A DNA stretch of 64,000 nt from Oscillospiraceae bacterium. Lineage in GTDB: Bacteria; Bacillota; Clostridia; Oscillospirales; JAAYXM01. Of the stretch, positions 1-64,000 are shown one piece after another. Position numbers and translations under genes: made by a program. How positions within the stretch are numbered: the stretch's first letter is position 1; each line of letters opens with the position of its first letter. The notes under the pieces were generated by a model, which saw only the letters and a list, made by a program, of their open reading frames with translations, ran no database searches and was not told where the DNA came from. The DNA is taken from the NCBI GenBank assembly GCA_017421025.1, contig JAFQME010000016.1, positions 1 to 64,000 of the forward strand, written 5' to 3'.

Positions 1-119
1 CTCCCCCGGGGCCCCCCGAAGGTGTCGCTGGCGTTTGTTTGTCTTCTACGTTGTTTAATTTACAAGGTACAACTCTCGCTCTCTCTTTGGACTCTCTCAA
101 GCCCCTCTCGTTTGAGCGC
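1..119 (-). other. rRNA operon leader (16S gene lies left of the window)
   Basis: Read on the minus strand, this is the transcribed leader downstream of two strong promoters. It contains a boxA-like stretch around 55-75 (GTACCTTGTAAATTAAAC) of the kind seen before 16S genes in Clostridia, then the AACG...CCAGCGAC stretch typical of the end of such leaders. The mature 16S start is not inside the window. The identification rests on promoter strength and leader resemblance, so the rRNA gene itself is inferred. No convincing plus-strand gene is seen here. Confidence 0.7.
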
Positions 120-125
120 TCAATT

Positions 126-154
126 AGTTTACCAAATCTCTTCCCGCTTGTCAA
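126..154 (-). promoter_or_regulatory. rRNA operon promoter P2
   Basis: On the minus strand the -35 box TTGACA (149-154) is followed by a 17-base spacer and the -10 box TAAACT (126-131). An A-rich tract resembling an UP element lies upstream (155-190). A palindrome GAGCGCTC sits at the start of the transcript, near 115-122. It is the promoter closest to the leader. Confidence 0.8.
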
Positions 155-258
155 CCCTTTTTTTCATCTTTTTTCAAAAAGTTTTTGGCGAGACGATTTG
201 TTAACCTCTGCCGCACACGGAAATGTGTTTCAACATATACTGTGGACGACGGGTATTT

Positions 259-287
259 ATTATATCTTCACATTCCTAAATTGTCAA
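259..287 (-). promoter_or_regulatory. rRNA operon promoter P1, perfect consensus
   Basis: The minus strand has TTGACA (282-287), a 17-base spacer and TATAAT (259-264), an exact match to the housekeeping sigma consensus. An A-rich UP-like tract lies at 288-310. It is 133 bases upstream of P2, the tandem spacing usual for rRNA operons. Confidence 0.85.
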
Positions 288-313
288 CCCCTTTTTTGAG
301 ATTTTTTTATTTT

Positions 314-886
314 ATGATTATTTTGGTTTTTCATACAGCTTTCCGCTCATTCGAACGCTATCTTCTCGAGCCGTTTGAACAAATGCCTTATACCTCACAC
401 AACGCACTGAAAGTATCCGAATTCTGCTCTCAATCCCGTTCATCCCTCTTGTGGACAACCAAAGACGCAATGGATTGTTATATGAATCACTATCACAAAA
501 ATCCTTCTACGAGAGTAACACATGCGTTTCGTCGGATTTGGGAGGGCGGCCACACGATCTTCTCTTCTCATTATATAGGAGAAGGATTTGATCTTTCTGA
601 CGGTCATCATTTATCCCCTTATTCTCCCTTACCTTATCCGGATCTTCAGTATGGTGCCGTTGGTGTTCCTGTCTTGGTGCTACAAGATGCACTGTTTACT
701 CTCGGATTTGACTGTATGGCGTTGGACGGGTACTGGGGTGTGCATACCGAACATGCACTCAAGGAGTTCGCTGCATCTTTTTTTGTACCTTATCATGGTA
801 TAGTGGATGAATTTTTTTGGAGACAACTGTTGTTTTTCGCTTGCGGTTCTGACAAAAACATTTTAAGAAAGAAAAATAAAGATTGA
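314..886 (+). CDS. peptidoglycan-binding-domain protein, hypothetical
   Basis: This is a protein of about 190 residues. Its C-terminal part (about 112-175) has the pattern of the peptidoglycan_binding_1 domain: V..LQDAL..LGF....LDGYWG..TE.AL..F. In secreted hydrolases and spore enzymes that domain binds cell-wall glycan. The first 110 residues match nothing I recognise and no clear signal peptide is seen. The start is uncertain: the ATG at 314 and another at 383 both lack a good ribosome site, and the frame stays open upstream to 185. The gene diverges from the rRNA promoters and ends just where the metA promoter begins. No catalytic domain is present, so a wall-binding or spore role is only a guess. 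Confidence 0.5.
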
Positions 887-911
887 TTCCACCGATTGTG
901 TTTGTTATAAT
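883..911 (+). promoter_or_regulatory. metA promoter
   Basis: TTGATT (883-888), a 17-base spacer and TATAAT (906-911). The -35 box overlaps the stop codon of the preceding gene. The leader to the metA ATG is only about 37 bases, too short for a SAM riboswitch or T-box. Confidence 0.75.
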
Positions 912-954
912 AGAAAAGACAATCACAGTGAAACATCCACAGGAGGTGGACATC

Positions 955-1878
955 ATGCCAATTAAAATTCCGAATATGCTCCCAGCCCGTGCCGTACTGG
1001 AAAGTGAAAACATTTTTGTAATGACCGAGGAACGAGCAACGAGTCAGGATATTCGTCCGCTGAAGATTCTGCTTTTGAATCTGATGCCAACTAAAATCGC
1101 AACAGAAACGCAATTGATGCGTTCCCTTTCCAACACACCGTTGCAAATAGAAATTGATCTGTTGCAAACTTCGACCTACTTGCCCAAGCACACTTCTGCG
1201 CAACACCTGATTTCCTTCTATCATACCTTTGATGAAATCAAACACAAAAAGTATGACGGCATGATTATCACAGGTGCCCCTGTGGAGAATTTGGAGTTTG
1301 AAGACGTCAACTACTGGGCAGAGCTCTGCGAGATCATGGAATGGTCGAAGTCCAATGTTTTTTCAACATTTCACATCTGCTGGGGAGCACAGGCAGGTCT
1401 GTATTATCACTACGGTGTTCCAAAATATCCTCTGAACGGCAAAATGTTCGGAGTATTTTCTCACACTCCGTGCCGTCCCGGTTGTCCGCTTCTTCGCGGT
1501 TTTGACGATGTATTTTACGCACCCCACTCCCGACATTCCGAGATCACAGTTCAAGATGTGCTTCGTGTTTCGGATTTGGAACTCCTTGCAGTTTCGGAAG
1601 ATGCAGGAGCCTATATCATTGCCAGCCGTGACGGCAGACATATCTTTGTCACCGGTCATCCCGAATATGATCCGGATACTTTGGCCAATGAATATTTCCG
1701 TGATTTGGGAAAAGGACTTGAAATTGAACTTCCGAAGAATTATTTCACTGATAACGACCCGTCAAAACGGCCCTTGGATACCTGGCGTGCCCATGCACAT
1801 TTACTCTACTCCAACTGGCTTAATTATTATGTATATCAAAGTACGCCGTACGATTTGGAAAATGTTTCGAAAAAGTAG
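955..1878 (+). CDS. metA: homoserine O-acetyltransferase
   Basis: This 307-residue enzyme of the MetA/HTS family acylates homoserine, the first committed step of methionine synthesis, in the cytoplasm. The active-site residues fall exactly at family positions: Cys142 (HICWGAQA), His235 and Glu237 (GHPEYD). Residue 111 is Glu (GAPVE). In this family Glu111 goes with acetyl-CoA and Gly111 with succinyl-CoA, so O-acetylhomoserine is the expected product. The ATG at 955 follows AGGAGGTGG at 941-949. The gene stands alone between its own promoter and a terminator, and the stop codon is TAG. Confidence 0.95.
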
Positions 1879-1917
1879 CAAAAAGCTTCGATATGGGAAA
1901 CCGTATCGAAGCTTTTT
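1879..1917 (+). terminator. metA terminator
   Basis: An inverted repeat of about 16 base pairs (AAAGCTTCGATAT with ATCGAAGCTTT) ends in a run of T, directly after the metA stop. Confidence 0.85.
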
Positions 1918-1944
1918 AATTTCCGAATATTTCCATTAAATTCG

Positions 1945-1975
1945 TTGACAAAAAACGACCAATCTATGTTATAAT
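1945..1975 (+). promoter_or_regulatory. promoter of the SLH surface protein gene
   Basis: TTGACA (1945-1950) and TATAAT (1970-1975) both match consensus, but the spacer is 19 bases, longer than ideal. The ribosome site AAAGGAGGACT follows at 2000-2010. Confidence 0.65.
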
Positions 1976-2014
1976 GGAAACAAGAACTTTTACAACCCAA
2001 AGGAGGACTCTTTT

Positions 2015-4402
2015 ATGGTTCGTAACACAAAAAAATTCTTCTGTCTGCTTTTGGTAATTGCCATGCTTTTCAGTTTGACAATACCGGCTTTTGCAGAAGG
2101 CGATGCAGGTGATACAGGCGAAGATGCAGGTACCCCGCCCGTTCTCCCGACCGCATATCTTGAATGTGGCGACGGTTACCCGGGTGACGTGGTTGACTGT
2201 TCGCTTCTGAGTGACGACTCGTTCTCGTTCGCCACAATGAGTGTAACCATCACTTATGATGCTGAAAAGTTGATTCCCGGCGAAGTTTCCGGTTCACTCC
2301 AAATGAATGATTCTTTGGTAAATGTCGACACCTCACTTCCGGGCATCATGACCATTACATACAACGGGACTGATGATATTGCTTTTAACGGCGGTACACT
2401 GTTTGACATCTCATTTTCCATTGTCGATACATTGCAGGTTTTAGCATATGTTCCGATCGAAGCGGATATCCTCGCAGCACAAGCGGGTCAGGATGAGTTT
2501 AACATCGAGACATCCGGCGACACCGTGAGTATTTGGGAAGTGGACGACGGACTTTATGATATCGTTGTTACTTCAGAAAACCGGGAGATGGGACATGCAT
2601 CTGCTTCCGTCAAGAATGCTTCCGAAGGGGACGTTGTCACACTGACTGCCGACCCGAACAAAGGATACCGTTTCGCCGGTTGGGATACCCAGAGTAAGAA
2701 TGTCAGATTTGCAGAGATTGGTAATCGTCAAACAACGTTTACAATGCCGAAAGAAGACGTTACCATCACAGCTAAGTTTGTAAAAACTACCGCATCTACC
2801 CGTTATAACATTGCAAGCGGCGATTTGGTCGGCGGTACTTTTTCTACTCGGATCGTAGAAGGCAATAACATTCGTGTTCTTTCCAATGCAACCGAAAGCA
2901 CCAAAGTTCTCCTCTTTGCTACTCCTGAAGCAGGATATTACCTAGCAGGATGGGAAGTAAAGACCTATCGTGAGGAATCTGTTGACGTATACGATGAGAA
3001 TTCTACCGTTGCCTCGATTATTATGCCGGATGACGACGTAATCGTAACCCCGATTTTCAAAAGATGCGACACAGATGCATACTCCCTCACGATTCATACC
3101 GACGGTTTCGGAAGCGCTTCTGTTGAATCTTATCAATACTATCCGGGCGACTTGGTTGAAATTGAAGCGTTTGCAGATGATGAATTCCAGTTTGGCGGTT
3201 GGTCCGCAAACACCGAGGCGGTGGAGTTTGACCGAGCAGCTTCCGCACACACAACATTCGTTATGCCATCAGAAAACGTGATCTTGACTGCAACATTCAT
3301 TGCAGGTGAAGAAAAGTTCCAGATTTCTTTCCAAAACATCGGCGGCGGTAATGCTGCAACCAAAAACGGAAAAACCGAATTCTACGAAGGCGACAAAGTC
3401 ACCATTGTTGGCACACCAAAAACCGGTTACCGATTCTTCGGTTGGTCCACAGGAAATCTGAGCGGTGTAAAATTCAACAACGAATATAGTTCTACCACCA
3501 CCTTTACCATGCCGGCTAAGGATATTGTCATCACCGCAACCTTCGTTGAATACGGCGGAGCCGGAAGCGGTACCGGTACAGGTACCGGCGGAACTACCGG
3601 TGGGTTCGGTGGCGGCACCGGTACAACCACCGGGTCGCAGTATCAAGTCATTTTCAATTCCACCGGCGGAAGCAAGGTAACCACCGTTCGAGTCAATGCA
3701 AACGCTGTTTTGGCGCAGCCCACGCCCCCGACTCGTGACGGTTACTTCTTCTCCGGTTGGTATATCGATTCCGCATGCGAAGTGAAATATGATTTTACCA
3801 AGCCGGTTACACATCACCTCACCTTGTATGCAAAATGGACCACCAGTCTTTCTTTCACTGATGTTGATAAAAACACATGGTACTATCAGCCGATCATTCA
3901 TCTTGCCCAAAATGGTGTAATCAACGGGATTTCATCCACTAAATTTGCACCGAATGAAACCATTACCCGTGCGCAGGTTGCTCAGATCCTCGCAAACCTT
4001 TCCGGAGCAAACCTCTCTCGCTACACTTACGTTCCGTTTGAGGATGTCTTGTTGGATGCCTGGTATTACAATGCAATTGCATGGGCAATCGATGCCGGTG
4101 TGATCCAAGGAAAAAGCGCAACAACCTTTGCACCGAACGAACCTGTCACAAGACAGGACCTTGCGGTTTTGATCCATCGTTACATCACAAATGTTTCCGG
4201 ATCGGTCCTCCCGTTCACACAGCCGGAAAAATCATTCTCCGATCAATCTCAGATTGCGGATTATGCAAAAAATGCAGTTGTTACAATGCAAAGAGCTGAA
4301 ATCATCAACGGCAAAAGCAATAACTGTTTTGATCCCCGTGGCAATGCGACACGTGCAGAGGCTTCCAAAATGATCTATCAGCTTATGCTTCTGATCGACT
4401 AA
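2015..4402 (+). CDS. cell-surface protein: cohesin-like domain, repeats, three SLH domains
   Basis: This secreted protein has 795 residues. Residues 1-27 are a signal peptide ending PAFA. Residues about 45-178 look like a cohesin domain (PGDVVDC, TYDAEKL, GGTLFDISF). Four divergent InlB-like repeats follow (about 180-510), each ending in a motif like TTFTMPxxDVxITAxF, then a Gly/Thr-rich linker (512-542) and one Listeria-Bacteroides repeat (GYFFSGWY...LYAKWT). Three SLH domains (about 611-795) should bind pyruvylated wall polysaccharide. SLH plus cohesin is the plan of cellulosome anchoring proteins, but cohesin-like folds also occur in ordinary adhesins. A nearby minus-strand gene (17413-18087) has one EF-hand-like loop, which is too little to call a dockerin. 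The gene is monocistronic. Confidence 0.85.
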   Translation: MVRNTKKFFCLLLVIAMLFSLTIPAFAEGDAGDTGEDAGTPPVLPTAYLECGDGYPGDVVDCSLLSDDSFSFATMSVTITYDAEKLIPGEVSGSLQMNDSLVNVDTSLPGIMTITYNGTDDIAFNGGTLFDISFSIVDTLQVLAYVPIEADILAAQAGQDEFNIETSGDTVSIWEVDDGLYDIVVTSENREMGHASASVKNASEGDVVTLTADPNKGYRFAGWDTQSKNVRFAEIGNRQTTFTMPKEDVTITAKFVKTTASTRYNIASGDLVGGTFSTRIVEGNNIRVLSNATESTKVLLFATPEAGYYLAGWEVKTYREESVDVYDENSTVASIIMPDDDVIVTPIFKRCDTDAYSLTIHTDGFGSASVESYQYYPGDLVEIEAFADDEFQFGGWSANTEAVEFDRAASAHTTFVMPSENVILTATFIAGEEKFQISFQNIGGGNAATKNGKTEFYEGDKVTIVGTPKTGYRFFGWSTGNLSGVKFNNEYSSTTTFTMPAKDIVITATFVEYGGAGSGTGTGTGGTTGGFGGGTGTTTGSQYQVIFNSTGGSKVTTVRVNANAVLAQPTPPTRDGYFFSGWYIDSACEVKYDFTKPVTHHLTLYAKWTTSLSFTDVDKNTWYYQPIIHLAQNGVINGISSTKFAPNETITRAQVAQILANLSGANLSRYTYVPFEDVLLDAWYYNAIAWAIDAGVIQGKSATTFAPNEPVTRQDLAVLIHRYITNVSGSVLPFTQPEKSFSDQSQIADYAKNAVVTMQRAEIINGKSNNCFDPRGNATRAEASKMIYQLMLLID

Positions 4403-4482
4403 TTTTCGAAACGTCAAATTAGGTGGCGTCCTTATTGGATCAGTTTTCTTATCCTTTGTAGTTTCAAGGTAGACATCTGAAC

Positions 4483-4519
4483 AAAAACTCGGTCATGCTA
4501 ACGTATGACCGAGTTTTTT
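4483..4519 (+). terminator. terminator after the SLH protein gene
   Basis: A 14-base-pair stem (AAAACTCGGTCAT with ATGACCGAGTTTT) with an 8-base loop and a T-run. It lies 80 bases after the stop. The stretch 4403-4482 holds nothing else I can identify. Confidence 0.85.
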
Positions 4520-4534
4520 GATGCATTGATTTTT

Positions 4535-4564
4535 GTATAGTTTTTATCTATCTATCGCAAACTA
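4535..4564 (+). promoter_or_regulatory. possible forespore sigma-G promoter of the ger operon
   Basis: GTATA (4535-4539), 18 bases, then CAAACTA (4558-4564). This is close to the Bacillus sigma-G pattern GNATA / CATACTA, with one mismatch in the -10. Ger receptor operons are known sigma-G targets. No good housekeeping promoter is seen in the gap. Confidence 0.45.
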
Positions 4565-4595
4565 ACCGTGACTACAGAATAAGGAGTCTGATCTT

Positions 4596-6086
4596 ATGTC
4601 AGCCCCAATGTTTTTCACCGGTGATCTTTCCCGTGATATTGAAACAGTGCGAGAAAAGTTTCAATTTGACGATACGGTAAAGTTTCGAAAATTTGAGAAT
4701 CATCACAACCCCAATGTTTGCGGATATATTATTTTTACTGAGGTTTTGGTCAACAATGCGGTCATCGACGAAAACGTCGTGCGCCCGCTGCTGCGTTTTG
4801 TTTTTCCAAAAGAATGGCAAGGCGCAAAACTCGCCGAGCTCACAAAACACCGAGTTGTCCAGGCAGATGAGACCGACTATGTCAAAGATTTGGACGACCT
4901 TGCTCTACATGTTTTAATTGGAGATACCATTGTTTTACTCAATGGTTGTCAATGTGCAATTTATGCCAACTCCAAGCGTTATTCCGTGCGAGGGATCAGT
5001 TTGCCGGAGACAGAAAACACGGTCAATGGTCCAAAGGAGAGTTTTAACGAACTGATTGTCAACAACATCAGTTTGGTGCGGAGAAAAGTACTCAACCCAA
5101 AGTTAAAATTTCAATTCGTAACTCTCGGGCGTGTCAGTAAGACACGTATTTGCATTTCCTATATCGAAGGACTGGCAAACGAAGCAACACTTAATGAACT
5201 CAAACGGCGGCTTTCTTCCTTTGAGATTGATTCGCTTTTGGATGTAACCTATCTTTCTGAACTCATCAAAGATGCGCCACACTCCCCTTTTAAAACGATT
5301 GGGTCAACAGAACGTCCCGATGTGGTTGCCGCAAAACTGTTAGAAGGTCGTATTGCAATTCTATGCGACGGCACTCCGTTTGTACTCACAGTTCCTTTTT
5401 TGTTTTTAGAAAACTTTCAAGCAAGTGAGGATTATTATTCCCACTATTTTTATGCATCCTTCACTCGAGCGCTTCGTTTCGTCGCATTCTTCTTGACCGT
5501 CAGTTTACCCGCACTCTATATTGCTTTGATTTGTTACCACAAAGAAATGATTCCCAAGAATCTCTTGCTCAGCATTGCAAAATCACGTTCAGGAGTTCCT
5601 TTCCCGGCGGTTGTTGAAATGCTCCTTCTGCTTTTACTCTTTGACTTGATTCGGGAAGCAGGAATCCGTCTGCCAAAACCCATCGGCTTCACCATCAGCA
5701 TGGTTGGCGCCGTAGTGTTGGGTCAAAGTATCGTGAGTGCCCGCATTGTGAGTGCGGAAATGATTATTTTGGTTGCTTTGTGCGGCATCACATCATTTCT
5801 TACACCAAAGCTGGATCAAGAAATCATAATATTCCGCTTAATCTTTCTTTTGTTTGGGGCAACGTTGGGAATCTATGGATATGCCATTGCTGTCCTGATT
5901 TTTCTTCTGCACATTTCCTCATTACACTCGTTTGGAATCGAATACCTCTCCTATCTCACCGCAGATAAAAAACAACAGGCAAAAGATGTTTTCGTCCGTG
6001 CACCGTGGTGGATGATGCGCACACGTCCATGGGTGTTCCAAAAGACAAATATTACACGTTTGAAACGTCGGGAGGATTCAAAATGA
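4596..6086 (+). CDS. spore germinant receptor subunit A (GerA/GerKA family)
   Basis: This 496-residue protein is the A subunit of a Ger nutrient receptor, which sits in the inner spore membrane and starts germination when ligand binds. The N-terminal soluble part (1-290) has the family hallmarks, including a segment like ERPDVVAAKLLEGRIAILCDGTP. Several membrane helices follow (about 292-452), with the conserved ESTRPD-like start replaced by STERPDV. The C-terminus ends in a short basic tail (RAPWWMMRTRPW). The ribosome site AAGGAG lies before the ATG. The stop overlaps the start of the C subunit by four bases (ATGA), so the two are translationally coupled. The particular receptor type (GerA, GerB or GerK) cannot be told from sequence alone. 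Confidence 0.92.
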   Translation: MSAPMFFTGDLSRDIETVREKFQFDDTVKFRKFENHHNPNVCGYIIFTEVLVNNAVIDENVVRPLLRFVFPKEWQGAKLAELTKHRVVQADETDYVKDLDDLALHVLIGDTIVLLNGCQCAIYANSKRYSVRGISLPETENTVNGPKESFNELIVNNISLVRRKVLNPKLKFQFVTLGRVSKTRICISYIEGLANEATLNELKRRLSSFEIDSLLDVTYLSELIKDAPHSPFKTIGSTERPDVVAAKLLEGRIAILCDGTPFVLTVPFLFLENFQASEDYYSHYFYASFTRALRFVAFFLTVSLPALYIALICYHKEMIPKNLLLSIAKSRSGVPFPAVVEMLLLLLLFDLIREAGIRLPKPIGFTISMVGAVVLGQSIVSARIVSAEMIILVALCGITSFLTPKLDQEIIIFRLIFLLFGATLGIYGYAIAVLIFLLHISSLHSFGIEYLSYLTADKKQQAKDVFVRAPWWMMRTRPWVFQKTNITRLKRREDSK

Positions 6087-7087
6087 AATGGTTTTCCCTA
6101 TTACTTCCCATATTCTTCTTATGTGGGTGTTGGGACTACAACGAAGCTGCCATGCAAGAATATGTGCTCGGGATTGGGGTTGATCTTAACAAGGACGAAT
6201 CCTATCTCGTGACAATTGAAACCGCAGATCTTTCCGGCTCACCCGAAAGCCAAAGCAAATCAAAACTCCTCACTGCCGAAGGAAAAAACTTATTCGACGC
6301 AATCCGAAACGCCATTTCGCACGCAGGGAAAAAACTATACTGGGGACATTGCGAACTAATTGTAATTGACGATTCAATCAAAAATGAAAAACTCCACGAA
6401 GTCCTGGATGTGTTTCTGCGTGCGCAGGATGTATACCAAACAGTTACACTTACAGTCGCTCAGGGTGCAAGTGCTGCAGAAGTGTTTTCAACCGACTATT
6501 CCGGTTCGGATTCGGTCACCGCACATTGCCTTCACATTTTTCAAAACCAAGCTTCCTCCCGCAGGTTCCAACAGTGCGAATTGTGGGAATATGTACAATC
6601 CAGCGGAGACCTCGGTTGTGTCATTCTTCCAACCATTTCAATTTCAAACGGAATGGCACAAATCAGCGGTGGCGCAGTTTACCGTGATGAGTCCTTACTC
6701 GGAGTTTTGAGCGGCGAGGAAATCCTCTTTCTTTCACTGTTGACAGAAGATGTTTCCGGCGGATGGTTGCCAAGCATCCAAGTCTTACCTCAAACATCCA
6801 TTTCTACCGAAATTCTTGCCGGAACTCTTTCAACAACCAAAACACCAACACTTATCTTAAGTGTTGCAATCAGCAGCAGTGACACGTCGTTTGATGTCTC
6901 CGACCAAACAATCCGACAAAAAGTTGAGCAGAAAATCGAACAATATGTAAATCAAGGTGTAAACGCATTGATTGAGCGTGCGAAACATGAAGAGTTTTCG
7001 GAATTACTGCCTTCAGATTTCCAACAAATTAAAGTGACCGTACGGCTGCGCAATTCCGGGATGCGAACTTCGAAGGGGGCAATATGA
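6083..7087 (+). CDS. spore germinant receptor lipoprotein, subunit C (GerAC family)
   Basis: This 334-residue lipoprotein has the lipobox LCGC with the modified Cys at position 16, followed by WDYNE, matching the usual CWDxxE start of GerC proteins. It is anchored on the outer face of the inner spore membrane. Family features include GIGVDL and the C-terminal segment QKVEQKIEQYVNQGVNALIE that forms a long helix. At 334 residues it is a little shorter than the usual 360-400. The ATG at 6083 has GGAGG at 6071-6075, inside the end of the A gene, and overlaps that gene's stop. Upstream in-frame ATGs are unlikely because they would break the signal peptide. Confidence 0.9.
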   Translation: MKWFSLLLPIFFLCGCWDYNEAAMQEYVLGIGVDLNKDESYLVTIETADLSGSPESQSKSKLLTAEGKNLFDAIRNAISHAGKKLYWGHCELIVIDDSIKNEKLHEVLDVFLRAQDVYQTVTLTVAQGASAAEVFSTDYSGSDSVTAHCLHIFQNQASSRRFQQCELWEYVQSSGDLGCVILPTISISNGMAQISGGAVYRDESLLGVLSGEEILFLSLLTEDVSGGWLPSIQVLPQTSISTEILAGTLSTTKTPTLILSVAISSSDTSFDVSDQTIRQKVEQKIEQYVNQGVNALIERAKHEEFSELLPSDFQQIKVTVRLRNSGMRTSKGAI

Positions 7088-7293
7088 AATATGGACTGAT
7101 GCTCCTGATCTATGGAGCAGTATTATTCTTTGATTGTCGTTCTTTTCACTTGACCGTGGAGAAAAAAGAGTGGAGAATTTATCTTGTTTTGGGTTTACTT
7201 GCAGTGCTGAGTGCAATTCCGGCAGTATACTGGACACATTTGGATCACGCAGGCGCTTCTTTAAGTGGAATGTTTTCCCAATTCATCTCCTGA
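7084..7293 (+). CDS. small two-helix membrane protein of the ger operon (GerD-subunit-like)
   Basis: This 69-residue protein has two predicted membrane helices (about 4-19 and 30-50) joined by a charged hairpin (VEKKEWR). Its ATG overlaps the stop of the C subunit gene in ATGA, and it ends 14 bases before the B subunit gene. Some Bacillus and Clostridium receptor operons include a fourth small two-helix subunit, such as the B. subtilis gerK operon's KD. Position, size and topology fit that class. I see no diagnostic motif, so the assignment rests on context. Confidence 0.7.
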   Translation: MKYGLMLLIYGAVLFFDCRSFHLTVEKKEWRIYLVLGLLAVLSAIPAVYWTHLDHAGASLSGMFSQFIS

Positions 7294-7307
7294 GAAGGTG
7301 GGACATT

Positions 7308-8408
7308 ATGAAATTAGAGCGAATCACCAATAAACAAGGTTGCTTTTTGACCTTGCTGTTTTTCAGTTCCAACTGCTACTCACTTTTGTTCGCAGCAAAG
7401 TACGGTGCGTCTGTTTGGTTCTGTTATCTGATTGCATCCCTAATTTCGATTGCGGTTGTTTTCCTGATTAATACCCTTATGAAATACGCAGAAAACAGAA
7501 CGTTTTTCGAATTCCTCGATTTTTTACTGCCATGCCCGTTTGGGCGAATGATCACCGCACTTCTTATGCTCTATGCATTTCTTTCAACTTGCACTTCGCT
7601 CTCCATTTTCGGACAATTCAATCAATTGACCGCACTTTCCAAAACTCCTACCATCATCATCCCGCTCGCAGTGATTCTGCTCGGAGTTTGGGCTTGCCGT
7701 TCAGGGATTCAAACAATCGGAAGAATGGCATCGCTTACCATACTCTTTGCTGTTGCAGTATTTTTACTGTTCTCCCTTTTGGCTCTTGACGGATTAAATC
7801 CCGATCTGTTACGGATTCCGAAAGAAAACGAGTCCGGATCGTTTTTACGAGGCGGACTGATTGTCTTCTGCAATCAGTTGGGGGATATAATTCTTCTCAC
7901 TGTGTTATATCCACATTTTGCACGTCGAAGCACCCGTGGTCGAGCAACGATGCTTGGAGTTGTTTTTGCCGGTGGAATTCTTTTCATAATTTCCATCATT
8001 ACCGTTATGACGCTCGGCGGAAGCGGTATTTCCGGAGATGCCTATCCGGTTTTCACCGTACTTTCCGTACGCACAATCGGAGGATTTATACAACATTTGG
8101 AGCTCGCCTCTTCAGTCGCAATGACTCTGTTTGCTTTTTTTCGGGTGTCTCTTTCTTTGTATTTTATCACGCAGGCATTCCGTCATCTCTTCTCACTGGA
8201 TGACGGTCGGGCTCCAATTCTGCCTATCGGTCTTCTCCTCGCATCCATGACACAACTCCTGTATCACGGAATGCCCATGCTGATGGTACGGTTGGAATCC
8301 AATCTTTCCCTTTGGATTTTACTCTCAATCCAAATTATTTGCCCGTTTCTTCTTTTCGTCCTGGCATTGATTAAAACAAAAAAAATCAAAACGCTTGGCT
8401 GTAAATAA
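7308..8408 (+). CDS. spore germinant receptor permease, subunit B (GerAB family)
   Basis: This 366-residue integral membrane protein of the APC amino-acid/polyamine permease superfamily is the ligand-binding B subunit of Ger receptors. About ten hydrophobic helices span the protein. The N-terminal motif ITNKQGCFLTLLFFSSNCYSL corresponds to the I(S/T)xxQ...L opening of the family, with the usual small residues of helix 1 partly replaced. The ATG at 7308 follows GAAGGTGGG. It closes the A-C-small-B operon. There is no clear terminator after it, only a T-run at 8412-8418. Confidence 0.9.
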   Translation: MKLERITNKQGCFLTLLFFSSNCYSLLFAAKYGASVWFCYLIASLISIAVVFLINTLMKYAENRTFFEFLDFLLPCPFGRMITALLMLYAFLSTCTSLSIFGQFNQLTALSKTPTIIIPLAVILLGVWACRSGIQTIGRMASLTILFAVAVFLLFSLLALDGLNPDLLRIPKENESGSFLRGGLIVFCNQLGDIILLTVLYPHFARRSTRGRATMLGVVFAGGILFIISIITVMTLGGSGISGDAYPVFTVLSVRTIGGFIQHLELASSVAMTLFAFFRVSLSLYFITQAFRHLFSLDDGRAPILPIGLLLASMTQLLYHGMPMLMVRLESNLSLWILLSIQIICPFLLFVLALIKTKKIKTLGCK

Positions 8409-8419
8409 CGCTTTTTTTC

Positions 8420-8446
8420 ACAGAAATACCGATTGTGCATAGAATG
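8420..8446 (+). promoter_or_regulatory. possible mother-cell sigma-K promoter
   Basis: AC at 8420-8421, a 16-base spacer and CATAGAATG at 8438-8446. The Bacillus sigma-K pattern is AC-N16/17-CATANNNTA; only the last base differs. The consensus is short, so this is suggestive only. It would fit a late sporulation gene downstream. Confidence 0.35.
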
Positions 8447-8489
8447 TCATTGAAGGTGATCTTCAAACTATGTTACAGGAGGTATTGCA

Positions 8490-9326
8490 ATGCCCGATAA
8501 AGTATCGCCCGGCCCGATTTGCGGAAGTGTTCCTCCCATCCGTGAAGCCGTGTGTATCCACACCAAACGCATCTACGATTCCTGCCGAGACAAGGAATGT
8601 ATCGAAGATTTGCGTGTTTTTCCCACCGCATCGTCTCAGGAAATCATTGACAATGCCACAAATGTGAAATGCAGAAAATCTGAACTTCTTTGGACTCAAA
8701 TCGATGTACAAGAGGTTACGTTTAACCGTGGATTCTACTCCGTCGATATTCGCTTTTTCTACCGCATCACAGCAGAAGCAACCAATTGCAATGGCCGACC
8801 GCAAGAAGTAACCGGTCTTGCGGTTTACGAGAAGCGAGTGATTCTCTTCGGTAGTGACGGAAGCGTACGTACATTTGACTCAAAAACCCCGTGCTGTGCA
8901 GCAGATATTTGTTCCGGAAACTCCAACATGCCTACCGCTGTTGTTGAAGCGCTCGACCCGATTTGTCTGCACATCAAGCTGCTTGACCCGTGTGCGTGTC
9001 CTTGCCCGTGTGAAACGCTCTGTGATGTCCCAAACTGCGTAACCGACTGTTTCTGTGAGTCACTCGTGGTTGGCGGCGATTGCAAGCGGCTTTATGTCAC
9101 CTTGGGTCAATTCTCGATTGTTCGCTTAGAGCGTGAAACCCAGTTACTGATGCCCAGTTTTGATTTCTGCATTCCGGACAAAGAATGTGTTGGAAGTGCG
9201 GCAGATGATTTATCCTCGCCGTGTGACCTGTTCCGCAAAATCAAATTCCCGCTCGACCAATTCTTCCCGCCGAATCTCTGCGACATTGACGGAGACTCCG
9301 CCGGTGGAAAATGCTGCTGCAAATAA
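8490..9326 (+). CDS. conserved cysteine-rich protein of unknown function, possible spore protein
   Basis: This soluble protein has 278 residues, 26 of them cysteine (about 9%). No signal peptide or membrane helix is seen. The N-terminal third has PIREAVCIHTKRIYDSCRDK, a pattern I associate with uncharacterised clostridial proteins. The middle has a beta-rich segment (FYSVDIRFFYRI), and a CACPCPC cluster occurs near residue 170. It ends in CCCK. The cysteine content, a position right after the ger operon and a sigma-K-like promoter suggest a disulfide-crosslinked coat or crust protein made in the mother cell. That role is inference. The ribosome site CAGGAGGT precedes the ATG. Its terminator is shared with the converging gene. 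Confidence 0.75.
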   Translation: MPDKVSPGPICGSVPPIREAVCIHTKRIYDSCRDKECIEDLRVFPTASSQEIIDNATNVKCRKSELLWTQIDVQEVTFNRGFYSVDIRFFYRITAEATNCNGRPQEVTGLAVYEKRVILFGSDGSVRTFDSKTPCCAADICSGNSNMPTAVVEALDPICLHIKLLDPCACPCPCETLCDVPNCVTDCFCESLVVGGDCKRLYVTLGQFSIVRLERETQLLMPSFDFCIPDKECVGSAADDLSSPCDLFRKIKFPLDQFFPPNLCDIDGDSAGGKCCCK

Positions 9327-9367
9327 GAACTCAACCCGTCACGATCCCTTGTTACTCTATAATAGCA

Positions 9368-9399
9368 CAAAAGGACATCACTCTTGTGATGTCCTTTTG
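9368..9399 (+). terminator. bidirectional terminator between converging genes
   Basis: A perfect 13-base-pair stem (AAAAGGACATCAC with GTGATGTCCTTTT) with a 4-base loop. On the minus strand it also contains the stop codon of the radical SAM gene at 9378. Confidence 0.75.
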
Positions 9400-10358
9400 A
9401 TTTCATTCTCGTCCACAGTTCCTGTAATCACACGGATATTCTGACCGAATTCCTCTTTTAATCGGATGAGATTCTTTTTCTTTTGACCGATCATACATGA
9501 CAGACGGCTCGGATGCACCATTAGGATTTGTTCTCGTTCCGTCTTTTCCAAAATCGTCCGTGCTTTGCGGTAAAAACACTCGGAACGAACCAATTCTCCA
9601 AACGCAGGATGGTACACACCCGCACACACTGCATGGTCAAGTTCCAATGTTGGGTGAAGTCCCATACGAATCACTGCTATGCCGTGTTCGGAAAAGAGTT
9701 CTAATAGATCGGCGCAGATGCTCACACCTTGCTCCAACGTAAGAGGCTGATACTGTCCTTCACGCCACAAAAGTTCCAGCGGAGTCCCCTTCACCACTGC
9801 CACCGGATAAATTCGTACTGCATCCGGTGCAAGAGAGATGATTTCATGCGCAGTCGTTTTTGAAGAAGTCTCACCCGGTAGTCCCACCATCATTTGCAAC
9901 ACCAAGCGAAACCCGAACTTCTTTATGATGCGGGACGCAATGCGTGTATCCTCTGCGGTATGTCCACGTCCGGAAGCAAGCAGCACCGGATTCTCCATCG
10001 ACTGTGCACCCAGTTCAATTTCACGCACACCGGCTGCAAAAAGACGTGCGGCACAAGCCTCATCAATTGCATCCGGACGTGTAGAAAGACGAATCTCTCG
10101 TACACTTCCGTTTTTGAGAAACGGCTGTACCGCATCTAAGTATGCAGTTTGCGCCTCATCGGAAAGCGCAGTAAAACTACCGCCATAGAACGCCACTTGC
10201 GGAATGGCAGGGGCGCACTTTTGGAGTCCGATTCTGATTTGCTCGGTCACTTCCTCTAGCGAAACCGGGCGACCCGCAATTGCATTTTGATTGCAAAACA
10301 CACATTGATGAGGACATCCCATATGGGATATAAAGATGGGGATAATGGAATTTCTCAA
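9378..10358 (-). CDS. radical SAM protein, Elp3-like
   Basis: This 326-residue radical SAM enzyme has its iron-sulfur motif at CPHQCVFC (Cys15, Cys19, Cys22), followed by the SAM-binding YGGSFTAL. Conserved segments STRPDAID and LGAQSM match the Elp3/coproporphyrinogen-oxidase-like branch. It lacks the acetyltransferase domain of true Elp3, and substrate and product are unknown. The best start is TTG at 10358, inside the stop codon of rnc (TTGA overlap); starting at the next ATG would remove the first beta strand of the barrel. It is the last gene of the operon. The same rnc-radical SAM pairing is common in Clostridia. Confidence 0.85.
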   Translation of the reverse strand: MRNSIIPIFISHMGCPHQCVFCNQNAIAGRPVSLEEVTEQIRIGLQKCAPAIPQVAFYGGSFTALSDEAQTAYLDAVQPFLKNGSVREIRLSTRPDAIDEACAARLFAAGVREIELGAQSMENPVLLASGRGHTAEDTRIASRIIKKFGFRLVLQMMVGLPGETSSKTTAHEIISLAPDAVRIYPVAVVKGTPLELLWREGQYQPLTLEQGVSICADLLELFSEHGIAVIRMGLHPTLELDHAVCAGVYHPAFGELVRSECFYRKARTILEKTEREQILMVHPSRLSCMIGQKKKNLIRLKEEFGQNIRVITGTVDENEIKRTSQE

Positions 10359-11038
10359 TGGTCGATCCCCATAAGTGCGAGCGCTTTTTTTGCAGCCATT
10401 TGCTCGGCTTCTTTTTTACTGTGTCCCTCGCCTTGACCGATCACATTGCTGTTAAGCAGGACTTCCACCTGGAATTTTTTATCATGATCGGGTCCGCAAG
10501 CACCAAGCATCCGATAAGACAGAATCTCACCCGGATTCTTCTGCACGATTTCTTGCAGGGCTGTTTTATAGTCACGAATTGCGTTCTGGTCAACCGCATC
10601 CGCTCCACGGATTACAAATTTATGGACAAACTTACGAGCAGGTTCTTCGCCGCCATCTAAGTAAATTGCGCCAATCACAGCTTCAAATGCATCCGCCAAA
10701 ATCGAATCACGTTTTCTTCCGCCACCGCTTTCTTCTCCACGACCCAAACGCAAATGATCTCCCAATGAGATTGTGCGTGCGCACGCACACAGTGACCCCT
10801 CACAGACCAATGCCGAGCGCATTTTGGTAAGTTCCCCTTCCATCACATCCGGGTAGGTGGAATAAAGAAATGTGGCAGTAATTACCCCTAACACTGAATC
10901 TCCCAAAAACTCCAATCGTTCATTACTAACGCAGTTTTTTTCTTTACATTCATTGACAAACGAACTATGGGACAATGCGGTCAGGAGCAAATGTTTGTTT
11001 TTAAAATGATATCCAATGATTTTTTCGAGTTCTTTCAT
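10355..11038 (-). CDS. rnc: ribonuclease III
   Basis: This 227-residue enzyme cuts double-stranded RNA and processes rRNA precursors. The catalytic domain has the signature NERLEFLGDSVL (about 39-50) and the second acidic site DAFEAVIGAIYLD (about 115). A double-stranded-RNA-binding domain occupies about 155-225 (DYKTALQEIVQ...KKEAEQMAAKKAL). It lies 12 bases after plsX and overlaps the radical SAM gene. Many Clostridia have acpP between plsX and rnc; here it is missing. Confidence 0.96.
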   Translation of the reverse strand: MKELEKIIGYHFKNKHLLLTALSHSSFVNECKEKNCVSNERLEFLGDSVLGVITATFLYSTYPDVMEGELTKMRSALVCEGSLCACARTISLGDHLRLGRGEESGGGRKRDSILADAFEAVIGAIYLDGGEEPARKFVHKFVIRGADAVDQNAIRDYKTALQEIVQKNPGEILSYRMLGACGPDHDKKFQVEVLLNSNVIGQGEGHSKKEAEQMAAKKALALMGIDH

Positions 11039-11050
11039 GGTACCATCCCC

Positions 11051-12052
11051 TTAATCTTCTGCATCAATCGAAAGACTTGCAATATCACGTGTGATATCGT
11101 CGATGATTCCGGTATTCACATATTCCGCAGCAACACGGATTGCATTTTTCATCGCAGTTGCTTTTGCTGAACCATGCGCCTTGATGACTGCACCACGCAG
11201 CCCCATAATGGGAGTTCCACCGGTTTCGTTATAATCCATTTTTGATTTTAAGGTACGAATCCCATCTTTCAGCACAAGTGCAGAAAGCTTCGTAAACAAA
11301 TTCTTTTTGAGCATTCCTTTGATCATGCCACCAAAGAACAAGCCGGCACCCTCGACGGTTTTAAGAAGTACATTTCCGGTAAACCCGTCTGTAACAATAA
11401 CATCGCAGCCGCCCAAAACGACTTCACGGGCTTCCATATTTCCGACATAGTTTTTCACGGCAGTCTTCAAAAGTGCGTTGGTTTCCTTTTCCAGGGTCCG
11501 TCCCTTATGTTCCTCTGTACCGTTATTCAAAAGTGCTACACGTGGGTTTTCAATTTTCAAAACACGTTCAGCATAGTACGCACCCATCAAAGCAAATTGT
11601 TGAAGATAAGCAGGTGTGCACTCGACATTAGCGCCGCAATCCACCAACATACATTTTCCTGTTGCGGTGGGCATGGGAAGTGCAAGTGCTGCACGACGGA
11701 TGCCTTTGATGCGTTTGACCAACATGGTTGCGCCAACCAAAAGCGCACCTGTATTTCCTGCCGAAACAACTGCATCCCCCTCACCTTGTGCAAGCATACG
11801 AAGTGCAACGTACATGGATGCGTCTTTTTTTGCACGCAGTGTGGTGGTAGGATCATCTTCCATGGTCACAGCTTCTGCGGTATGCACAACTGTGACTTCT
11901 TCATCCAAAACCAGCGGGCGAATCTTTTCCTCATCGCCGACCAGAATAATCTCAAATCCGTATTCTTTTTTTGCCAACAGAGCGCCACGCACAATTTCAT
12001 CCGGTGCATGATCTCCGCCCATTGCATCTACGATGATTCTCAAATGATTCAC
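11051..12052 (-). CDS. plsX: phosphate acyltransferase
   Basis: PlsX is a peripheral membrane enzyme that converts acyl-ACP and phosphate to acyl-phosphate for phosphatidic acid synthesis. At 333 residues it has normal length. It begins [19 protein letters not shown], the family hallmark, and contains [13 protein letters not shown] and [13 protein letters not shown]. Its ATG overlaps the stop of trmFO by four bases. It sits in the trmFO-plsX-rnc run, and no FapR site can be recognised because there is no intergenic space. Confidence 0.96.
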
Positions 12053-13350
12053 CTCTCTGTGTGTTCCAATGCCTCGAGCGCACGTTTGGAAAGCTCAGCA
12101 TTTTTATTTCGTTTTCCTTTTACACGGTATCCCAACGGCGGGAGCAAACCAAAATTGATATTCATTGGTTGGAATTTTTCAATTGCTTCGTCACTGATAT
12201 ATGCAGCAAGTGCACCGATGGCGGTTTCCCGAGGATATTCTACCGCTTCTTTTCCAAGCAATTTACGTGCCAATGCACGACCTGCCGTCATTCCGGATGC
12301 AGTTGATTCGATGTATCCTTCCACACCGGTCATTTGCCCGGCAAAAAATACATTTCGATCCTTTTGCGCAGAGTAATCCGAGCACAAAAGTTTCGGAGAG
12401 TTCAAAAATGTATTGCGGTGCATGACACCATAACGGACAAACTCCGCATTCTTGAGCGCAGGGATCATGGAAAAAACTCGTTTCTGTTCCGGAAATTTTA
12501 AGTGTGTTTGGAATCCGACCAGATTATACAAACTACCAGCGCTGTTATCACGGCGCAACTGCACCACAGCAAACGGGTCTTTCCCGGTTTTCGGATCAGG
12601 CAGCCCTACCGGTTTGAGCGGTCCGAACAGCAAGGTTTCCTCACCTCGGCGTGCCATAACTTCGACCGGCATACACCCCTCAAACACATTCCGGTCTTCA
12701 AACCCGTGAACCTCTGCTTCTTCCGCAGTGGTGAGTGCCTGCCAAAACGCACGGTACTCCGCTTCGTCCATTGGGCAGTTGATATAATCCGGGGTCCCTC
12801 GTCCATATCGGGACGCAAAATAGGCATGCTCCATGTCAATGCTCTCGGCACTTACAATCGGGGCTGCAGCATCATAAAAACTAAGGTATTCAGTCTCGCC
12901 GAAAAACTCTGCGATTGCATCAGCCATCGCATCACTGGTCAATGGACCTGTTGCGATGATAACAGGTCTCTCTTTGGGGAACTCGGTCACTTCTCCGGTT
13001 ACAACCGTGATATTCTCATGTTCTGTGATTCTTTTTGTGACAAGCGCAGAGAACGCTTCACGGTCCACCGCAAGCGCACCGCCTGCAGCCACACGGGTCT
13101 CATCAGCACAGGCCATAATGAGAGAGTCCAATCGACGCAATTCTTCTTTTAGCAGACCAACCGCATTTTCCAGTTGGTCGCTCCGAAGGGAATTAGAACA
13201 AACCAACTCTGCCATGCCGACACTGTGATGTGCCGGAGTCATTTTTTCAGGCTTCATCTCAAATAATGTTACCTGTATACCGGCATTCGCAAGCTGCCAA
13301 GCCGCTTCACAGCCTGCCAATCCTGCACCGATCACACTTGCTTTCAGCAT
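12049..13350 (-). CDS. trmFO: tRNA (uracil-54-C5)-methyltransferase, folate- and FAD-dependent
   Basis: This 433-residue flavoprotein makes ribothymidine at tRNA position 54 using methylenetetrahydrofolate. The N-terminal dinucleotide-binding fold reads [16 protein letters not shown], and the family-specific segment [21 protein letters not shown] follows. The C-terminal FAD site has [19 protein letters not shown]. The start lies 3 bases after topA, so they are one transcript. The topA-trmFO pairing is conserved in Firmicutes. Confidence 0.96.
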
Positions 13351-13353
13351 GGG

Positions 13354-15513
13354 TTACGACTCCTTTTTCTTTGCAGTCTTTTTTGCCGCAGTCTTTTTTG
13401 CGGTCGTTTTTTTCTCACGAACTTCCTGCGGGACAAAGTTTGCACAAGCTTCGTTATTGCAGACCAAGCGTTTTGCGCCTTTTCCTTTGCCCGAGCGTTT
13501 GAACAGGGTTTTGCCGCACAAATCACAGCGTTCTTTCTGCGGAACATCCCAGGTCATAAAGGTACAAGTCGGGAATGTTTCACAGCCGTAATAGGTATAT
13601 CCGTTTTTGGATTTCTTCTTTAAAATCTTACCGCCGCAAATCGGACACTCGCCCGGAGTCTCCTCAACAATCGGCTTGGTGTTTTTACACTCCGGGTAGC
13701 CCGGGCAAGCCAGGAATTTCCCAAATCGCCCGCTCTTGACTACCATTTTTTTACCGCACAATTCGCAGACAACGTCAGTCTCCTCGACCGGGAGTTGGAT
13801 TCGTTCGTCTTTGAGTGCTTCTTCTGCTTTTTCCAAGCTTGCAGCAAAATCGACGTAGAATTCTTCCAATGTTTGTTTCCAATTCACCTTACCGGATTCG
13901 ATGAGGTCCAGGTTTTCTTCCATGTGTGCGGTGAATTCCACATCAATGATACTGGGGAAGCGTTCCATCATCAAAGTGTTGACCACTTCTCCAAGCGGAG
14001 TTGGCTGCAAAGTCCGCTCCACTTTGACCACATATTCTCGGTCTAAAATAGTAGAAATGGTAGGCGCATAGGTACTCGGACGTCCCACGCCTTTTTCTTC
14101 CATTGCACGAATCAGGCTTGCCTCGGTATAACGTGAGGGCGGCTGAGTGAAGTGCTGCTGAGGAGTGAGTTCTTCCAGATTCAACGGCTCCCCTTCCACA
14201 AGGTCGGGCAAAGAATCGGTTTTTTCCTCTTCTTCCTCATCTTTTCCTTCCACGTACACTGCGGTAAAGCCTTTGAATTTCAACTTCTGACTGGTTGCAC
14301 GGAAGATATATTCATCTGCGGAAATATCCACAGCGATGGTATCATAAACCGCATTTGTCATTTGACACGCAACAAAGCGAGACCAAATCATTTTATACAG
14401 CTTATACTGTTCATTGGTCAAATTTCCACGAATGCTTTCCGGATCAAGTGCCACAGAAGTGGGACGAATCGCTTCGTGCGCATCCTGGGCGTTGCCTTTG
14501 CTTTTATAAACACGGAAGGAAGTCGGACAAAAAGACTCCCCGTAATGCTCTTTGATATAGTCACGTGCAGACATGACCGCCTCGGTTGAAAGACGGAGTG
14601 AGTCGGTACGCATATAGGTAATGAGACCGGTTGCGCCCATTCCCTCGATATCCACACCTTCATACAACTGCTGAGCAATTGCCATGGTTCGGCGAGGTGG
14701 CATATTGAGTTTTCGTGATGCCTCCTGCTGGAGGGTGGAGGTAATAAACGGCGCAGCAGGCGATTTTTGTTTTTCTGATCGCTTAATGGTTTTGACAAAC
14801 AGGTCTGCCTGCGCAACAGCATTCAAAATCTGCTCGGTTTCTTCTTGCGATGCCGGCTCAATTTTCCCCTCTTCAGTCCCATAGAAATGGGCGTTGAAAT
14901 ATCCGCTTTTCGGTGCAACACGGGAGAGCAGAGCATCAATCGACCAATACTCTCTCGGAATAAACGCACGAATTTCATTTTCACGATCTACCACCAAACG
15001 GGTAGCAACCGATTGCACACGACCCGCAGAAAGACCGCGACGAATCTTCCTCCACAAAAGCGGAGAAAGCTTGTAACCCACGATACGGTCCAAAATGCGG
15101 CGTGCTTGCTGAGCATCCACCAAATTTACATCAATCTCACGGGGATTTTTGATACTCTCCTGGACCACCTTTTTGGTGATTTCATTAAACGTCACACGCT
15201 TGGTGGTTTCCGGATCAAGTTTCAAGAGTTCCTTGAGATGCCAAGAAATTGCCTCACCTTCACGGTCCGGGTCGGTTGCAAGGAATACGCCATCACTTGC
15301 CGCAGCAAGTTTGCGCAATTCCTTAATCAAATCACCTTTTCCTTTGATTGGCAAATATTTGGGTTCAAACCCTGCCTCGATATCCACACCAAGCTGGCTC
15401 TTGGGTAAATCACGCAGATGTCCCATAGATGCCTTAACCTTATAATTACGCCCCAAATATTTTCCGATTGTTTTTGCCTTTGCCGGCGATTCTACAATAA
15501 CAAGATATGACAT
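13354..15513 (-). CDS. topA: DNA topoisomerase I
   Basis: This 719-residue type IA topoisomerase relaxes negative supercoils. The TOPRIM domain opens with YLVIVESPAKAKTIGKYLG. The catalytic Tyr is in GLITYMRTDS, near residue 298. Three C-terminal four-cysteine zinc modules follow (CELCGKK...CPGYPEC, CPICGGK...CETFPTC, CDLCGKT...CNNEAC), then a Lys/Ala/Thr tail like a histone H1 end. The ATG at 15513 has GAGGAG upstream; a TTG further up is rejected because it would overlap that ribosome site. It starts 14 bases after dprA. Confidence 0.97.
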   Translation of the reverse strand: MSYLVIVESPAKAKTIGKYLGRNYKVKASMGHLRDLPKSQLGVDIEAGFEPKYLPIKGKGDLIKELRKLAAASDGVFLATDPDREGEAISWHLKELLKLDPETTKRVTFNEITKKVVQESIKNPREIDVNLVDAQQARRILDRIVGYKLSPLLWRKIRRGLSAGRVQSVATRLVVDRENEIRAFIPREYWSIDALLSRVAPKSGYFNAHFYGTEEGKIEPASQEETEQILNAVAQADLFVKTIKRSEKQKSPAAPFITSTLQQEASRKLNMPPRRTMAIAQQLYEGVDIEGMGATGLITYMRTDSLRLSTEAVMSARDYIKEHYGESFCPTSFRVYKSKGNAQDAHEAIRPTSVALDPESIRGNLTNEQYKLYKMIWSRFVACQMTNAVYDTIAVDISADEYIFRATSQKLKFKGFTAVYVEGKDEEEEEKTDSLPDLVEGEPLNLEELTPQQHFTQPPSRYTEASLIRAMEEKGVGRPSTYAPTISTILDREYVVKVERTLQPTPLGEVVNTLMMERFPSIIDVEFTAHMEENLDLIESGKVNWKQTLEEFYVDFAASLEKAEEALKDERIQLPVEETDVVCELCGKKMVVKSGRFGKFLACPGYPECKNTKPIVEETPGECPICGGKILKKKSKNGYTYYGCETFPTCTFMTWDVPQKERCDLCGKTLFKRSGKGKGAKRLVCNNEACANFVPQEVREKKTTAKKTAAKKTAKKKES

Positions 15514-15527
15514 ACTGTTTACTCTCC

Positions 15528-16628
15528 TCAAAAGCCTTGCACCAATTGAAAGCGGCGACCTGCATTCTGACTGATGATGCCTTGTAGTTCTAACATGGTA
15601 AGTGCGGACAGCACCACTTGTGCCTCCAACTCGGATTTCTGAACGATTTCATCCGCTGTAAGTTCTCCATACCCAATGGTATGAAGAACTTGTTTTTCGT
15701 CGTCGGAAAGTTCACTCCAAGGAATACGATTCGACTGGCGCTCCTCTGCTTGCATAAGTTCCGGATAGCGTGTGCGATATTCTTCCAAAATATCCTCTAC
15801 TCCAAGCACCAATTTGGCGCCGTCCTTAAGCAGCCGATTGCTTCCTCGGTAGAGATAAGAATCGATATTTCCCGGTACAACAAAGAGATCACGATTTTGT
15901 TGATGCGCAAACCCTGCGGTTATCTGTGCACCACTTTTCTCCGGTGCTTCTACCACTAAGATTCCTCTGGAAAGACCACTGATCATGCGGTTTCGCACCG
16001 GGAAATTCCCCGGAAGCGGCGGTGTCCCCGGCGGGAACTCACTGACCACTGCACCATGTTCAACGATTTGTGCCATCAAGCGTTCATGAAATACCGGATA
16101 ACAAACATCCACACCGCATCCCAATACCGCAAGGGTTTCGCCTCCGGCATCCAGTGCACCGGTATTTGCCGCCCCATCAATCCCCTCTGCCATACCTGAA
16201 ATGATATAGGCACCGGATCGTGTCAGTTCTCCTGCCATACGGTAAGCAATTTCAATCCCGGATTGATCCGCTTTCCTGGTTCCAACCACACCAAAAGTGA
16301 AACGATTGTCGATATCAGGGAAAGTCCCTCGTACATATAAAACATACGGAGGATTTGCAATCTCACGTAAAAGCTGCGGATAAATCGGATCATCAATGGT
16401 GATGATCTGGATTTTCTCTCTTGCACAGATTTTGAGGATCCGCTCCACATCTCGCAAACTCTTTTTCCCAAGTTCTCTTCGTTCCCGATCGGACAAGCCG
16501 ACCGCTTGATAATCAGAGTCATGTGCGTCGTAGATGGCTCTGGCATCCCGAAACTTTGCAACCAAACGCAGTTTGCTGGACGGGGAGACCTCTTGCAGAT
16601 TCGAGAACCAAATCCAATACTGATTCAC
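15528..16628 (-). CDS. dprA: DNA processing protein, RecA loader in transformation
   Basis: This 366-residue protein has the DprA/Smf Rossmann fold. It protects incoming single strands and loads RecA. Hallmarks are FGVVGTRKADQSGIEIA, SGMAEGIDGAAN, VLGCGVDVCYP and FPPGTPPLPGNFPVRNR. A winged-helix DprA_WH-like domain ends the protein (about 300-366). A GTG at 16628 is chosen as start because GAGGTG lies 6 bases ahead; the upstream in-frame GTG at 16637 sits inside that ribosome site. No other competence genes are visible in the window, so uptake is unproven. Confidence 0.93.
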   Translation of the reverse strand: MNQYWIWFSNLQEVSPSSKLRLVAKFRDARAIYDAHDSDYQAVGLSDRERRELGKKSLRDVERILKICAREKIQIITIDDPIYPQLLREIANPPYVLYVRGTFPDIDNRFTFGVVGTRKADQSGIEIAYRMAGELTRSGAYIISGMAEGIDGAANTGALDAGGETLAVLGCGVDVCYPVFHERLMAQIVEHGAVVSEFPPGTPPLPGNFPVRNRMISGLSRGILVVEAPEKSGAQITAGFAHQQNRDLFVVPGNIDSYLYRGSNRLLKDGAKLVLGVEDILEEYRTRYPELMQAEERQSNRIPWSELSDDEKQVLHTIGYGELTADEIVQKSELEAQVVLSALTMLELQGIISQNAGRRFQLVQGF

Positions 16629-16638
16629 ACAACTCACC

Positions 16639-17394
16639 TCAACTCATTTGCCAAATCAAAATACTTGCCGCAACCGCAGCATTGAGCGACTCCGCCTGTC
16701 CGCTCATGGGGATAATCAGATTCTTGCAACGCTCTGCAAGTTCATTCCGTACACCGGCGCCTTCGTTTCCGATAATGACTGCGGCATTTTTCAGATTGAT
16801 TTCTCGCACATCCTTTGCACGATCACTCAACACCGCTGCATAAGTCGGGATTTCAGCGGCTTCCAGTGCATTGATTGCATCCATCAAATCCGCTTCCATC
16901 ACCGGGACCCGAAAAATCGATCCCATGGCGGCACGCACAGTTTTCGGATTATACGGATCTGCACACCCGTCCAAAACAACGCCGGAAACCGAGAAAGCAT
17001 CCGCAGTACGGATAATCGTACCGATGTTTCCTACATCCTGCAAATGGTCAAGCAAAACCATCCGAGGTGCACAAAGAAAGGGGTGCAAATTCATTTCACA
17101 TTCAAACAATACCGCTTGCGGACTATCCAGCGAACTCATCGACGAGAACACGCTCTCCGGAACAGCAAACACCGGATATGACTGTAGCCATTCACGTTCT
17201 GCCAAAAGTGTATCCAATTTGGATTCTTCCACAAATACTTGACGAATGACTGCGTTTGAACGATATGCTTCATCCAGCAGTTTCATACCGTCACACAAAA
17301 AGGTTTTACATGCATAACGATAGGAGCGGCTTGTCCCAAGTTTGCGCAGATGCTTGACTTTTGCATTGGTGCGACTTTCCACTCTTCCGACCAT
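16639..17394 (-). CDS. SpoU/TrmH-family RNA 2'-O-methyltransferase
   Basis: This 251-residue member of the SPOUT superfamily methylates a ribose 2'-hydroxyl in rRNA or tRNA. Residues 1-90 form an RNA-binding substrate domain. The SPOUT knot has three conserved motifs: LQDVGNIGTIIRTADAF, VIIGNEGAGVRNEL and IPMSGQAESLNAAVAASI. The exact target cannot be told from sequence; many such clostridial genes are annotated as 23S rRNA methylases. The ATG at 17394 follows GAGGAGG. A GTG two codons earlier is possible but overlaps the ribosome site. Confidence 0.9.
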   Translation of the reverse strand: MVGRVESRTNAKVKHLRKLGTSRSYRYACKTFLCDGMKLLDEAYRSNAVIRQVFVEESKLDTLLAEREWLQSYPVFAVPESVFSSMSSLDSPQAVLFECEMNLHPFLCAPRMVLLDHLQDVGNIGTIIRTADAFSVSGVVLDGCADPYNPKTVRAAMGSIFRVPVMEADLMDAINALEAAEIPTYAAVLSDRAKDVREINLKNAAVIIGNEGAGVRNELAERCKNLIIPMSGQAESLNAAVAASILIWQMS

Positions 17395-17412
17395 GCACAC
17401 TCCTCCTCACCG

Positions 17413-18087
17413 TTACGGCTCCATGCAAAGTTGAATCACTTTGACCGCTTCCATGTATTTTTTCTGGATTTCTTCATCGTTAGCACGAACGTCATTGACT
17501 ATTTTAAGCGCCATATACCAGCCGTCCCCTGCAGGGATACCGCACTCCCGAAATACACGATTTTGGTCGACTCGGACAAAGAATCGGTTTTCTGATTCGA
17601 TTCCAAAATCCGCAAGTGGTGCAAACGCACCGTCTGATGCATAAATCTCCATCAGTTCCAAATCCATGATATAGAGCACGATGTTATCATCTGCAAATGT
17701 AACACCGAGTTTCTGCCCGTTCATATAGGCATTATCGGAGTATTCATCTTCTAACGTACAAAGCATTTGCTGACCGACAGTGAGTGTTCCATCGCCATCC
17801 ACATCATCCATTTGTGCCTTAATCTGCTCATTGAGCACTTCTAGCTGCTCGGTCAAAACCAATTGTTCACCTGCAACCACATAGTCCAAATCACGGCAAT
17901 TCGGTGCAATAAGATCGCAAACAAGCCATACAAGCATGATTGTTGCAACCAGCACAAACAGGGCATGGTAACGGAAGTGGCACCAAAATACTGCCTTAAA
18001 CCAATACTTGAATTTCTCAAAAAAGGTCCCTTCCATATATCCCGGCTTGAACACTTCAAACAGCCCGTATTGATCTTTTCCTTTCAT
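17413..18087 (-). CDS. membrane-anchored protein of unknown function with an EF-hand-like loop
   Basis: This 224-residue protein has one membrane helix (about 41-63, YHALFVLVATIMLVWLVCDL) after a basic, aromatic cytoplasmic N-terminus. The remainder should be outside. Within it, DVDGDGTLT (about 94-102) resembles a calcium-binding EF-hand loop, as in dockerin repeats, but only one copy is present. I do not recognise a family. It heads the trmH-dprA-topA operon and has GAGGAGAA before its ATG. Confidence 0.75.
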   Translation of the reverse strand: MKGKDQYGLFEVFKPGYMEGTFFEKFKYWFKAVFWCHFRYHALFVLVATIMLVWLVCDLIAPNCRDLDYVVAGEQLVLTEQLEVLNEQIKAQMDDVDGDGTLTVGQQMLCTLEDEYSDNAYMNGQKLGVTFADDNIVLYIMDLELMEIYASDGAFAPLADFGIESENRFFVRVDQNRVFRECGIPAGDGWYMALKIVNDVRANDEEIQKKYMEAVKVIQLCMEP

Positions 18088-18143
18088 ACGTTCTCCTCGC
18101 TTTGCCCTATCAACTATCCTTTACCGAAACCCAATTACCTATA

Positions 18144-18172
18144 AGCATATCACACTTGAAAACAATTTTCAA
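18144..18172 (-). promoter_or_regulatory. candidate promoter of the trmH-dprA-topA-rnc operon
   Basis: The minus strand has TTGAAA (18167-18172), 17 bases, then TATGCT (18144-18149), about 60 bases before the first gene. It is a fair but not perfect match. Confidence 0.5.
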
Positions 18173-18183
18173 ACCTCTTTTTG

Positions 18184-18223
18184 AAAAAAAGAAAAAGAGC
18201 AGTTCAAAAAACCACTCTTTTTT
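18184..18223 (-). terminator. terminator after the ZIP transporter gene
   Basis: On the minus strand, AAGAGTGGTT pairs with GAACTGCTCTT (two wobble pairs), followed by a long T-rich run. It lies directly after the ZIP stop codon. Confidence 0.7.
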
Positions 18224-18226
18224 ATA

Positions 18227-18979
18227 CTATCCAAGCAGAAAATCGACAGTGAGCATCAGGCAAAATCCAACAAAAAGCGCATAAGTTGCACCACGATGCG
18301 AACCGTGGGCATGGGTTTCCGGAATCATCTCATCGCTGATGACATAGAGCATGGTTCCTCCCGCAAACGCAAGCGCAAACGGAAGCACGACACTTGCAAT
18401 ATGAACTGCAAAGTAACCGATCAAAGTTCCGACCACTTCAACAAGCCCGGTCAGCATTGCACAGACAAATGTCTTACGTGGCGAAACACCGGCTGCCAAC
18501 ATAGGACCGATGATGACCATCCCTTCCGGAATGTTTTGAAGTGCGATACCACCTGCGATGATGAGCGCACGGGAATTGTCCCCCGAGCCGAACCCGACAC
18601 CGGCAGCAATCCCTTCCGGCAGGTTATGTATCGCAATCGCAGCGACAAACAGCAATACCTTGCTCAAGTTTGCATTATGATGAGATTCAATTTCCGGACC
18701 AACCAACTTATGCAAATGCGGGACAAGTTTATCAATCAAGTTCAAGCAGAGTGCGCCCACAAATATGCCACCGACCGTGACGAGAAGCCCAAACCTCCCA
18801 CCATATTCCAGCGACGGCAGAATAAGCCCAAGCACTGCGGCGGCAAGCATGACCCCCGCCGCAAATGAGAGCATAATATCCGAGAATTTGTGAGAGATGT
18901 TTCGAAATACAAACCCGACCAATGCGCCAATAACGGTTGCACCGCCAACGCCAAGTGCGGTCATCCAAACAAGTTGCAT
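18227..18979 (-). CDS. ZIP-family divalent metal transporter
   Basis: This 250-residue membrane protein with about eight helices imports divalent metals (Zn, Fe or Mn) into the cytoplasm. The binding-site helices are clear: AIAIHNLPEGIAAGVGFG (helix 4) and GIALQNIPEGMVI (helix 5), both carrying the HNxPEG/QNxPEG motif of GufA-type ZIP proteins. The histidine-rich loop is short. Its ATG overlaps the stop of the superoxide reductase gene by one base (TAATG). The stop is TAG. Which metal it carries is unknown; the context suggests iron or manganese. Confidence 0.92.
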   Translation of the reverse strand: MQLVWMTALGVGGATVIGALVGFVFRNISHKFSDIMLSFAAGVMLAAAVLGLILPSLEYGGRFGLLVTVGGIFVGALCLNLIDKLVPHLHKLVGPEIESHHNANLSKVLLFVAAIAIHNLPEGIAAGVGFGSGDNSRALIIAGGIALQNIPEGMVIIGPMLAAGVSPRKTFVCAMLTGLVEVVGTLIGYFAVHIASVVLPFALAFAGGTMLYVISDEMIPETHAHGSHRGATYALFVGFCLMLTVDFLLG

Positions 18980-19359
18980 TAGAATTCAACCTTCCATAAA
19001 CTGTGGAGATTGCAATAAGCATACACTGCAAGAGGCGTTTCATCACAGAGGCTGAAACGGACTTTGGGTGTTTCACCCGGCTTTAAGCATTTGCGTTGCC
19101 CACCTCGATCGGTTTGGAGGTAAACCCACGGAATGAAATGCTCCTCTGTCATGGGATGCTCTACTGCGCCGACAATCACCTCGACGGTATCGCCGTTGAC
19201 AGTTGCCACCGGGACATGTTTTTCTACGCTTGCGTCGGTAGTCCCCGGTTCCAACTTGGTCATTTTCTGACCGCAACACATCATGGGAACGCCCGCATCG
19301 TGAATCATTCCGATCAAGTTTCCGCAATGCTCACAAATAAAGAATCTGGTTTCGCACAT
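18979..19359 (-). CDS. desulfoferrodoxin (superoxide reductase)
   Basis: This 126-residue two-domain protein reduces superoxide to peroxide without making oxygen, as expected in an anaerobe. The N-terminal desulforedoxin domain binds iron with Cys9, Cys12, Cys28 and Cys29 (CEHC and CC). The C-terminal domain has all ligands of the catalytic iron: His48, His68, His74, Cys116 and His119 (YCNLHSLW). Lys47, next to His48, matches the catalytic lysine of the family. Electrons normally come from rubredoxin, and a rubredoxin gene lies at 36625-36783. It is coupled to the ZIP transporter. Confidence 0.95.
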   Translation of the reverse strand: MCETRFFICEHCGNLIGMIHDAGVPMMCCGQKMTKLEPGTTDASVEKHVPVATVNGDTVEVIVGAVEHPMTEEHFIPWVYLQTDRGGQRKCLKPGETPKVRFSLCDETPLAVYAYCNLHSLWKVEF

Positions 19360-19395
19360 AATTGTATCCTCCTTTTTTTCTTAGTATCTGCTGTT

Positions 19396-19662
19396 TTAAT
19401 CCAAAAATTCATACAGATCTTTGGTACGTTCTTTGAACAGATGATAAACCGCATCTGCAGTTGCATCGTCGTCCACAAACAGATAACTGGACTTTTCCTC
19501 ATCTTCGGATTCAATTTGCAAAACTAAAACCGAGTCCGCCGCATCTTCTACCGGGAGTAAGACAACATAGTCCTTCCCCTGATACTCCACACGGTCTAAA
19601 TACTCGAATTCAATTTTGTTTCCGTCTTCGTCTTGCATAACCAAAATGTGATCGTTTTTCAC
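19396..19662 (-). CDS. DUF1292 protein
   Basis: This acidic protein of 88 residues has the DUF1292 pattern: DEDGNKIEFEYLDRVEYQGKDYVVLLP, then acidic strands ending in a short helix. The family is common in Firmicutes, often next to yrzL and ruvX, and has no known function. The GTG at 19662 is preferred because GAGAGGGA lies just upstream. Longer starts (ATG at 19704) would run into the preceding gene. It sits between a YgjV-like protein and the superoxide reductase. Confidence 0.8.
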   Translation of the reverse strand: MKNDHILVMQDEDGNKIEFEYLDRVEYQGKDYVVLLPVEDAADSVLVLQIESEDEEKSSYLFVDDDATADAVYHLFKERTKDLYEFLD

Positions 19663-19678
19663 AGAAGTTCCCTCTCTT

Positions 19679-20212
19679 TCATTTTTCAAATCCGTCTTTT
19701 CCATAGCGGATGAATGATACAATCGCAGAAATCATATTAAAACTTTCGCACAGAATTCCGCCAATCGTGAAATTTACAATGTTATACACAAGCCACGCGG
19801 GTGAAACAAAGAACAACTGGACGTACCGAATGTTCTTTCCGCTTCCTGTCCACATGACATAAGTACCTGTCGCAAGTGCTGCATAAGTCAAAAGAGAAAG
19901 TGTGATTTGAAGTGCGCCCTCGGTATAAAACACAAGCGAAACTGTAATACACACCAAGAACAGTATTTCCACCACAAACAGTTTCCATAACTTACGGTCA
20001 CTGTTTTGAAACAAAACCCCACGTGCAATGCCCGCCAGATTAAAGAGAGTTCCCGAAACTGCGCCGATGAGACCATAATTCACCGCAAACATCACTGCGC
20101 AAAGCGCTTGCAAAATGAAAAACCAGGAATTTTTCTTTGCCTGAAACGAGACGAATGCAAATAACATTCCCACGATTCCAAATGTTTGTGCTATGATTTC
20201 AATCGGTTCCAT
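19679..20212 (-). CDS. YgjV-family inner membrane protein
   Basis: This 177-residue protein has about six membrane helices and the family opening IAQTFGIVGMLFAFVSFQAKKN, followed by helices with small residues (FAVNYGLIGAVSGTLFN). YgjV proteins are uncharacterised membrane proteins with possible transport or sensing roles. It is the first gene of the operon that includes DUF1292, superoxide reductase and ZIP transporter genes. Confidence 0.8.
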   Translation of the reverse strand: MEPIEIIAQTFGIVGMLFAFVSFQAKKNSWFFILQALCAVMFAVNYGLIGAVSGTLFNLAGIARGVLFQNSDRKLWKLFVVEILFLVCITVSLVFYTEGALQITLSLLTYAALATGTYVMWTGSGKNIRYVQLFFVSPAWLVYNIVNFTIGGILCESFNMISAIVSFIRYGKDGFEK

Positions 20213-20242
20213 TCTATTTCATCTCCATTTTCATCTTGTTTC

Positions 20243-20271
20243 ATTATAGCAGATTCTGTTCTTTCTTACAA
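20243..20271 (-). promoter_or_regulatory. promoter of the ygjV-superoxide reductase-ZIP operon
   Basis: On the minus strand TTGTAA (20266-20271), 17 bases, TATAAT (20243-20248), about 30 bases before the first ATG. I see no PerR-box-like palindrome overlapping it. Confidence 0.75.
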
Positions 20272-20287
20272 GTAGCGATTGTATGTA

Positions 20288-21133
20288 TCAGTTCCTGCGC
20301 AGTTCAATCAAAACGACTTCCGGTCTGTTGTTGATTCGAAACGGAACAATACTGTTCCCGATTCCTCGGCTGACAATCATCGTGGTGTCATCTTTCTCAA
20401 ACTGTCCCGCATCATACTGGGGAAAGATTCCTTGGTTTGGAGCCACAACGCCCCCAATCCACGGTAAACGGAATTGTCCGCCGTGTGCGTGTCCTGCCAG
20501 AATCAGGTCAACAGAATGTTTCACATAACAATCAAACAGTTCCGGACGATGCGACAGCAGCAGAGTAAACATATTCTTTTTTACTGCGAGTTCCGTTAAT
20601 CTCGTTTGCATCACTGCCTATGCATCTCCACACAGATAATCTGTTTGAAAACTCGGATCATCAACACCAACGAGCAGTATCTTCTCATCTTTTTTCTTTA
20701 GTTCCACAGATTCATTGTCAAGCACAACAACGCCTAACTCAAGCAGTGCTTGTTTCATTCTTGGATATTCTTGGATTCTTGCTTCATGATTGCCGGTTAC
20801 ATAGTAACACGGTGCAATTTGTATCGCCTTTTCTACAAACTGTAATGCGACATCGATTTTTGTCTTACGGGAGTCAATCAAATCACCGGTAATGGCGATG
20901 AGATCCGGTTTTGCCTCCTCAACCAACTTCAAAAGTGTTTCATTTTCGACTCCAAACTGCGCATTATGGAGATCAGAAACCTGTACAATTCGGAAACCAT
21001 GAAAACTCTCGGGGAGTTTTTGTGTCTCAACCGTGTAGGAATGAAGCTCCAATGCACGATTTCCCCAAAAGACCCATCCCACAACCAGCGCAAGCGCCAA
21101 TAAAAGAATCACTATGACTCGTTTTTTTCTCAT
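20288..21133 (-). pseudogene. metallophosphoesterase interrupted by an in-frame amber codon
   Basis: The two halves lie in the same frame, separated only by TAG at 20618-20620. The first half (171 residues) has an N-terminal membrane anchor and the metal sites QVSDLHNAQFG, ITGDLID and YVTGNHEAR. The second half has SHRPE and LAGHAHGGQFRLPWIGG, ending in IELRRN. Together they give about 281 residues, the normal size of YkuE/YaeI-type phosphoesterases. Neither half alone has a full two-metal site. TAG serves as an ordinary stop in metA, the ZIP gene and the gene at 63064, so recoding is unlikely. A recent nonsense mutation or sequencing error is the simplest view. The second half has an internal GTG at 20614 but no good ribosome site. 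Confidence 0.8.
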
Positions 21134-21155
21134 AACTCCCCTCCTTTGGATTCTA

Positions 21156-21191
21156 TAAAACAGCCCAAGATATCTAAGGATATCTTGGGCT
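21156..21191 (-). terminator. hairpin after lysS
   Basis: A perfect 13-base-pair stem (AGCCCAAGATATC with GATATCTTGGGCT) and 4-base loop, followed on the minus strand by a short T-run (GTTTTA). The T-run is weak. Confidence 0.65.
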
Positions 21192-21202
21192 ATTAAAGCT
21201 TC

Positions 21203-22705
21203 TTACTTTTCCGGCTTCATTGTGGGGAACAAGAGCACGTCACGGATGGACGGACTGTTGGTGAGAAGCATGACCAAACGGTCGATACCAATGCCCAGAC
21301 CACCTGTTGGCGGCATACCGTATTCAAGTGCGTTGAGGAAGTCTTCGTCCACTTCCGCATTGACACCCTGTGCACGGCGCTCTTCCACCTGCTTAACAAA
21401 ACGCTGACGCTGGTCAATCGGGTCGTTGAGTTCAGAGAACGCATTACCCATTTCACGGGCATAGATAAAGAACTCAAAACGCTCGGTGAAGAGCGGATTG
21501 TCTGCACGGCGCTTTGCAAGCGGAGAGATTTCCACCGGATAATCATAAATAAAGGTAGGCTGAATGAGCTGATCTTCTACGAATGCTTCAAAGAAAGCAA
21601 CCAGGACTTCTCCACGGGTTGCATTCTTTTCCACGTGGACATCACGGGCGTCTGCTTCTGCACGTGCAGCTTCATCATCTGCCCAAGAATTGTAGTCCAC
21701 ACCCGCATACTTTTGAACCGCTTCCACCATGGTAAGGCGCTGCCACGGAGATGCCATGTTGATCATCTGATCCTGATACGGGATCACATCGCTCTTACAG
21801 ATGGTACGGGTCAAATGAGTATAAAGATCCTCAACCAGATCCATCATATCGTGGAAATCTGCATATGCCTGATAGACTTCCATGGAAGTAAACTCAGGAT
21901 TGTGTTTGACACTCATACCCTCGTTACGGAAGATGCGGCCCATTTCATAGACACGCTCCAAACCGCCAACGATAAGGCGTTTGAGATAAAGCTCGGTCTC
22001 AATACGCAAGTACATCGGGATATCCAGGGTATTGTGATGGGTGACAAACGGACGTGCTGCCGCACCGATTTCCAGAGTATGAAGCACCGGGGTATCGACT
22101 TCCAAGAAGCCTTTGGAATCCATGTAATTGCGGATCTCACGGAAGATTTGAGAACGGACCATAAAGGTATCTTTCACTTCCGGATTGACAATGATATCCA
22201 CATAACGCTGACGGTAACGCAAATCCTGGTCCTTAAGACCGTGATACTTCTCCGGCAGCGGCTTTAAGGACTTGGAGAGCATTTCTACATGAGTACAATG
22301 AATTGAAATCTCGCCACGGCGGGTACGGAACACGGTACCACGAACACCAATGATATCACCGATATCAAATTTCTTAAAACGTGCAAACTCCTCTTCGCCA
22401 ACATCATTGATGCGGACATAGAGCTGGATTTTTCCATCACGGTCAAGCAGATCGCAGAAGAATGCCTTACCCATGTCACGGCGGCTCATCATACGGCCTG
22501 CAAGGCTGACTTCCTGACCCTCAAGTTCATCGAATCCGTCAAGGATTTCTTTGGAATGATGGGTCTGGTCATATGTAACAACTTCGTAGGGATTTCTCCC
22601 CTCTTCGACCATTGCATTTAATTTTTCACGACGGATTCGCAGAATTTCATTTAATTCTTCTGCAGTTTGCTCCTGAACTTCAGGCAGATTGGTGTTTTCG
22701 GACAT
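21203..22705 (-). CDS. lysS: lysyl-tRNA synthetase, class II
   Basis: This 500-residue enzyme charges tRNA-Lys. It has an N-terminal OB fold for the anticodon (about 60-170, VSLAGRMMSRRDMGKAFF) and a class II catalytic core: motif 1 near DSKGFLEVDTPVL, motif 2 FRNEGMSVKHNPEFTSMEVY, motif 3 GLGIGIDRLVMLL. Length is normal. It follows greA after a 62-base gap holding a hairpin. The greA-lysS order is widespread in Firmicutes. Confidence 0.97.
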   Translation of the reverse strand: MSENTNLPEVQEQTAEELNEILRIRREKLNAMVEEGRNPYEVVTYDQTHHSKEILDGFDELEGQEVSLAGRMMSRRDMGKAFFCDLLDRDGKIQLYVRINDVGEEEFARFKKFDIGDIIGVRGTVFRTRRGEISIHCTHVEMLSKSLKPLPEKYHGLKDQDLRYRQRYVDIIVNPEVKDTFMVRSQIFREIRNYMDSKGFLEVDTPVLHTLEIGAAARPFVTHHNTLDIPMYLRIETELYLKRLIVGGLERVYEMGRIFRNEGMSVKHNPEFTSMEVYQAYADFHDMMDLVEDLYTHLTRTICKSDVIPYQDQMINMASPWQRLTMVEAVQKYAGVDYNSWADDEAARAEADARDVHVEKNATRGEVLVAFFEAFVEDQLIQPTFIYDYPVEISPLAKRRADNPLFTERFEFFIYAREMGNAFSELNDPIDQRQRFVKQVEERRAQGVNAEVDEDFLNALEYGMPPTGGLGIGIDRLVMLLTNSPSIRDVLLFPTMKPEK

Positions 22706-22738
22706 CCGGAGTTCCTCCTTTTTTGATACAACAAAACA

Positions 22739-22764
22739 GACAGGGGCATTCCGCCCCCACTGTC
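22739..22764 (-). terminator. hairpin between greA and lysS
   Basis: On the minus strand GACAGTGGGGGC pairs with GCCCCTGTC around a 5-base loop, followed by TGTTTTGTTG. The T-run is broken, so it may be a leaky terminator that lowers lysS expression relative to greA. Confidence 0.5.
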
Positions 22765-22767
22765 ACA

Positions 22768-23208
22768 TTAATTTACTTTCAGCACTTTATACTTGATTTC
22801 GCCGCCCGGTGCATTGACCGAAACGACATCGCCTGCCTTGGCCCCCTGAAGAGCTTTTCCAAGCGGAGACTCATCAGAGATACGCTGCTGATACGGATCT
22901 GCTTCCTGAGAACCGACCAGATGATATTCTTCTTCGGTGTTATCATCCAAATCCAGCACGACATAACGGGTGCCGCCTTCGATGATCTCGCAATTGGCAA
23001 GAATGTTTTCCACTTCCGCAATTCGGGAGTACAAACGTCCCTGCTCGTTCATTGCTTCATCGTATTCGCTGTTTTCAGAAAGGTCGCCAAAAGAGCGTGC
23101 TTCTTCGATTTGGTCCGCAACTTCTTTTTTGCGAACAGTTTTCATATGCTCCAGTTCTGCGCTGAGTTCATCAAATCGTGCTTTGGACAACTTATACACT
23201 TTTTGCAT
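22768..23208 (-). CDS. greA: transcription elongation factor GreA
   Basis: This 146-residue factor rescues backtracked RNA polymerase by stimulating RNA cleavage. The N-terminal coiled coil (about 5-70) carries the acidic tip GDLSENSEYDEA with the Asp and Glu that act in the polymerase channel. The C-terminal domain follows (ISDESPLGKALQGAKAGDVV). It is slightly shorter than the usual 157 but complete. The ribosome site AGGAG lies 8 bases before the ATG. Confidence 0.96.
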   Translation of the reverse strand: MQKVYKLSKARFDELSAELEHMKTVRKKEVADQIEEARSFGDLSENSEYDEAMNEQGRLYSRIAEVENILANCEIIEGGTRYVVLDLDDNTEEEYHLVGSQEADPYQQRISDESPLGKALQGAKAGDVVSVNAPGGEIKYKVLKVN

Positions 23209-23284
23209 GACAAATACTCCTATTCCTTTAAAATATCCTCATTTATAGAGAATATATGAATTTTTTTGCAAGCCAATAACATTT

Positions 23285-23313
23285 ATTATATTGAAAGAAG
23301 CCTTTGATGTCAA
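23285..23313 (-). promoter_or_regulatory. greA-lysS promoter, perfect consensus
   Basis: On the minus strand TTGACA (23308-23313), a 17-base spacer and TATAAT (23285-23290). The leader before greA is about 70 bases and A/T rich. Confidence 0.85.
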
Positions 23314-23329
23314 GCCCCTATCGTGTTTG

Positions 23330-23366
23330 CAAAAATCGAGAAGCCCGGAGAATCTCCGTGCTTCCC
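23330..23366 (-). terminator. terminator after the S41 protease gene
   Basis: GAAGC/GCTTC and CGGAG/CTCCG pair around a 3-base loop, with T-runs on both sides, so it may work in both directions. It closes the ftsEX cell-wall operon. Confidence 0.7.
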
Positions 23367-23371
23367 GTTTT

Positions 23372-24559
23372 TTACTGTTTTACTTGTTCGAGTGCCGCCA
23401 AGACCTGTCGATCTTCGGTCAACGGTTTGAGATAATTCCCACGAATCTCTTCTACAGTGAGTTCCACCTGGACATCCGGTTTGATTCCACCGTTACTTGC
23501 AAGATCCACACCCTTCGAGGTGTAATACTTATTCACTGAGAGTACAATCGCAGAACCGTCTGACAACTCAATTGGCATCTGAGAACAACTCTTGCCGGTG
23601 GTCGGCATTCCCACAACGGTTGCCTTTCCATGTTCCTGCAAAGATGCCGCAAAGAATTCCGCCGCACTGATACTGTTCTCGTTGACCAAAACCACCATGG
23701 GGAGTTCCAGTGAATTTGCGTCCGACTCATACACTTCTGCATTTCCGGCTTTATCCACTTGACGGAACATCACACATTCCGGGAGCAGGAAATCCAACAT
23801 ATTCATCAGAGTCGGTAAAGACCCGCCCGGATTGTCACGCACATCAAAAATGATACCTGCCACATTGGCTTTTTGCAAATCTTTTACTGCTGTAAGGAAT
23901 GCTTGATCTACATTCAAATCAAAGTTTTCAATCGCAACATAACCGATATTTCCATCTAAAATTTGCGAGGAAATCGCTTGAATCTCCAACATTCTACGTG
24001 TAAACACGGCAGTTTTTTCCACGCCATCGCTAAGGAATGTGAGTGTAACTGCGGTTCCCTCTTCCCCGCGCACCGCATTGACTGCACTTTCATAACCAAG
24101 CTCGGTAACAGGAGTTCCGTCCACTTTTATAACAATATCACGGACACGGAGACCGCCTTCTTCTGCCGGGGAATTCTTGTGAACATTTACGACCAAAATT
24201 CCGCCGGTTTCCAAGTCCTCAATCACGTTTACCCCGATCCCGACCATTTGGTTATTCAGACCGTTTTGGAATGCTTTGTACTGTTCCGGATTGAGATAGT
24301 ATGACCAACGATCGCCCAAATATGCAACCATTCCCACTGCGGCGCCTTCCGTTACCTGTGCACGGTCATATTCATTGACATAGTAACGGTCAATTGCAGA
24401 TTGGACCTCTGCTACTTTTTCATACTCGCTGACCAATTCTTCCAAATCACCCAGCTTTTGATTGAAATTCTGATTACATACAGTTAATGTAATGCTGAAA
24501 CTCACGGTCGCTGCAAGGAGCATCAATGCGATCGTGGTGGTGACAGAGCGTTTTTTCAT
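23372..24559 (-). CDS. S41 (C-terminal processing) peptidase
   Basis: This 395-residue protease has a signal anchor (residues about 8-28) and acts outside the membrane. A PDZ domain (about 90-175, VNVHKNSPAEEGGLRVRDIV) precedes the catalytic domain. The Ser is in ENSISAAEFF and the Lys in GMPTTGKSCSQ, the CtpA Ser-Lys dyad. FDVRDNPGGSL is the other family hallmark. It follows an M23 hydrolase by 6 bases, so it may trim or control wall enzymes; similar proteases process sporulation or wall-lytic proteins. The substrate is unknown. Confidence 0.92.
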   Translation of the reverse strand: MKKRSVTTTIALMLLAATVSFSITLTVCNQNFNQKLGDLEELVSEYEKVAEVQSAIDRYYVNEYDRAQVTEGAAVGMVAYLGDRWSYYLNPEQYKAFQNGLNNQMVGIGVNVIEDLETGGILVVNVHKNSPAEEGGLRVRDIVIKVDGTPVTELGYESAVNAVRGEEGTAVTLTFLSDGVEKTAVFTRRMLEIQAISSQILDGNIGYVAIENFDLNVDQAFLTAVKDLQKANVAGIIFDVRDNPGGSLPTLMNMLDFLLPECVMFRQVDKAGNAEVYESDANSLELPMVVLVNENSISAAEFFAASLQEHGKATVVGMPTTGKSCSQMPIELSDGSAIVLSVNKYYTSKGVDLASNGGIKPDVQVELTVEEIRGNYLKPLTEDRQVLAALEQVKQ

Positions 24560-24565
24560 GAGTAT

Positions 24566-25777
24566 TTATCCCTTTCTGTAGTACTGCATGGGGTTTACAT
24601 CGTCGCCATTGATTAAGACCTCATAATGCAGGTGTGCACCGGTGGAATAACCGGTAGAGCCAACCTTACCAATGGTATCACCCTTGCTGACTTTCTGGCC
24701 TTTCTGGCAAAGAATCTTACTCATGTGTGCATAGAGTGTACTAAACGTATCATCATGCTGAATGACAACATAATTGCCGTATCCTCGTGAAGACCAGCCC
24801 GCAACAACGACAGTACCGCTTGCACCCGCCACAATGGTTGCGCCCATCGGTGCGCCGATATCTACACCGGTGTGCATTTTACGGGTTTTGAAAATCGGAT
24901 CAAAACGAGTTCCGTAAGGCGAGGTAATCAAAGAATACCCCGGAGTCGGCCAGGCAAATTTGATACTGGTGTACACATTCTTTGCGGAACTGCCGCTTGT
25001 GTTCTTTTTCTTACTGCTGTTGAGCAGTTTTTTCAGCTCTGCTTTGGTGCTGTTCATTGCCTGTTCTGCTTCGTTATAAGCTTTCTTATACTCGGATTCT
25101 TTGGTCGAGAGCGAAGAGATCAACTGATTCGCCTCACTACTCTGTCCTTTCAAAGACGCTTTTTTACTGCTCAACTTCTTCTTTGCAGCAACCTGGGCCT
25201 GTTTGTCCGCCTCAATTTTTGCCTTACGCTTTTCAATCTCGGCCTTTGATGCTTTCACATCGTCAATCAAGCGCTTGTCGTGGTTGATGATGCTGTTGAT
25301 GACCTCTGCACGCGAGAGCATGCTGGCAAAACTCCCGGCAGACAACACAACGCTGAGATAAGAGACATTCCCTTCTTCTTCCATGACACGAATGCGTTTT
25401 TTGAACAAGTCGTATTTGGCATCGATATCCGTCTGTAACGTATCAATTTCCGCCTGAGTTTGTGAAATTTCAGAATTCAAAGAAGAAATCAAACTGTTGA
25501 TTGTTGAGATTTCGTCGTTGGTAAGTGCGATTTTTTTGTCTAACAGTTCTTTTTGATCCTGTGCACTTTTCTTCTGCGTTTGAACGTTGTTGATTTTCTT
25601 TTGCAGGTCGGACTGCTGTTTTTCCAAACTATCCAGTTTATTGTTCAAACTACTGACCGAACTTGCAGCAGATGCACCACTCATCAAAGCAATGTCCAAT
25701 ACAAACGGCAGGATCATGAGCAGTGCCAGTACAATGGCAATAATCGCTGCAACTGTTCTGATGTGTTTCTGTTTCAT
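24566..25777 (-). CDS. M23 peptidoglycan endopeptidase with N-terminal coiled coil (EnvC/LytM-like)
   Basis: This exported protein of 403 residues has a signal segment (about 8-35), a long coiled coil (about 40-250, LNNKLDSLEKQQSDLQKKIN and on), and a C-terminal LytM domain (about 285-400). The zinc ligands are intact: HTGVDIG gives His and Asp, and HLHYEV gives the last His pair. It lies after ftsE and ftsX, like the coiled-coil hydrolases that FtsEX activates (EnvC in E. coli, PcsB in pneumococcus). Unlike EnvC, whose LytM site is degenerate, this one should cut peptidoglycan itself. Confidence 0.93.
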   Translation of the reverse strand: MKQKHIRTVAAIIAIVLALLMILPFVLDIALMSGASAASSVSSLNNKLDSLEKQQSDLQKKINNVQTQKKSAQDQKELLDKKIALTNDEISTINSLISSLNSEISQTQAEIDTLQTDIDAKYDLFKKRIRVMEEEGNVSYLSVVLSAGSFASMLSRAEVINSIINHDKRLIDDVKASKAEIEKRKAKIEADKQAQVAAKKKLSSKKASLKGQSSEANQLISSLSTKESEYKKAYNEAEQAMNSTKAELKKLLNSSKKKNTSGSSAKNVYTSIKFAWPTPGYSLITSPYGTRFDPIFKTRKMHTGVDIGAPMGATIVAGASGTVVVAGWSSRGYGNYVVIQHDDTFSTLYAHMSKILCQKGQKVSKGDTIGKVGSTGYSTGAHLHYEVLINGDDVNPMQYYRKG

Positions 25778-25844
25778 CTGTTAACACCTCCACACAAAGA
25801 GATTCTACCAAGTGTTTTCGTGAGATTTTGCAAAATCGTGTCAT

Positions 25845-26732
25845 TTACACACGCAAATATTTGCGCATTGTGATACCGCTTCCGATGCTACCGACCAAGA
25901 TGCCGACCGCAGCGAAAATAATTGCAAGCATGTGCCATACATCGCCAAAACCGGTCAACTGGAAGATGGCAAAGTCTGCAAGCACCACACGGACTAAGTA
26001 CTCATAAATTCCCCACTGGAGCAACAATGCAATCGCTGCACCTGCTGTACCAAGCAGCATGCCCTCCAACATGAACGGAGCACGGACAAACCCGTTTTGC
26101 GCACCAATCATTTTCATGATTGCAATTTCTTCTTTACGGTTGAAAATGGTCAAGTTAACAGTATTGGAAATGATAAACACGGACACAATCACCAACATAA
26201 GGATGAGCACAAGACATACAATTGTGACAATATGGCGCAACTGCACGATTTTGTCTGAAATGTCGGTACGTGCCTGAACATCTGCAACACCTTCAATCCC
26301 ACGGAGACGTTCTGCAGTTTCCTGAGTCAGCTCCTGATCTGCCATGGTGATGACATAACGGTTGCGGAGCGGATTATCTTCGCCGAGACCTTCAAGCAAG
26401 CTGCTGTCTTCTCCGAGTTCAACCCGGAATTCCTCAAGTGCTTGTTCACGGGAAATATACTGCGCATCCACAACGTTTTCAACCGCTTTGATATTCGGAG
26501 CAATCGCCTGTGCCTGCTCAGCTGTATATGTTTCATTAACAAAGACAACTACTTGGTTTTTTTCTTCCACCTCTTGAAGAATTTGGTCTACATTTGTGGT
26601 AAGCAGAATGAAACTACCCATCATCAAAAGACATGCCATGATGATGCCTGTTGCAGCCATACTCATCAGGCGGTGGGTAAAGATGCTGGAAAATGCTTCA
26701 CGAAAGAAGTACGAAATATTATAAAGTTTCAT
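25845..26732 (-). CDS. ftsX: cell division protein FtsX
   Basis: This 295-residue membrane partner of the ATPase FtsE has a helix at about 20-45, an extracellular domain (about 50-160) that meets the hydrolase, and three more helices (about 170-290). FtsX hallmarks are FREAFSSIFTHRLMSMAA and IFNRKEEIAIMKMIGAQNGFVRAPFMLEGMLLG. The ATG at 26732 lies within the end of ftsE; the 14-base overlap couples translation. Upstream in-frame starts are only the other frame of ftsE. The M23 hydrolase gene follows. Confidence 0.95.
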   Translation of the reverse strand: MKLYNISYFFREAFSSIFTHRLMSMAATGIIMACLLMMGSFILLTTNVDQILQEVEEKNQVVVFVNETYTAEQAQAIAPNIKAVENVVDAQYISREQALEEFRVELGEDSSLLEGLGEDNPLRNRYVITMADQELTQETAERLRGIEGVADVQARTDISDKIVQLRHIVTIVCLVLILMLVIVSVFIISNTVNLTIFNRKEEIAIMKMIGAQNGFVRAPFMLEGMLLGTAGAAIALLLQWGIYEYLVRVVLADFAIFQLTGFGDVWHMLAIIFAAVGILVGSIGSGITMRKYLRV

Positions 26733-27408
26733 TTTGATAATACCCGCCTGTCTTGTCACTGATGATGCGTCCGTCTTCAATTGCGACGACACGCTTTGAG
26801 AACATATCCACCAATTCACGGGCATGGGTGACAACCAAGACCGTGGTTCCAAGTTCGTTGATTTGTTCCAATAACTGCATAATATCAAGAGACATTCTCG
26901 GATCAAGATTGCCGGTCGGCTCGTCCGCAATAATCATGCTGGGATTATTGACCAGCGCACGTGCGATCGCAACACGCTGCTGCTCGCCGCCGGAAAGCTG
27001 AGTGGGCAAACAATCTGCCTTATGGTCCAACCCAACTAAATTCAACACATATGGAACACGTTTTTTGATGATGCGGGGCGGCGCACCGACTGCACGCATC
27101 GCAAACGCAACGTTTTCGTAAACAGTTTTTTTCTCAATCAGGCGGAAATCCTGAAACACGATGCCAATGGTACGGCGGAGTTTCGGGATGTCACGCTCCT
27201 TAATTTTATTTAAGTTATAGCCGTTGACAATGCCTCTGCCGGAGGTCATTTTCACTTCACTGGTAAGAGTTTTTACAATGGTGGATTTGCCGGATGCGGA
27301 AGTACCGACCAGAAAAACAAATTCACCGTTATCAATTCTCAGGTTGATGCCCTGCAATGCAGGAGTACCGTTTTCATACACCTTGCACACGTCAAGCAAG
27401 CGAACCAT
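26719..27408 (-). CDS. ftsE: cell division ATP-binding protein FtsE
   Basis: This 229-residue ABC ATPase powers FtsX to switch on peptidoglycan hydrolases at the septum or side wall. Walker A is GTSASGKST (about 36-44), the signature is LSGGEQQR and Walker B is MIIADEPTGNLDP. The FtsE-like opening VRLLDVCKVYENG and IVFQDFRL are present. It begins 28 bases after the regulator gene. Confidence 0.95.
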   Translation of the reverse strand: MVRLLDVCKVYENGTPALQGINLRIDNGEFVFLVGTSASGKSTIVKTLTSEVKMTSGRGIVNGYNLNKIKERDIPKLRRTIGIVFQDFRLIEKKTVYENVAFAMRAVGAPPRIIKKRVPYVLNLVGLDHKADCLPTQLSGGEQQRVAIARALVNNPSMIIADEPTGNLDPRMSLDIMQLLEQINELGTTVLVVTHARELVDMFSKRVVAIEDGRIISDKTGGYYQNETL

Positions 27409-27436
27409 AAAAAACGCTCATCCTTTCTATAAACAC

Positions 27437-28531
27437 TTAAAAGAAAGCTGCCTCATTATTGGATAAATACTTTTTGACCATGAGTGCGACTTTAAAAACA
27501 ATCGCATGGTCAAACTCTCGCAAGTCCAAACCGGTAATCTTTTTGATTTTTTCCAAACGGTAGACTAAGGTATTTCGATGGACAAATAATTTTCGAGACG
27601 TTTCCGACACGTTCAAGTTGTTCTCAAAGAATTTTTGGATGGTAAAGAGGGTTTCCTGATCCAGTGCATCAATGGAATTCTTTTTGAATACTTCGGAAAG
27701 GAACATTTCGCACAGTGTGGTCGGCAGCTGATAAATCAAACGGCCAATCCCAAGGTTCTCATAGCTGATAATGCTCTTTTCGGTATCAAACACCTTGCCG
27801 ACTTCCAAAGCACTTTCCGCTTCTTTATAGGAAACCGCAAGATCCTTCAAGCTCTCTGCAACAGTTCCGATACCAATCACGGTTTTGATCAAAAGCTCGG
27901 AATTGATGGTTTCTTCAATGGTTTTCGCAATCCGGATAAATTCTTTTGCATCGGAATGCGCCCGGACTTCTTTTACAAGCACGAGGTCCTGCTCACTGAC
28001 ACTTAAGACAAAATCTCGTTGTTTATCCGGGAACATATTCTGAAGGACATCCACCGCAGCAATATCAGTTTTATCAATTTGGCGAATCAAAAACACCACA
28101 CGGGGAACATCAATCGGGAAATTCAATTCATGGGATCGAACATAAATATCACCGGACAAAATATTATCCAAAATGATGTTTTTTACAAATGTCGCCTTAT
28201 CATGCTTTTCGTCATAGAACTTTTTGGCGTTACTGAGCGTAATCGCCGCCAACTGACAAATGCTTTCTGCCAATGCATCCTCGCCATCCACAAAAACCGC
28301 ATAGTCAAAACGCAAGCCGGAAGTGACGAGTGCTTTGTATGTATAGCCGCCAATCTTCAGCGGGTTATCCCCTGCATCGTAAATCTGAGATGCGATATCT
28401 TCGTACGCTGCACCCATTTTGGTCAAATCAGAGCAAGCTACAACAACTCCGGCAGAATCGATTACTCCGATCATGCGGTTTGTTGCATCTTTCATCTGCA
28501 AAACGGTGCTTTGCATCATTCTTCCCGACAT
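27437..28531 (-). CDS. PucR/CdaR-family transcriptional regulator
   Basis: This 364-residue regulator has an N-terminal sugar-diacid-recognition-like sensor (about 10-130, GVIDSAGVVVACSDLTKMG), a middle GGDEF-like CdaR domain and a C-terminal helix-turn-helix (LNVSETSRKLFVHRNTLVYR, about 310-330). CdaR proteins respond to diacids such as glycerate or glucarate; the ligand here is unknown. The ATG at 28531 has GGGGTGA upstream. It sits at the head of the ftsEX cell-wall operon, an unexpected place for a metabolic regulator. Confidence 0.85.
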   Translation of the reverse strand: MSGRMMQSTVLQMKDATNRMIGVIDSAGVVVACSDLTKMGAAYEDIASQIYDAGDNPLKIGGYTYKALVTSGLRFDYAVFVDGEDALAESICQLAAITLSNAKKFYDEKHDKATFVKNIILDNILSGDIYVRSHELNFPIDVPRVVFLIRQIDKTDIAAVDVLQNMFPDKQRDFVLSVSEQDLVLVKEVRAHSDAKEFIRIAKTIEETINSELLIKTVIGIGTVAESLKDLAVSYKEAESALEVGKVFDTEKSIISYENLGIGRLIYQLPTTLCEMFLSEVFKKNSIDALDQETLFTIQKFFENNLNVSETSRKLFVHRNTLVYRLEKIKKITGLDLREFDHAIVFKVALMVKKYLSNNEAAFF

Positions 28532-28622
28532 CCATATCACCCCATGTTAATTTTAATCATACCATAATTTATAATAACAAACTTTTGTCGAAAAATCAAT
28601 GAAAAGAATGTAAACATTTCAC

Positions 28623-28657
28623 AAAAAAAGCATCCCGAGGCATTCGCCTCGGGATGC
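28623..28657 (-). terminator. terminator after the MsmX-like ATPase gene
   Basis: A perfect 12-base-pair stem (GCATCCCGAGGC with GCCTCGGGATGC), 4-base loop and a run of seven T on the minus strand. Confidence 0.9.
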
Positions 28658-28669
28658 AACAAAAACAGA

Positions 28670-29782
28670 TTAGTTGGTGATTGTCTTTTCGGTTTCTTTG
28701 TCGAAGAGATGAATCTTGTTGGTATCGAAAGCAATCTTGATGGTGTCACCCGGCTTGGTATGAGCACGCGGAGAAACACGAGCAACAAAGTTCTTGCCTT
28801 CGCAGATCAAATGCAGGTGGGTTTCAGCGCCCATCATTTCGGAGACTTCAACCTTTGCATCTGCCAAAGCATCCTGGAACTGGCTGACGAAGATTTCTTC
28901 GTCATGCAAGGATTCCGGACGGATACCGACCAAAACTTCCTTGCCGATGTAAGCCAGTACTTCCGGCTTTCTGCCCTTGCCTTCCGGCAAAGCAAGCTTG
29001 GTGTTGCCAAGGGTGATATAGGTAACGCCGTTTTCTTCGATCAACTTTGCTTCGAAGATGTTCATCTGCGGGGAACCCATGAAGGTTGCAACGAAGAGGT
29101 TTGCCGGAGTATTGTAAAGGACGTCCGGAGCAGCGATCTGCTGAACGAAACCGTCTTTCATAACAACGATACGGGTACCCATGGTCATTGCTTCAACCTG
29201 GTCATGGGTAACATAGATGAAGGTAGTAGCCAGTCTCTGATGCAATTTGGAGAGCTCGGAACGCATGGAAGCACGGAGCTTAGCATCCAAGTTGGAGAGC
29301 GGCTCGTCGAGCAAGAAGACCTTCGGGTTACGGACAATTGCACGACCGAGCGCAACACGCTGACGCTGACCACCGGACAGAGCCTTCGGCTTACGATCAA
29401 GCAGATGCTCAATTTCGAGGATGCGTGCAGCTTCTTCAACACGGCGACGGATTTCATCCTTCGGGGTCTTACGAAGCTTCAGACCGAATGCCATGTTTTC
29501 GTAAACGGTCATATGCGGATACAGAGCGTAGTTCTGGAACACCATTGCGATGTCACGATCCTTCGGTGCGATATCGTTGACCAGAACATCATCAATGTAG
29601 AGTTCGCCTTCGGAGATTTCTTCCAAGCCAGCGATCATACGCAGGGTGGTGGACTTACCGCAACCGGACGGACCGACCAGGATGACAAATTCCTTATCTT
29701 CGATCTCGATGCTAAAATCGGAAACCGCAGTAACGCCACCGGCGAAACGCTTATAAAGATTTTTCAGGGATAAACTAGACAT
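28670..29782 (-). CDS. sugar ABC transporter ATPase, MsmX/UgpC type
   Basis: This 370-residue ATPase energises binding-protein-dependent sugar importers. Walker A is GPSGCGKSTTLRMI (about 39), the signature LSGGQRQR, Walker B VFLLDEPLSNLDAK, and the Q-loop VFQNYALYPHM. A C-terminal TOBE domain (about 240-370) ends the protein. No permease or binding-protein gene is adjacent, so it is probably an orphan ATPase shared by several sugar transporters, as MsmX is in Bacillus. The ATG at 29782 follows GGAGGT; an in-frame start 10 codons upstream is rejected for lack of a ribosome site. Confidence 0.93.
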   Translation of the reverse strand: MSSLSLKNLYKRFAGGVTAVSDFSIEIEDKEFVILVGPSGCGKSTTLRMIAGLEEISEGELYIDDVLVNDIAPKDRDIAMVFQNYALYPHMTVYENMAFGLKLRKTPKDEIRRRVEEAARILEIEHLLDRKPKALSGGQRQRVALGRAIVRNPKVFLLDEPLSNLDAKLRASMRSELSKLHQRLATTFIYVTHDQVEAMTMGTRIVVMKDGFVQQIAAPDVLYNTPANLFVATFMGSPQMNIFEAKLIEENGVTYITLGNTKLALPEGKGRKPEVLAYIGKEVLVGIRPESLHDEEIFVSQFQDALADAKVEVSEMMGAETHLHLICEGKNFVARVSPRAHTKPGDTIKIAFDTNKIHLFDKETEKTITN

Positions 29783-29926
29783 GTAAAATGACCTCCAATT
29801 ATTTTTGGGCATAACAAACCCAAACCATTTGAATCTATTGTAGCACTTTTTTCTTGATCCGTATAGTAACGGAATTCACAAAACTTTTGTGCTCGATTTG
29901 TACAATCTGCCTTATCGGGCGTTTCG

Positions 29927-30646
29927 TCACATCCCGGCTTCCCGCTTAAGTTGCGCCTCTTCTTCCTCTGTCAGCGAGCGGAATTCTCCGGTTTGTAAGG
30001 AAGGATCCAGTCGTACGCCTGCAATTGACAGACGTTTCAAGTAAACCACACGGCAGCCGCAAGCAAGACACATTTTCTTCACTTGATGAAAGCGTCCCTC
30101 TTGCACGGTGATTTCTGCTTCGGATGCCGAATCCAGTATCTGCAGCTTCGCAGGCATTGTTTTATAATCTCCGTCAATAATCACGCCCTCTTGGAGTGTG
30201 ATCTTGTCCTTTTCACAAAACTCCCCTTCCACACGGACATAATACACTTTATCCACATGACGGCGTGGGCTCATTAGTCCGTGCGCAAGCTGACCGTCGT
30301 TGGTGAGCAAAAGAAAGCCTTCCGCATCTTTGTCCAGTCTCCCCGCCGGAAACAGCTTGAGTTTTTGAAACTGTGCCGGCAAAAGATCCAAAGCAACCGT
30401 ATCTTTCCGATCTTCTGTTGCAGATAATACCCCAGCGGGTTTGTTGAGCATAATGTAATGAAACTCTCGAAAGTTCAGAGCTTCACCATTTACTGTGATC
30501 ATTGCACTCTCTTCGCACTTGACTTCCGGTTTTGTCATACAGACGCCATCAACACTGACACGTCCGGAGCGAATCAAATCCTTCGCCTGACTTCTGGTAT
30601 ATTTCCCGCTTGCACTTAGCATGCGGTCCAAACGTGACAATGCCAT
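29927..30646 (-). CDS. RsuA/RluB-family rRNA pseudouridine synthase
   Basis: This 239-residue enzyme isomerises uridine in rRNA (small subunit if RsuA-like). An S4 RNA-binding domain (about 1-60, RLDRMLSASGKYTRSQAKDLI) precedes the catalytic domain, where the Asp is in PAGRLDKDAEGFLLLTNDG. VQEGRFHQVKKMC is the other hallmark. The ribosome site AAAGGAGGC precedes the ATG. It is monocistronic and diverges from the RHH-clpB pair. Confidence 0.92.
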   Translation of the reverse strand: MALSRLDRMLSASGKYTRSQAKDLIRSGRVSVDGVCMTKPEVKCEESAMITVNGEALNFREFHYIMLNKPAGVLSATEDRKDTVALDLLPAQFQKLKLFPAGRLDKDAEGFLLLTNDGQLAHGLMSPRRHVDKVYYVRVEGEFCEKDKITLQEGVIIDGDYKTMPAKLQILDSASEAEITVQEGRFHQVKKMCLACGCRVVYLKRLSIAGVRLDPSLQTGEFRSLTEEEEAQLKREAGM

Positions 30647-30672
30647 TTTGCGCCTCCTTTGTGTTTTTTGTT

Positions 30673-30701
30673 AGTGTAGCATATTTTTCTCCTCTTGTAA
30701 A
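30673..30701 (-). promoter_or_regulatory. promoter of the rsuA-like gene
   Basis: On the minus strand TTTACA (30696-30701), 17 bases, TACACT (30673-30678). Confidence 0.6.
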
Positions 30702-30719
30702 CTTTGTTTTAATAATTAT

Positions 30720-30740
30720 ATAATTTGCTTGACAAATTAT
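30720..30740. promoter_or_regulatory. inverted repeat, candidate operator of the RHH protein
   Basis: Perfect 8-base arms ATAATTTG and CAAATTAT with a 5-base gap. The repeat overlaps the -35 box of the RHH-clpB promoter and lies between the two divergent promoters. A ribbon-helix-helix dimer pair could bind such a site; binding is inferred. Confidence 0.5.
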
Positions 30741-30756
30741 TAGCATATGATATACT
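30729..30756 (+). promoter_or_regulatory. RHH-clpB promoter
   Basis: TTGACA (30729-30734), 16 bases, TATACT (30751-30756). No CIRCE element or CtsR direct repeat is seen nearby. Confidence 0.75.
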
Positions 30757-30780
30757 AAAATCAGAAAGGAAGTGAGCATT

Positions 30781-31410
30781 GTGAGCAAGAGTGTATACAG
30801 TTTGGTTTTAATGGATCGCTTGGTAGAGGAAGTAGACCGACTTGCATACGCACGAGGCACCAGCCGCAGCAATCTCATCAATCAGATTTTAGCGGAAGCA
30901 TTGTCTTTTGTGACCCCGGAAAAAAGAATCTCGGACATTTTTGCACGATTGGAAACCGCCATGGGTGCAGCAGACGGATTTAAGTTGAGTTTGCAGAGTG
31001 GAGATTCCATGCTCTCACTACAGAGTTCTCTCCGCTACAAATATAACCCTACCATTCGTTATCAGCTTGCACTTTATCGAAATCCCACAGACGCATTTGG
31101 AGAATTGCGTGTATATTTCCGCACCAAAAGTCCTGCCCTGCTGGAGCATTTGACCCGCTTCTTTGTTTTCTGGGCAAAACTTGAATGTGCAGTCACCGGC
31201 CACGAAATCAAATATGAGATCTCGCCGGGAAAATTGGTGCGGAAACTGTCCGCATCAGGATCCGACCCTGAGCGTCTTGCTGACGCTTGTGCAAAATATA
31301 TCACGTTATTCGACACTTCGTTAAAACTTTATTTCGACAATCCCGCTCGGTGCGACGAGATTCATGCCATGTATCTCGACTACCATCGAAAAGGGAACGC
31401 AATTTCTTAG
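30781..31410 (+). CDS. ribbon-helix-helix (CopG-like) protein upstream of clpB
   Basis: This 209-residue protein has an N-terminal ribbon-helix-helix motif (about 1-45): strand [11 protein letters not shown], helix [12 protein letters not shown], turn TSRSN and helix [10 protein letters not shown]. The remaining 160 residues, rich in aromatic and basic positions ([17 protein letters not shown]), match no domain I know. The GTG at 30781 has AAAGGAAG 8 bases ahead. Its stop overlaps the ribosome site of clpB, so the two share a transcript. Regulation of clpB by its own upstream RHH protein, replacing HrcA or CtsR, is a reasonable guess but unproven. Confidence 0.8.
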
Positions 31411-31421
31411 GAGGTGTTCAG

Positions 31422-33995
31422 ATGAACGCACAGAATTTGACTCAAAAATCACTTGAGGTGTTACAGAATGCGCAGCGATGCGCAACAGAATACGGCAACC
31501 CACAAGTCGAACAGTTGCATCTGCTTTTCGCACTCATCACACAAGATCACGGCTTGATTCCCCAACTGTTTTCCGCAATGGGTGCAGACCCCCTCTCTGA
31601 TGTCACACGGGCAATCGAACTTCTGCCGAAGCTTTCCAGCCAAACCAACGTCTATCTTTCCCAATCCCTTGACCGTGCACTCGGTGAAGCAGAGGCGCAG
31701 GCAAAGCGAATGAAGGATGAATACATTTCGGTTGAACATCTGATGTTGGGGCTGTTGGAATATCCATCGGATGCTGTGACCAAAATTTTCAAAGAGAATA
31801 AGATTACAAAAGACGGGTTTTTGCAGGCACTTTCCTCGATCCGAGGGAATGCACGAGTCACAAGTGACAGTCCCGAAGACACCTATGATGCATTAGGAAA
31901 ATATGCAACCGATTTGGTTGCACTTGCCAGAAATAAAAAACTGGATCCGGTCATCGGGCGAGACCAAGAGATTCGCAATGTGATTCGCATTCTTTCCAGA
32001 AAAACTAAAAATAACCCGGTCCTCATCGGTGAGCCGGGTGTTGGTAAAACCGCAATTGCAGAAGGACTTGCCATCCGCATTGTTCGAGGCGACGTCCCCG
32101 CCTCTCTCAAAGACCGCTCGATTTATTCTTTGGATATGGGTGCATTGATTGCAGGTGCAAAATTCCGTGGCGAATTCGAAGAACGTCTCAAAGCGGTATT
32201 GGAAGAAGTCAAAAAGAGCGAAGGAAAAATCATTCTCTTTATTGATGAACTCCACACCATTGTCGGTGCAGGAAAGACAGACGGCGCCATGGATGCAGGA
32301 AATCTCCTCAAGCCTTTACTGGCACGAGGTGAACTCCATTGTATCGGTGCAACCACCCTCAATGAATACCGTCTCTATATTGAAAAGGACGCCGCACTTG
32401 AGCGTAGATTCCAGCCTGTTCTTGTGGATGAACCAACGGTTGAGGACACCATCTCCATCTTACGTGGACTAAAAGAACGTTACGAAGTGTTCCACGGCGT
32501 ACAGATTCACGACCAGGCCCTGATCGCAGCGGCAACCCTTTCCAATCGCTATATCGCCGACCGTTTTCTGCCCGATAAGGCAATTGACTTGGTTGATGAA
32601 GCCTGCGCCATGATCCGCACCGAGATGGACTCCATGCCGCAGGAACTTGACGAGATTTCTCGCAAGATTATGCAGTTTGAAATCGAAGAAGCAGCACTCA
32701 AAAAGGAGACTGACGCCCTTTCCCAAGAGCATTTGGCTGAAATCCAAAAAGAGCTTGCCGAATTACGTGATACGTTTTCTGCCATGAAAGCACGCTGGGA
32801 AAATGAGAAGAATGCGATTTCCAAGGTCCAGAAGCTGAGGGAAGAACTCGAACAGATAAACGCCGAAATCGAACAAGCGGAAATGAAATACGACTTAAAC
32901 CGTGCAGCAGAACTCAAATACGGTCGTCTCCCCGCTCTCAAACAAGAACTGGAACAGGAAGAAGCGCTTGCGGAATCTGCACAAGTGGATTCCCTGCTGC
33001 GTGACAAAGTAACCGAAGAAGAAATCGCAAAGATCGTAGGCCGCTGGACCGGGATTCCGGTAACAAAGCTCATGGAAGGTGAACGGGAAAAGCTCCTGCA
33101 TTTAGATGAGATTCTACACCGTCGTGTCATCGGTCAGGACGAAGCTGTTGTGAGTGTTTCCGAAGCAATTATCCGCTCCCGAGCAGGAATCGGCGACCCC
33201 AAACGCCCCATCGGTTCTTTCCTATTCTTGGGTCCGACCGGTGTGGGTAAAACCGAACTTGCAAAAGCGCTTGCCGAAGCACTGTTCGACGATGAGCGCA
33301 GTCTGATTCGAATTGACATGAGCGAATATATGGAAAAACACGCAGTTTCCCGTCTTGTCGGTGCGCCCCCGGGATATGTGGGTTACGAAGAAGGCGGTCA
33401 ACTGACCGAAGCGGTACGCAAACGTCCGTACTCGGTCATCCTGTTTGACGAAGTAGAGAAAGCACACCCGGATGTATTCCACATTCTGCTTCAGGTCCTC
33501 GACGACGGACGTATTACCGACTCACAGGGACGAACAGTGGATTTCAAAAACACAATTTTAATTTTGACCTCCAACTTGGGTTCTGCTGATATTCTGGAAG
33601 GCATCAACGAAAGCGGAGAATTGACCGAAGAAGCAAAGAGTCGGGTACACAATCTGCTCAAACTGCAATTCCGTCCGGAATTCCTCAACCGGTTGGATGC
33701 GACTGTGTTCTATAAGCCGCTGACACGCAGTGAGATTGTACAAATTGTAGATCTGCTCCTGTCTGATCTGCAAAAACGCCTTGCGGCCAAGCAACTGCGT
33801 TTGCAGCTCACTGACGCTGCCAAGGAGTTCGTCATCGAGTCCGCTTTCGATCCGATCTACGGTGCTCGTCCCCTCAAACGTTTCCTGCAGAGCCGTGTCG
33901 AAACTCTGATCGGGAAGAAACTTCTTTCCTCCGATCTTGCGCCACACACCGAACTTTGTGTGGACTTTGACGGAAACGATTTGATAATTCGATAA
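31422..33995 (+). CDS. clpB: ATP-dependent disaggregase ClpB
   Basis: This 857-residue AAA+ chaperone pulls proteins out of aggregates with DnaK. It has an N-domain (1-145), NBD1 with [13 protein letters not shown] (about 203) and a full-length coiled-coil middle domain (about 400-520), which sets ClpB apart from ClpC and ClpA. NBD2 has [14 protein letters not shown] (about 604), and a C-terminal domain follows. No ClpP-binding IGF/IGL loop is seen, which supports disaggregase rather than protease partner. The ATG at 31422 follows AGGAGGTG. It is second in the operon. Confidence 0.96.
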
Positions 33996-34002
33996 AAAAA
34001 CC

Positions 34003-34031
34003 TTGTCAAAGCCTTCTGACAGGTGTATAAT
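34003..34031 (+). promoter_or_regulatory. folT promoter
   Basis: TTGTCA (34003-34008), 17 bases, TATAAT (34026-34031). Transcription would begin near 34038, just before the riboswitch. Confidence 0.8.
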
Positions 34032-34041
34032 AATTTCAACG

Positions 34042-34145
34042 AGGGCAGAGTAGGTCTCTGTGGGTAAAGTGCTGTGCAGACGGGGAGTTGTTGCACAGAC
34101 GAAAGTGCGTTGCACTGCCGTACAGAAACCGCATCCCGCTGCCAC
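34042..34145 (+). ncRNA. tetrahydrofolate riboswitch
   Basis: The RNA has the conserved pieces of the THF aptamer in order: a closing stem GGCAG (34044) with CTGCC (34139-34143), GAGTAGGT, GTAAAGTG, a stem CTGTGCA/TGCACAG capped by GGGGAGTTG, ACGAAAGTGCG, and GCATCCCGCTGCC at the end. It lies directly before a folate transporter gene, which the family is known to control. It should sense reduced folate and lower folT expression. Confidence 0.9.
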
Positions 34146-34158
34146 ATAGAAGGCTTGA

Positions 34159-34200
34159 TCCCCCCTCTTTGTGGTGACTATTTACCAAAGGAGGGGGTTT
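34159..34200 (+). promoter_or_regulatory. folT expression platform hairpin covering the ribosome site
   Basis: A hairpin pairs CCCCCTCTTT with AAAGGAGGGGG, burying the Shine-Dalgarno AAAGGAGG 7 bases before the ATG. An inner GGT/ACC pairing extends it. The T-run after it is only four bases, so control of translation is likelier than termination; both remain possible. Confidence 0.65.
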
Positions 34201-34201
34201 T

Positions 34202-34720
34202 ATGTTTCTTTCATCGCTTCGTGAATTGAAGCGAACAAGAGGTATCACCTTGTGCGCATTGCTCATTGCGATCTATGTTGTTGTGGACTTTTTTGAAATC
34301 GACCTTCAATTTCTTCAGATTTCCATCAAGTTCCTCCCGCTTGCCGCAATGGGGATGTTGCTTGGTCCGTCTGCCGCATTTTTAGGCGGCGGTGTTTCGG
34401 ATGTACTGGCATATCTGATTCATCCAAATGCGCAATCCTTCCACCCCGGCTTTACCCTTTCTACCATGTTGACCGGGATGGTATTCGGCATTTTCCTTTA
34501 TCGCAAGGAACTCAAGGTTTGGCGCTTGATCGCAGCAGTATCAATTGTCAATGTATGTATCAATCTCATACTCAATACATATTGGATTTCAAACCTGATG
34601 GGAAAAGGCTATCTCGCAATGCTTCCCGGTCGTTTTTGGAAGAACATCATCTTGCTGCCGATTGAGGTCCTCATCTCATTTGTGGTTTTGAAAGCGGTTC
34701 AAAATTTTCAGCACAAATAA
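34202..34720 (+). CDS. folT: folate-specific ECF transporter S component
   Basis: This 172-residue membrane protein with about six helices binds folate for an energy-coupling-factor transporter. Family features are the basic start (LRELKRTRGITLCALLIAIYVV), KFLPLAAMGMLLGPSAAFLGGGVSDVLAY and the C-terminal PGRFWKNIILLPIEVLI. The energising EcfA/A'/T genes are not in this window and are probably shared with other S components. Its upstream tetrahydrofolate riboswitch independently supports the substrate. A terminator follows directly. Confidence 0.92.
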   Translation: MFLSSLRELKRTRGITLCALLIAIYVVVDFFEIDLQFLQISIKFLPLAAMGMLLGPSAAFLGGGVSDVLAYLIHPNAQSFHPGFTLSTMLTGMVFGIFLYRKELKVWRLIAAVSIVNVCINLILNTYWISNLMGKGYLAMLPGRFWKNIILLPIEVLISFVVLKAVQNFQHK

Positions 34721-34761
34721 AAAAGAACGTGGTACATTAGTACAGTACCACGTTCTTTTTT
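34721..34761. terminator. bidirectional terminator between folT and the DUF4838 gene
   Basis: AAAGAACGTGGTAC pairs with GTACCACGTTCTTT around a 9-base loop, with T-rich flanks on both strands. Confidence 0.88.
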
Positions 34762-36574
34762 ATTCATAAAGTTTCCAGATATGACGGAGCACGTTGTCGT
34801 AACTCCAAGCATCGTAGATGCCTTGGAACTCGTCTTCAATCTCCCATACATACTGTTTGAGCGTTTCCACATCCGCAGGCTTGCCCGCATAACGATTTGC
34901 AAGGAACTTTGCAAATCTCATACAGTATTCAGCATGAGCCGCAAGTGCACGATCGGAGAAATCTTGTTTGGAAATGAAATGATAAATCTCTTCCGCAACC
35001 GCAGCTTTTTCCGCATCCGGTGCAAAGTCTTTTTCATTTTGCAAATCGAGCGGCGCAAAGCGTTTGGAAAGCTCGCTTAAATATGCAAGCACATCGCTCC
35101 CCGCTTCTCCGTAGAGGGCATCAAAATAGTCTTTTGCAATCAAATCAAAAGATGCATCACGATTCCAAAGCATTTCGCCCATGGTAACCATGTTGAATCC
35201 ATTCGGGAACATGACACGTCCAATCTGGCAGCTGATAAAACCATCAAGCCCAAGATCTTTCAGATTGCGGATATCCTCGGAGAGAACACGGGCAAGTTTG
35301 ATACTACCCGGATCATACATAAACGCCCACATATAGTGATAATCATAAATGAAAGAATCACCGGAAAACACCTTCTGCCACGCACGCAGATAAGACACAT
35401 TCTGATTCGGGTCTTTCGGAAGCTCAACTTTGTTATATACAAACGGAGCCATTTCCGGAAGTTCTCCACTCACACCAAAGCTTGTGTTATACGAACGACT
35501 AATGGGCGCAAACATAAGAATAAAACGATCCGGATTGTTAAGTGTCTGTTCCATCGGCGGCCAAAGCAAATCGAGATAAAGCAAGAAGACGATTTTGGCA
35601 TCGCTTCCCTGGGCTGTGAGTGCGGCATCCAGGTCATTGAGCAGTGTAATATACATATCGGACGGACGCATAACTTTGCAGCCATCACATTCGCAAACAC
35701 CGTTCACACCGTCTGCCAGCCAAAAATGCAAGACATCCAAAGTGGGATGATCCTTGATGTAATTGCACACATCGTCGATGATTGCTTTTCGAACTTTTGG
35801 ATTGGAATAGCAAGCGTGGGTATTGAGGGTGATCCCTTCTGCAAGGCCACGCACTCCATTGACGAGCGCAAAGTTCTCCAATACCTCAGGCGCAATTTCT
35901 TCTGTCCACGGTTCCCAACCAAGCCCCGGAACACCAAACGGCTCACAAGTCCAGCCGTGCCCCACAGCCTGATAAAGGATCCCACGCTCACTCATTTCTT
36001 TTTCCACCTCACGGACACACGCTTGTGCATCCTCACGGGTGAATTCCGGATGAGCCTTCAGCGGGTTGTTTCGATGTCCGTACCAGCGTTCAAAAAATGT
36101 GTGTGCCTCACGGAACTGAATAAAATATGTATTCATGCCGACTTTCGGCAAGAAATCCACCATTTCAATAACATTTTCCGTGCTGACGGCACCTTCGATA
36201 CACACGCCACGGTGGCGGTAGGACGGGATCTCGTGCACAAAAACAGAATGCTCTGTTTCTGTGAGTTTCGGTAAAATTTCCCCGGCTTTGCCCACATTGA
36301 CAAATCGTGCACCAAGTTCTTTCGCATAACGGTAAGCCGCAATCAGCACGCTGCGAGGATTACAGCCTGCAATGATGCCGGAAAAATTCCGAACCGAAAT
36401 GTAGATTTCGTCATCCAGTGCATCTCTCGCCGTCCGCTTCGGCTCGATTTCAGGGAAAGCATCAAAACAACCGATTTGAAGTCCACTGACATCTGCATCG
36501 GTCATTGCTGCCAGAATCCGCTTTAACTCTTTTTCAGCAAAGAGAACCGGAGCTGCGCTTCCAAATACTTTCAT
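34760..36574 (-). CDS. DUF4838-type protein, possible intracellular glycosidase
   Basis: This 604-residue protein has no signal peptide. Residues 1-110 resemble the small alpha/beta domain that precedes GH20- and GH67-type barrels (LIAAYRYAKELGARFVNVG). The DUF4838 barrel region follows (about 115-480), with LHFWLADGVNGVCECDGCK (aromatic, acidic and a CECDGC cluster) near residue 290 and IYDYHYMWAF near 410. A helical end closes the protein. The family is thought to be glycoside-hydrolase-like; substrate and catalytic residues are unknown. The likely ribosome site AAAGGAG precedes the ATG. A terminator hairpin lies between it and the rubredoxin gene, so its own promoter is unclear. Confidence 0.75.
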   Translation of the reverse strand: MKVFGSAAPVLFAEKELKRILAAMTDADVSGLQIGCFDAFPEIEPKRTARDALDDEIYISVRNFSGIIAGCNPRSVLIAAYRYAKELGARFVNVGKAGEILPKLTETEHSVFVHEIPSYRHRGVCIEGAVSTENVIEMVDFLPKVGMNTYFIQFREAHTFFERWYGHRNNPLKAHPEFTREDAQACVREVEKEMSERGILYQAVGHGWTCEPFGVPGLGWEPWTEEIAPEVLENFALVNGVRGLAEGITLNTHACYSNPKVRKAIIDDVCNYIKDHPTLDVLHFWLADGVNGVCECDGCKVMRPSDMYITLLNDLDAALTAQGSDAKIVFLLYLDLLWPPMEQTLNNPDRFILMFAPISRSYNTSFGVSGELPEMAPFVYNKVELPKDPNQNVSYLRAWQKVFSGDSFIYDYHYMWAFMYDPGSIKLARVLSEDIRNLKDLGLDGFISCQIGRVMFPNGFNMVTMGEMLWNRDASFDLIAKDYFDALYGEAGSDVLAYLSELSKRFAPLDLQNEKDFAPDAEKAAVAEEIYHFISKQDFSDRALAAHAEYCMRFAKFLANRYAGKPADVETLKQYVWEIEDEFQGIYDAWSYDNVLRHIWKLYE

Positions 36575-36589
36575 AACAGAATCTCCTTT

Positions 36590-36622
36590 AAAAATGACGC
36601 CGCATTTTTAATGCGGCGTTGT
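36590..36622 (-). terminator. hairpin between rubredoxin and the DUF4838 gene
   Basis: On the minus strand ACGCCGCATT pairs with AATGCGGCGT, followed by CATTTTTAAAGG. It begins a few bases after the rubredoxin stop and ends just before the ribosome site of the DUF4838 gene. Confidence 0.75.
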
Positions 36623-36624
36623 TT

Positions 36625-36783
36625 TTATTCTTCTTCGAAATCCTCTTTGCCAACACCGCAGAGCGGGCAAACGTAATCTTCCGGGACATCCTCCCAAAGA
36701 GTGCCTGCCTCAATCCCTGCATCCATGTCGCCAAGGTCTTCGTCATACACATATCCACAAATAGTGCATACGTATTTTGCCAT
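36625..36783 (-). CDS. rubredoxin
   Basis: This electron carrier of only 52 residues has one iron held by Cys6, Cys9, Cys39 and Cys42 (CTICGY and CPLCGV), with the usual Tyr4, Tyr11, Trp30 and the loop [10 protein letters not shown]. The ATG at 36783 follows AAAGGATG. Rubredoxin passes electrons to superoxide reductase or rubrerythrin; a desulfoferrodoxin gene lies at 18979-19359. It is a single gene with its own candidate promoter at the end of uvrA. Confidence 0.95.
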
Positions 36784-36819
36784 AGTCTTTCATCCTTTCT
36801 TTTGGGTTTTGTAAACATA

Positions 36820-36848
36820 ATTTATCATACGAACAAGAAGCTTGTCAA
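36820..36848 (-). promoter_or_regulatory. rubredoxin promoter candidate
   Basis: On the minus strand TTGACA (36843-36848) spans the stop codon of uvrA. After 17 bases the -10 is ATAAAT (or TAAATT one base on). The -10 is imperfect. Confidence 0.5.
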
Positions 36849-39685
36849 CCATTGTTCTTCGACAAAAGTTTTTGCAAATACTGCCCGGTGTAAGATTCTG
36901 CAGTCTGTGCAACGGTTTCCGGCGTACCGGAGCAAACCACACGACCACCTCCGTCGCCGCCTTCCGGTCCCAGGTCAATGATGTGGTCAGCGGTTTTGAT
37001 CACATCCAGATTGTGTTCAATGACCACCACAGTGTTCCCCGCTTCCACCAATTTATCCAACAGTTCGATCAAGCGGTGTACATCTGCGGTATGAAGCCCG
37101 GTGGTAGGTTCATCTAAGATATAGATGGTTTTTCCCGTGCTTCGTTTGGAGAGTTCGGTTGCAAGTTTGACACGTTGTGCCTCACCGCCCGAGAGGGTTG
37201 TCGACGATTGTCCCAGTTTGACATAGCCGAGACCAACGTCATTGAGGGTTTTTAACCAACGCTCCAGTTTCGGCAGATTCTTAAAGAATTCATATGCCTC
37301 TTCACAGGTCATATCCAACACTTCATAGATATTCTTACCTTTGTAACGAACCTCAAGGGTTTCACGGTTATAGCGTTTTCCGCCACACACATCACACGGG
37401 ACATAGATATCCGGCAAAAAGTGCATTTCAATTTTGACCAAGCCATCACCGGCGCAAGCTTCACAACGACCGCCACGCACGTTAAACGAGAAACGTCCGC
37501 TGTTATAGCCACGCATTTTTGCATCCGCAGTAGAGGCAAAAAGATTTCGAATTTCGCCAAACAGTCCGGTATAAGTGGCGGGGTTGGACCGTGGTGTTCT
37601 CCCGATGGGAGACTGGTCAATTGCAATGACTTTATCCAAATGCTCCAAGCCTTCCATTTTCTTAAACTTCCCCGGACGGTCTTTGGAACGATTGAGTTTT
37701 GATGCAAGATTCTTATACAGAATCTCATTGACCAAAGAAGATTTGCCCGACCCGGATACACCTGTGATACAAGTAAATGTACCAAGCGGGATCTCCACAT
37801 CCACGCACTTGAGGTTATTTTCCTCCGCACCGATGATTTTAAGGAATTTTCCATTTCCCGAGCGACGGGATTTGGGGACAGGGATCATGCGCACTCCGCT
37901 CAGATACTGTCCGGTAATCGAGTCTTGACATGCCATGATCTCTTCAGCAGTGCCGCTTGCAACAATTTTTCCGCCATGCACTCCCGCTCCCGGACCGACA
38001 TCAATAATATGATCTGCCGCACGCATGGTATCCTCGTCATGTTCTACCACAAGAAGCGTGTTTCCCAAATCACGCAGACGTTTCAGGGTTGCAAGCAGTT
38101 TATCGTTATCCCGCTGATGCAAACCGATTGACGGTTCATCCAAAATATACAGCACACCCATCAGTGCTGAACCAATTTGGGTTGCAAGGCGGATTCGCTG
38201 ACTCTCACCGCCCGAAAGAGTGCCTGCACTGCGAGCAAGGGTGAGATATTCAAGACCGACGTTCTTCAGAAACCCAAGTCTTGTTTTTGCTTCTTTGATT
38301 ACACGCTCTGCAATTTGGTTTTCACGGGGAGTAAGTTTTCCCGGTAGTTCTTCAATAAATTTCAATGCATTGCTCACTGACATTTCGGTAAGTTCAATGA
38401 TATTGATCCCACCGACCGTGACCGCAAGCGCTTCTTTCCTCAACCGTTTTCCATGGCAAGCCGAGCATTCCACATTCGACATGGATTCTTCGATTTCCGC
38501 ACGCATGGCTTCACTGGAAGTGTCACGGTAACGTCGTTCCAAATTCGGAATGACGCCTTCAAAACGCTGTGTATAAGTTCCGCTCCCATATGCTTTATCA
38601 TAGGTAAGTTCAATTTTTTCATTCCCGGTACCGTATAAAATGGCGTCCACAATCTCTTGTGACAGCTGCTCAATCGGAGTGGCAAGATCAAATCCGTATT
38701 TCTTGACCAAGCCGTCATAATACATCCGTGCCATAGAACCTTCGTCTGCTTTACGCCAACCGTTTGCATTGATCCCCCCCTCCAGAATAGAGAGTTTCGG
38801 ATTTGGAATAATGCTGTCCGGATTGAGTTTCATCCATGTGCCGAGACCGGTACATTCCGGGCACGCACCGTAGGGATTGTTAAACGAGAACATTCGTGGG
38901 GTGAGTTCTTCAATACTGACGCCGCAATCATCGCAGGCATAGTTTTGAGAAAACAGGAGTTCTTCTCCCCCAATCACATCAACAATGACAATTCCGCCCG
39001 AGAGTTGGGCTGCCATTTCCACCGAATCTGTGATACGGGCACGTGCATCTTCTTTTACCACCACACGGTCTACCACAATTTCGATATGATGCTTTTTGTT
39101 TTTTTCCAAAACGATTTGTTCCGAGAGATCATATAAATTTCCATCTACACGCACACGAACATAGCCGGATTTTTTTGCATCTTCAAAGATTTTCTGATGC
39201 TCGCCTTTCCTGCCTCGGACCATTGGAGCCAAGATTTGCAGTTTGCTTCCTTCCGGCATCGCCATGATCTTGTCCATGATCTGGTCAATGGTTTGTTGGC
39301 GGATCTCTTTGCCGCAAACAGGGCAATGTGGAATCCCGACACGTGCCCACAAAAGGCGCAGATAGTCATAAATCTCGGTGACAGTACCGACGGTGGAACG
39401 GGGGTTTTTCGATGTGGTTTTCTGGTCAATCGCAATAGCAGGCGACAGCCCATCGATTTGGTCTACATCCGGCTTTTCCATCCGTCCCAAGAACATACGG
39501 GCATAGGACGACAGTGATTCCACATAACGGCGCTGTCCTTCGGCATAGATGGTATCAAATGCCAAACTGGACTTCCCTGAGCCGGAAAGCCCGGTAATCA
39601 CCACCAGTTGATCTCGTGGGATTGTGACATCAATATTTTTCAAGTTGTGCTCTCTTGCACCTTTAATCGAGATGTTTTGATTCAT
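36845..39685 (-). CDS. uvrA: excinuclease ABC subunit A
   Basis: UvrA finds bulky DNA damage and loads UvrB. This protein of 946 residues carries two ABC ATPase modules: Walker A at [14 protein letters not shown] (about 32) and [14 protein letters not shown] (about 640), with signatures [12 protein letters not shown] and [12 protein letters not shown]. Zinc sites are CDDC...CPEC and CEACAGDG...CDVCGG. It overlaps the uvrB stop by four bases. Length is normal. Confidence 0.98.
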
Positions 39686-41649
39686 TTTGCTTTCTCCATA
39701 TCGCCGCGCAGCTGAATCATCTGATCACGCAGCACAGCAGCATATTCGAAGTCGAGCATTTTCGCCGCTTCTTTCATTTGTTTTTCAAGTTCTTGGATTT
39801 TCGCTTCAGCGTCTTTGATACTCAGACGTTTTTTCTTTCCGCCCTTTGCCTCCTGGGAAATCACAATGATATCATGCACCTGTTTTTTGATGGTTTTCGG
39901 AACAATCCCGTGTTCCTCATTAAATTTTTGCTGAAGTGCCCGACGACGGTTGGTTTCATCGATGGCACGGCGCATGGAATCAGTTTCACTGTCTGCATAT
40001 AATATGACCAAACCGTGGTCGTTTCTTGCAGCACGTCCAATGGTCTGAATAAGTGAAGTCTCGCTGCGCAAGAACCCTTCCTTATCCGCATCCAGAATTG
40101 CAACCAGAGAAACCTCAGGGATATCCAAGCCTTCACGGAGCAAGTTAATCCCAATCAACACATCAAACACACCCATACGCAAATCACGAATGAGTTCCAT
40201 TCGTTCAATGGTTTCAACATCGTGGTGCAGATAACGCACTTTGATCTCCATCCCCTCAAGATAGGAGGTGAGATCTTCCGCCATTTTCTTTGTGAGTGTG
40301 GTAATCAAAACACGCTCGTCTTTTTTTACACGGGCATTGATTTCGCCCACCAAATCGTCAATTTGTCCTTCCACAGGACGCACCGAGATTTCCGGATCCA
40401 ACAGACCGGTTGGACGAATCAACTGTTCCACTACTTGGGCACTGCGTTCTCGCTCATAGGTTCCCGGAGTCGCAGAAACATAAACCACTTGATTGATATG
40501 CTGCTCAAACTCCTCGAAATTGAGGGGTCGATTGTCATACGCAGATGGCAAGCGAAATCCGAATTTGACCAGGGTATCCTTGCGGGAACGATCTCCCGCA
40601 TACATTCCTCGCACTTGCGGGAGTGTCACATGGGATTCATCCACCACCAAAAGAAAATCCTCGGGGAAATAGTCCATCAGGGTAAATGGCGGACTTCCCG
40701 CTTTGCGTCCGCTGATGACACGGGAATAGTTTTCAATTCCGTTGCAATAGCCGATTTCTTGCATCATTTCCACGTCATACAACGTCCGTTGACGGATGCG
40801 TTGTGCTTCAATCAGCTGTCCGTTTTTCTCAAAGAACTTCACACGTTCTTCCATTTCTTCCATAATTTCATCAATTGCACGTGCCATTTTCTCCGGCGTT
40901 GCAACATAATGCGATGCAGGATAGACCGCAACGTGCATGAGTTCCCGCAACGGTGTTCCCGTGAGGACATTGATTTCCGAGATTCGATCCACTTCATCGC
41001 CAAACAATTCAATCCGAACAGCACGATCAGACGAATAGACAGGGAAAATCTCGATCACATCACCACGAACACGGAATTTGTTTCGTTCAAACGCCACATC
41101 GTTGCGTTCATAACGGATATCCACCAACCGCTTCAGAATCTTCTCTCGTGAGATTTCCTGCCCTTTACGCAGAGAAAGCACCATGCTTTGATAGTCGATT
41201 GGGTCTCCCAAGCCGTAAATACAGGAAACGCTTGCAACGATGATAACATCCCGTCGTTCCGAAAGTGAAGAAGTCGCACTATGACGCAACCGGTCAATCT
41301 CCTGATTGGTCGCAGAATCCTTTTCGATATAGGTATCGGTATGCGGAATATAGGCTTCCGGCTGATAGTAGTCAAAATAGGATACGAAGTATTCCACTGC
41401 ATTTTCCGGAAAAAACTCACGGAATTCCGAGCAAAGTTGTGCCGCAAGTGTTTTATTATGAGCGAGCACCAAAGTCGGCTTTTGCACACGTTCGATCAGA
41501 TTTGCAATGGTAAATGTTTTTCCGGAGCCGGTCACACCAAGCAAAGTCTGCTCATTAAGCCCGAGTTCGATCCCCTGCGCAAGCGCATCGATCGCCTCGG
41601 GCTGGTCACCACTTGGCCGATATTGAGAAACAACCTTGAATTCTCCCAT
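39682..41649 (-). CDS. uvrB: excinuclease ABC subunit B
   Basis: This 655-residue helicase-like subunit checks damage after UvrA and recruits UvrC. Walker A is [15 protein letters not shown] (about 40), the beta-hairpin has [12 protein letters not shown] (about 95), and helicase motif VI is QTIGRAARN. The UVR motif that binds UvrC lies at the C-terminus (about 615-650, [20 protein letters not shown]). It lies between radC and uvrA, in one repair operon. Confidence 0.98.
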
Positions 41650-41675
41650 TTTCTACTCTCCGATCTGCTGAACAC

Positions 41676-42353
41676 TTACCAAATGGAGACGACTCCTCCG
41701 GTATCTCGGATGGAAACAAAATCATCGCCGTCCATAATCAAATGGTCCAACAGAATAATTTCAGAATCTTGCAGGATGTTCTTGATTCGTCTTGTGATTG
41801 CAATATCTTCCTGTGAAGGAATTGCAACACCACACGGGTGGTTATGTGCAAGCACCACTTTGGTTGCATTATACTTGGTCGCAACCGTGAGCAAATTTCG
41901 CAGAGTGAACGAAACCGCAGCAACGCCGCCCTCACCCAAGAAATCACAACCAAGCACTTTATGCGAAGCGTTCATGCACAAAAGATATACCAATTCATTC
42001 CGTTCACCCAAGAAGTACGGTTTCAGATACTCACCGAAATCTTCTGTGGTGTACAATACGTTATCCACCTTATTTTTCGAATGGAGATAGCCCCGCAAAT
42101 ACACCTGAAGTAATTTGATTTTTTGTGCAATCGTCTGACCGACACCATCCACTGCCATTAAAGACTCTAACGGTGCATCCACCACTTGAGCGAATGTTCC
42201 GAATTCATCAATCAAACGATTTGCAAGCGCATGCATATCCTTTCGAGGGACAATGCCATGCAAATACGATTCTAAAACAACATACTCGGGAACATCTTGT
42301 ACCCGTTGACTCAAGAGGCGGTCTCGAACTCTTTGGCGATGTCCTTCTGCCAT
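41676..42353 (-). CDS. radC: RadC-family JAB-domain protein
   Basis: This 225-residue protein has an N-terminal helix-hairpin-helix part (about 60-80, LMAVDGVGQTIAQKIKLLQ) and a C-terminal JAB/MPN metalloprotease fold (about 100-225) with the metal motif AHNHPCGVAIPSQEDI. RadC proteins were once thought to act in repair; their true role is unclear, and many are linked to DNA uptake or mobile elements. Here it shares an operon with uvrB and uvrA, which supports a DNA-repair context. Confidence 0.92.
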   Translation of the reverse strand: MAEGHRQRVRDRLLSQRVQDVPEYVVLESYLHGIVPRKDMHALANRLIDEFGTFAQVVDAPLESLMAVDGVGQTIAQKIKLLQVYLRGYLHSKNKVDNVLYTTEDFGEYLKPYFLGERNELVYLLCMNASHKVLGCDFLGEGGVAAVSFTLRNLLTVATKYNATKVVLAHNHPCGVAIPSQEDIAITRRIKNILQDSEIILLDHLIMDGDDFVSIRDTGGVVSIW

Positions 42354-42403
42354 GTTGAAACCTCCCTTTCTCTATCATATTTTGATCCAAAACGATTAAA
42401 ATC

Positions 42404-42432
42404 ATTGTAACAAAAAACGAACAATTGGTCAA
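42404..42432 (-). promoter_or_regulatory. radC-uvrB-uvrA promoter
   Basis: On the minus strand TTGACC (42427-42432), 17 bases, TACAAT (42404-42409). No SOS box (GAAC-N4-GTTC type) is evident over it. Confidence 0.75.
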
Positions 42433-42468
42433 GCATCGCCTCATGCTCAGACTTCTTGTTTTTTAGGC

Positions 42469-42514
42469 TTGTTTTCTTGTCATTTTGTGATATAATAAAT
42501 TGATGTATTATAAT
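42469..42514 (+). promoter_or_regulatory. metK promoter region, two candidate -10 boxes
   Basis: Two TATAAT boxes occur, at 42491-42496 (with TTGTTT at 42469-42474, 16-base spacer) and 42509-42514 (with TTGTGA at 42485-42490, 18-base spacer). The second would start transcription almost at the first metK ATG. There is no room for a SAM riboswitch. Confidence 0.55.
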
Positions 42515-42522
42515 AGAAATGG

Positions 42523-43716
42523 ATGATGAAGATGTTGAAAAAGCAATTTACTTCCGAATCTGTCACCGAAGGACATCCGGATAAGGTTTGCGACCAAATC
42601 TCGGATGCGGTGCTGGATGCGATTTTAAAAGATGACCCCAATGCTCGTGTTGCTTGTGAAACCGTGGTCACAACCGGTATGACAATGGTCATGGGCGAGA
42701 TTACAACTGAATGCTATGTCGATATCCCCGCCATTGCTCGTAAGACCATCGAAGAAATCGGTTATTGCGGTGCAGATTCCGGATTTGACTATAAGACCTG
42801 CGCTGTCCTCACCTCAATTGACGAGCAATCCCCCGACATTGCAATGGGTGTCAACAACTCCGATGAATACAAGACCGAATCCAGCGACGAGGCAAACCTG
42901 ATCGGCGCCGGTGACCAAGGCATGATGTTTGGCTTTGCCTGTGATGAGACCGACACTCTCATGCCGGCTCCCATCACCTATGCGCACCGTCTTTCCCGCC
43001 GTCTTGCGGAAGTCCGCAAGTCCGGCGAAGTGGATTTCCTTTTCCCGGACGGAAAGAGCCAGGTCACATTCTCCTATAACGAAGATGGTTCTATCGCTCG
43101 TTGCGATACTGTGGTCCTCTCCGCTCAGCACCATGCAGACGTTTCACTCTCAACCTTGCGTGACGCATTGACCGAAACGGTCATTAAACCCATCATGCCC
43201 GAGCAGTACATGGATGCAGATACCAAAATTTTCATTAACCCGACCGGACGTTTTGTCATTGGCGGTCCGCAGGGTGATTCCGGTTTGACCGGGCGCAAAA
43301 TCATCGTTGATACATATGGCGGCTATGCAAGCCACGGCGGCGGTGCTTTTTCCGGAAAGGATCCGACCAAAGTAGACCGTTCCGCAGCTTATATGGCACG
43401 CTATATTGCAAAGAATATCGTTGGCGCAGGCTTGGCTCGCCGCTGCGAGGTTCAGCTTGCTTACGCAATCGGCGTTGCACATCCGGTCTCTGTTTTTGTA
43501 GACACCCGTGGCACCGGTGTGATTTCAGACGAAGCGCTCGCCGATTTGATTCGTGAACAGTTTGATATGCGCCCCTCGAAGATCATTTCCTTCTTCGATT
43601 TGCGCCGTCCGCTTTACCGTCAGGTTGCGGCATACGGTCATTTCGGTCGTTCGGATCTTGATCTGCCGTGGGAGCGTTTGGATGCTGTACCTGCACTTCG
43701 TGCAGCAGCTCGATAA
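42523..43716 (+). CDS. metK: S-adenosylmethionine synthetase
   Basis: MetK makes SAM from methionine and ATP. It has 397 residues, with the opening [21 protein letters not shown], then [17 protein letters not shown] and the P-loop-like [19 protein letters not shown]. Three ATGs lie in frame at 42523, 42526 and 42532; none has a clear ribosome site, which is unusual in this window. The first is given, but the third ([10 protein letters not shown]) agrees best with family starts. A dehydrogenase gene follows after 18 bases. Confidence 0.95.
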
Positions 43717-43734
43717 ATAAGGAGGAAGTCACTT

Positions 43735-44931
43735 ATGAAAACAATCACAGTTGTCGGCATGGGTTACATTGGTCTCCCCACTGCGATCACACTCGCTCGT
43801 GGCGGATTCGACGTTTGCGGTTTTGATGTCAACACCGCAGTGCTCGATTCCCTCCGTGCAGGAAAACTCCACATTGTGGAACCCGGTTTGCAAGAGGCTC
43901 TCACCGAGACCATCAACTCCGGGCGTCTCACCTTCTCTGACACTTGCCCGACTTCAGATGCATATATCATTTGTGTTCCCACCCCGTTCTCGGTGGAAAA
44001 CGGAAAGCGCCGTGCAGATCTCAAGTATGTTGATTCCGCTGCTGCAACCGTCGGTCGTGCAATCAAGCCGGGCGCTTTGGTCATTTTGGAATCCACCGTT
44101 CCCCCTCGCACAACCGAGCGCATGGCAAAGGTTTTGGAAGAGTCCAGCGGACTCACCCGTGACCAGTTCTATACTGCACACTGCCCCGAGCGTATCATTC
44201 CGGGCCAGATGCTCCGTGAACTTCGTGAAAACGACCGCATCATTGGCGCATCCTCTCCTGAAGCAGCCGAGCTTGTGGTTGAAATTTATTCCAAGGTGGT
44301 ACAGGGCGGTAAGCTCCATGTCACCAACGATGTCACCGCTGAAATGTGCAAGCTTTGCGAAAACACTTTCCGTGATATCAACATTGCATTTGCAAACGAA
44401 CTCTCTATGATCTGTGATCCGTTGGGCGTAGATGTCTTTGAGTTGATCGAGCTTGCAAACTGCCATCCCCGTGTCAACATTCTCACTCCGGGTGCTGGTG
44501 TTGGCGGACACTGTATCGCTGTCGACCCGTGGTTCATCCACGAGCAGTTTGAAGACACCACTCCGTTGATTCTGGCAGCACGTCAGGAAAACGATTTCAA
44601 ACCGTTCTACGTTGCAAAGAAAGTGCACGAGCTTGCTCCCGATGCAACCATTGCAGTCCTCGGCATGGCATACAAGCCGAATGTTGACGACCTCCGTGAG
44701 AGCCCGTCCATCACCATGGCACACGAGTTTGAGAAACTGGGGCACAAAGTCATTTGCTGCGAGCCGAATGCATCGGTAGAGGCCATTGAAGGCATCCCGA
44801 ACTTCTCGCTTGCTGAAGCAATTGAAAAAGCTGATTTCTCAATCATCACCTTGGCACATGATGAATTCAAAGCTGACAAGCAGACGATTGCGAAGAAGCC
44901 GTTCTTCGATTGCATCGGACTTATGAGATAA
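43735..44931 (+). CDS. wecC: UDP-N-acetyl-D-mannosamine dehydrogenase-like, nucleotide-sugar dehydrogenase
   Basis: This 398-residue member of the UDP-glucose/GDP-mannose dehydrogenase family oxidises a UDP-sugar at C6 in two NAD-dependent steps. The Rossmann opening is VVGMGYIGLPTAITLARGG. The catalytic Cys lies in PGAGVGGHCIAVDPWF (about residue 260), which with the WF ending points to the WecC/ManNAc branch rather than UDP-glucose. It ends with LGMAYKPNVDDLRESPS. The product would feed surface polysaccharide. It lies after metK on the same strand and converges with a WecA-type gene. Confidence 0.88.
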   Translation: MKTITVVGMGYIGLPTAITLARGGFDVCGFDVNTAVLDSLRAGKLHIVEPGLQEALTETINSGRLTFSDTCPTSDAYIICVPTPFSVENGKRRADLKYVDSAAATVGRAIKPGALVILESTVPPRTTERMAKVLEESSGLTRDQFYTAHCPERIIPGQMLRELRENDRIIGASSPEAAELVVEIYSKVVQGGKLHVTNDVTAEMCKLCENTFRDINIAFANELSMICDPLGVDVFELIELANCHPRVNILTPGAGVGGHCIAVDPWFIHEQFEDTTPLILAARQENDFKPFYVAKKVHELAPDATIAVLGMAYKPNVDDLRESPSITMAHEFEKLGHKVICCEPNASVEAIEGIPNFSLAEAIEKADFSIITLAHDEFKADKQTIAKKPFFDCIGLMR

Positions 44932-44937
44932 TACAAC

Positions 44938-44976
44938 AAAACACACGGTCGAGCGAAACGCTCGACCGTGTGTTTT
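44938..44976. terminator. bidirectional terminator between wecC and wecA-like genes
   Basis: ACACACGGTCGAGCG pairs with CGCTCGACCGTGTGT around a tight loop (AAA), with A/T runs on both sides. Confidence 0.9.
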
Positions 44977-46053
44977 TTATTTGTCATCGTCTGTTTTGTT
45001 ATTATTGTCACGACTAAGCTCTTTGAAGAGTTTGTGACCAATTGCAAATGCGAGCATGACTGCAAGGAGCAACATGATGGCACGAATCTCACCGCTTGAG
45101 GTGAGCACCACTGCGCTAAGCCCCAAAAGACCGCTCATCATATACAGAATTGCGACAGACTGTTTTTGGTTAAAGCCCATATCAATCAGTTTGTGATGCA
45201 CATGACCACGGTCCGGTGCCATGGGGTTTTTGCCATGAATGACTCGACGGCCGATGGCAACCATGGTATCAAAGAGAGGCAGACCCAAAATGAGGAATGG
45301 GACCGCAAAAGACACCACAGCATAGAATTTGAAAAGTCCCGAGATTGACATGGAAGCGAGAATGAATCCAAGGAAAGTGGACCCGGTATCGCCCATGAAG
45401 ATTTTTGCCGGGTTGATGTTGTAAGGCAAGAAACCAATACATGCACCTGCGAGTGCTGCCATAATGATAGCGACATTCTGCTCAGAAACAATGATTGCGA
45501 TAACCAAAAGCGAGATGGACGCAATCGAGGAAACGCCGACTGCAAGGCCATCCAAGCCGTCAATCAGATTGACTGCATTGGTGATTGCAACAATCCAAAT
45601 CACAGTAACCGGAATGCTCCAGATACCAAGGTGCAAATGCGGGTCCGCACTCAACAGATTCGGATTTGTGATGGCTTCAATGACAGTTCCGTGCCAAACT
45701 ACCACAAGGGCAGCCAAAATCTGCACCACAAGTTTAAGGAGTGCGGGAAGCGGCATAATATCATCCACGATACCAAGAATCACGATGATGACTGCGCCCA
45801 GCAGGATTCCCTGCATTTGACGATCAATCGGAACAAAAAGCAGCACCGAGAGCAAGAATCCAAGGAAGATTGCAAGGCCGCCCATGCGAGGAATTGGAGT
45901 GGTATGCATACGACGAGCGTCTTTCGGAACATCAATTGCACCAACTTTATGTGCAAGGTTTTTGACAATAGGTGTTGCGGCAAATGCAATCACACCCGCA
46001 AGCGCAAATGCAGCAAAGGCCCACAACACAATTTTCAAATCTATTCCTAACAT
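44977..46053 (-). CDS. undecaprenyl-phosphate N-acetylhexosamine-1-phosphate transferase (WecA/TagO type)
   Basis: This 358-residue membrane enzyme with about ten helices loads a sugar phosphate on undecaprenyl phosphate, the first step of teichoic acid or other surface glycan synthesis. Motifs of the MraY/WecA superfamily are present: HTTPIPRMGGLAIFLG, ILGIVDDIMPLP, NAVNLIDGLDGLAVG and PDRGHVHHKLIDMG. The ATG at 46053 has AAAGGAG 9 bases ahead. It is in line with trpS, 15 bases downstream of that gene. The exact sugar is unknown. Confidence 0.9.
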   Translation of the reverse strand: MLGIDLKIVLWAFAAFALAGVIAFAATPIVKNLAHKVGAIDVPKDARRMHTTPIPRMGGLAIFLGFLLSVLLFVPIDRQMQGILLGAVIIVILGIVDDIMPLPALLKLVVQILAALVVVWHGTVIEAITNPNLLSADPHLHLGIWSIPVTVIWIVAITNAVNLIDGLDGLAVGVSSIASISLLVIAIIVSEQNVAIIMAALAGACIGFLPYNINPAKIFMGDTGSTFLGFILASMSISGLFKFYAVVSFAVPFLILGLPLFDTMVAIGRRVIHGKNPMAPDRGHVHHKLIDMGFNQKQSVAILYMMSGLLGLSAVVLTSSGEIRAIMLLLAVMLAFAIGHKLFKELSRDNNNKTDDDK

Positions 46054-46068
46054 TTCCAAAAACTCCTT

Positions 46069-47061
46069 TTACTTTTGAACAAAACCTACTTTTTTACGAA
46101 CTTTTCTCATGGTGCGTTCCGCAAGTGCTGCAGCACGCTCTGCATTTTCAGAACAAATGCCCATGAGGTAATCTTTTTCTTTCAAAAGCTCATTTGTTTT
46201 TTCACGGATAGGACGAAGCATTTCAACCACTGCTTCACCAACAGCAGGTTTGAAATCTCCGTATCCTTTCCCTTCGAATTCCGCTTCGATTTCAGAAAAT
46301 GTCTTTCCGGTTGCAATGGAGTAAATGGTCATCAGGTTATTGATGCCGTGTTTTCCTTCTCGGTATGCTACTTGCGCCTCGCTGTCTGTGACCGCACGCT
46401 TGAATTTCTTCATAATGACATCCGGCTCATCCAGCATCAGGATGCGGGCATTCGGGTTGGGGTCGGACTTGGACATTTTCTTTTCCGGCTCGGCAAGGCT
46501 CATGATGCGGCCGCCAACTTTGGGAATATAGCCATCCGGAACCACAAAAGTATTGCCGTAAATCCCGTTAAAGCGCTCTGCAATATTACGTGCAAGCTCC
46601 AGATGCTGTTTCTGATCGCTTCCGATCGGAACAAGATCTGCTTGATAAAGCAGGATATCTGCCGCCATAAGGACCGGATAATCAAACAACCCTGCATTAA
46701 CATTGTCCGCATGTTTTTGACTCTTGTCTTTAAACTGAGTCATACGGGAAAGCTCCCCGAACATGGTGTAGCAATTGAGCACCCAAGCAAGCTCCGCATG
46801 ATGCGGCACCACGCTTTGGATATACATGATATTCTCTTTCGGATCAAGTCCGCAAGCGATGAGCAATGCCAAAACCGCAAGGGACTGCTCACGCAGTTTT
46901 TTCGGATCCTGGCGAACGGTAATTGCGTGCATATCCACTGCGCAATACAAACAATGGTAGTCGTGCTGAATCTCCACCCAGTTTTTGAGTGCGCCGATGT
47001 AATTTCCCAGCGAGATATCACCGGACGGCTGGATTCCGGAAAATACGATTTTCTTATCCAT
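46069..47061 (-). CDS. trpS: tryptophanyl-tRNA synthetase
   Basis: This class I synthetase of 330 residues has the HIGH-equivalent PSGDISLGNYIGAL near residue 13 and the KMSKS loop EKKMSKSDPNPN near 195. The CYTMFGELSRMTQFKDKS segment is typical of TrpS. No T-box leader is present; it follows the aminotransferase gene after 14 bases. Confidence 0.97.
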   Translation of the reverse strand: MDKKIVFSGIQPSGDISLGNYIGALKNWVEIQHDYHCLYCAVDMHAITVRQDPKKLREQSLAVLALLIACGLDPKENIMYIQSVVPHHAELAWVLNCYTMFGELSRMTQFKDKSQKHADNVNAGLFDYPVLMAADILLYQADLVPIGSDQKQHLELARNIAERFNGIYGNTFVVPDGYIPKVGGRIMSLAEPEKKMSKSDPNPNARILMLDEPDVIMKKFKRAVTDSEAQVAYREGKHGINNLMTIYSIATGKTFSEIEAEFEGKGYGDFKPAVGEAVVEMLRPIREKTNELLKEKDYLMGICSENAERAAALAERTMRKVRKKVGFVQK

Positions 47062-47075
47062 GAGAAACGCTCCTC

Positions 47076-48266
47076 TTATTTGACGTAATCTTTGAGCACA
47101 TCTGCCATGAGATCAATTCCGGTACGAATTTGATCTTCAGAAGGCAGGGAATAATTCATGCGGAAGGTAGGTGTTACCTCATGCTCATCCACAGAGAATG
47201 AGGACCCCGGAACCGCAACTACTTTTTTCTCGCCGGTCTTGCGGCAGAAATCCATTGCGTCGTAACCGTCCGGAAGAGAACACCACAGGAAGAGACCGCC
47301 GGTCGGGCGGACATAACGGACTTTTCCGTCAAATTTTTCATCGATCAAATCGCACATGAGCTGCGCACGGCTACCATAGAGCGTGCAAATCTTTGCAATA
47401 TGCGCATCCAAATCATGACGTTCCAAGAAGCGAGCTGCGATCATCTGGAAGAACAGATTGGTATGAACGTCGCTCACCTGCTTTGCAACAGTGAGTTTTG
47501 CAACCAAGTCTTTATGTGCAATACAGAAGCCGATACGCATACCCGGAGAAAGGACTTTGGAATAGGAACCGGAGAAGATGACACGACCGGTTTCATCCAA
47601 ACTTTTAATCGGCGGCACGTACTCACCTGCAAAACGCAGTTCGAAATACGGGCTGTCTTCCAAGATCAGAACATTGTATGTTTCCGCAAGTTCTAAGAGT
47701 TTCTTTCTGCGTGCAAGACTCATTACATGTCCGGACGGATTTTGGAAGGTTGGAATGGTGTAAATGAATTTGACGTTTTTGGTGGTTTGGAGTGTTCTCT
47801 CCAACACCTCGAGATCCATTCCGTCATCATCCATCGGGATTCCGATGAGTTTTGCGTTATAAGAACGGAATGCATTGAGCGCACCGATGAAGCTGGGCAT
47901 CTCACAAAGGATGACATCCCCTTCGTTGACCAATACTTTGGTTAACATTTCGATGACCTGCTGACCACCGCTTGTGATGAGAGTATCATCAAAGGTACGT
48001 CCAACGTTGTATTTTTCTTTCATGCGCTTTGCGGTAAGCGTGCGAAGCGGGTTATACCCTTCGCTTACACCGTACTGCAGTGCAGACGCTGCGTCATTTG
48101 CAAAAATCTCCGCCGCAATCTCTGCCATTTCCGCCGCAGGGAAACTTTCCGGTGCCGGATTTCCCGCAGCAAAGGAAATCACGGTTGGGTCCTGCGTGAC
48201 TTTCAAAATCTCTCGGATTGCAGAGGGCTGAAGAGTTGAAATTCGTTCTGAAAACTTGAAATTCAA
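47076..48266 (-). CDS. PLP-dependent aminotransferase, class I/II (2-aminoadipate/LysN-like)
   Basis: This 396-residue enzyme transfers amino groups with pyridoxal phosphate. The PLP Lys is in FSGSYSKVLSPGMRIG (about 230). Other motifs are ISFAAGNPAPESFPA, LQYGVSEGYNPLR and PTFQNPSGHVMSL. It lacks the GntR DNA-binding domain of MocR proteins. The closest named group is 2-aminoadipate or aromatic aminotransferase, but substrate is uncertain. The start is TTG at 48266, because AAGGAGG lies 8 bases ahead and the sequence MNFKFSERI then fits the family start; an upstream start would run through the promoter. Confidence 0.88.
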   Translation of the reverse strand: MNFKFSERISTLQPSAIREILKVTQDPTVISFAAGNPAPESFPAAEMAEIAAEIFANDAASALQYGVSEGYNPLRTLTAKRMKEKYNVGRTFDDTLITSGGQQVIEMLTKVLVNEGDVILCEMPSFIGALNAFRSYNAKLIGIPMDDDGMDLEVLERTLQTTKNVKFIYTIPTFQNPSGHVMSLARRKKLLELAETYNVLILEDSPYFELRFAGEYVPPIKSLDETGRVIFSGSYSKVLSPGMRIGFCIAHKDLVAKLTVAKQVSDVHTNLFFQMIAARFLERHDLDAHIAKICTLYGSRAQLMCDLIDEKFDGKVRYVRPTGGLFLWCSLPDGYDAMDFCRKTGEKKVVAVPGSSFSVDEHEVTPTFRMNYSLPSEDQIRTGIDLMADVLKDYVK

Positions 48267-48295
48267 GTGAATCGCCTCCTTAAATATCAAACTAT

Positions 48296-48324
48296 ATTTT
48301 ACCACAGTTGTCTTCTCTTGGCAA
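48296..48324 (-). promoter_or_regulatory. aminotransferase-trpS promoter
   Basis: On the minus strand TTGCCA (48319-48324), 17 bases, TAAAAT (48296-48301). Confidence 0.65.
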
Positions 48325-48327
48325 GCA

Positions 48328-48357
48328 GAAAAGCCACTGCGTGAGCAGTGGCTTTTT
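48328..48357 (-). terminator. terminator after pfkA
   Basis: A perfect 12-base-pair stem (AAAAGCCACTGC with GCAGTGGCTTTT) and a 4-base loop. The T-run is short on the minus strand. Confidence 0.75.
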
Positions 48358-48364
48358 GTTTGAT

Positions 48365-49336
48365 TTATACCGCCATCATCTTGGAGGTCAAATACATTTC
48401 ATTCGGGAGATCCTTATGCATTTCGAGCGCTTCATTGATGTCCATATCAATGAGTTTATCATTGACCACGCAGACAACACGGTTGCTTTTGCCGTTCAAG
48501 ATACCGGTAACTGCATACTCGCCCATACGAGTCGCCCATACACGGTCCTCCGCAGAAGGACTGCCACCACGCTGAATATGACCCAAAATAGTGACTCGTG
48601 CGTCAATTCCGGTTTCTTCCTTGATCTTCTCGGCAACCTTCATTGCACTTCCAACGCCTTCTGCCACAATGATGATGAAGTGGGAACGCTTATTGATACG
48701 GCCCAAACGGATTTTTTCGATGACATCCTGCTCCATATCAAGTTCTTTTTCCGGGACCAGGATTGCGGTTGCGCCGGTAGCGATGCCGACATGGAGTGCG
48801 AGATGCCCTGCATTACGGCCCATGACCTCAACGACCGAACAACGTTCATGAGACTGCATGGTGTCACGCAGTTTGTCAATCGCATCCTGCGCAGTATTGC
48901 AAGCGGTATCAAACCCGATGCTGTACTGGGTGGATGCAATATCATTATCAATGGTAGCCGGGATTCCGATGGTGGGGACACCGTGTGCCGCAAGGTCACG
49001 TGCGCCACGGAAAGTACCGTCACCGCCAATTGCGATGATCCCGTCAATCCCGAGATATTTGCAGGTTCCAATCGCCTTTTTCACGCCCTCTTCGGTCATA
49101 AACTCCGGGCAACGAGCGGTGTAAAGCATGGTGCCACCACGGGAAATCACACCGTTAACACTTCTCGCATCCATGGTGACAATATCACCATTGATGAGTC
49201 CGTTATAACCTCTATGGATTCCAAGACAGGTAATCCCGTAATAAGAGCAAGAGCGGACAACCGCACGGATTGCGGCATTCATGCCTGGTGCGTCACCGCC
49301 GCTGGTGAGAACGCCGATTCGATTGATCTTAGCCAT
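48365..49336 (-). CDS. pfkA: ATP-dependent 6-phosphofructokinase
   Basis: This 323-residue glycolytic enzyme phosphorylates fructose-6-phosphate. It has the ATP site GVLTSGGDAPGMNAAIR and AIGGDGTFRGA, where the Gly after Asp marks ATP rather than pyrophosphate use. The catalytic Asp is in IPATIDNDI. MGRNAGHLAL and GHIQRGGSPSAEDR complete the active site. It follows the D-aminopeptidase gene by 12 bases in the same direction as dnaE. Confidence 0.97.
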   Translation of the reverse strand: MAKINRIGVLTSGGDAPGMNAAIRAVVRSCSYYGITCLGIHRGYNGLINGDIVTMDARSVNGVISRGGTMLYTARCPEFMTEEGVKKAIGTCKYLGIDGIIAIGGDGTFRGARDLAAHGVPTIGIPATIDNDIASTQYSIGFDTACNTAQDAIDKLRDTMQSHERCSVVEVMGRNAGHLALHVGIATGATAILVPEKELDMEQDVIEKIRLGRINKRSHFIIIVAEGVGSAMKVAEKIKEETGIDARVTILGHIQRGGSPSAEDRVWATRMGEYAVTGILNGKSNRVVCVVNDKLIDMDINEALEMHKDLPNEMYLTSKMMAV

Positions 49337-49348
49337 AATTCTTTCTCC

Positions 49349-50137
49349 TTAGAACAGCAAATCTAAATAGCTGTTGATTTCAAACACAAGCTTGCGCACG
49401 GTACGTGCGTCCATACGCTCGACTTCCGGATGGTTCTTGCAGTATTCGTCGCACTGATCCGCACGGAAGAATTCGAGTTTCACTTCCGCAGGAAGTTGGA
49501 CTTTATACGGACGAATGTCTTTGACTCGTTTCAGCCCTTCGCAAGCTGCGGCGCGGATTTTTTCTTCCGCTTCTTTGAGGTCGATGCATCTCGCACTCGC
49601 CCAACCGATACCTTCTTTCACGATTGCGGTTGCGATGTCACCGAGGAACGCACGACCTTCCACACAAGCTGCGAGGTCGCCCGAGACCATGACCATCGGG
49701 ACCCCGAATGCGCCGACAAACTGAGCACCCTGCCCGATTTCACCGGTCTTCTTGCCGTTGACATAGTAGTTATACCAACTTTTTGAGCTTTGGGTATGGT
49801 CGAAAAAGCCGTTCATTGTGCCTGCCATCGCATGGCAGCCGACTTCCATATATGCATCAATCTCGCCACTACGAATGAGTTCCCGCCATTCGGCAAACGA
49901 AACCTGCTTTGCCTTGGGATGCAGTTTTTCTTTGATGAAGTTCTTTCCGCTATGGTGACCGTCAACCACATAGACTTCGGTTGCACCGCCGTCAAGTGCG
50001 CCTTCCACCGCAGCGTAGAGGTCAGCCATCAAACGTCCGACCGCATACTGATACATCTCACTCGGCTCACTGTAAATATGGTCCGGATGATTGACACCGC
50101 TGACGCCTTCCAAATCCGTCATAATAACAACCTTCAT
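49349..50137 (-). CDS. M55-family D-aminopeptidase (DppA-like)
   Basis: This 262-residue zinc peptidase of the DppA family releases D-alanine from D-amino-acid peptides. Metal ligands are in MTDLEGVSG (Asp8, Glu10), VDGHHSGKNF, VGCHAMAGT and GEIGQ. The family forms a decamer with the sites inside. It lies between dnaE and pfkA without a transporter nearby; wall-peptide recycling is plausible. Confidence 0.9.
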   Translation of the reverse strand: MKVVIMTDLEGVSGVNHPDHIYSEPSEMYQYAVGRLMADLYAAVEGALDGGATEVYVVDGHHSGKNFIKEKLHPKAKQVSFAEWRELIRSGEIDAYMEVGCHAMAGTMNGFFDHTQSSKSWYNYYVNGKKTGEIGQGAQFVGAFGVPMVMVSGDLAACVEGRAFLGDIATAIVKEGIGWASARCIDLKEAEEKIRAAACEGLKRVKDIRPYKVQLPAEVKLEFFRADQCDEYCKNHPEVERMDARTVRKLVFEINSYLDLLF

Positions 50138-50211
50138 AGGAAAACAATCCTTTCAGACAAAATAATCTATTATACAGTATACACGCAAAAACGGAAAAGT
50201 AAAGAGAAACT

Positions 50212-53200
50212 TTACTTCAAAACTGCATTTTCCTCACCCATTAAAACGGTGATGCGGTGATGTAACCGTGCATCAGCTTCCACGTTGCCTTTCAGGCGTT
50301 TTCCACTGTCTGCAAAATACAGAATCACAGTCCGCTCTCCCGGGAATGCACGGAGCAAATCACTCATTGCGGTGTATTTCGGATCGTCTTGGCTTGCAAA
50401 CCGCAGATACAGTTTTTCTCCGCTTTCTTTCGGTTTCACAGGTTCTTGGTTAATTGTTAGTTCTTCCACCGAGTCGCACAGAATTTGAGGCGCACCTTCA
50501 TCACGGATGCTGATGCGTCCACGCACCACGAGGAGCGCATCTTCTCTCAGGAGCGTGCGATGGTCGGCAAGGATTTTGGGGAACACGATAATCTCCGCTG
50601 TACCCGAAATATCCTCCAAGGTGAGATATGCCATCATTTGATTGCTTCGAGTGGTTTTGGTTTTGATTTCACTCACCGCACCCGCAATCAGCACCACCTG
50701 TCCGTCTCGGAATTGAGGAGATCCCTCTGCATCATCTGAAGTCAGTTGCGAAATCTGCATAATAGAGCGACGCTTGAGTTCATCGGTATACGCTTCCATC
50801 GGATGCCCTGAGAGATACAATCCTGCCGTTTCACGTTCCAACGTAAGCAACGTTTTCTTATCAAATTCCGGAATGTTCGGTAATGCGACAGTTTTGAACG
50901 TTTCGGTTTCTTCCCCACCCATGCTGAACAGATCCATCTGGCCTGCCACATTCTTACTGCGATTGATCGAGATATCATCCAAAACCTTCTCATACACCTG
51001 TAAATGCTGACTGCGTGCACCAAACTTGTCAAACGCACCGCATTTGATGAGATTTTCCACTGCACGACGATTGAGTTCCCTCTCGCTCATGCGTTCACAG
51101 AAATCCTGCAATGATGTAAACGGTCCGTTTTCTTCTCGCTCGCTTACCACAATCTTTACCATGCCACGACCGATATTTTTGATTGCTGCAAGCCCAAAGC
51201 GAATTGCATCTCCGCTGACCGTAAAATCGTCAAATGATTCATTGATATCCGGAGGAAGCAGATGCACTCCCATTTCACGGCACAAGGCGATATACTCTGT
51301 GATCTTCGCACTGTTGTCTAAAACCGAGGTGAGAAGTGCTGCCATATACTGTCGTGGATAATGATACTTCATATATGCGGTTTGGTATGACACCATGGCA
51401 TATGCCGCTGCATGGGCTTTGTTGAACGCATAGTTTGCAAATGCAACGATTTCGTCAAAAATCTCGTTTGCAATCTGCTCCGAGATACCATTTCCTGCAG
51501 CACCCGGGATTCCCTCTTCGGGATTTCCCCGGACAAAGTTCTCCCGCTCACGCAAGATTTCTTTTTCCTTTTTCTTGGAAATCGCACGACGAACCATATC
51601 CGCACGTCCAAGGGAATATCCTGCGATTTTACGGAAGATATCCATGACCTGTTCCTGATAAACAATACAACCGTAAGTAACTTCCAGGATTTCTTTCAGC
51701 CACGGGTGTTTATAAGTAATTTTTTCCGGATGATATTTGCAGTCGATATAATGCGGAATCGAGTCCATTGGACCCGGGCGGAACAATGCCACAATTGCAG
51801 TGATTTCTTCAATCGAGTGTGGTTTCATTCCCATGACCACATTGGTCATACCGCCACTTTCCAACTGAAATACACCTGCGGTTTTCCCCTGTGCCAACAT
51901 GGCAAACGTTCCCTCGTCATGATCGTCGATATCATCGAGTGAAAACGCAGGCTCAGTTTTTTGAATCATTGCTTCCGCATCACGCAAAACCGTCAAATTG
52001 CGAAGTCCCAAAAAGTCCATCTTCAAAAGTCCCAACCGTTCCAAGGTAGTCATTGGGAACTGGGTGACGATGGATTCGTCGTTTTTGGAAAGCGGAACAT
52101 AACTGTCTACCGGATTCTTTGTGATAACCACACCCGCAGCATGGGTGGAGGCATGGCGAGGCATTCCCTCCAGCGCCTTTGCGGTGTCAATCAATTTGCG
52201 AATCCGTGCATCGTTTTCATACATTTCCTTTAAGGGTTTGGAAACGGCGAGTGCTTTTTCAATGGTCATCTTGAGTTCAAAGGGGATTTGCTTTGCAACC
52301 GCATCTACTTCCCCGTACGGAATGTTCAGCACACGTCCGACATCACGAACCGCACCACGAGCCGCCATGGTACCAAACGTAACAATCTGCGCAACACGGT
52401 CGGCGCCATACTTGTCCACCACATAGTCAATGACCTCTTGACGGCGGACATAGCAGAAGTCAATATCAATATCCGGCATACTGACACGCTCCGGATTCAA
52501 GAAGCGTTCAAAATACAAATTGTACTTCATCGGATCAATGCTGGTGATATTCAGGCAATACGAAACCAAACTTCCCGCTGCACTTCCACGTCCCGGTCCG
52601 ACCGGAATTCCGCTTTCTTTTGCAAAACGGATGAAATCCCAGACAATGATGAAGTAATCCACATATCCCATCTGCTCGATCATATTCATCTCATAGGTAA
52701 GACGTGTGCGATATTCCTCCGGCGGATTTGGGAATCGCTCTTCAAACCCACGATTTACCAAATATCGGAAGTATTCCGCAGAAGACGCAAACTCACTCGG
52801 GACATCATAGTGCGGCAAATGGTATTTCCCAAATGTGAACTCCATTTGACAAACTTCAGCGATTTTGACTGTGTTTTCAATTGCCTCGGGATGATTCGGG
52901 AAGAGTTTCCGCATTTCCGCTTCGCTCTTAAGATAGAATTCCTCGGTTGCAAATTTCATGCGGTCCGGATCATCCAATGTTTTATTCATCTGCACGCACA
53001 TGAGGACGTCCTGCACATAGGCATCCTCACGGGTGAGATAGTGCGCATCATTGGTTGCAACCAACGGCAAGGAGAGTTCTTCCGCAAGACGGTATAACCC
53101 TTGATTGATTGCACGTTGTTCCGGGATGCCATGGTCCTGTATTTCCAAATAGAAATTCCCTTCTCCGTAAATCTCGGACAAGGTTTTTGCGTACTCTTTT

Positions 53201-53664
53201 GCGCCCGTATAGTCGCCACGCTCCAAATAGCGCGGAATCGCCCCGGCAAGGCAGGCAGAAAGACAAATGAGTCCCTCGGAATGCTCACGCAAGAGCTCCA
53301 AATCCACTCGGGGACGATTATAAAACCCCTCGGTAAAGCCTTGACTCACCATGCGAATCAAGTTTTGATAGCCAATTTCGTTTTTACAAAGCAAGACAAG
53401 ATGCGCCGCCTCCGAATCCAGTCCGTGCACCTTATCAAAACGGGTGCGGGGCGCAACATAAACTTCGCAGCCGATGATGGGATGGATTCCCTCACGCTTC
53501 GCTTCCTCATAGAAATCAATGACACCGTACATCACGCCGTGATCTGTGATGGCAACCGCAGATTGCCCCAGTTCTTTTGCACGTGCAATCAGACCCTTGA
53601 TTCTGCAAGCGCCGTCGAGCAAACTGTATTCACTATGTACATGCAAATGAACAAATCCGCTCAT
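50212..53664 (-). CDS. dnaE: DNA polymerase III alpha subunit
   Basis: This 1150-residue replicative polymerase of the DnaE type has an N-terminal PHP domain with VHVHSEYSLLDG (metal-binding) and VAITDHGVM. The palm domain has PDIDIDFCYVRR near residue 400, with the catalytic Asp residues. A helix-hairpin-helix lies at about 830-900, and an OB fold (about 990-1070) is followed by a C-terminal part. It overlaps whiA by four bases, a tight coupling. Confidence 0.97.
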   Translation of the reverse strand: MSGFVHLHVHSEYSLLDGACRIKGLIARAKELGQSAVAITDHGVMYGVIDFYEEAKREGIHPIIGCEVYVAPRTRFDKVHGLDSEAAHLVLLCKNEIGYQNLIRMVSQGFTEGFYNRPRVDLELLREHSEGLICLSACLAGAIPRYLERGDYTGAKEYAKTLSEIYGEGNFYLEIQDHGIPEQRAINQGLYRLAEELSLPLVATNDAHYLTREDAYVQDVLMCVQMNKTLDDPDRMKFATEEFYLKSEAEMRKLFPNHPEAIENTVKIAEVCQMEFTFGKYHLPHYDVPSEFASSAEYFRYLVNRGFEERFPNPPEEYRTRLTYEMNMIEQMGYVDYFIIVWDFIRFAKESGIPVGPGRGSAAGSLVSYCLNITSIDPMKYNLYFERFLNPERVSMPDIDIDFCYVRRQEVIDYVVDKYGADRVAQIVTFGTMAARGAVRDVGRVLNIPYGEVDAVAKQIPFELKMTIEKALAVSKPLKEMYENDARIRKLIDTAKALEGMPRHASTHAAGVVITKNPVDSYVPLSKNDESIVTQFPMTTLERLGLLKMDFLGLRNLTVLRDAEAMIQKTEPAFSLDDIDDHDEGTFAMLAQGKTAGVFQLESGGMTNVVMGMKPHSIEEITAIVALFRPGPMDSIPHYIDCKYHPEKITYKHPWLKEILEVTYGCIVYQEQVMDIFRKIAGYSLGRADMVRRAISKKKEKEILRERENFVRGNPEEGIPGAAGNGISEQIANEIFDEIVAFANYAFNKAHAAAYAMVSYQTAYMKYHYPRQYMAALLTSVLDNSAKITEYIALCREMGVHLLPPDINESFDDFTVSGDAIRFGLAAIKNIGRGMVKIVVSEREENGPFTSLQDFCERMSERELNRRAVENLIKCGAFDKFGARSQHLQVYEKVLDDISINRSKNVAGQMDLFSMGGEETETFKTVALPNIPEFDKKTLLTLERETAGLYLSGHPMEAYTDELKRRSIMQISQLTSDDAEGSPQFRDGQVVLIAGAVSEIKTKTTRSNQMMAYLTLEDISGTAEIIVFPKILADHRTLLREDALLVVRGRISIRDEGAPQILCDSVEELTINQEPVKPKESGEKLYLRFASQDDPKYTAMSDLLRAFPGERTVILYFADSGKRLKGNVEADARLHHRITVLMGEENAVLK

Positions 53665-54557
53665 TTTTCTTTCTCCTTCTCGGCAAGTTCCATCAACTTA
53701 CGGAATCGATGATTGAGTCCCGATTTGGTCACATCCCCTAAGATTTCGCAAAGCTCTGCCATGGTCTTTTCCGGATTCTCGATTCGTACACGAGCTGCCT
53801 CACGAAGTTTTTCCGGAAGTGAATCCAAATCCAACGTTTCAAATGCTTTTACTTGACGTGCTGCCGTGTCCAGCATTTTTTCATAGTTTGCATTTTCAAA
53901 ATTACTTTTGCGATTGACTCTGTTTTTGAGTTCTTTATACATTTTGGTTTCCATCACATGCATCGCAGCAATTGGTGCTCCGATCAAAGTAAGCACATCC
54001 TCAACCATGCTGCTTTCTTTGAAGTAAATGACAAAATTTCCTTTGCGCTCTGTGCACTTGGCACGCAGATTCAATTCCGGAAGCATCGCAAGAACCTCTC
54101 GGCTCAGTCGAAAATGCGAGGTGGTGAGTTCCAAATGATATGTGGTCTGCGGGTCAAAAACCGAGCCGGAAGCCAAAAACACCCCTCTCAAAAAGGCTGC
54201 ACGGGTTCTGTCGTCCTCCACCAAAGCGGCATTGAGACGGATGACGTTTGTGCTTCCGAGTTCAAACCCAAACGCATCAAACAGGACACCGAGTTTTTCT
54301 TGCGATTGAATCACCAAACTGTATTTTTTCAGCGCAGCCGTCGGAATGATTTTTTTATCAAAATCAAACCCAAAAAGGAGTTTTAACAACCGAGAAACTC
54401 GTCCGACCAGTTCTGCATTTCCTGTAACAATCCGCAAAGACCGTGCATCAAAAGACTGCGCAAACAATACAATTCCGCACAGCTCCGCCAGAGCACATTT
54501 TTCATGCTCAATGGGGACTTTGCATAATTCTGCTTTCACCTGTGCGGAAAATGTCAT
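53661..54557 (-). CDS. whiA: sporulation/division regulator WhiA
   Basis: This 298-residue protein has an N-terminal half with a LAGLIDADG-like fold (about 80-190, AAFLRGVFLASGSVFDP) that has lost catalysis, and a C-terminal helix-turn-helix (about 225-295, LCEILGDVTKSGLNHRFRKL). WhiA is a DNA-binding protein linked to cell division and, in actinobacteria, sporulation. It lies between yvcK and dnaE. In many Firmicutes an HPr/Crh gene follows whiA; it is missing here. Confidence 0.95.
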   Translation of the reverse strand: MTFSAQVKAELCKVPIEHEKCALAELCGIVLFAQSFDARSLRIVTGNAELVGRVSRLLKLLFGFDFDKKIIPTAALKKYSLVIQSQEKLGVLFDAFGFELGSTNVIRLNAALVEDDRTRAAFLRGVFLASGSVFDPQTTYHLELTTSHFRLSREVLAMLPELNLRAKCTERKGNFVIYFKESSMVEDVLTLIGAPIAAMHVMETKMYKELKNRVNRKSNFENANYEKMLDTAARQVKAFETLDLDSLPEKLREAARVRIENPEKTMAELCEILGDVTKSGLNHRFRKLMELAEKEKEK

Positions 54558-54560
54558 TTG

Positions 54561-55523
54561 TTACTCCTCCATCAGTTTCATCAGAGCCTCTGCCAAAAGC
54601 TCCGGGTCATGACGTGCATAGCGTTTATCATCAGAAGCGAGCGGTGCATAATGAAGGGTCACTCCTGCGGCATCAAACCGCTCGGAATCCACCACGATGG
54701 CCTCGGCTGCTTCTTTTTCGTATTTTTCCAAAAGTTCTTTCCCAATAGGAGTTTCGTTGACCAAACAATGGTCAAACAGTTTACAGCCCGCATGATCGAA
54801 CAGCGCTTTCACATGATCAAATGCGGTGTATCCCTCGGTTTCACCTTCCTGGGTCATAATATTACAGACATAAATCTTTTTGGCGTTGGAACGGTTGATT
54901 GCGCCCACTACACCGCTCACCAAAAGATTCGGGAGAATACTGGTGTACAAGCTTCCCGGACCAAGCACCAAAAGATCGGCGTTTTCGATTGCATCCAAAC
55001 TTTCTTCCAGTGCACACGGATACTCCGGAATCAATCGCACCCGTTTAATTGGGCTGTCTTGCTCTTTTTTCGCTTCAAAAATGCGTGATTCGCCCAATAC
55101 ACAGACGCCGTTTTCAAATTCAGCTTCCAAACGGATGTCTTCCACCGTTACAGGCAGTACCCGACCGGTAATATTGAGAATATTGCTTAAATAACGGACT
55201 GCTTGATAAAACGAACCGGTGACCTCATTGAGCGCAGCAAGAAATAAGTTTCCAAAGCTTTGTCCTGCAAGGCCTCCTTCAGAAAAGCGATAACCTAAAA
55301 GGTCTCTCATCATCGGTTCTGCATTGGAGAGTGCAGTGATACAGTTCCGAATATCTCCGGGCGGAAGCATCCCCATTTCTTGGCGAAGAATTCCGGAGCC
55401 GCCGCCATCATCCGCAACCGTGACTATTGCGGTAATTCGGTCGGTATGGCGTTTCAGTCCTCGCAGCATGGTAGAAAGGCCTGTTCCTCCTCCGATTGCT
55501 ACGATTTGACTGTGATCCTTCAT
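54561..55523 (-). CDS. yvcK: YvcK (CofD-like) morphology and carbon-metabolism protein
   Basis: This 320-residue protein of the CofD/YvcK family has the nucleotide-sugar-binding opening AIGGGTGLSTMLRGLK (about 10-25) and VTVADDGGGSGILRQ. In Bacillus it is needed for cell shape on gluconeogenic carbon and binds UDP-GlcNAc. The adjacent rapZ and whiA genes are the standard neighbours. No regulatory site is visible in the 9-base gap to rapZ. Confidence 0.94.
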   Translation of the reverse strand: MKDHSQIVAIGGGTGLSTMLRGLKRHTDRITAIVTVADDGGGSGILRQEMGMLPPGDIRNCITALSNAEPMMRDLLGYRFSEGGLAGQSFGNLFLAALNEVTGSFYQAVRYLSNILNITGRVLPVTVEDIRLEAEFENGVCVLGESRIFEAKKEQDSPIKRVRLIPEYPCALEESLDAIENADLLVLGPGSLYTSILPNLLVSGVVGAINRSNAKKIYVCNIMTQEGETEGYTAFDHVKALFDHAGCKLFDHCLVNETPIGKELLEKYEKEAAEAIVVDSERFDAAGVTLHYAPLASDDKRYARHDPELLAEALMKLMEE

Positions 55524-55532
55524 AAAATCCTC

Positions 55533-56396
55533 CTATTCGCGTCCAATATCACGATGAAGTGTGGTGCTTCGGAATCCGTTTTCATTGATGTGGCGACACA
55601 ACTCCTCACTCAGTACCACTGAGCGATGCTTTCCGCCGGTACATCCGATTCCGATGACCAACGTGGTTTTCCCTTCTTCAATATATTGTGGAACCAGGTA
55701 GTCTATCATAGAATAAAGATGCCCCAAAAACTCCTGTGTATCCTCATTTTGCAGCACGTATTCCCGAACTTCCGGTTCAAGCCCGGTTTTCGGGCGCAAT
55801 TCCAGCAAATAAAACGGGTTTGGCAAAAAACGAACGTCAAACATGACATCCGCCTCTGGCGGTGCGCCGTACTTAAACCCAAAGGACATAACACTGATCG
55901 CCATAGAGCGGTCATGTTCTTCCATCCCCACAAACAAATCAAGCAGATGTTGACGAAGTCCGGATGTACTCATACTTGTTGTGTTGATGATATAATCCGC
56001 ACGTGCACGCACACCCGAAAGAATTCCGATTTCCTGTTGGATGGCTTGCTGCATGCTCATCCCCTCTTTTTGCAGAGGATGCTTTCTGCGTGTTTCACGC
56101 TGACGACTGATGATAGTCTCCGCAGATGCCTCAAAGAACAGGATTCGATGGGTGCAATCCAGTCCCTTGAGTTCTTCCAATGCAGAGAATAGGCGGTTAA
56201 AATCCACGCCGCCTCGTGTGTCCACAACCAAAACCGCACGTTCAAAACGGCCCTTTGCCGCTATACACATTTCTGCAAACATAGGAATCAGTTCTGCCGG
56301 CATGTTATCCACGCAATAATAACCCAAATCCTCAAACACCGCTACTGCACGGCTTTTTCCTGCCCCGGACATTCCGGATACGATTAAAAATTCCAT
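55533..56396 (-). CDS. rapZ: RNase adapter/nucleotide-binding protein RapZ (YvcJ)
   Basis: This 287-residue protein has a P-loop (GMSGAGKSRAV, residues 8-15) and a C-terminal regulatory domain with GIGCTGGKHRSVVLSE. RapZ binds a small nucleotide or GlcN6P and, in E. coli, controls amino-sugar synthesis through RNase E; in Firmicutes YvcJ hydrolyses GTP and its target is unclear. It is placed between murB and yvcK, as usual. Confidence 0.95.
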   Translation of the reverse strand: MEFLIVSGMSGAGKSRAVAVFEDLGYYCVDNMPAELIPMFAEMCIAAKGRFERAVLVVDTRGGVDFNRLFSALEELKGLDCTHRILFFEASAETIISRQRETRRKHPLQKEGMSMQQAIQQEIGILSGVRARADYIINTTSMSTSGLRQHLLDLFVGMEEHDRSMAISVMSFGFKYGAPPEADVMFDVRFLPNPFYLLELRPKTGLEPEVREYVLQNEDTQEFLGHLYSMIDYLVPQYIEEGKTTLVIGIGCTGGKHRSVVLSEELCRHINENGFRSTTLHRDIGRE

Positions 56397-56404
56397 ACTT
56401 CCTC

Positions 56405-57307
56405 CTACAAAATGCAGATTTCACATTCCAATACAACTCCGGTCTCCCGAAGTACGATTTCTTGAATCTGTTCGATCAAGCACTTCACATCCTGTGCGGT
56501 TGCCCCGCCTCGATTGATAACAAATCCCGCATGTTTTTCAGACACCTGTGCACCGCCGACGGTAAGTCCTTTGAGCCCGCACTGCTCAATCAGTGCACCC
56601 GCAAAATGTCCTTCCGGACGTTTGAAGGTGCTGCCTGCACTGGGATACTCAAGCGGCTGCTTCTCACGGCGTCGGCCTGCATAATCTGCCATCTCCGCAC
56701 GGATTTCTTCCGGATCGCCCTTTGTTAGTTTGAGCGTAGAGCCCAAAATCAATGCAGGCGGTTTTTTCTTAAAGATACTGGTGCGGTAACCGAATTCATG
56801 TTCTTCTCCTCGCACCACACACTCTTTGAGTTCAGAATCAAGATAGGTGGTTTCAACCACGACATCCTTCATCTCGCCGCCATATGCACCAGCATTCATC
56901 ACGCAAGCGCCGCCTAAAGTCCCCGGGATTCCATGTGCAAAAGCAAGTCCGGCAAGGCTTTCTTGCATTGCATACGTGGCGAGTTTTGCGAGTGATACTC
57001 CGGCACCTGCAACCACGGATGTTCCGCAACATTCGATCCCGGTAGCGCAGTATTTCACCACAGCACCGCAAATGCCTGCGTCCGAAACCAAAAGGTTACT
57101 CCCTTTTCCAAGAATCATGCAAGGAATCTCATGCTCTTTCAAAAGTGATAATACCCAACGTGCGTTTTTTGCATCATTTACCTCGACAAACAAATCGGCA
57201 GGACCGCCGATTCCGAACGTGGTATGTCGGGACATAGGTTCTTCAATTTTCACGGATACTGCGGCGTTTTGCCGCAACAGATCTGCAATTCTTGTCTGGT
57301 CTCTCAT
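56405..57307 (-). CDS. murB: UDP-N-acetylenolpyruvoylglucosamine reductase
   Basis: This 300-residue FAD enzyme makes UDP-MurNAc for peptidoglycan. It has the FAD site TFGIGGPADLF, GIPGTLGGACVMNAGAYGG, the catalytic Ser in YPSAGSTFKRP and a C-terminal Glu region (EIVLRETGVVLECE). It is of the shorter type II form lacking the E. coli loop. It overlaps mtaB by four bases. Confidence 0.96.
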   Translation of the reverse strand: MRDQTRIADLLRQNAAVSVKIEEPMSRHTTFGIGGPADLFVEVNDAKNARWVLSLLKEHEIPCMILGKGSNLLVSDAGICGAVVKYCATGIECCGTSVVAGAGVSLAKLATYAMQESLAGLAFAHGIPGTLGGACVMNAGAYGGEMKDVVVETTYLDSELKECVVRGEEHEFGYRTSIFKKKPPALILGSTLKLTKGDPEEIRAEMADYAGRRREKQPLEYPSAGSTFKRPEGHFAGALIEQCGLKGLTVGGAQVSEKHAGFVINRGGATAQDVKCLIEQIQEIVLRETGVVLECEICIL

Positions 57308-58596
57308 ACCATTCTCCCAATCAATGTTTCTCGCTCACTGACTCCGATAATTGCCACATCCAAGATTTGATTCTTCAAATCCGAGTCGTGCGTCAGTTCC
57401 ACCAAGAGATATTCTTTGTTGTGTCCCTGCCAAACACCGTCGGATTCCTCTTCAAACAACACCGAAACGGTTTTTCCAACAAATGAATTCAAATAGCGCT
57501 TTCTTGCAGCACTTGCCGCAGCACCGGCACGTTTGGTACGTGCTTCTTTTTCATACTTTGGCACTTGATTGAGCATCTTAGCTGCACGTGTCCCCTCCCG
57601 CTTGGAATACGGGAAAATGTGCATGGCAGAGAATCCAATCCGTTCAATGCTGCTTAATGTCTCAGCAAATTCCTCCTCGGTTTCCCCCGGAAAGCCGCAA
57701 ATCAAATCGGTGGTAACGGCGCAGTTTTCCCAAGTGTCCCGAAGCAAACGCACTGAAGTTTCGTACCGTTCCATATCGTATTTTCGATTCATGCGCTTGA
57801 GTGTCGCATCACATCCGCTTTGCAGGGACAGGTGAAATTGCGGACACAGATTATCATATGACCCCAGAGTCTTACAAAATTCCTCGGTGATGGTACGCGG
57901 TTCGAGCGATCCGAGACGAATCCGAACCTCCGGCACGGCCAAGCACAATGCTTCCAAGAGGGAAATCAAAGTTTCTCCCTCAAGGTCTTTCCCATAAGAC
58001 GAAATTTCGATCCCGGTCACCACGATTTCACGGTATCCCGCCGCTGCAAGTTCTTTCGCTTGTGCGACTGCGATTTCTTTTTTAACCGAACGGATCCTGC
58101 CACGTGCATACGGAATGATACAATAGGTGCAGAAATTCTCACACCCATCCTCAATTTTCAGCATCGCTCGGGTATGCCCGGTATCCAACCCCACCGGAAG
58201 GGTCTCAAACCCAAAGCGGTGAAGAGCGTCGTCCATTTGAAGCTTCGGAGCACGGTCTCTGACGGTCTCCTCCACCAAACGAAGCACCTCAGCACGGTTT
58301 CCGGTCCCCATAATCACATCACAGCAGCCGAGTTGCTCTGCAGCGTTTGGATTGGCCTGAGGAAAGCATCCGCAAGCGGCAATCACAGCATCCGGATATT
58401 CCCGGCGAAGTTTTCTCAGCAACTGGCGGGACTTTTTATCGCTCACCGCAGTGACGGTGCAAGTGTTGACAACACAGGCGTCCGGATCACAAGTCCCCTC
58501 CACCACGGTATGCCCCGCTTCACGGAACACACGCATCAACGACTGAGTCTCAACTTGATTCACTTTACAGCCAAGGGTATAAAAAGCGACCTTCAT
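57304..58596 (-). CDS. mtaB: tRNA t6A37 methylthiotransferase MtaB
   Basis: This 430-residue radical SAM enzyme adds a methylthio group to t6A37 of tRNA. An N-terminal UPF0004 domain has three Cys for the second cluster (LGCKVNQVE, VNTCTV, AACGCFPQ). The radical SAM motif is CENFCTYCIIPYARG, and a C-terminal TRAM domain (about 370-430) follows. Its head position and its own promoter make it the first gene of the murB-rapZ-yvcK-whiA-dnaE run. Confidence 0.95.
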   Translation of the reverse strand: MKVAFYTLGCKVNQVETQSLMRVFREAGHTVVEGTCDPDACVVNTCTVTAVSDKKSRQLLRKLRREYPDAVIAACGCFPQANPNAAEQLGCCDVIMGTGNRAEVLRLVEETVRDRAPKLQMDDALHRFGFETLPVGLDTGHTRAMLKIEDGCENFCTYCIIPYARGRIRSVKKEIAVAQAKELAAAGYREIVVTGIEISSYGKDLEGETLISLLEALCLAVPEVRIRLGSLEPRTITEEFCKTLGSYDNLCPQFHLSLQSGCDATLKRMNRKYDMERYETSVRLLRDTWENCAVTTDLICGFPGETEEEFAETLSSIERIGFSAMHIFPYSKREGTRAAKMLNQVPKYEKEARTKRAGAAASAARKRYLNSFVGKTVSVLFEEESDGVWQGHNKEYLLVELTHDSDLKNQILDVAIIGVSERETLIGRMV

Positions 58597-58639
58597 CCGG
58601 ATTCTCCTTGCAGTTCTAATTTCATACTACTCCAAATAT

Positions 58640-58669
58640 ATTATAACGTGTTATCCCCTGCAAACGCAA
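58640..58669 (-). promoter_or_regulatory. promoter of the mtaB-murB-dnaE run
   Basis: On the minus strand TTGCGT (58664-58669), 18 bases, TATAAT (58640-58645), about 43 bases before the mtaB ATG. Confidence 0.65.
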
Positions 58670-58744
58670 GTAATTTATTCAATTCGGCCATCCGCATGCC
58701 GAAATCTGCGGAATCCGCTCTTTGTGCGATGATTGGGAGGCATT

Positions 58745-59872
58745 ATGAAACGATTCTTCTGTCTTGTTTTGACCGTAACTTTACTCATATCAACCGTTTT
58801 TGCCGCACCTGCACCACCCGAAATTCCTGCTCCTTGTGCAGTTTTAATGGAGCGTGACACAGGAAAAGTTCTTTTTGAGAAAAACCCACACGAAAAGCTG
58901 CAACCAGCAAGTGTGACCAAAGTAATGACCCTACTTTTGGTTATGGAAGCACTCGATGACGGAAAAATCACATTGGACGACACCGTCACCGTCAGTCCGT
59001 TTGCGGCGAGCATGGGCGGCTCACAAGTATATTTGGAGCCGGGCGAAACCATGAGTGTGGACGATATGCTCAAAGCGACTGTGATTGCGTCCGGCAACGA
59101 TTCCGCTGTGGCACTTGCCGAGCACGTTGCCGGCAGTATGGAGGGGTTTGTCTCCCTGATGAATGAGCGTGCAAAAGAACTCGGCATGGAGGACACCACA
59201 TTCATCAACTGCACCGGGCTCCCCGACCCTGACCACGTCACATCCGCCTATGATATTGCGCTGATGTCACGTGCTCTGCTGGCACACGACACAATTAAAA
59301 ACTATTCAACGGTTTGGATGGATACCCTTCGCGACGGTGCCTTTGGGCTTTCCAACACCAACAAACTCCTGCGTTCCTACAATGGGATCACCGGGCTGAA
59401 AACCGGCTCCACCGATGCAGCTAAATACTGTATGTCCGCAACCGCAGAGCGTGACGGGATGGAACTCATCGCAGCAGTCATGGCTTCCCCAACCTCGGCA
59501 GAACGATTCTCTGCAGCGTCAAAGCTTTTGGACTACGGATTTGCAAATTTCGCATTATATGATTCCACGAAAAATCAATCTCTTTCTCCGGTCCCTGTGA
59601 AGTTGGGGGCTGCGCAAAGCGTTCCTGCCGTTTTTTCCGGCGAGCCCAAAGTCTTGGTGGAAAAAAGCCGACTTTCCGATGTGACCCACTCCATCACCCT
59701 TGTCGAAGAAGTACACGCACCGGTAGAGGCCGGGCAAACGCTGGGCGAACTCTCAGTTACAGCTGGCGGCGAGGTTTTGGCAACCGTTCCAATCTTAGCA
59801 CAATGCAGTGTTGAACGGGTCGGAATCAAAACAGTCTTTTGGAGAATGTTGAAATCTTATCTCATATATTGA
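58745..59872 (+). CDS. dacF: D-alanyl-D-alanine carboxypeptidase (DacF/PBP5-type, S11)
   Basis: This exported protein of 375 residues has a signal peptide (1-20, ends VFAA). Its active site has all three motifs: SVTK (Ser about 53), SGN (about 116), and KTG (about 220). It trims the terminal D-Ala of peptidoglycan side chains. In Bacillus, dacF is made in the forespore; here the sequence does not show a clear sporulation promoter. The C-terminal domain (about 270-360) is the PBP5-associated type, and a membrane-anchoring tail ends at WRMLKSYLIY. The ribosome site GGGAGGC sits close (4 bases) to the ATG. Confidence 0.93.
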   Translation: MKRFFCLVLTVTLLISTVFAAPAPPEIPAPCAVLMERDTGKVLFEKNPHEKLQPASVTKVMTLLLVMEALDDGKITLDDTVTVSPFAASMGGSQVYLEPGETMSVDDMLKATVIASGNDSAVALAEHVAGSMEGFVSLMNERAKELGMEDTTFINCTGLPDPDHVTSAYDIALMSRALLAHDTIKNYSTVWMDTLRDGAFGLSNTNKLLRSYNGITGLKTGSTDAAKYCMSATAERDGMELIAAVMASPTSAERFSAASKLLDYGFANFALYDSTKNQSLSPVPVKLGAAQSVPAVFSGEPKVLVEKSRLSDVTHSITLVEEVHAPVEAGQTLGELSVTAGGEVLATVPILAQCSVERVGIKTVFWRMLKSYLIY

Positions 59873-59874
59873 CA

Positions 59875-59903
59875 AAAAACGGGTCGGTAGACCCGTTTTT
59901 TTC
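59875..59903 (+). terminator. terminator after dacF
   Basis: AAAACGGGTC pairs with GACCCGTTTT around a 5-base loop, followed by a T-run. Confidence 0.9.
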
Positions 59904-59963
59904 TTCTCCACCGACAGTAGAATCGACTCTACAAACATTGTCGGAAACTTTCGGTAGGAATCA

Positions 59964-59993
59964 TTAGACTTTTGTGTTATGATCTGTTATAAT
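59964..59993 (+). promoter_or_regulatory. promoter of the hemolysin-III-like gene and pgi
   Basis: TTAGAC (59964-59969), 18 bases, TATAAT (59988-59993). The -10 is perfect, the -35 poor. Confidence 0.55.
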
Positions 59994-60017
59994 AAATTTA
60001 TACACAGGAGGCACAGT

Positions 60018-60671
60018 ATGTCAAATCTCAAAAAAGATCTCCCGTCTTACACCTTAGGAGAAGAACTCATGAGTTCTATTTCGCATGGTGTGGGTGCTCT
60101 CTTCGGGGCACTGACGTTGGTATTATGTGTTGCAAAATCCGTTTCTCACGGTTCTGTAATGGGAATCGTTGCGAGCGCAATTTTCGGTGCAAGCATGATC
60201 GTCTTGTACTCCATGTCCACCTTGTACCATGCGTTAGGTCGAAATCGTGCAAAAGCAGTTTTTCGTGTATTGGATCATTGCAGCATTTATTTCCTGATTG
60301 CAGGGACCTATACCCCCTATACCTTAGTGGCACTGAAAGGTGCTTTGGGCTGGACTCTGTTTGGCATTGTATGGGGTGCTGCAATTTTGGGAATCACACT
60401 CAACGCTGTCAGTGTGGAGCGGTTTAAAGTCTTTTCCATGATCTGCTATCTCTGCATGGGTTGGGTCATTATTTTTGCGATTCGTCCACTGCTTTCTGCA
60501 ATCCCGTGGAATTCGTTCCTGTTGCTGCTGTGGGGTGGGATCGCATATACCGTCGGCGCAGTTGTGTTCGGCTTCGGCAAAAAGATGCGCTACATCCATT
60601 CGGTTTGGCACTTTTTTGTGCTTGCAGGAAGTATTCTGCATTTCTTATCGATTTATCTTTACATTCTATAA
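60018..60671 (+). CDS. hemolysin III/PAQR-family membrane protein
   Basis: This 217-residue protein has seven membrane helices and the PAQR metal-site signature spread over them: SxxxH in STLYHAL, Asp in LDHCSIYFLIAGTYTP, and HxxxH in HSVWHFFVLAGSILHF. The Bacillus relative is called YqfA or hemolysin III, though hemolysis is doubtful; PAQR proteins may be zinc-dependent lipid hydrolases. AGGAGG lies before the ATG. It precedes pgi by 15 bases, so both should be on one transcript. Confidence 0.9.
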   Translation: MSNLKKDLPSYTLGEELMSSISHGVGALFGALTLVLCVAKSVSHGSVMGIVASAIFGASMIVLYSMSTLYHALGRNRAKAVFRVLDHCSIYFLIAGTYTPYTLVALKGALGWTLFGIVWGAAILGITLNAVSVERFKVFSMICYLCMGWVIIFAIRPLLSAIPWNSFLLLLWGGIAYTVGAVVFGFGKKMRYIHSVWHFFVLAGSILHFLSIYLYIL

Positions 60672-60686
60672 GGAGGAATAAAAAAT

Positions 60687-62018
60687 ATGGCAATTAAAGT
60701 TTCTACCAAATACGCAGTCGAGGAAGCACGTCTTTCCTCAATCACAAGCGAGCTTTCCGCTGCGCATGACACTTTGGTAAACGGCACAGGTGCCGGTAAC
60801 GATTATGTGGGTTGGGTCAACCTTCCCCGTGATTACGACAAAGAAGAGTTTTCTCGAATCAAAGCAGCTGCAGAGCGCATCAAGCGTCAATCTGAAGTGC
60901 TTTTGGTCATCGGCATCGGCGGTTCTTACCTCGGTGCACGTGCAGCAATCGAGCTGCTCAAAAGCCCGTATTACAATCAGTTAACCAAAGACACCCCGGA
61001 GATTTACTTTGTGGGCAACAACATCAGCGGCGACTATGTTTCCGAGATCGTTCAGCTCATTGGTGGCCGTGATTTCTCGGTCAACGTGATTTCAAAATCC
61101 GGCACTACCACCGAGCCTGCGATTGCGTTCCGTATTTTTAAAACCATGTTGGAAGACAAATACGGAAAGGGCGGCGCAAGAGACCGCATCTACGCAACTA
61201 CCGACGCAGCACGTGGCGCACTCAAGAGCCTTGCAGATACCGAAGGATATGAAACCTTCGTGATTCCGGATAATGTTGGCGGTCGTTACTCGGTTCTCAC
61301 CGCAGTCGGACTGCTTCCTATTGCAGTCGCCGGTGTGGACATCGACGAAATGATGGCATCCGCAGAAGCTACCATGCAAGCTCTGATTTCGGACAAGTCC
61401 ATGAACAATCCGGCATGGCGTTATGTTGGTGCTCGCAACCTGCTCTATCGTGACGGCAAAAAGACCGAGATTTTAGGTTGCTTCGAGCCGAGATTCCGCT
61501 TCATGGCAGAGTGGTGGAAGCAGTTGTTCGGCGAAAGTGAAGGCAAAGACGGTAAGGGTCTCTTCCCCGCTTCCGTTGATCTCACCGCTGACCTCCATTC
61601 CATGGGTCAGTACATCCAGGAGGGTGAACGCACCCTGTTTGAAACCATGGTCACCATTGCAAAGCCGAATTACGAAGTTACCATTGATGCAACCGAGGAC
61701 AATTTGGACGGACTCAACTTCCTGGCAGGGGTCACCATGTCGCACGTCAACCGTCAGGCATTTTTGGGTACTGTTCTCGCTCATGTGGACGGCGGCGTCC
61801 CGAATATTGAAATCGTGATGGAAAACTCCGATGCCGCATCGTTTGGTGCACTGGTTTATTTCTTCGAATTTGCTTGCGGTCTCTCGGGTTATGTTTTGGG
61901 CGTCAACCCGTTTAATCAGCCGGGTGTTGAAGCTTATAAAAAGAACATGTTCGCACTTCTCGGCAAGCCCGGATATGAGGATTCCACAGCAGCACTCCGC
62001 AGCCGTTTGGACGATTAA
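60687..62018 (+). CDS. pgi: glucose-6-phosphate isomerase
   Basis: This 443-residue glycolytic enzyme converts glucose-6-phosphate to fructose-6-phosphate. It has the SIS-domain sugar-binding motifs [19 protein letters not shown] and [15 protein letters not shown], and the C-terminal [18 protein letters not shown]. It is of the short Firmicute type. AAGGAGG precedes the ATG by 10 bases. Confidence 0.97.
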
Positions 62019-62047
62019 GAATTTTTTGTGACTTTTCGAAAAATAGA

Positions 62048-62076
62048 TTGAGTTTTCCCCGAATGTGTGCTATGAT
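62048..62076 (+). promoter_or_regulatory. promoter of the small P-loop gene
   Basis: TTGAGT (62048-62053), 17 bases, TATGAT (62071-62076). There is no terminator between pgi and this gene, so read-through is also possible. Confidence 0.65.
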
Positions 62077-62132
62077 AAAGATAACAAACACGGGCAACAC
62101 ACTCGTTGCTCACTGAAAGGGAGGATCATTTC

Positions 62133-62543
62133 ATGGTCAAAGTAATCATGGGTCTTCAGGGACACGGTAAAACAAAACAAATCATTGAGCTTGCAAATGC
62201 TGCTGTCAAGGAAGATGCAAACACTGTCGTCTGCATCGAGCGCGGCAATAAGCTCACTTACGATATCAGCCATCGCGTTCGTTTGGTTGACGTTTCTTCT
62301 TTCCCCATCACCAGTTATGAGCGTTTGAAGGCGTTTATCTGCGGGCTCTATTCCGGCAACTTTGATATCTCCGATATCTTCATCGACAGTCTCTACAAAG
62401 TCGCAAAGAGCGACTCTGTGGAAGAAACCGAAAACTTCCTCGCATGGTTGGATGAGTTCGGTGCACAGAACAACATCAACTTCATCACCACCATCAGCGC
62501 TGATGAAACAACCGCAACCGACGGCGTGAAGAAATTCTTCTAA
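62133..62543 (+). CDS. small P-loop protein of unknown function
   Basis: This 136-residue protein starts with a P-loop (GLQGHGKTK, residues 7-15) like ATPase proteins, then VVCIERGNKLTYDISH and a strand with IFIDSLYK that resembles Walker B (hydrophobic stretch then Asp). Small proteins like this in Clostridia are sometimes labelled PilT-like (twitching motility), but this one lacks the length and domains of a pilus ATPase. Its role is unknown. GGGAGGA precedes the ATG. Its 3' end is part of a duplicated segment that recurs at 63746-63800. Confidence 0.75.
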   Translation: MVKVIMGLQGHGKTKQIIELANAAVKEDANTVVCIERGNKLTYDISHRVRLVDVSSFPITSYERLKAFICGLYSGNFDISDIFIDSLYKVAKSDSVEETENFLAWLDEFGAQNNINFITTISADETTATDGVKKFF

Positions 62544-62592
62544 AAACGCACAAAGAGCAGTGGATCAAATCCACTGCTCTTTTTTTATTATA
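62535..62592. repeat. duplicated terminator segment, copy A
   Basis: Roughly 55 bases at 62535-62592 recur at 63746-63800 with about 90% identity, from TTCTAAAAA through the hairpin to TTATTAT/TTGTTAT. Copy A includes the stop codon of the small P-loop gene. Confidence 0.75.
62551..62587. terminator. terminator of the P-loop gene, also used by the XRE gene
   Basis: AAGAGCAGTGGAT pairs with ATCCACTGCTCTT around CAA, followed by a T-run. It lies between convergent genes. Confidence 0.88.
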
Positions 62593-62914
62593 ATTGAATG
62601 ATTTCCGAAATAATCTTATAAATGATTTCCTGTTTCTCCGAAGAAAGTGGCAAAACCTTATTGTAGAGTTTGACCGCATAACTCTCTTCCTCACTCGTTC
62701 CTTCCATATGAGAAAACAACGCACCAACGGTCATTTCCAACCCTTTGGAGATTTTATAAATGCTCTCCAGGGTTGGACTTTTTTCACCACGCTCAAGCTG
62801 TCCGATATAAGTGGGATGCAATCCACTCATTTCCGCAAGCCGTTCTTGGCTGATATTCTTTGAATTTCTGATACTACGAATCCGTTTTCCGAATAATACT
62901 GTGATTTGATCCAT
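62588..62914 (-). CDS. XRE-family transcriptional regulator
   Basis: This 108-residue protein has a helix-turn-helix at about 8-62 (IRSIRNSKNISQERLAEMSG, LHPTYIGQLERGEKSPTLES) and a short helical tail (about 70-105). The HTH is of the SinR/XRE type and forms dimers. The start is ATG at 62914, with GGAGG 5 bases ahead. It diverges from the exported-protein gene at 63064, and its promoter carries one of two matching palindromes. It probably represses itself and its neighbour. Confidence 0.88.
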   Translation of the reverse strand: MDQITVLFGKRIRSIRNSKNISQERLAEMSGLHPTYIGQLERGEKSPTLESIYKISKGLEMTVGALFSHMEGTSEEESYAVKLYNKVLPLSSEKQEIIYKIISEIIQL

Positions 62915-62943
62915 CATTTCCTCCAAATTTCCTCTTTGAAAAC

Positions 62944-62955
62944 ATACTATAGAAT
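62944..62955. promoter_or_regulatory. XRE operator copy 1, over the XRE promoter -10
   Basis: ATACTATAGAAT differs by one base from the perfect palindrome at 63004-63015. It overlaps the -10 (TAGTAT, 62944-62949) of the XRE promoter, whose -35 is TTGTTA at 62967-62972 (17-base spacer, minus strand). Confidence 0.6.
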
Positions 62956-62979
62956 GTAAATATTTTTAACAACAGACTA

Positions 62980-63008
62980 TTGACTTTATGTTTTCGATAA
63001 TCTATACT
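62980..63008 (+). promoter_or_regulatory. promoter of the exported copper-amine-oxidase-domain protein
   Basis: TTGACT (62980-62985), 17 bases, TATACT (63003-63008). Confidence 0.75.
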
Positions 63009-63015
63009 ATAGTAT
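63004..63015. promoter_or_regulatory. XRE operator copy 2, over the -10 of the exported-protein gene
   Basis: ATACTATAGTAT, a perfect 12-base palindrome overlapping the -10. The centres of copies 1 and 2 are 60 bases apart, about six helical turns. Confidence 0.6.
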
Positions 63016-63063
63016 GTAGTTTTCTCAACAAGAAAACAAAAGTATTTATTTGGAGGTTTTTCT

Positions 63064-63744
63064 ATGAAAAACAGTTTGTTCAAAGTGGGTTTGGGTGTCT
63101 TGATCGGCATGATGCTCAGCAGCGGAATTGTTTATGCTGCAAGCACAAGAAAGACGATTGATGTCACCTACAACAGCATCAAAGTCTACAAAGACAAGGT
63201 ATTGTGCGAATTGAAAGATGCCAATGGTACCGTCATTGAGCCGTTCATCTACAATGGTACCACATATATGCCGGTGCGTGGGACCGCATCTCTTGCGGAT
63301 ATGGACGTCACCTGGGACGGTGCGACCCAAAGCGTGTATCTTTGGGACGAGATGGCAGCAGACGGTACCTATCTCTTAGACGTTTGCCCGCCGTATTCTC
63401 TTGATTGTTTCGACACTTATAACACCGGGAAAACCTTTGAAATGGCAGGCAAAAAGTACAGCAACGGAATTGTAGGTAGAAATTGGTACTATGGTACTAA
63501 TAAGGTTGCCCTTTTCAATCTCGACAGCCGATATGCCGCAATCGAATGTACAATCGGGCATACCGATAATGATCACGAAGAAAAAACCGTATTGTTCATC
63601 GTTGACGGCAAAGTGGTAAAAGAAGTGGTATTGGAACCCGAGTGTTTGCCGAAAAAAGTTTCCATTCCGGTAAAATATGGGTTGCAGCTTAAAATCCAGC
63701 TGACCGGTCGTGATGTTGGTTTGGGCAACATCACAGTCAAATAG
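63064..63744 (+). CDS. exported protein with copper-amine-oxidase-N-like and NPCBM-like domains
   Basis: This 226-residue secreted protein has a signal peptide (1-25, ending VYAA). Residues about 30-95 match the copper amine oxidase N-terminal domain, a small wall-associated fold with the pattern YNGTTYMPVRGTASL and VTWDGATQSVYL. Residues about 110-226 look like an NPCBM carbohydrate-binding domain (NGIVGRNWYYGTNKVALFNL...DNDHEEKTVLFIVDGK). It contains no catalytic motif. The XRE regulator upstream probably controls it. The stop is TAG. Confidence 0.82.
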   Translation: MKNSLFKVGLGVLIGMMLSSGIVYAASTRKTIDVTYNSIKVYKDKVLCELKDANGTVIEPFIYNGTTYMPVRGTASLADMDVTWDGATQSVYLWDEMAADGTYLLDVCPPYSLDCFDTYNTGKTFEMAGKKYSNGIVGRNWYYGTNKVALFNLDSRYAAIECTIGHTDNDHEEKTVLFIVDGKVVKEVVLEPECLPKKVSIPVKYGLQLKIQLTGRDVGLGNITVK

Positions 63745-63745
63745 G

Positions 63746-63800
63746 TTTTCTAAAAAGTGCGCAAAGAGCAGTGGACCAAATCCACTGCTCTTTTTTGTTA
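63746..63800. repeat. duplicated terminator segment, copy B
   Basis: This is the second copy of the segment at 62535-62592. It keeps the TTCTAAAA that is the stop-codon region of the P-loop gene in copy A, although here it lies outside any reading frame. Confidence 0.75.
63762..63797 (+). terminator. terminator after the exported-protein gene
   Basis: AAGAGCAGTGGA pairs with TCCACTGCTCTT around CCAAA, followed by a T-run; it also faces the DUF3592 gene on the other strand. Confidence 0.85.
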
Positions 63801-63819
63801 TGATCAATTTCAATCGTTC

Positions 63820-64000
63820 TCAAACAATAAAAAAACAAAGGGCAAGAATGATAACTCCTAACACCACGCCTAAAACACCTTTCAATATTTCTTGTTTTAA
63901 GCTTTGTACGGATATAACAGTCATGTTAGTCGGGTCATAACATACGTCAATTGAATCATTCACCCGAAACTTGCTCGGTTTCTCACCATCTACTTTTTCC
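63820..64000 (-). CDS. DUF3592-like membrane protein, C-terminal part only
   Basis: This is a minus-strand gene running off the right edge; 59 residues and the stop codon are inside. The visible part has FRVNDSIDVCYDPTNMTVIS, matching the DUF3592 motif in which a YDP is followed by a few residues, then a C-terminal membrane helix (GVLGVVLGVIILALCFFIV) at the end. Start and N-terminus lie beyond the window. Function unknown. Confidence 0.65.
   Translation of the reverse strand, partial: EKVDGEKPSKFRVNDSIDVCYDPTNMTVISVQSLKQEILKGVLGVVLGVIILALCFFIV

Follow-up and report, generated by a model that had tools for sequence, protein, structure and literature searches.

Three putative operators at 30-bp steps between an XRE-family regulator gene and its divergent partner, mostly in Clostridia

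The window, a stretch of 64,000 nucleotides from an Oscillospiraceae bacterium, contains a small XRE-family regulator gene preceded by three putative operator sites with fixed spacing. In the genomes searched, this array showed a one-to-one tie to the XRE family. Sequence comparison supports the assignment of the sites to the XRE gene, and the same layout occurs before relatives of this gene in other bacteria, mostly Clostridia. The location of the sites over both predicted promoters of a divergent gene pair fits control by the XRE protein of its own gene and of its partner, which encodes an exported protein.

Layout of the divergent promoter region

The XRE gene (62588..62914, minus strand) encodes 108 amino acids from an ATG at 62914 (alternative ATG at 62917), with an HTH_3 domain and two C-terminal helices. 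An intergenic region of 149 bp (62915-63063, 74% A+T) separates it from the partner gene (63064..63744, plus strand), whose product of 226 amino acids has a hydrophobic N-terminal segment, a Cu_amine_oxidN1 domain and a CBM51/NPCBM-like C-terminal beta sandwich. The partner promoter is predicted on the plus strand with -35 box TTGACT (62980..62985), -10 box TATACT (63003..63008) and a 17-bp spacer. On the minus strand, the predicted XRE promoter consists of TTGTTA (62967..62972) and TAGTAT (62944..62949), also with a 17-bp spacer; in an alternative frame, its -10 box would be TATAGT two bases upstream with a 15-bp spacer. Since TTGTTA-17-TAGTAT was not returned by the promoter scan that gave the partner promoter, the XRE promoter is presumably weak.

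The original prediction had drawn attention to two matching palindromes, one on each of these promoters. Both words, ATACTATAGAAT at 62944-62955 and ATACTATAGTAT at 63004-63015, are present, their centres (62949.5 and 63009.5) are exactly 60 bp apart, and both cover the predicted -10 boxes of the divergent promoters. They form the cores of the putative operators R (62941..62957, over the XRE -10 box) and L (63001..63017, over the partner -10 box). A third site, M (62967..62987), absent from that earlier account, reads AAGTCAATAGTCTGTTG on the minus strand, is less symmetric, overlaps both -35 boxes and lies exactly midway. The centres of L, M and R at 63009.5, 62979.5 and 62949.5 thus follow each other in steps of exactly 30 bp. 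The idea of a single 60-bp loop between two dimers as the basic unit was dropped upon finding the middle site: there are three putative operators, and the unit is 30 bp.

Such a pair of palindromes is rare. In the window, matches to the palindrome with one mismatch allowed numbered 4 (both strands counted) versus 0.18 expected from 100 shuffles. A search for near-palindromes (at least 5 of 6 pairs) with at least 11 of 12 identical positions and at most 200 bp apart returned this pair as the only one in 64 kb, whereas 60 dinucleotide shuffles of the window gave a mean of 0.03 pairs with a maximum of 1, and shuffling the intergenic region 3000 times produced such a pair in only 3 cases. The own assembly (1.53 Mb, 77% complete) carries exact matches to ATACTATAGWAT at these two places only. 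With up to two mismatches, 119 matches were obtained, fewer than for a reversed control pattern (281), which argues against a genome-wide family of palindromes, and a wider regulon of the same palindrome was sought in the own genome and not found. One site with a single mismatch (C33:5078) has another XRE gene at a distance of about 480 bp, but no promoter context was visible around it.

Intrinsic terminator hairpins flank the gene pair. One (62552..62582) separates the end of the XRE gene from an AAA-like gene, and a near-identical one follows the exported gene on the plus strand (63763..63793). The two differ at one base in 25, and no further occurrence with up to three mismatches was found in the own assembly. 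The 1.2-kb pair looks as if it had been gained, or could be lost, by recombination between the flanking hairpins.

Conservation of the array before related XRE genes

Relatives of the XRE protein were collected from 84,980 species, each represented by a single genome, by peptide patterns, which retrieve close relatives only. A relative was encoded by 253 stretches, many of them from metagenome assemblies, of which the 80 best loci, with 41-63% identity, were retained. Together with the window these made 81 loci; L075, with only 53 bp upstream, was dropped, so that the scored set comprised the window and 79 of the best 80 of the 253 relatives (L002 and L004 are outside this set). The upstream regions display three sites, L (ATATTTATAGTATA), M (TCAATAGTCTGTTGA) and R (AATATTTATAGTCTATA). 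Scored with weight matrices that left out each locus and its near relatives, the array exceeded a score of 10 before 71 of the 80 XRE genes, the window (39.9) included. One carrier of the array, Eisenbergiella tayi (L068), is a cultured species. Maximum scores were -5.8 in 480 shuffles and -1.6 in 21 other XRE promoters. These controls were taken from the 30 loci of an XRE-relative search, leaving out the window itself, L002 (its upstream region matches that of the member L111), the truncated L016 and six loci read on the wrong strand. The threshold of 10 was chosen after the scores had been seen. The bare shuffle maximum would admit 73 of 80 members together with one control (L007, -1.6), and therefore the number of 71 is reported. 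The nine members not exceeding 10 are L050, L051, L052, L054, L058, L070, L087, L109 and L111, with L058 and L070 just above the shuffle maximum. Their recognition helices resemble those of the remaining members; hence the helix alone does not predict the array.

When spacing was left free, L was placed at -30 in 64 and R at +30 in 61 of the 73 loci above the shuffle maximum. Exact 30/30 steps were found in 64 of the 71 arrays, which align free of gaps over 85 columns; the alignment and the array model were built from these 64, and the absence of gaps is partly a matter of selection. M is the most conserved site, a rank inflated by the anchoring of the set on M. Since the peptide patterns include the recognition helix and the alignment is anchored on M, the conservation of both partly reflects selection. 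The window is among the less typical members in L and R, which are palindromes with a 2-bp centre (leave-out scores of 7.2 and 5.6, compared with 27.1 for M). Outside the promoter hexamers, the information content is 1.26 bits in L, 1.41 in M and 0.91 in R versus 0.23-0.41 bits in spacers and flanks, so the conservation is not merely that of promoters, although the 17-bp promoter spacers explain part of the 30-bp step. A fourth word, TACTATAA, is present in 22 of the 71 arrays (among them L047, L048, L065, L071, L073, L101 and L118, not the window). It is found 59-61 bp away from where M starts, roughly one further 30-bp step past L. Such arrays, many of which face SLOG genes, may represent a version with four operators.

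The link to the regulator was also approached from the array side. A model of the array that uses sequence alone was applied to 295 genomes, almost all belonging to other families within the order, with 15 candidates per genome scored under strict filters. Matches with an E-value of 0.001 or better were obtained in 24 genomes, 12 of which had a strong match (E at most 6.5e-7), with one array per genome. The presence or absence of an XRE gene at all 24 was settled by profile search, one locus (L220) having been missed by a word search. A gene of this XRE family lies directly downstream of the array in 12 of 12 strong matches, and the profile search found none around the 12 weaker ones (E 4e-5 to 9e-4). 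At least 3 of the 12 strong matches repeat, or nearly repeat, training loci (the window; L213, which is like L123; L217, which is like L088), and a further one (L209) resembles L065. The own genome has one array according to the model and one exact L-M match. A genome of the same genus (G001, 83% complete) showed neither an array nor a close XRE relative (best E 4.2e-5). XRE homologues on a Subdoligranulum plasmid and in a faecal contig labelled as phage are likewise preceded by the array; it was not found before the gene of a Clostridioides phage homologue. A simpler pattern of L and M with two mismatches matched 262 of the 295 genomes, hits that were read as mostly ordinary sigma-A promoters in reverse orientation, and the full-array model took its place.

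The exported partner and divergent genes at other loci

Pfam assigns a Cu_amine_oxidN1 domain to the window partner. Its structure model has a pLDDT of 71, with the C-terminal part modelled best, and Foldseek relates this part to 2vmg (CBM51-like, E 1.6e-5). The carbohydrate-binding type suggested in the original prediction is supported by the CBM51 fold and by a Pfam NPCBM match in a paralog, while the window protein itself has no Pfam NPCBM match; it is probably an exported, carbohydrate-binding surface protein. For the additional idea that it serves as a signal, nothing supporting was found.

At the sister locus L044 (XRE identity 63-64%, support 98/91), the regulator gene faces another exported Cu_amine_oxidN1 protein. 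Elsewhere the partners are diverse. At 59 of 64 loci, mechanical calling placed the start of a divergent ORF, at least 60 codons long or cut off by the contig end, no more than 400 bp from L; four of the others had no divergent ORF and one had a stub at the contig end. Pfam was run on 20 partners, seven of which had no match, and the divergent ORFs were also clustered. Membrane acyltransferases of the MBOAT type were found at L045 (Pfam), L057 and L061 (clustering), TadZ at L059 (Pfam) and L082 (clustering), FHA-FtsK/SpoIIIE proteins at L055 and L056, dockerin or Ig-like exported proteins at L046, L094 and L102, and a glycosyltransferase at L058, where the array score is below 10. Clustering grouped 19 partners as SLOG-like, of which three were scanned with Pfam and two were above the cut-off. 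The SLOG/YpsA-like partners, e.g. at L071, L073 and L105, have about 160 amino acids. ABC permeases occur at four loci at a distance of 380-400 bp, Crp-like proteins at L112 and L106, and several further partners were left unassigned.

Pairing with an XRE gene is not a rule for the exported family. A rough inspection by eye of 14 loci from other genomes recognised no divergent small regulator at 13 and found one locus unreadable (L134); at L126, the wrong ORF was probably taken. The own genome encodes four other exported paralogs (L151-L154; C11:39375, C14:83915, C18:61362 and C19:121241), for which Cu_amine_oxidN1 was confirmed by Pfam at C11 and C18 only. Each is divergent to a different small ORF, two of the HTH_3 (XRE) type, one RHH_1 and one unclassified, and no three-site array was found in these four stretches. 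This is a single exported surface family with several private regulators. Long palindromes are located just before two of the paralogs, CCACAAATACATCATATGATGTATTTGTGG at L152 and a near-perfect one around CATATG at L151. The XRE and exported pair at L155 (G001, C21) and the RHH and exported pair at L153 (own C18) share the same arrangement beside a gene that we take to be mnmE, as if the regulator had been exchanged.

The regulator, its proposed action and its possible significance

The only Pfam domain of the XRE protein is the HTH domain (HTH_3, 56.4 bits versus a cut-off of 23). Similarity to the RstR family repressor model (NCBIfam NF041951) reaches 63.4 bits and remains under the curated cut-off of 80. 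By sequence, the nearest solved chain is C.BclI (E 4e-13), while C.AhdI ranks third and C.Esp1396I fifth, and these restriction-modification controllers are the closest solved relatives by fold as well. Over 63-69 columns, the HTH part of the structure model (pLDDT 90.6) superposes in Foldseek with deviations of 0.6-1.3 A on C.BclI, 0.8 A on C.AhdI and about 1 A on wild-type C.Esp1396I. This agreement with the C-protein fold concerns the HTH part only, and such HTH folds are common to other XRE proteins in the match list. Unlike these three proteins, the window XRE has 108 amino acids with an extra C-terminal helical part and no recognised restriction or methyltransferase neighbours. No restriction-modification genes were recognised in reading the ORFs at window positions 58000-64000 and contig positions 63800-72000, nor among the 20 partners scanned with Pfam; the window copy thus does not appear as part of such a system.

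The XRE protein keeps the Thr-Tyr pair of the C.Esp1396I recognition helix and has a Lys aligned to Arg46 of C.Esp1396I. According to the available part of PMC4041747, binding by C.Esp1396I is no longer measurable in the T36A variant and is 11-fold weaker in Y37A. The C.Esp1396I site is given as GAC-TATA-GTC in the accessible portions of PMC4041747 and PMC3758141. Its core AC-TATA-GT is contained in operator L and one half of it in operator R; in L, the outer G/C is replaced by A/T. Most relatives have TTTATAGT instead of ACTATAGT and keep the TATAGT half only, so the complete C-protein core is found in few of them. As far as the available text of PMC3758141 goes, the C.Esp1396I system likewise has three operators, with a promoter hexamer within an operator as in the window. 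Three operators at equal 30-bp steps in one divergent promoter are nevertheless unlike C-protein sites, which in earlier studies were about 4 bp apart and partly overlapping, as summarized in the available part of PMC4321490. The same source portion describes dimer sites set farther apart, by 18 and 25 bp, for the C.Csp231I/EcoO109I class, which in this respect resembles the array, and reports for C.Csp231I that the length of the spacer matters and its sequence does not. In contrast to the window XRE, C.Csp231I recognises CTAAG-N5-CTTAG, and it and the EcoO109I C protein control restriction-modification genes.

From sites, promoters and homology we infer XRE binding, the order of filling and repression at the three operators. 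An autoregulated, C-protein-like repressor that shuts the strong partner promoter and limits its own weak one is the reading we consider likely. XRE dimers would bind L, M and R at 30-bp distance, with M overlapping the strong partner -35 box and reaching the weak XRE -35 box, L over the partner -10 box and R over the XRE -10 box. In the resting state, M and L would be filled and the exported partner off. A rising XRE level would fill R and cap its own synthesis, and loss or inactivation of XRE would turn the partner on. Of 63 arrays, 55 have a partner promoter that comes nearer to the consensus than the XRE promoter does; in 3 the two are equal, and in 5 the partner promoter is the worse one.

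Plain negative autoregulation, with the array setting the XRE level and the divergent gene passively affected or unregulated, would agree with the finding that the partner varies between loci while XRE gene and array are constant. It seems improbable to us, as L covers the -10 box of the partner promoter, conservation among the four hexamers is strongest in the two of the partner (1.43 and 1.35 bits versus 0.94 and 1.26 for XRE), and a divergent ORF is so regularly present (59/64 loci).

A SinR-like global regulator of many remote surface genes, for which the local array would serve autoregulation only, appears slightly less probable still. SinR of Bacillus subtilis is a small HTH_3 repressor linked to matrix genes. 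The XRE HTH is similar to SinR too (E 3e-5 to 5e-5), a weaker match than that to the C proteins, and some relatives' partners are surface or glycosyltransferase genes. We know of no such array for SinR. The own genome and the 12 strong-match genomes have one array apiece, which speaks against remote targets, as do the one exact L-M match and the lack of genome-wide enrichment of the palindrome words, with lower-quality single remote sites being possible.

The proposed repressor also has a counterpart in lambda CI, whose three operators OR1-OR2-OR3 lie between strong and weak divergent promoters; here, too, the middle one would lie near -42 of the regulator's own promoter. The operator sequence differs, the window has equal 30-bp spacing, and a reading of the neighbouring ORFs (58000-64000; contig 63800-72000) recognised no phage genes. 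We regard a phage or mobile-element immunity switch left in the chromosome as highly improbable, because, in spite of this lambda-like layout, the sub-threshold similarity to RstR phage repressors and the arrays with XRE homologues in the phage-labelled contig and on the plasmid, the neighbours look like housekeeping genes (presumably glucose-6-phosphate isomerase and purine genes), the Clostridioides phage homologue has no array, and the 20 Pfam-scanned partners, seven of them without a match, include no phage structural or lysis family.

Whether the repressor might act positively as well is a more tentative matter. If transcription starts 7 bases after the -10 boxes, as assumed for the prediction, the midpoint of M lies at a distance of 35.5 bp from the partner start and of 42.5 bp from the XRE start. 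Lambda CI stimulates its own promoter from OR2. C proteins stimulate theirs from OL, as stated in the available part of PMC4041747. A dimer at M, centred some 42.5 bp upstream of the predicted XRE start, may by analogy stimulate the weak XRE promoter, a proposal to which we give somewhat less than even chances; position and weak promoter are compatible with self-activation at low and repression at high dose, as in C proteins. At 30-bp steps (about 2.9 turns), dimers are unlikely to touch side by side. Contact between neighbouring dimers on bent DNA is possible by analogy to C.Csp231I, for whose 18-bp spacer DNA bending has been proposed (PMC4321490, available part).

Judged by titles and abstract openings, the open-access literature yielded no description of the three-operator array. 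Many records of the relatives are animal gut samples by their titles. A further-reaching idea, which we put forward as a rather doubtful possibility, is that a C-protein-like bistable switch with lambda logic has been separated from restriction-modification and is now a portable module across Clostridia. If so, a regulator and a near-invariant 85-bp promoter with three operators, four in some cases, would front surface proteins, membrane O-acyltransferases, TadZ, FHA-FtsK and SLOG proteins and could generate on and off states among identical cells. Since array and regulator go together, the array may mark the controlled gene in a genome. The array would provide an operator code, open to testing, for a family of regulators that is widespread in Clostridia, would tie this family to the C proteins and suggests how surface and other genes might be switched on and off.
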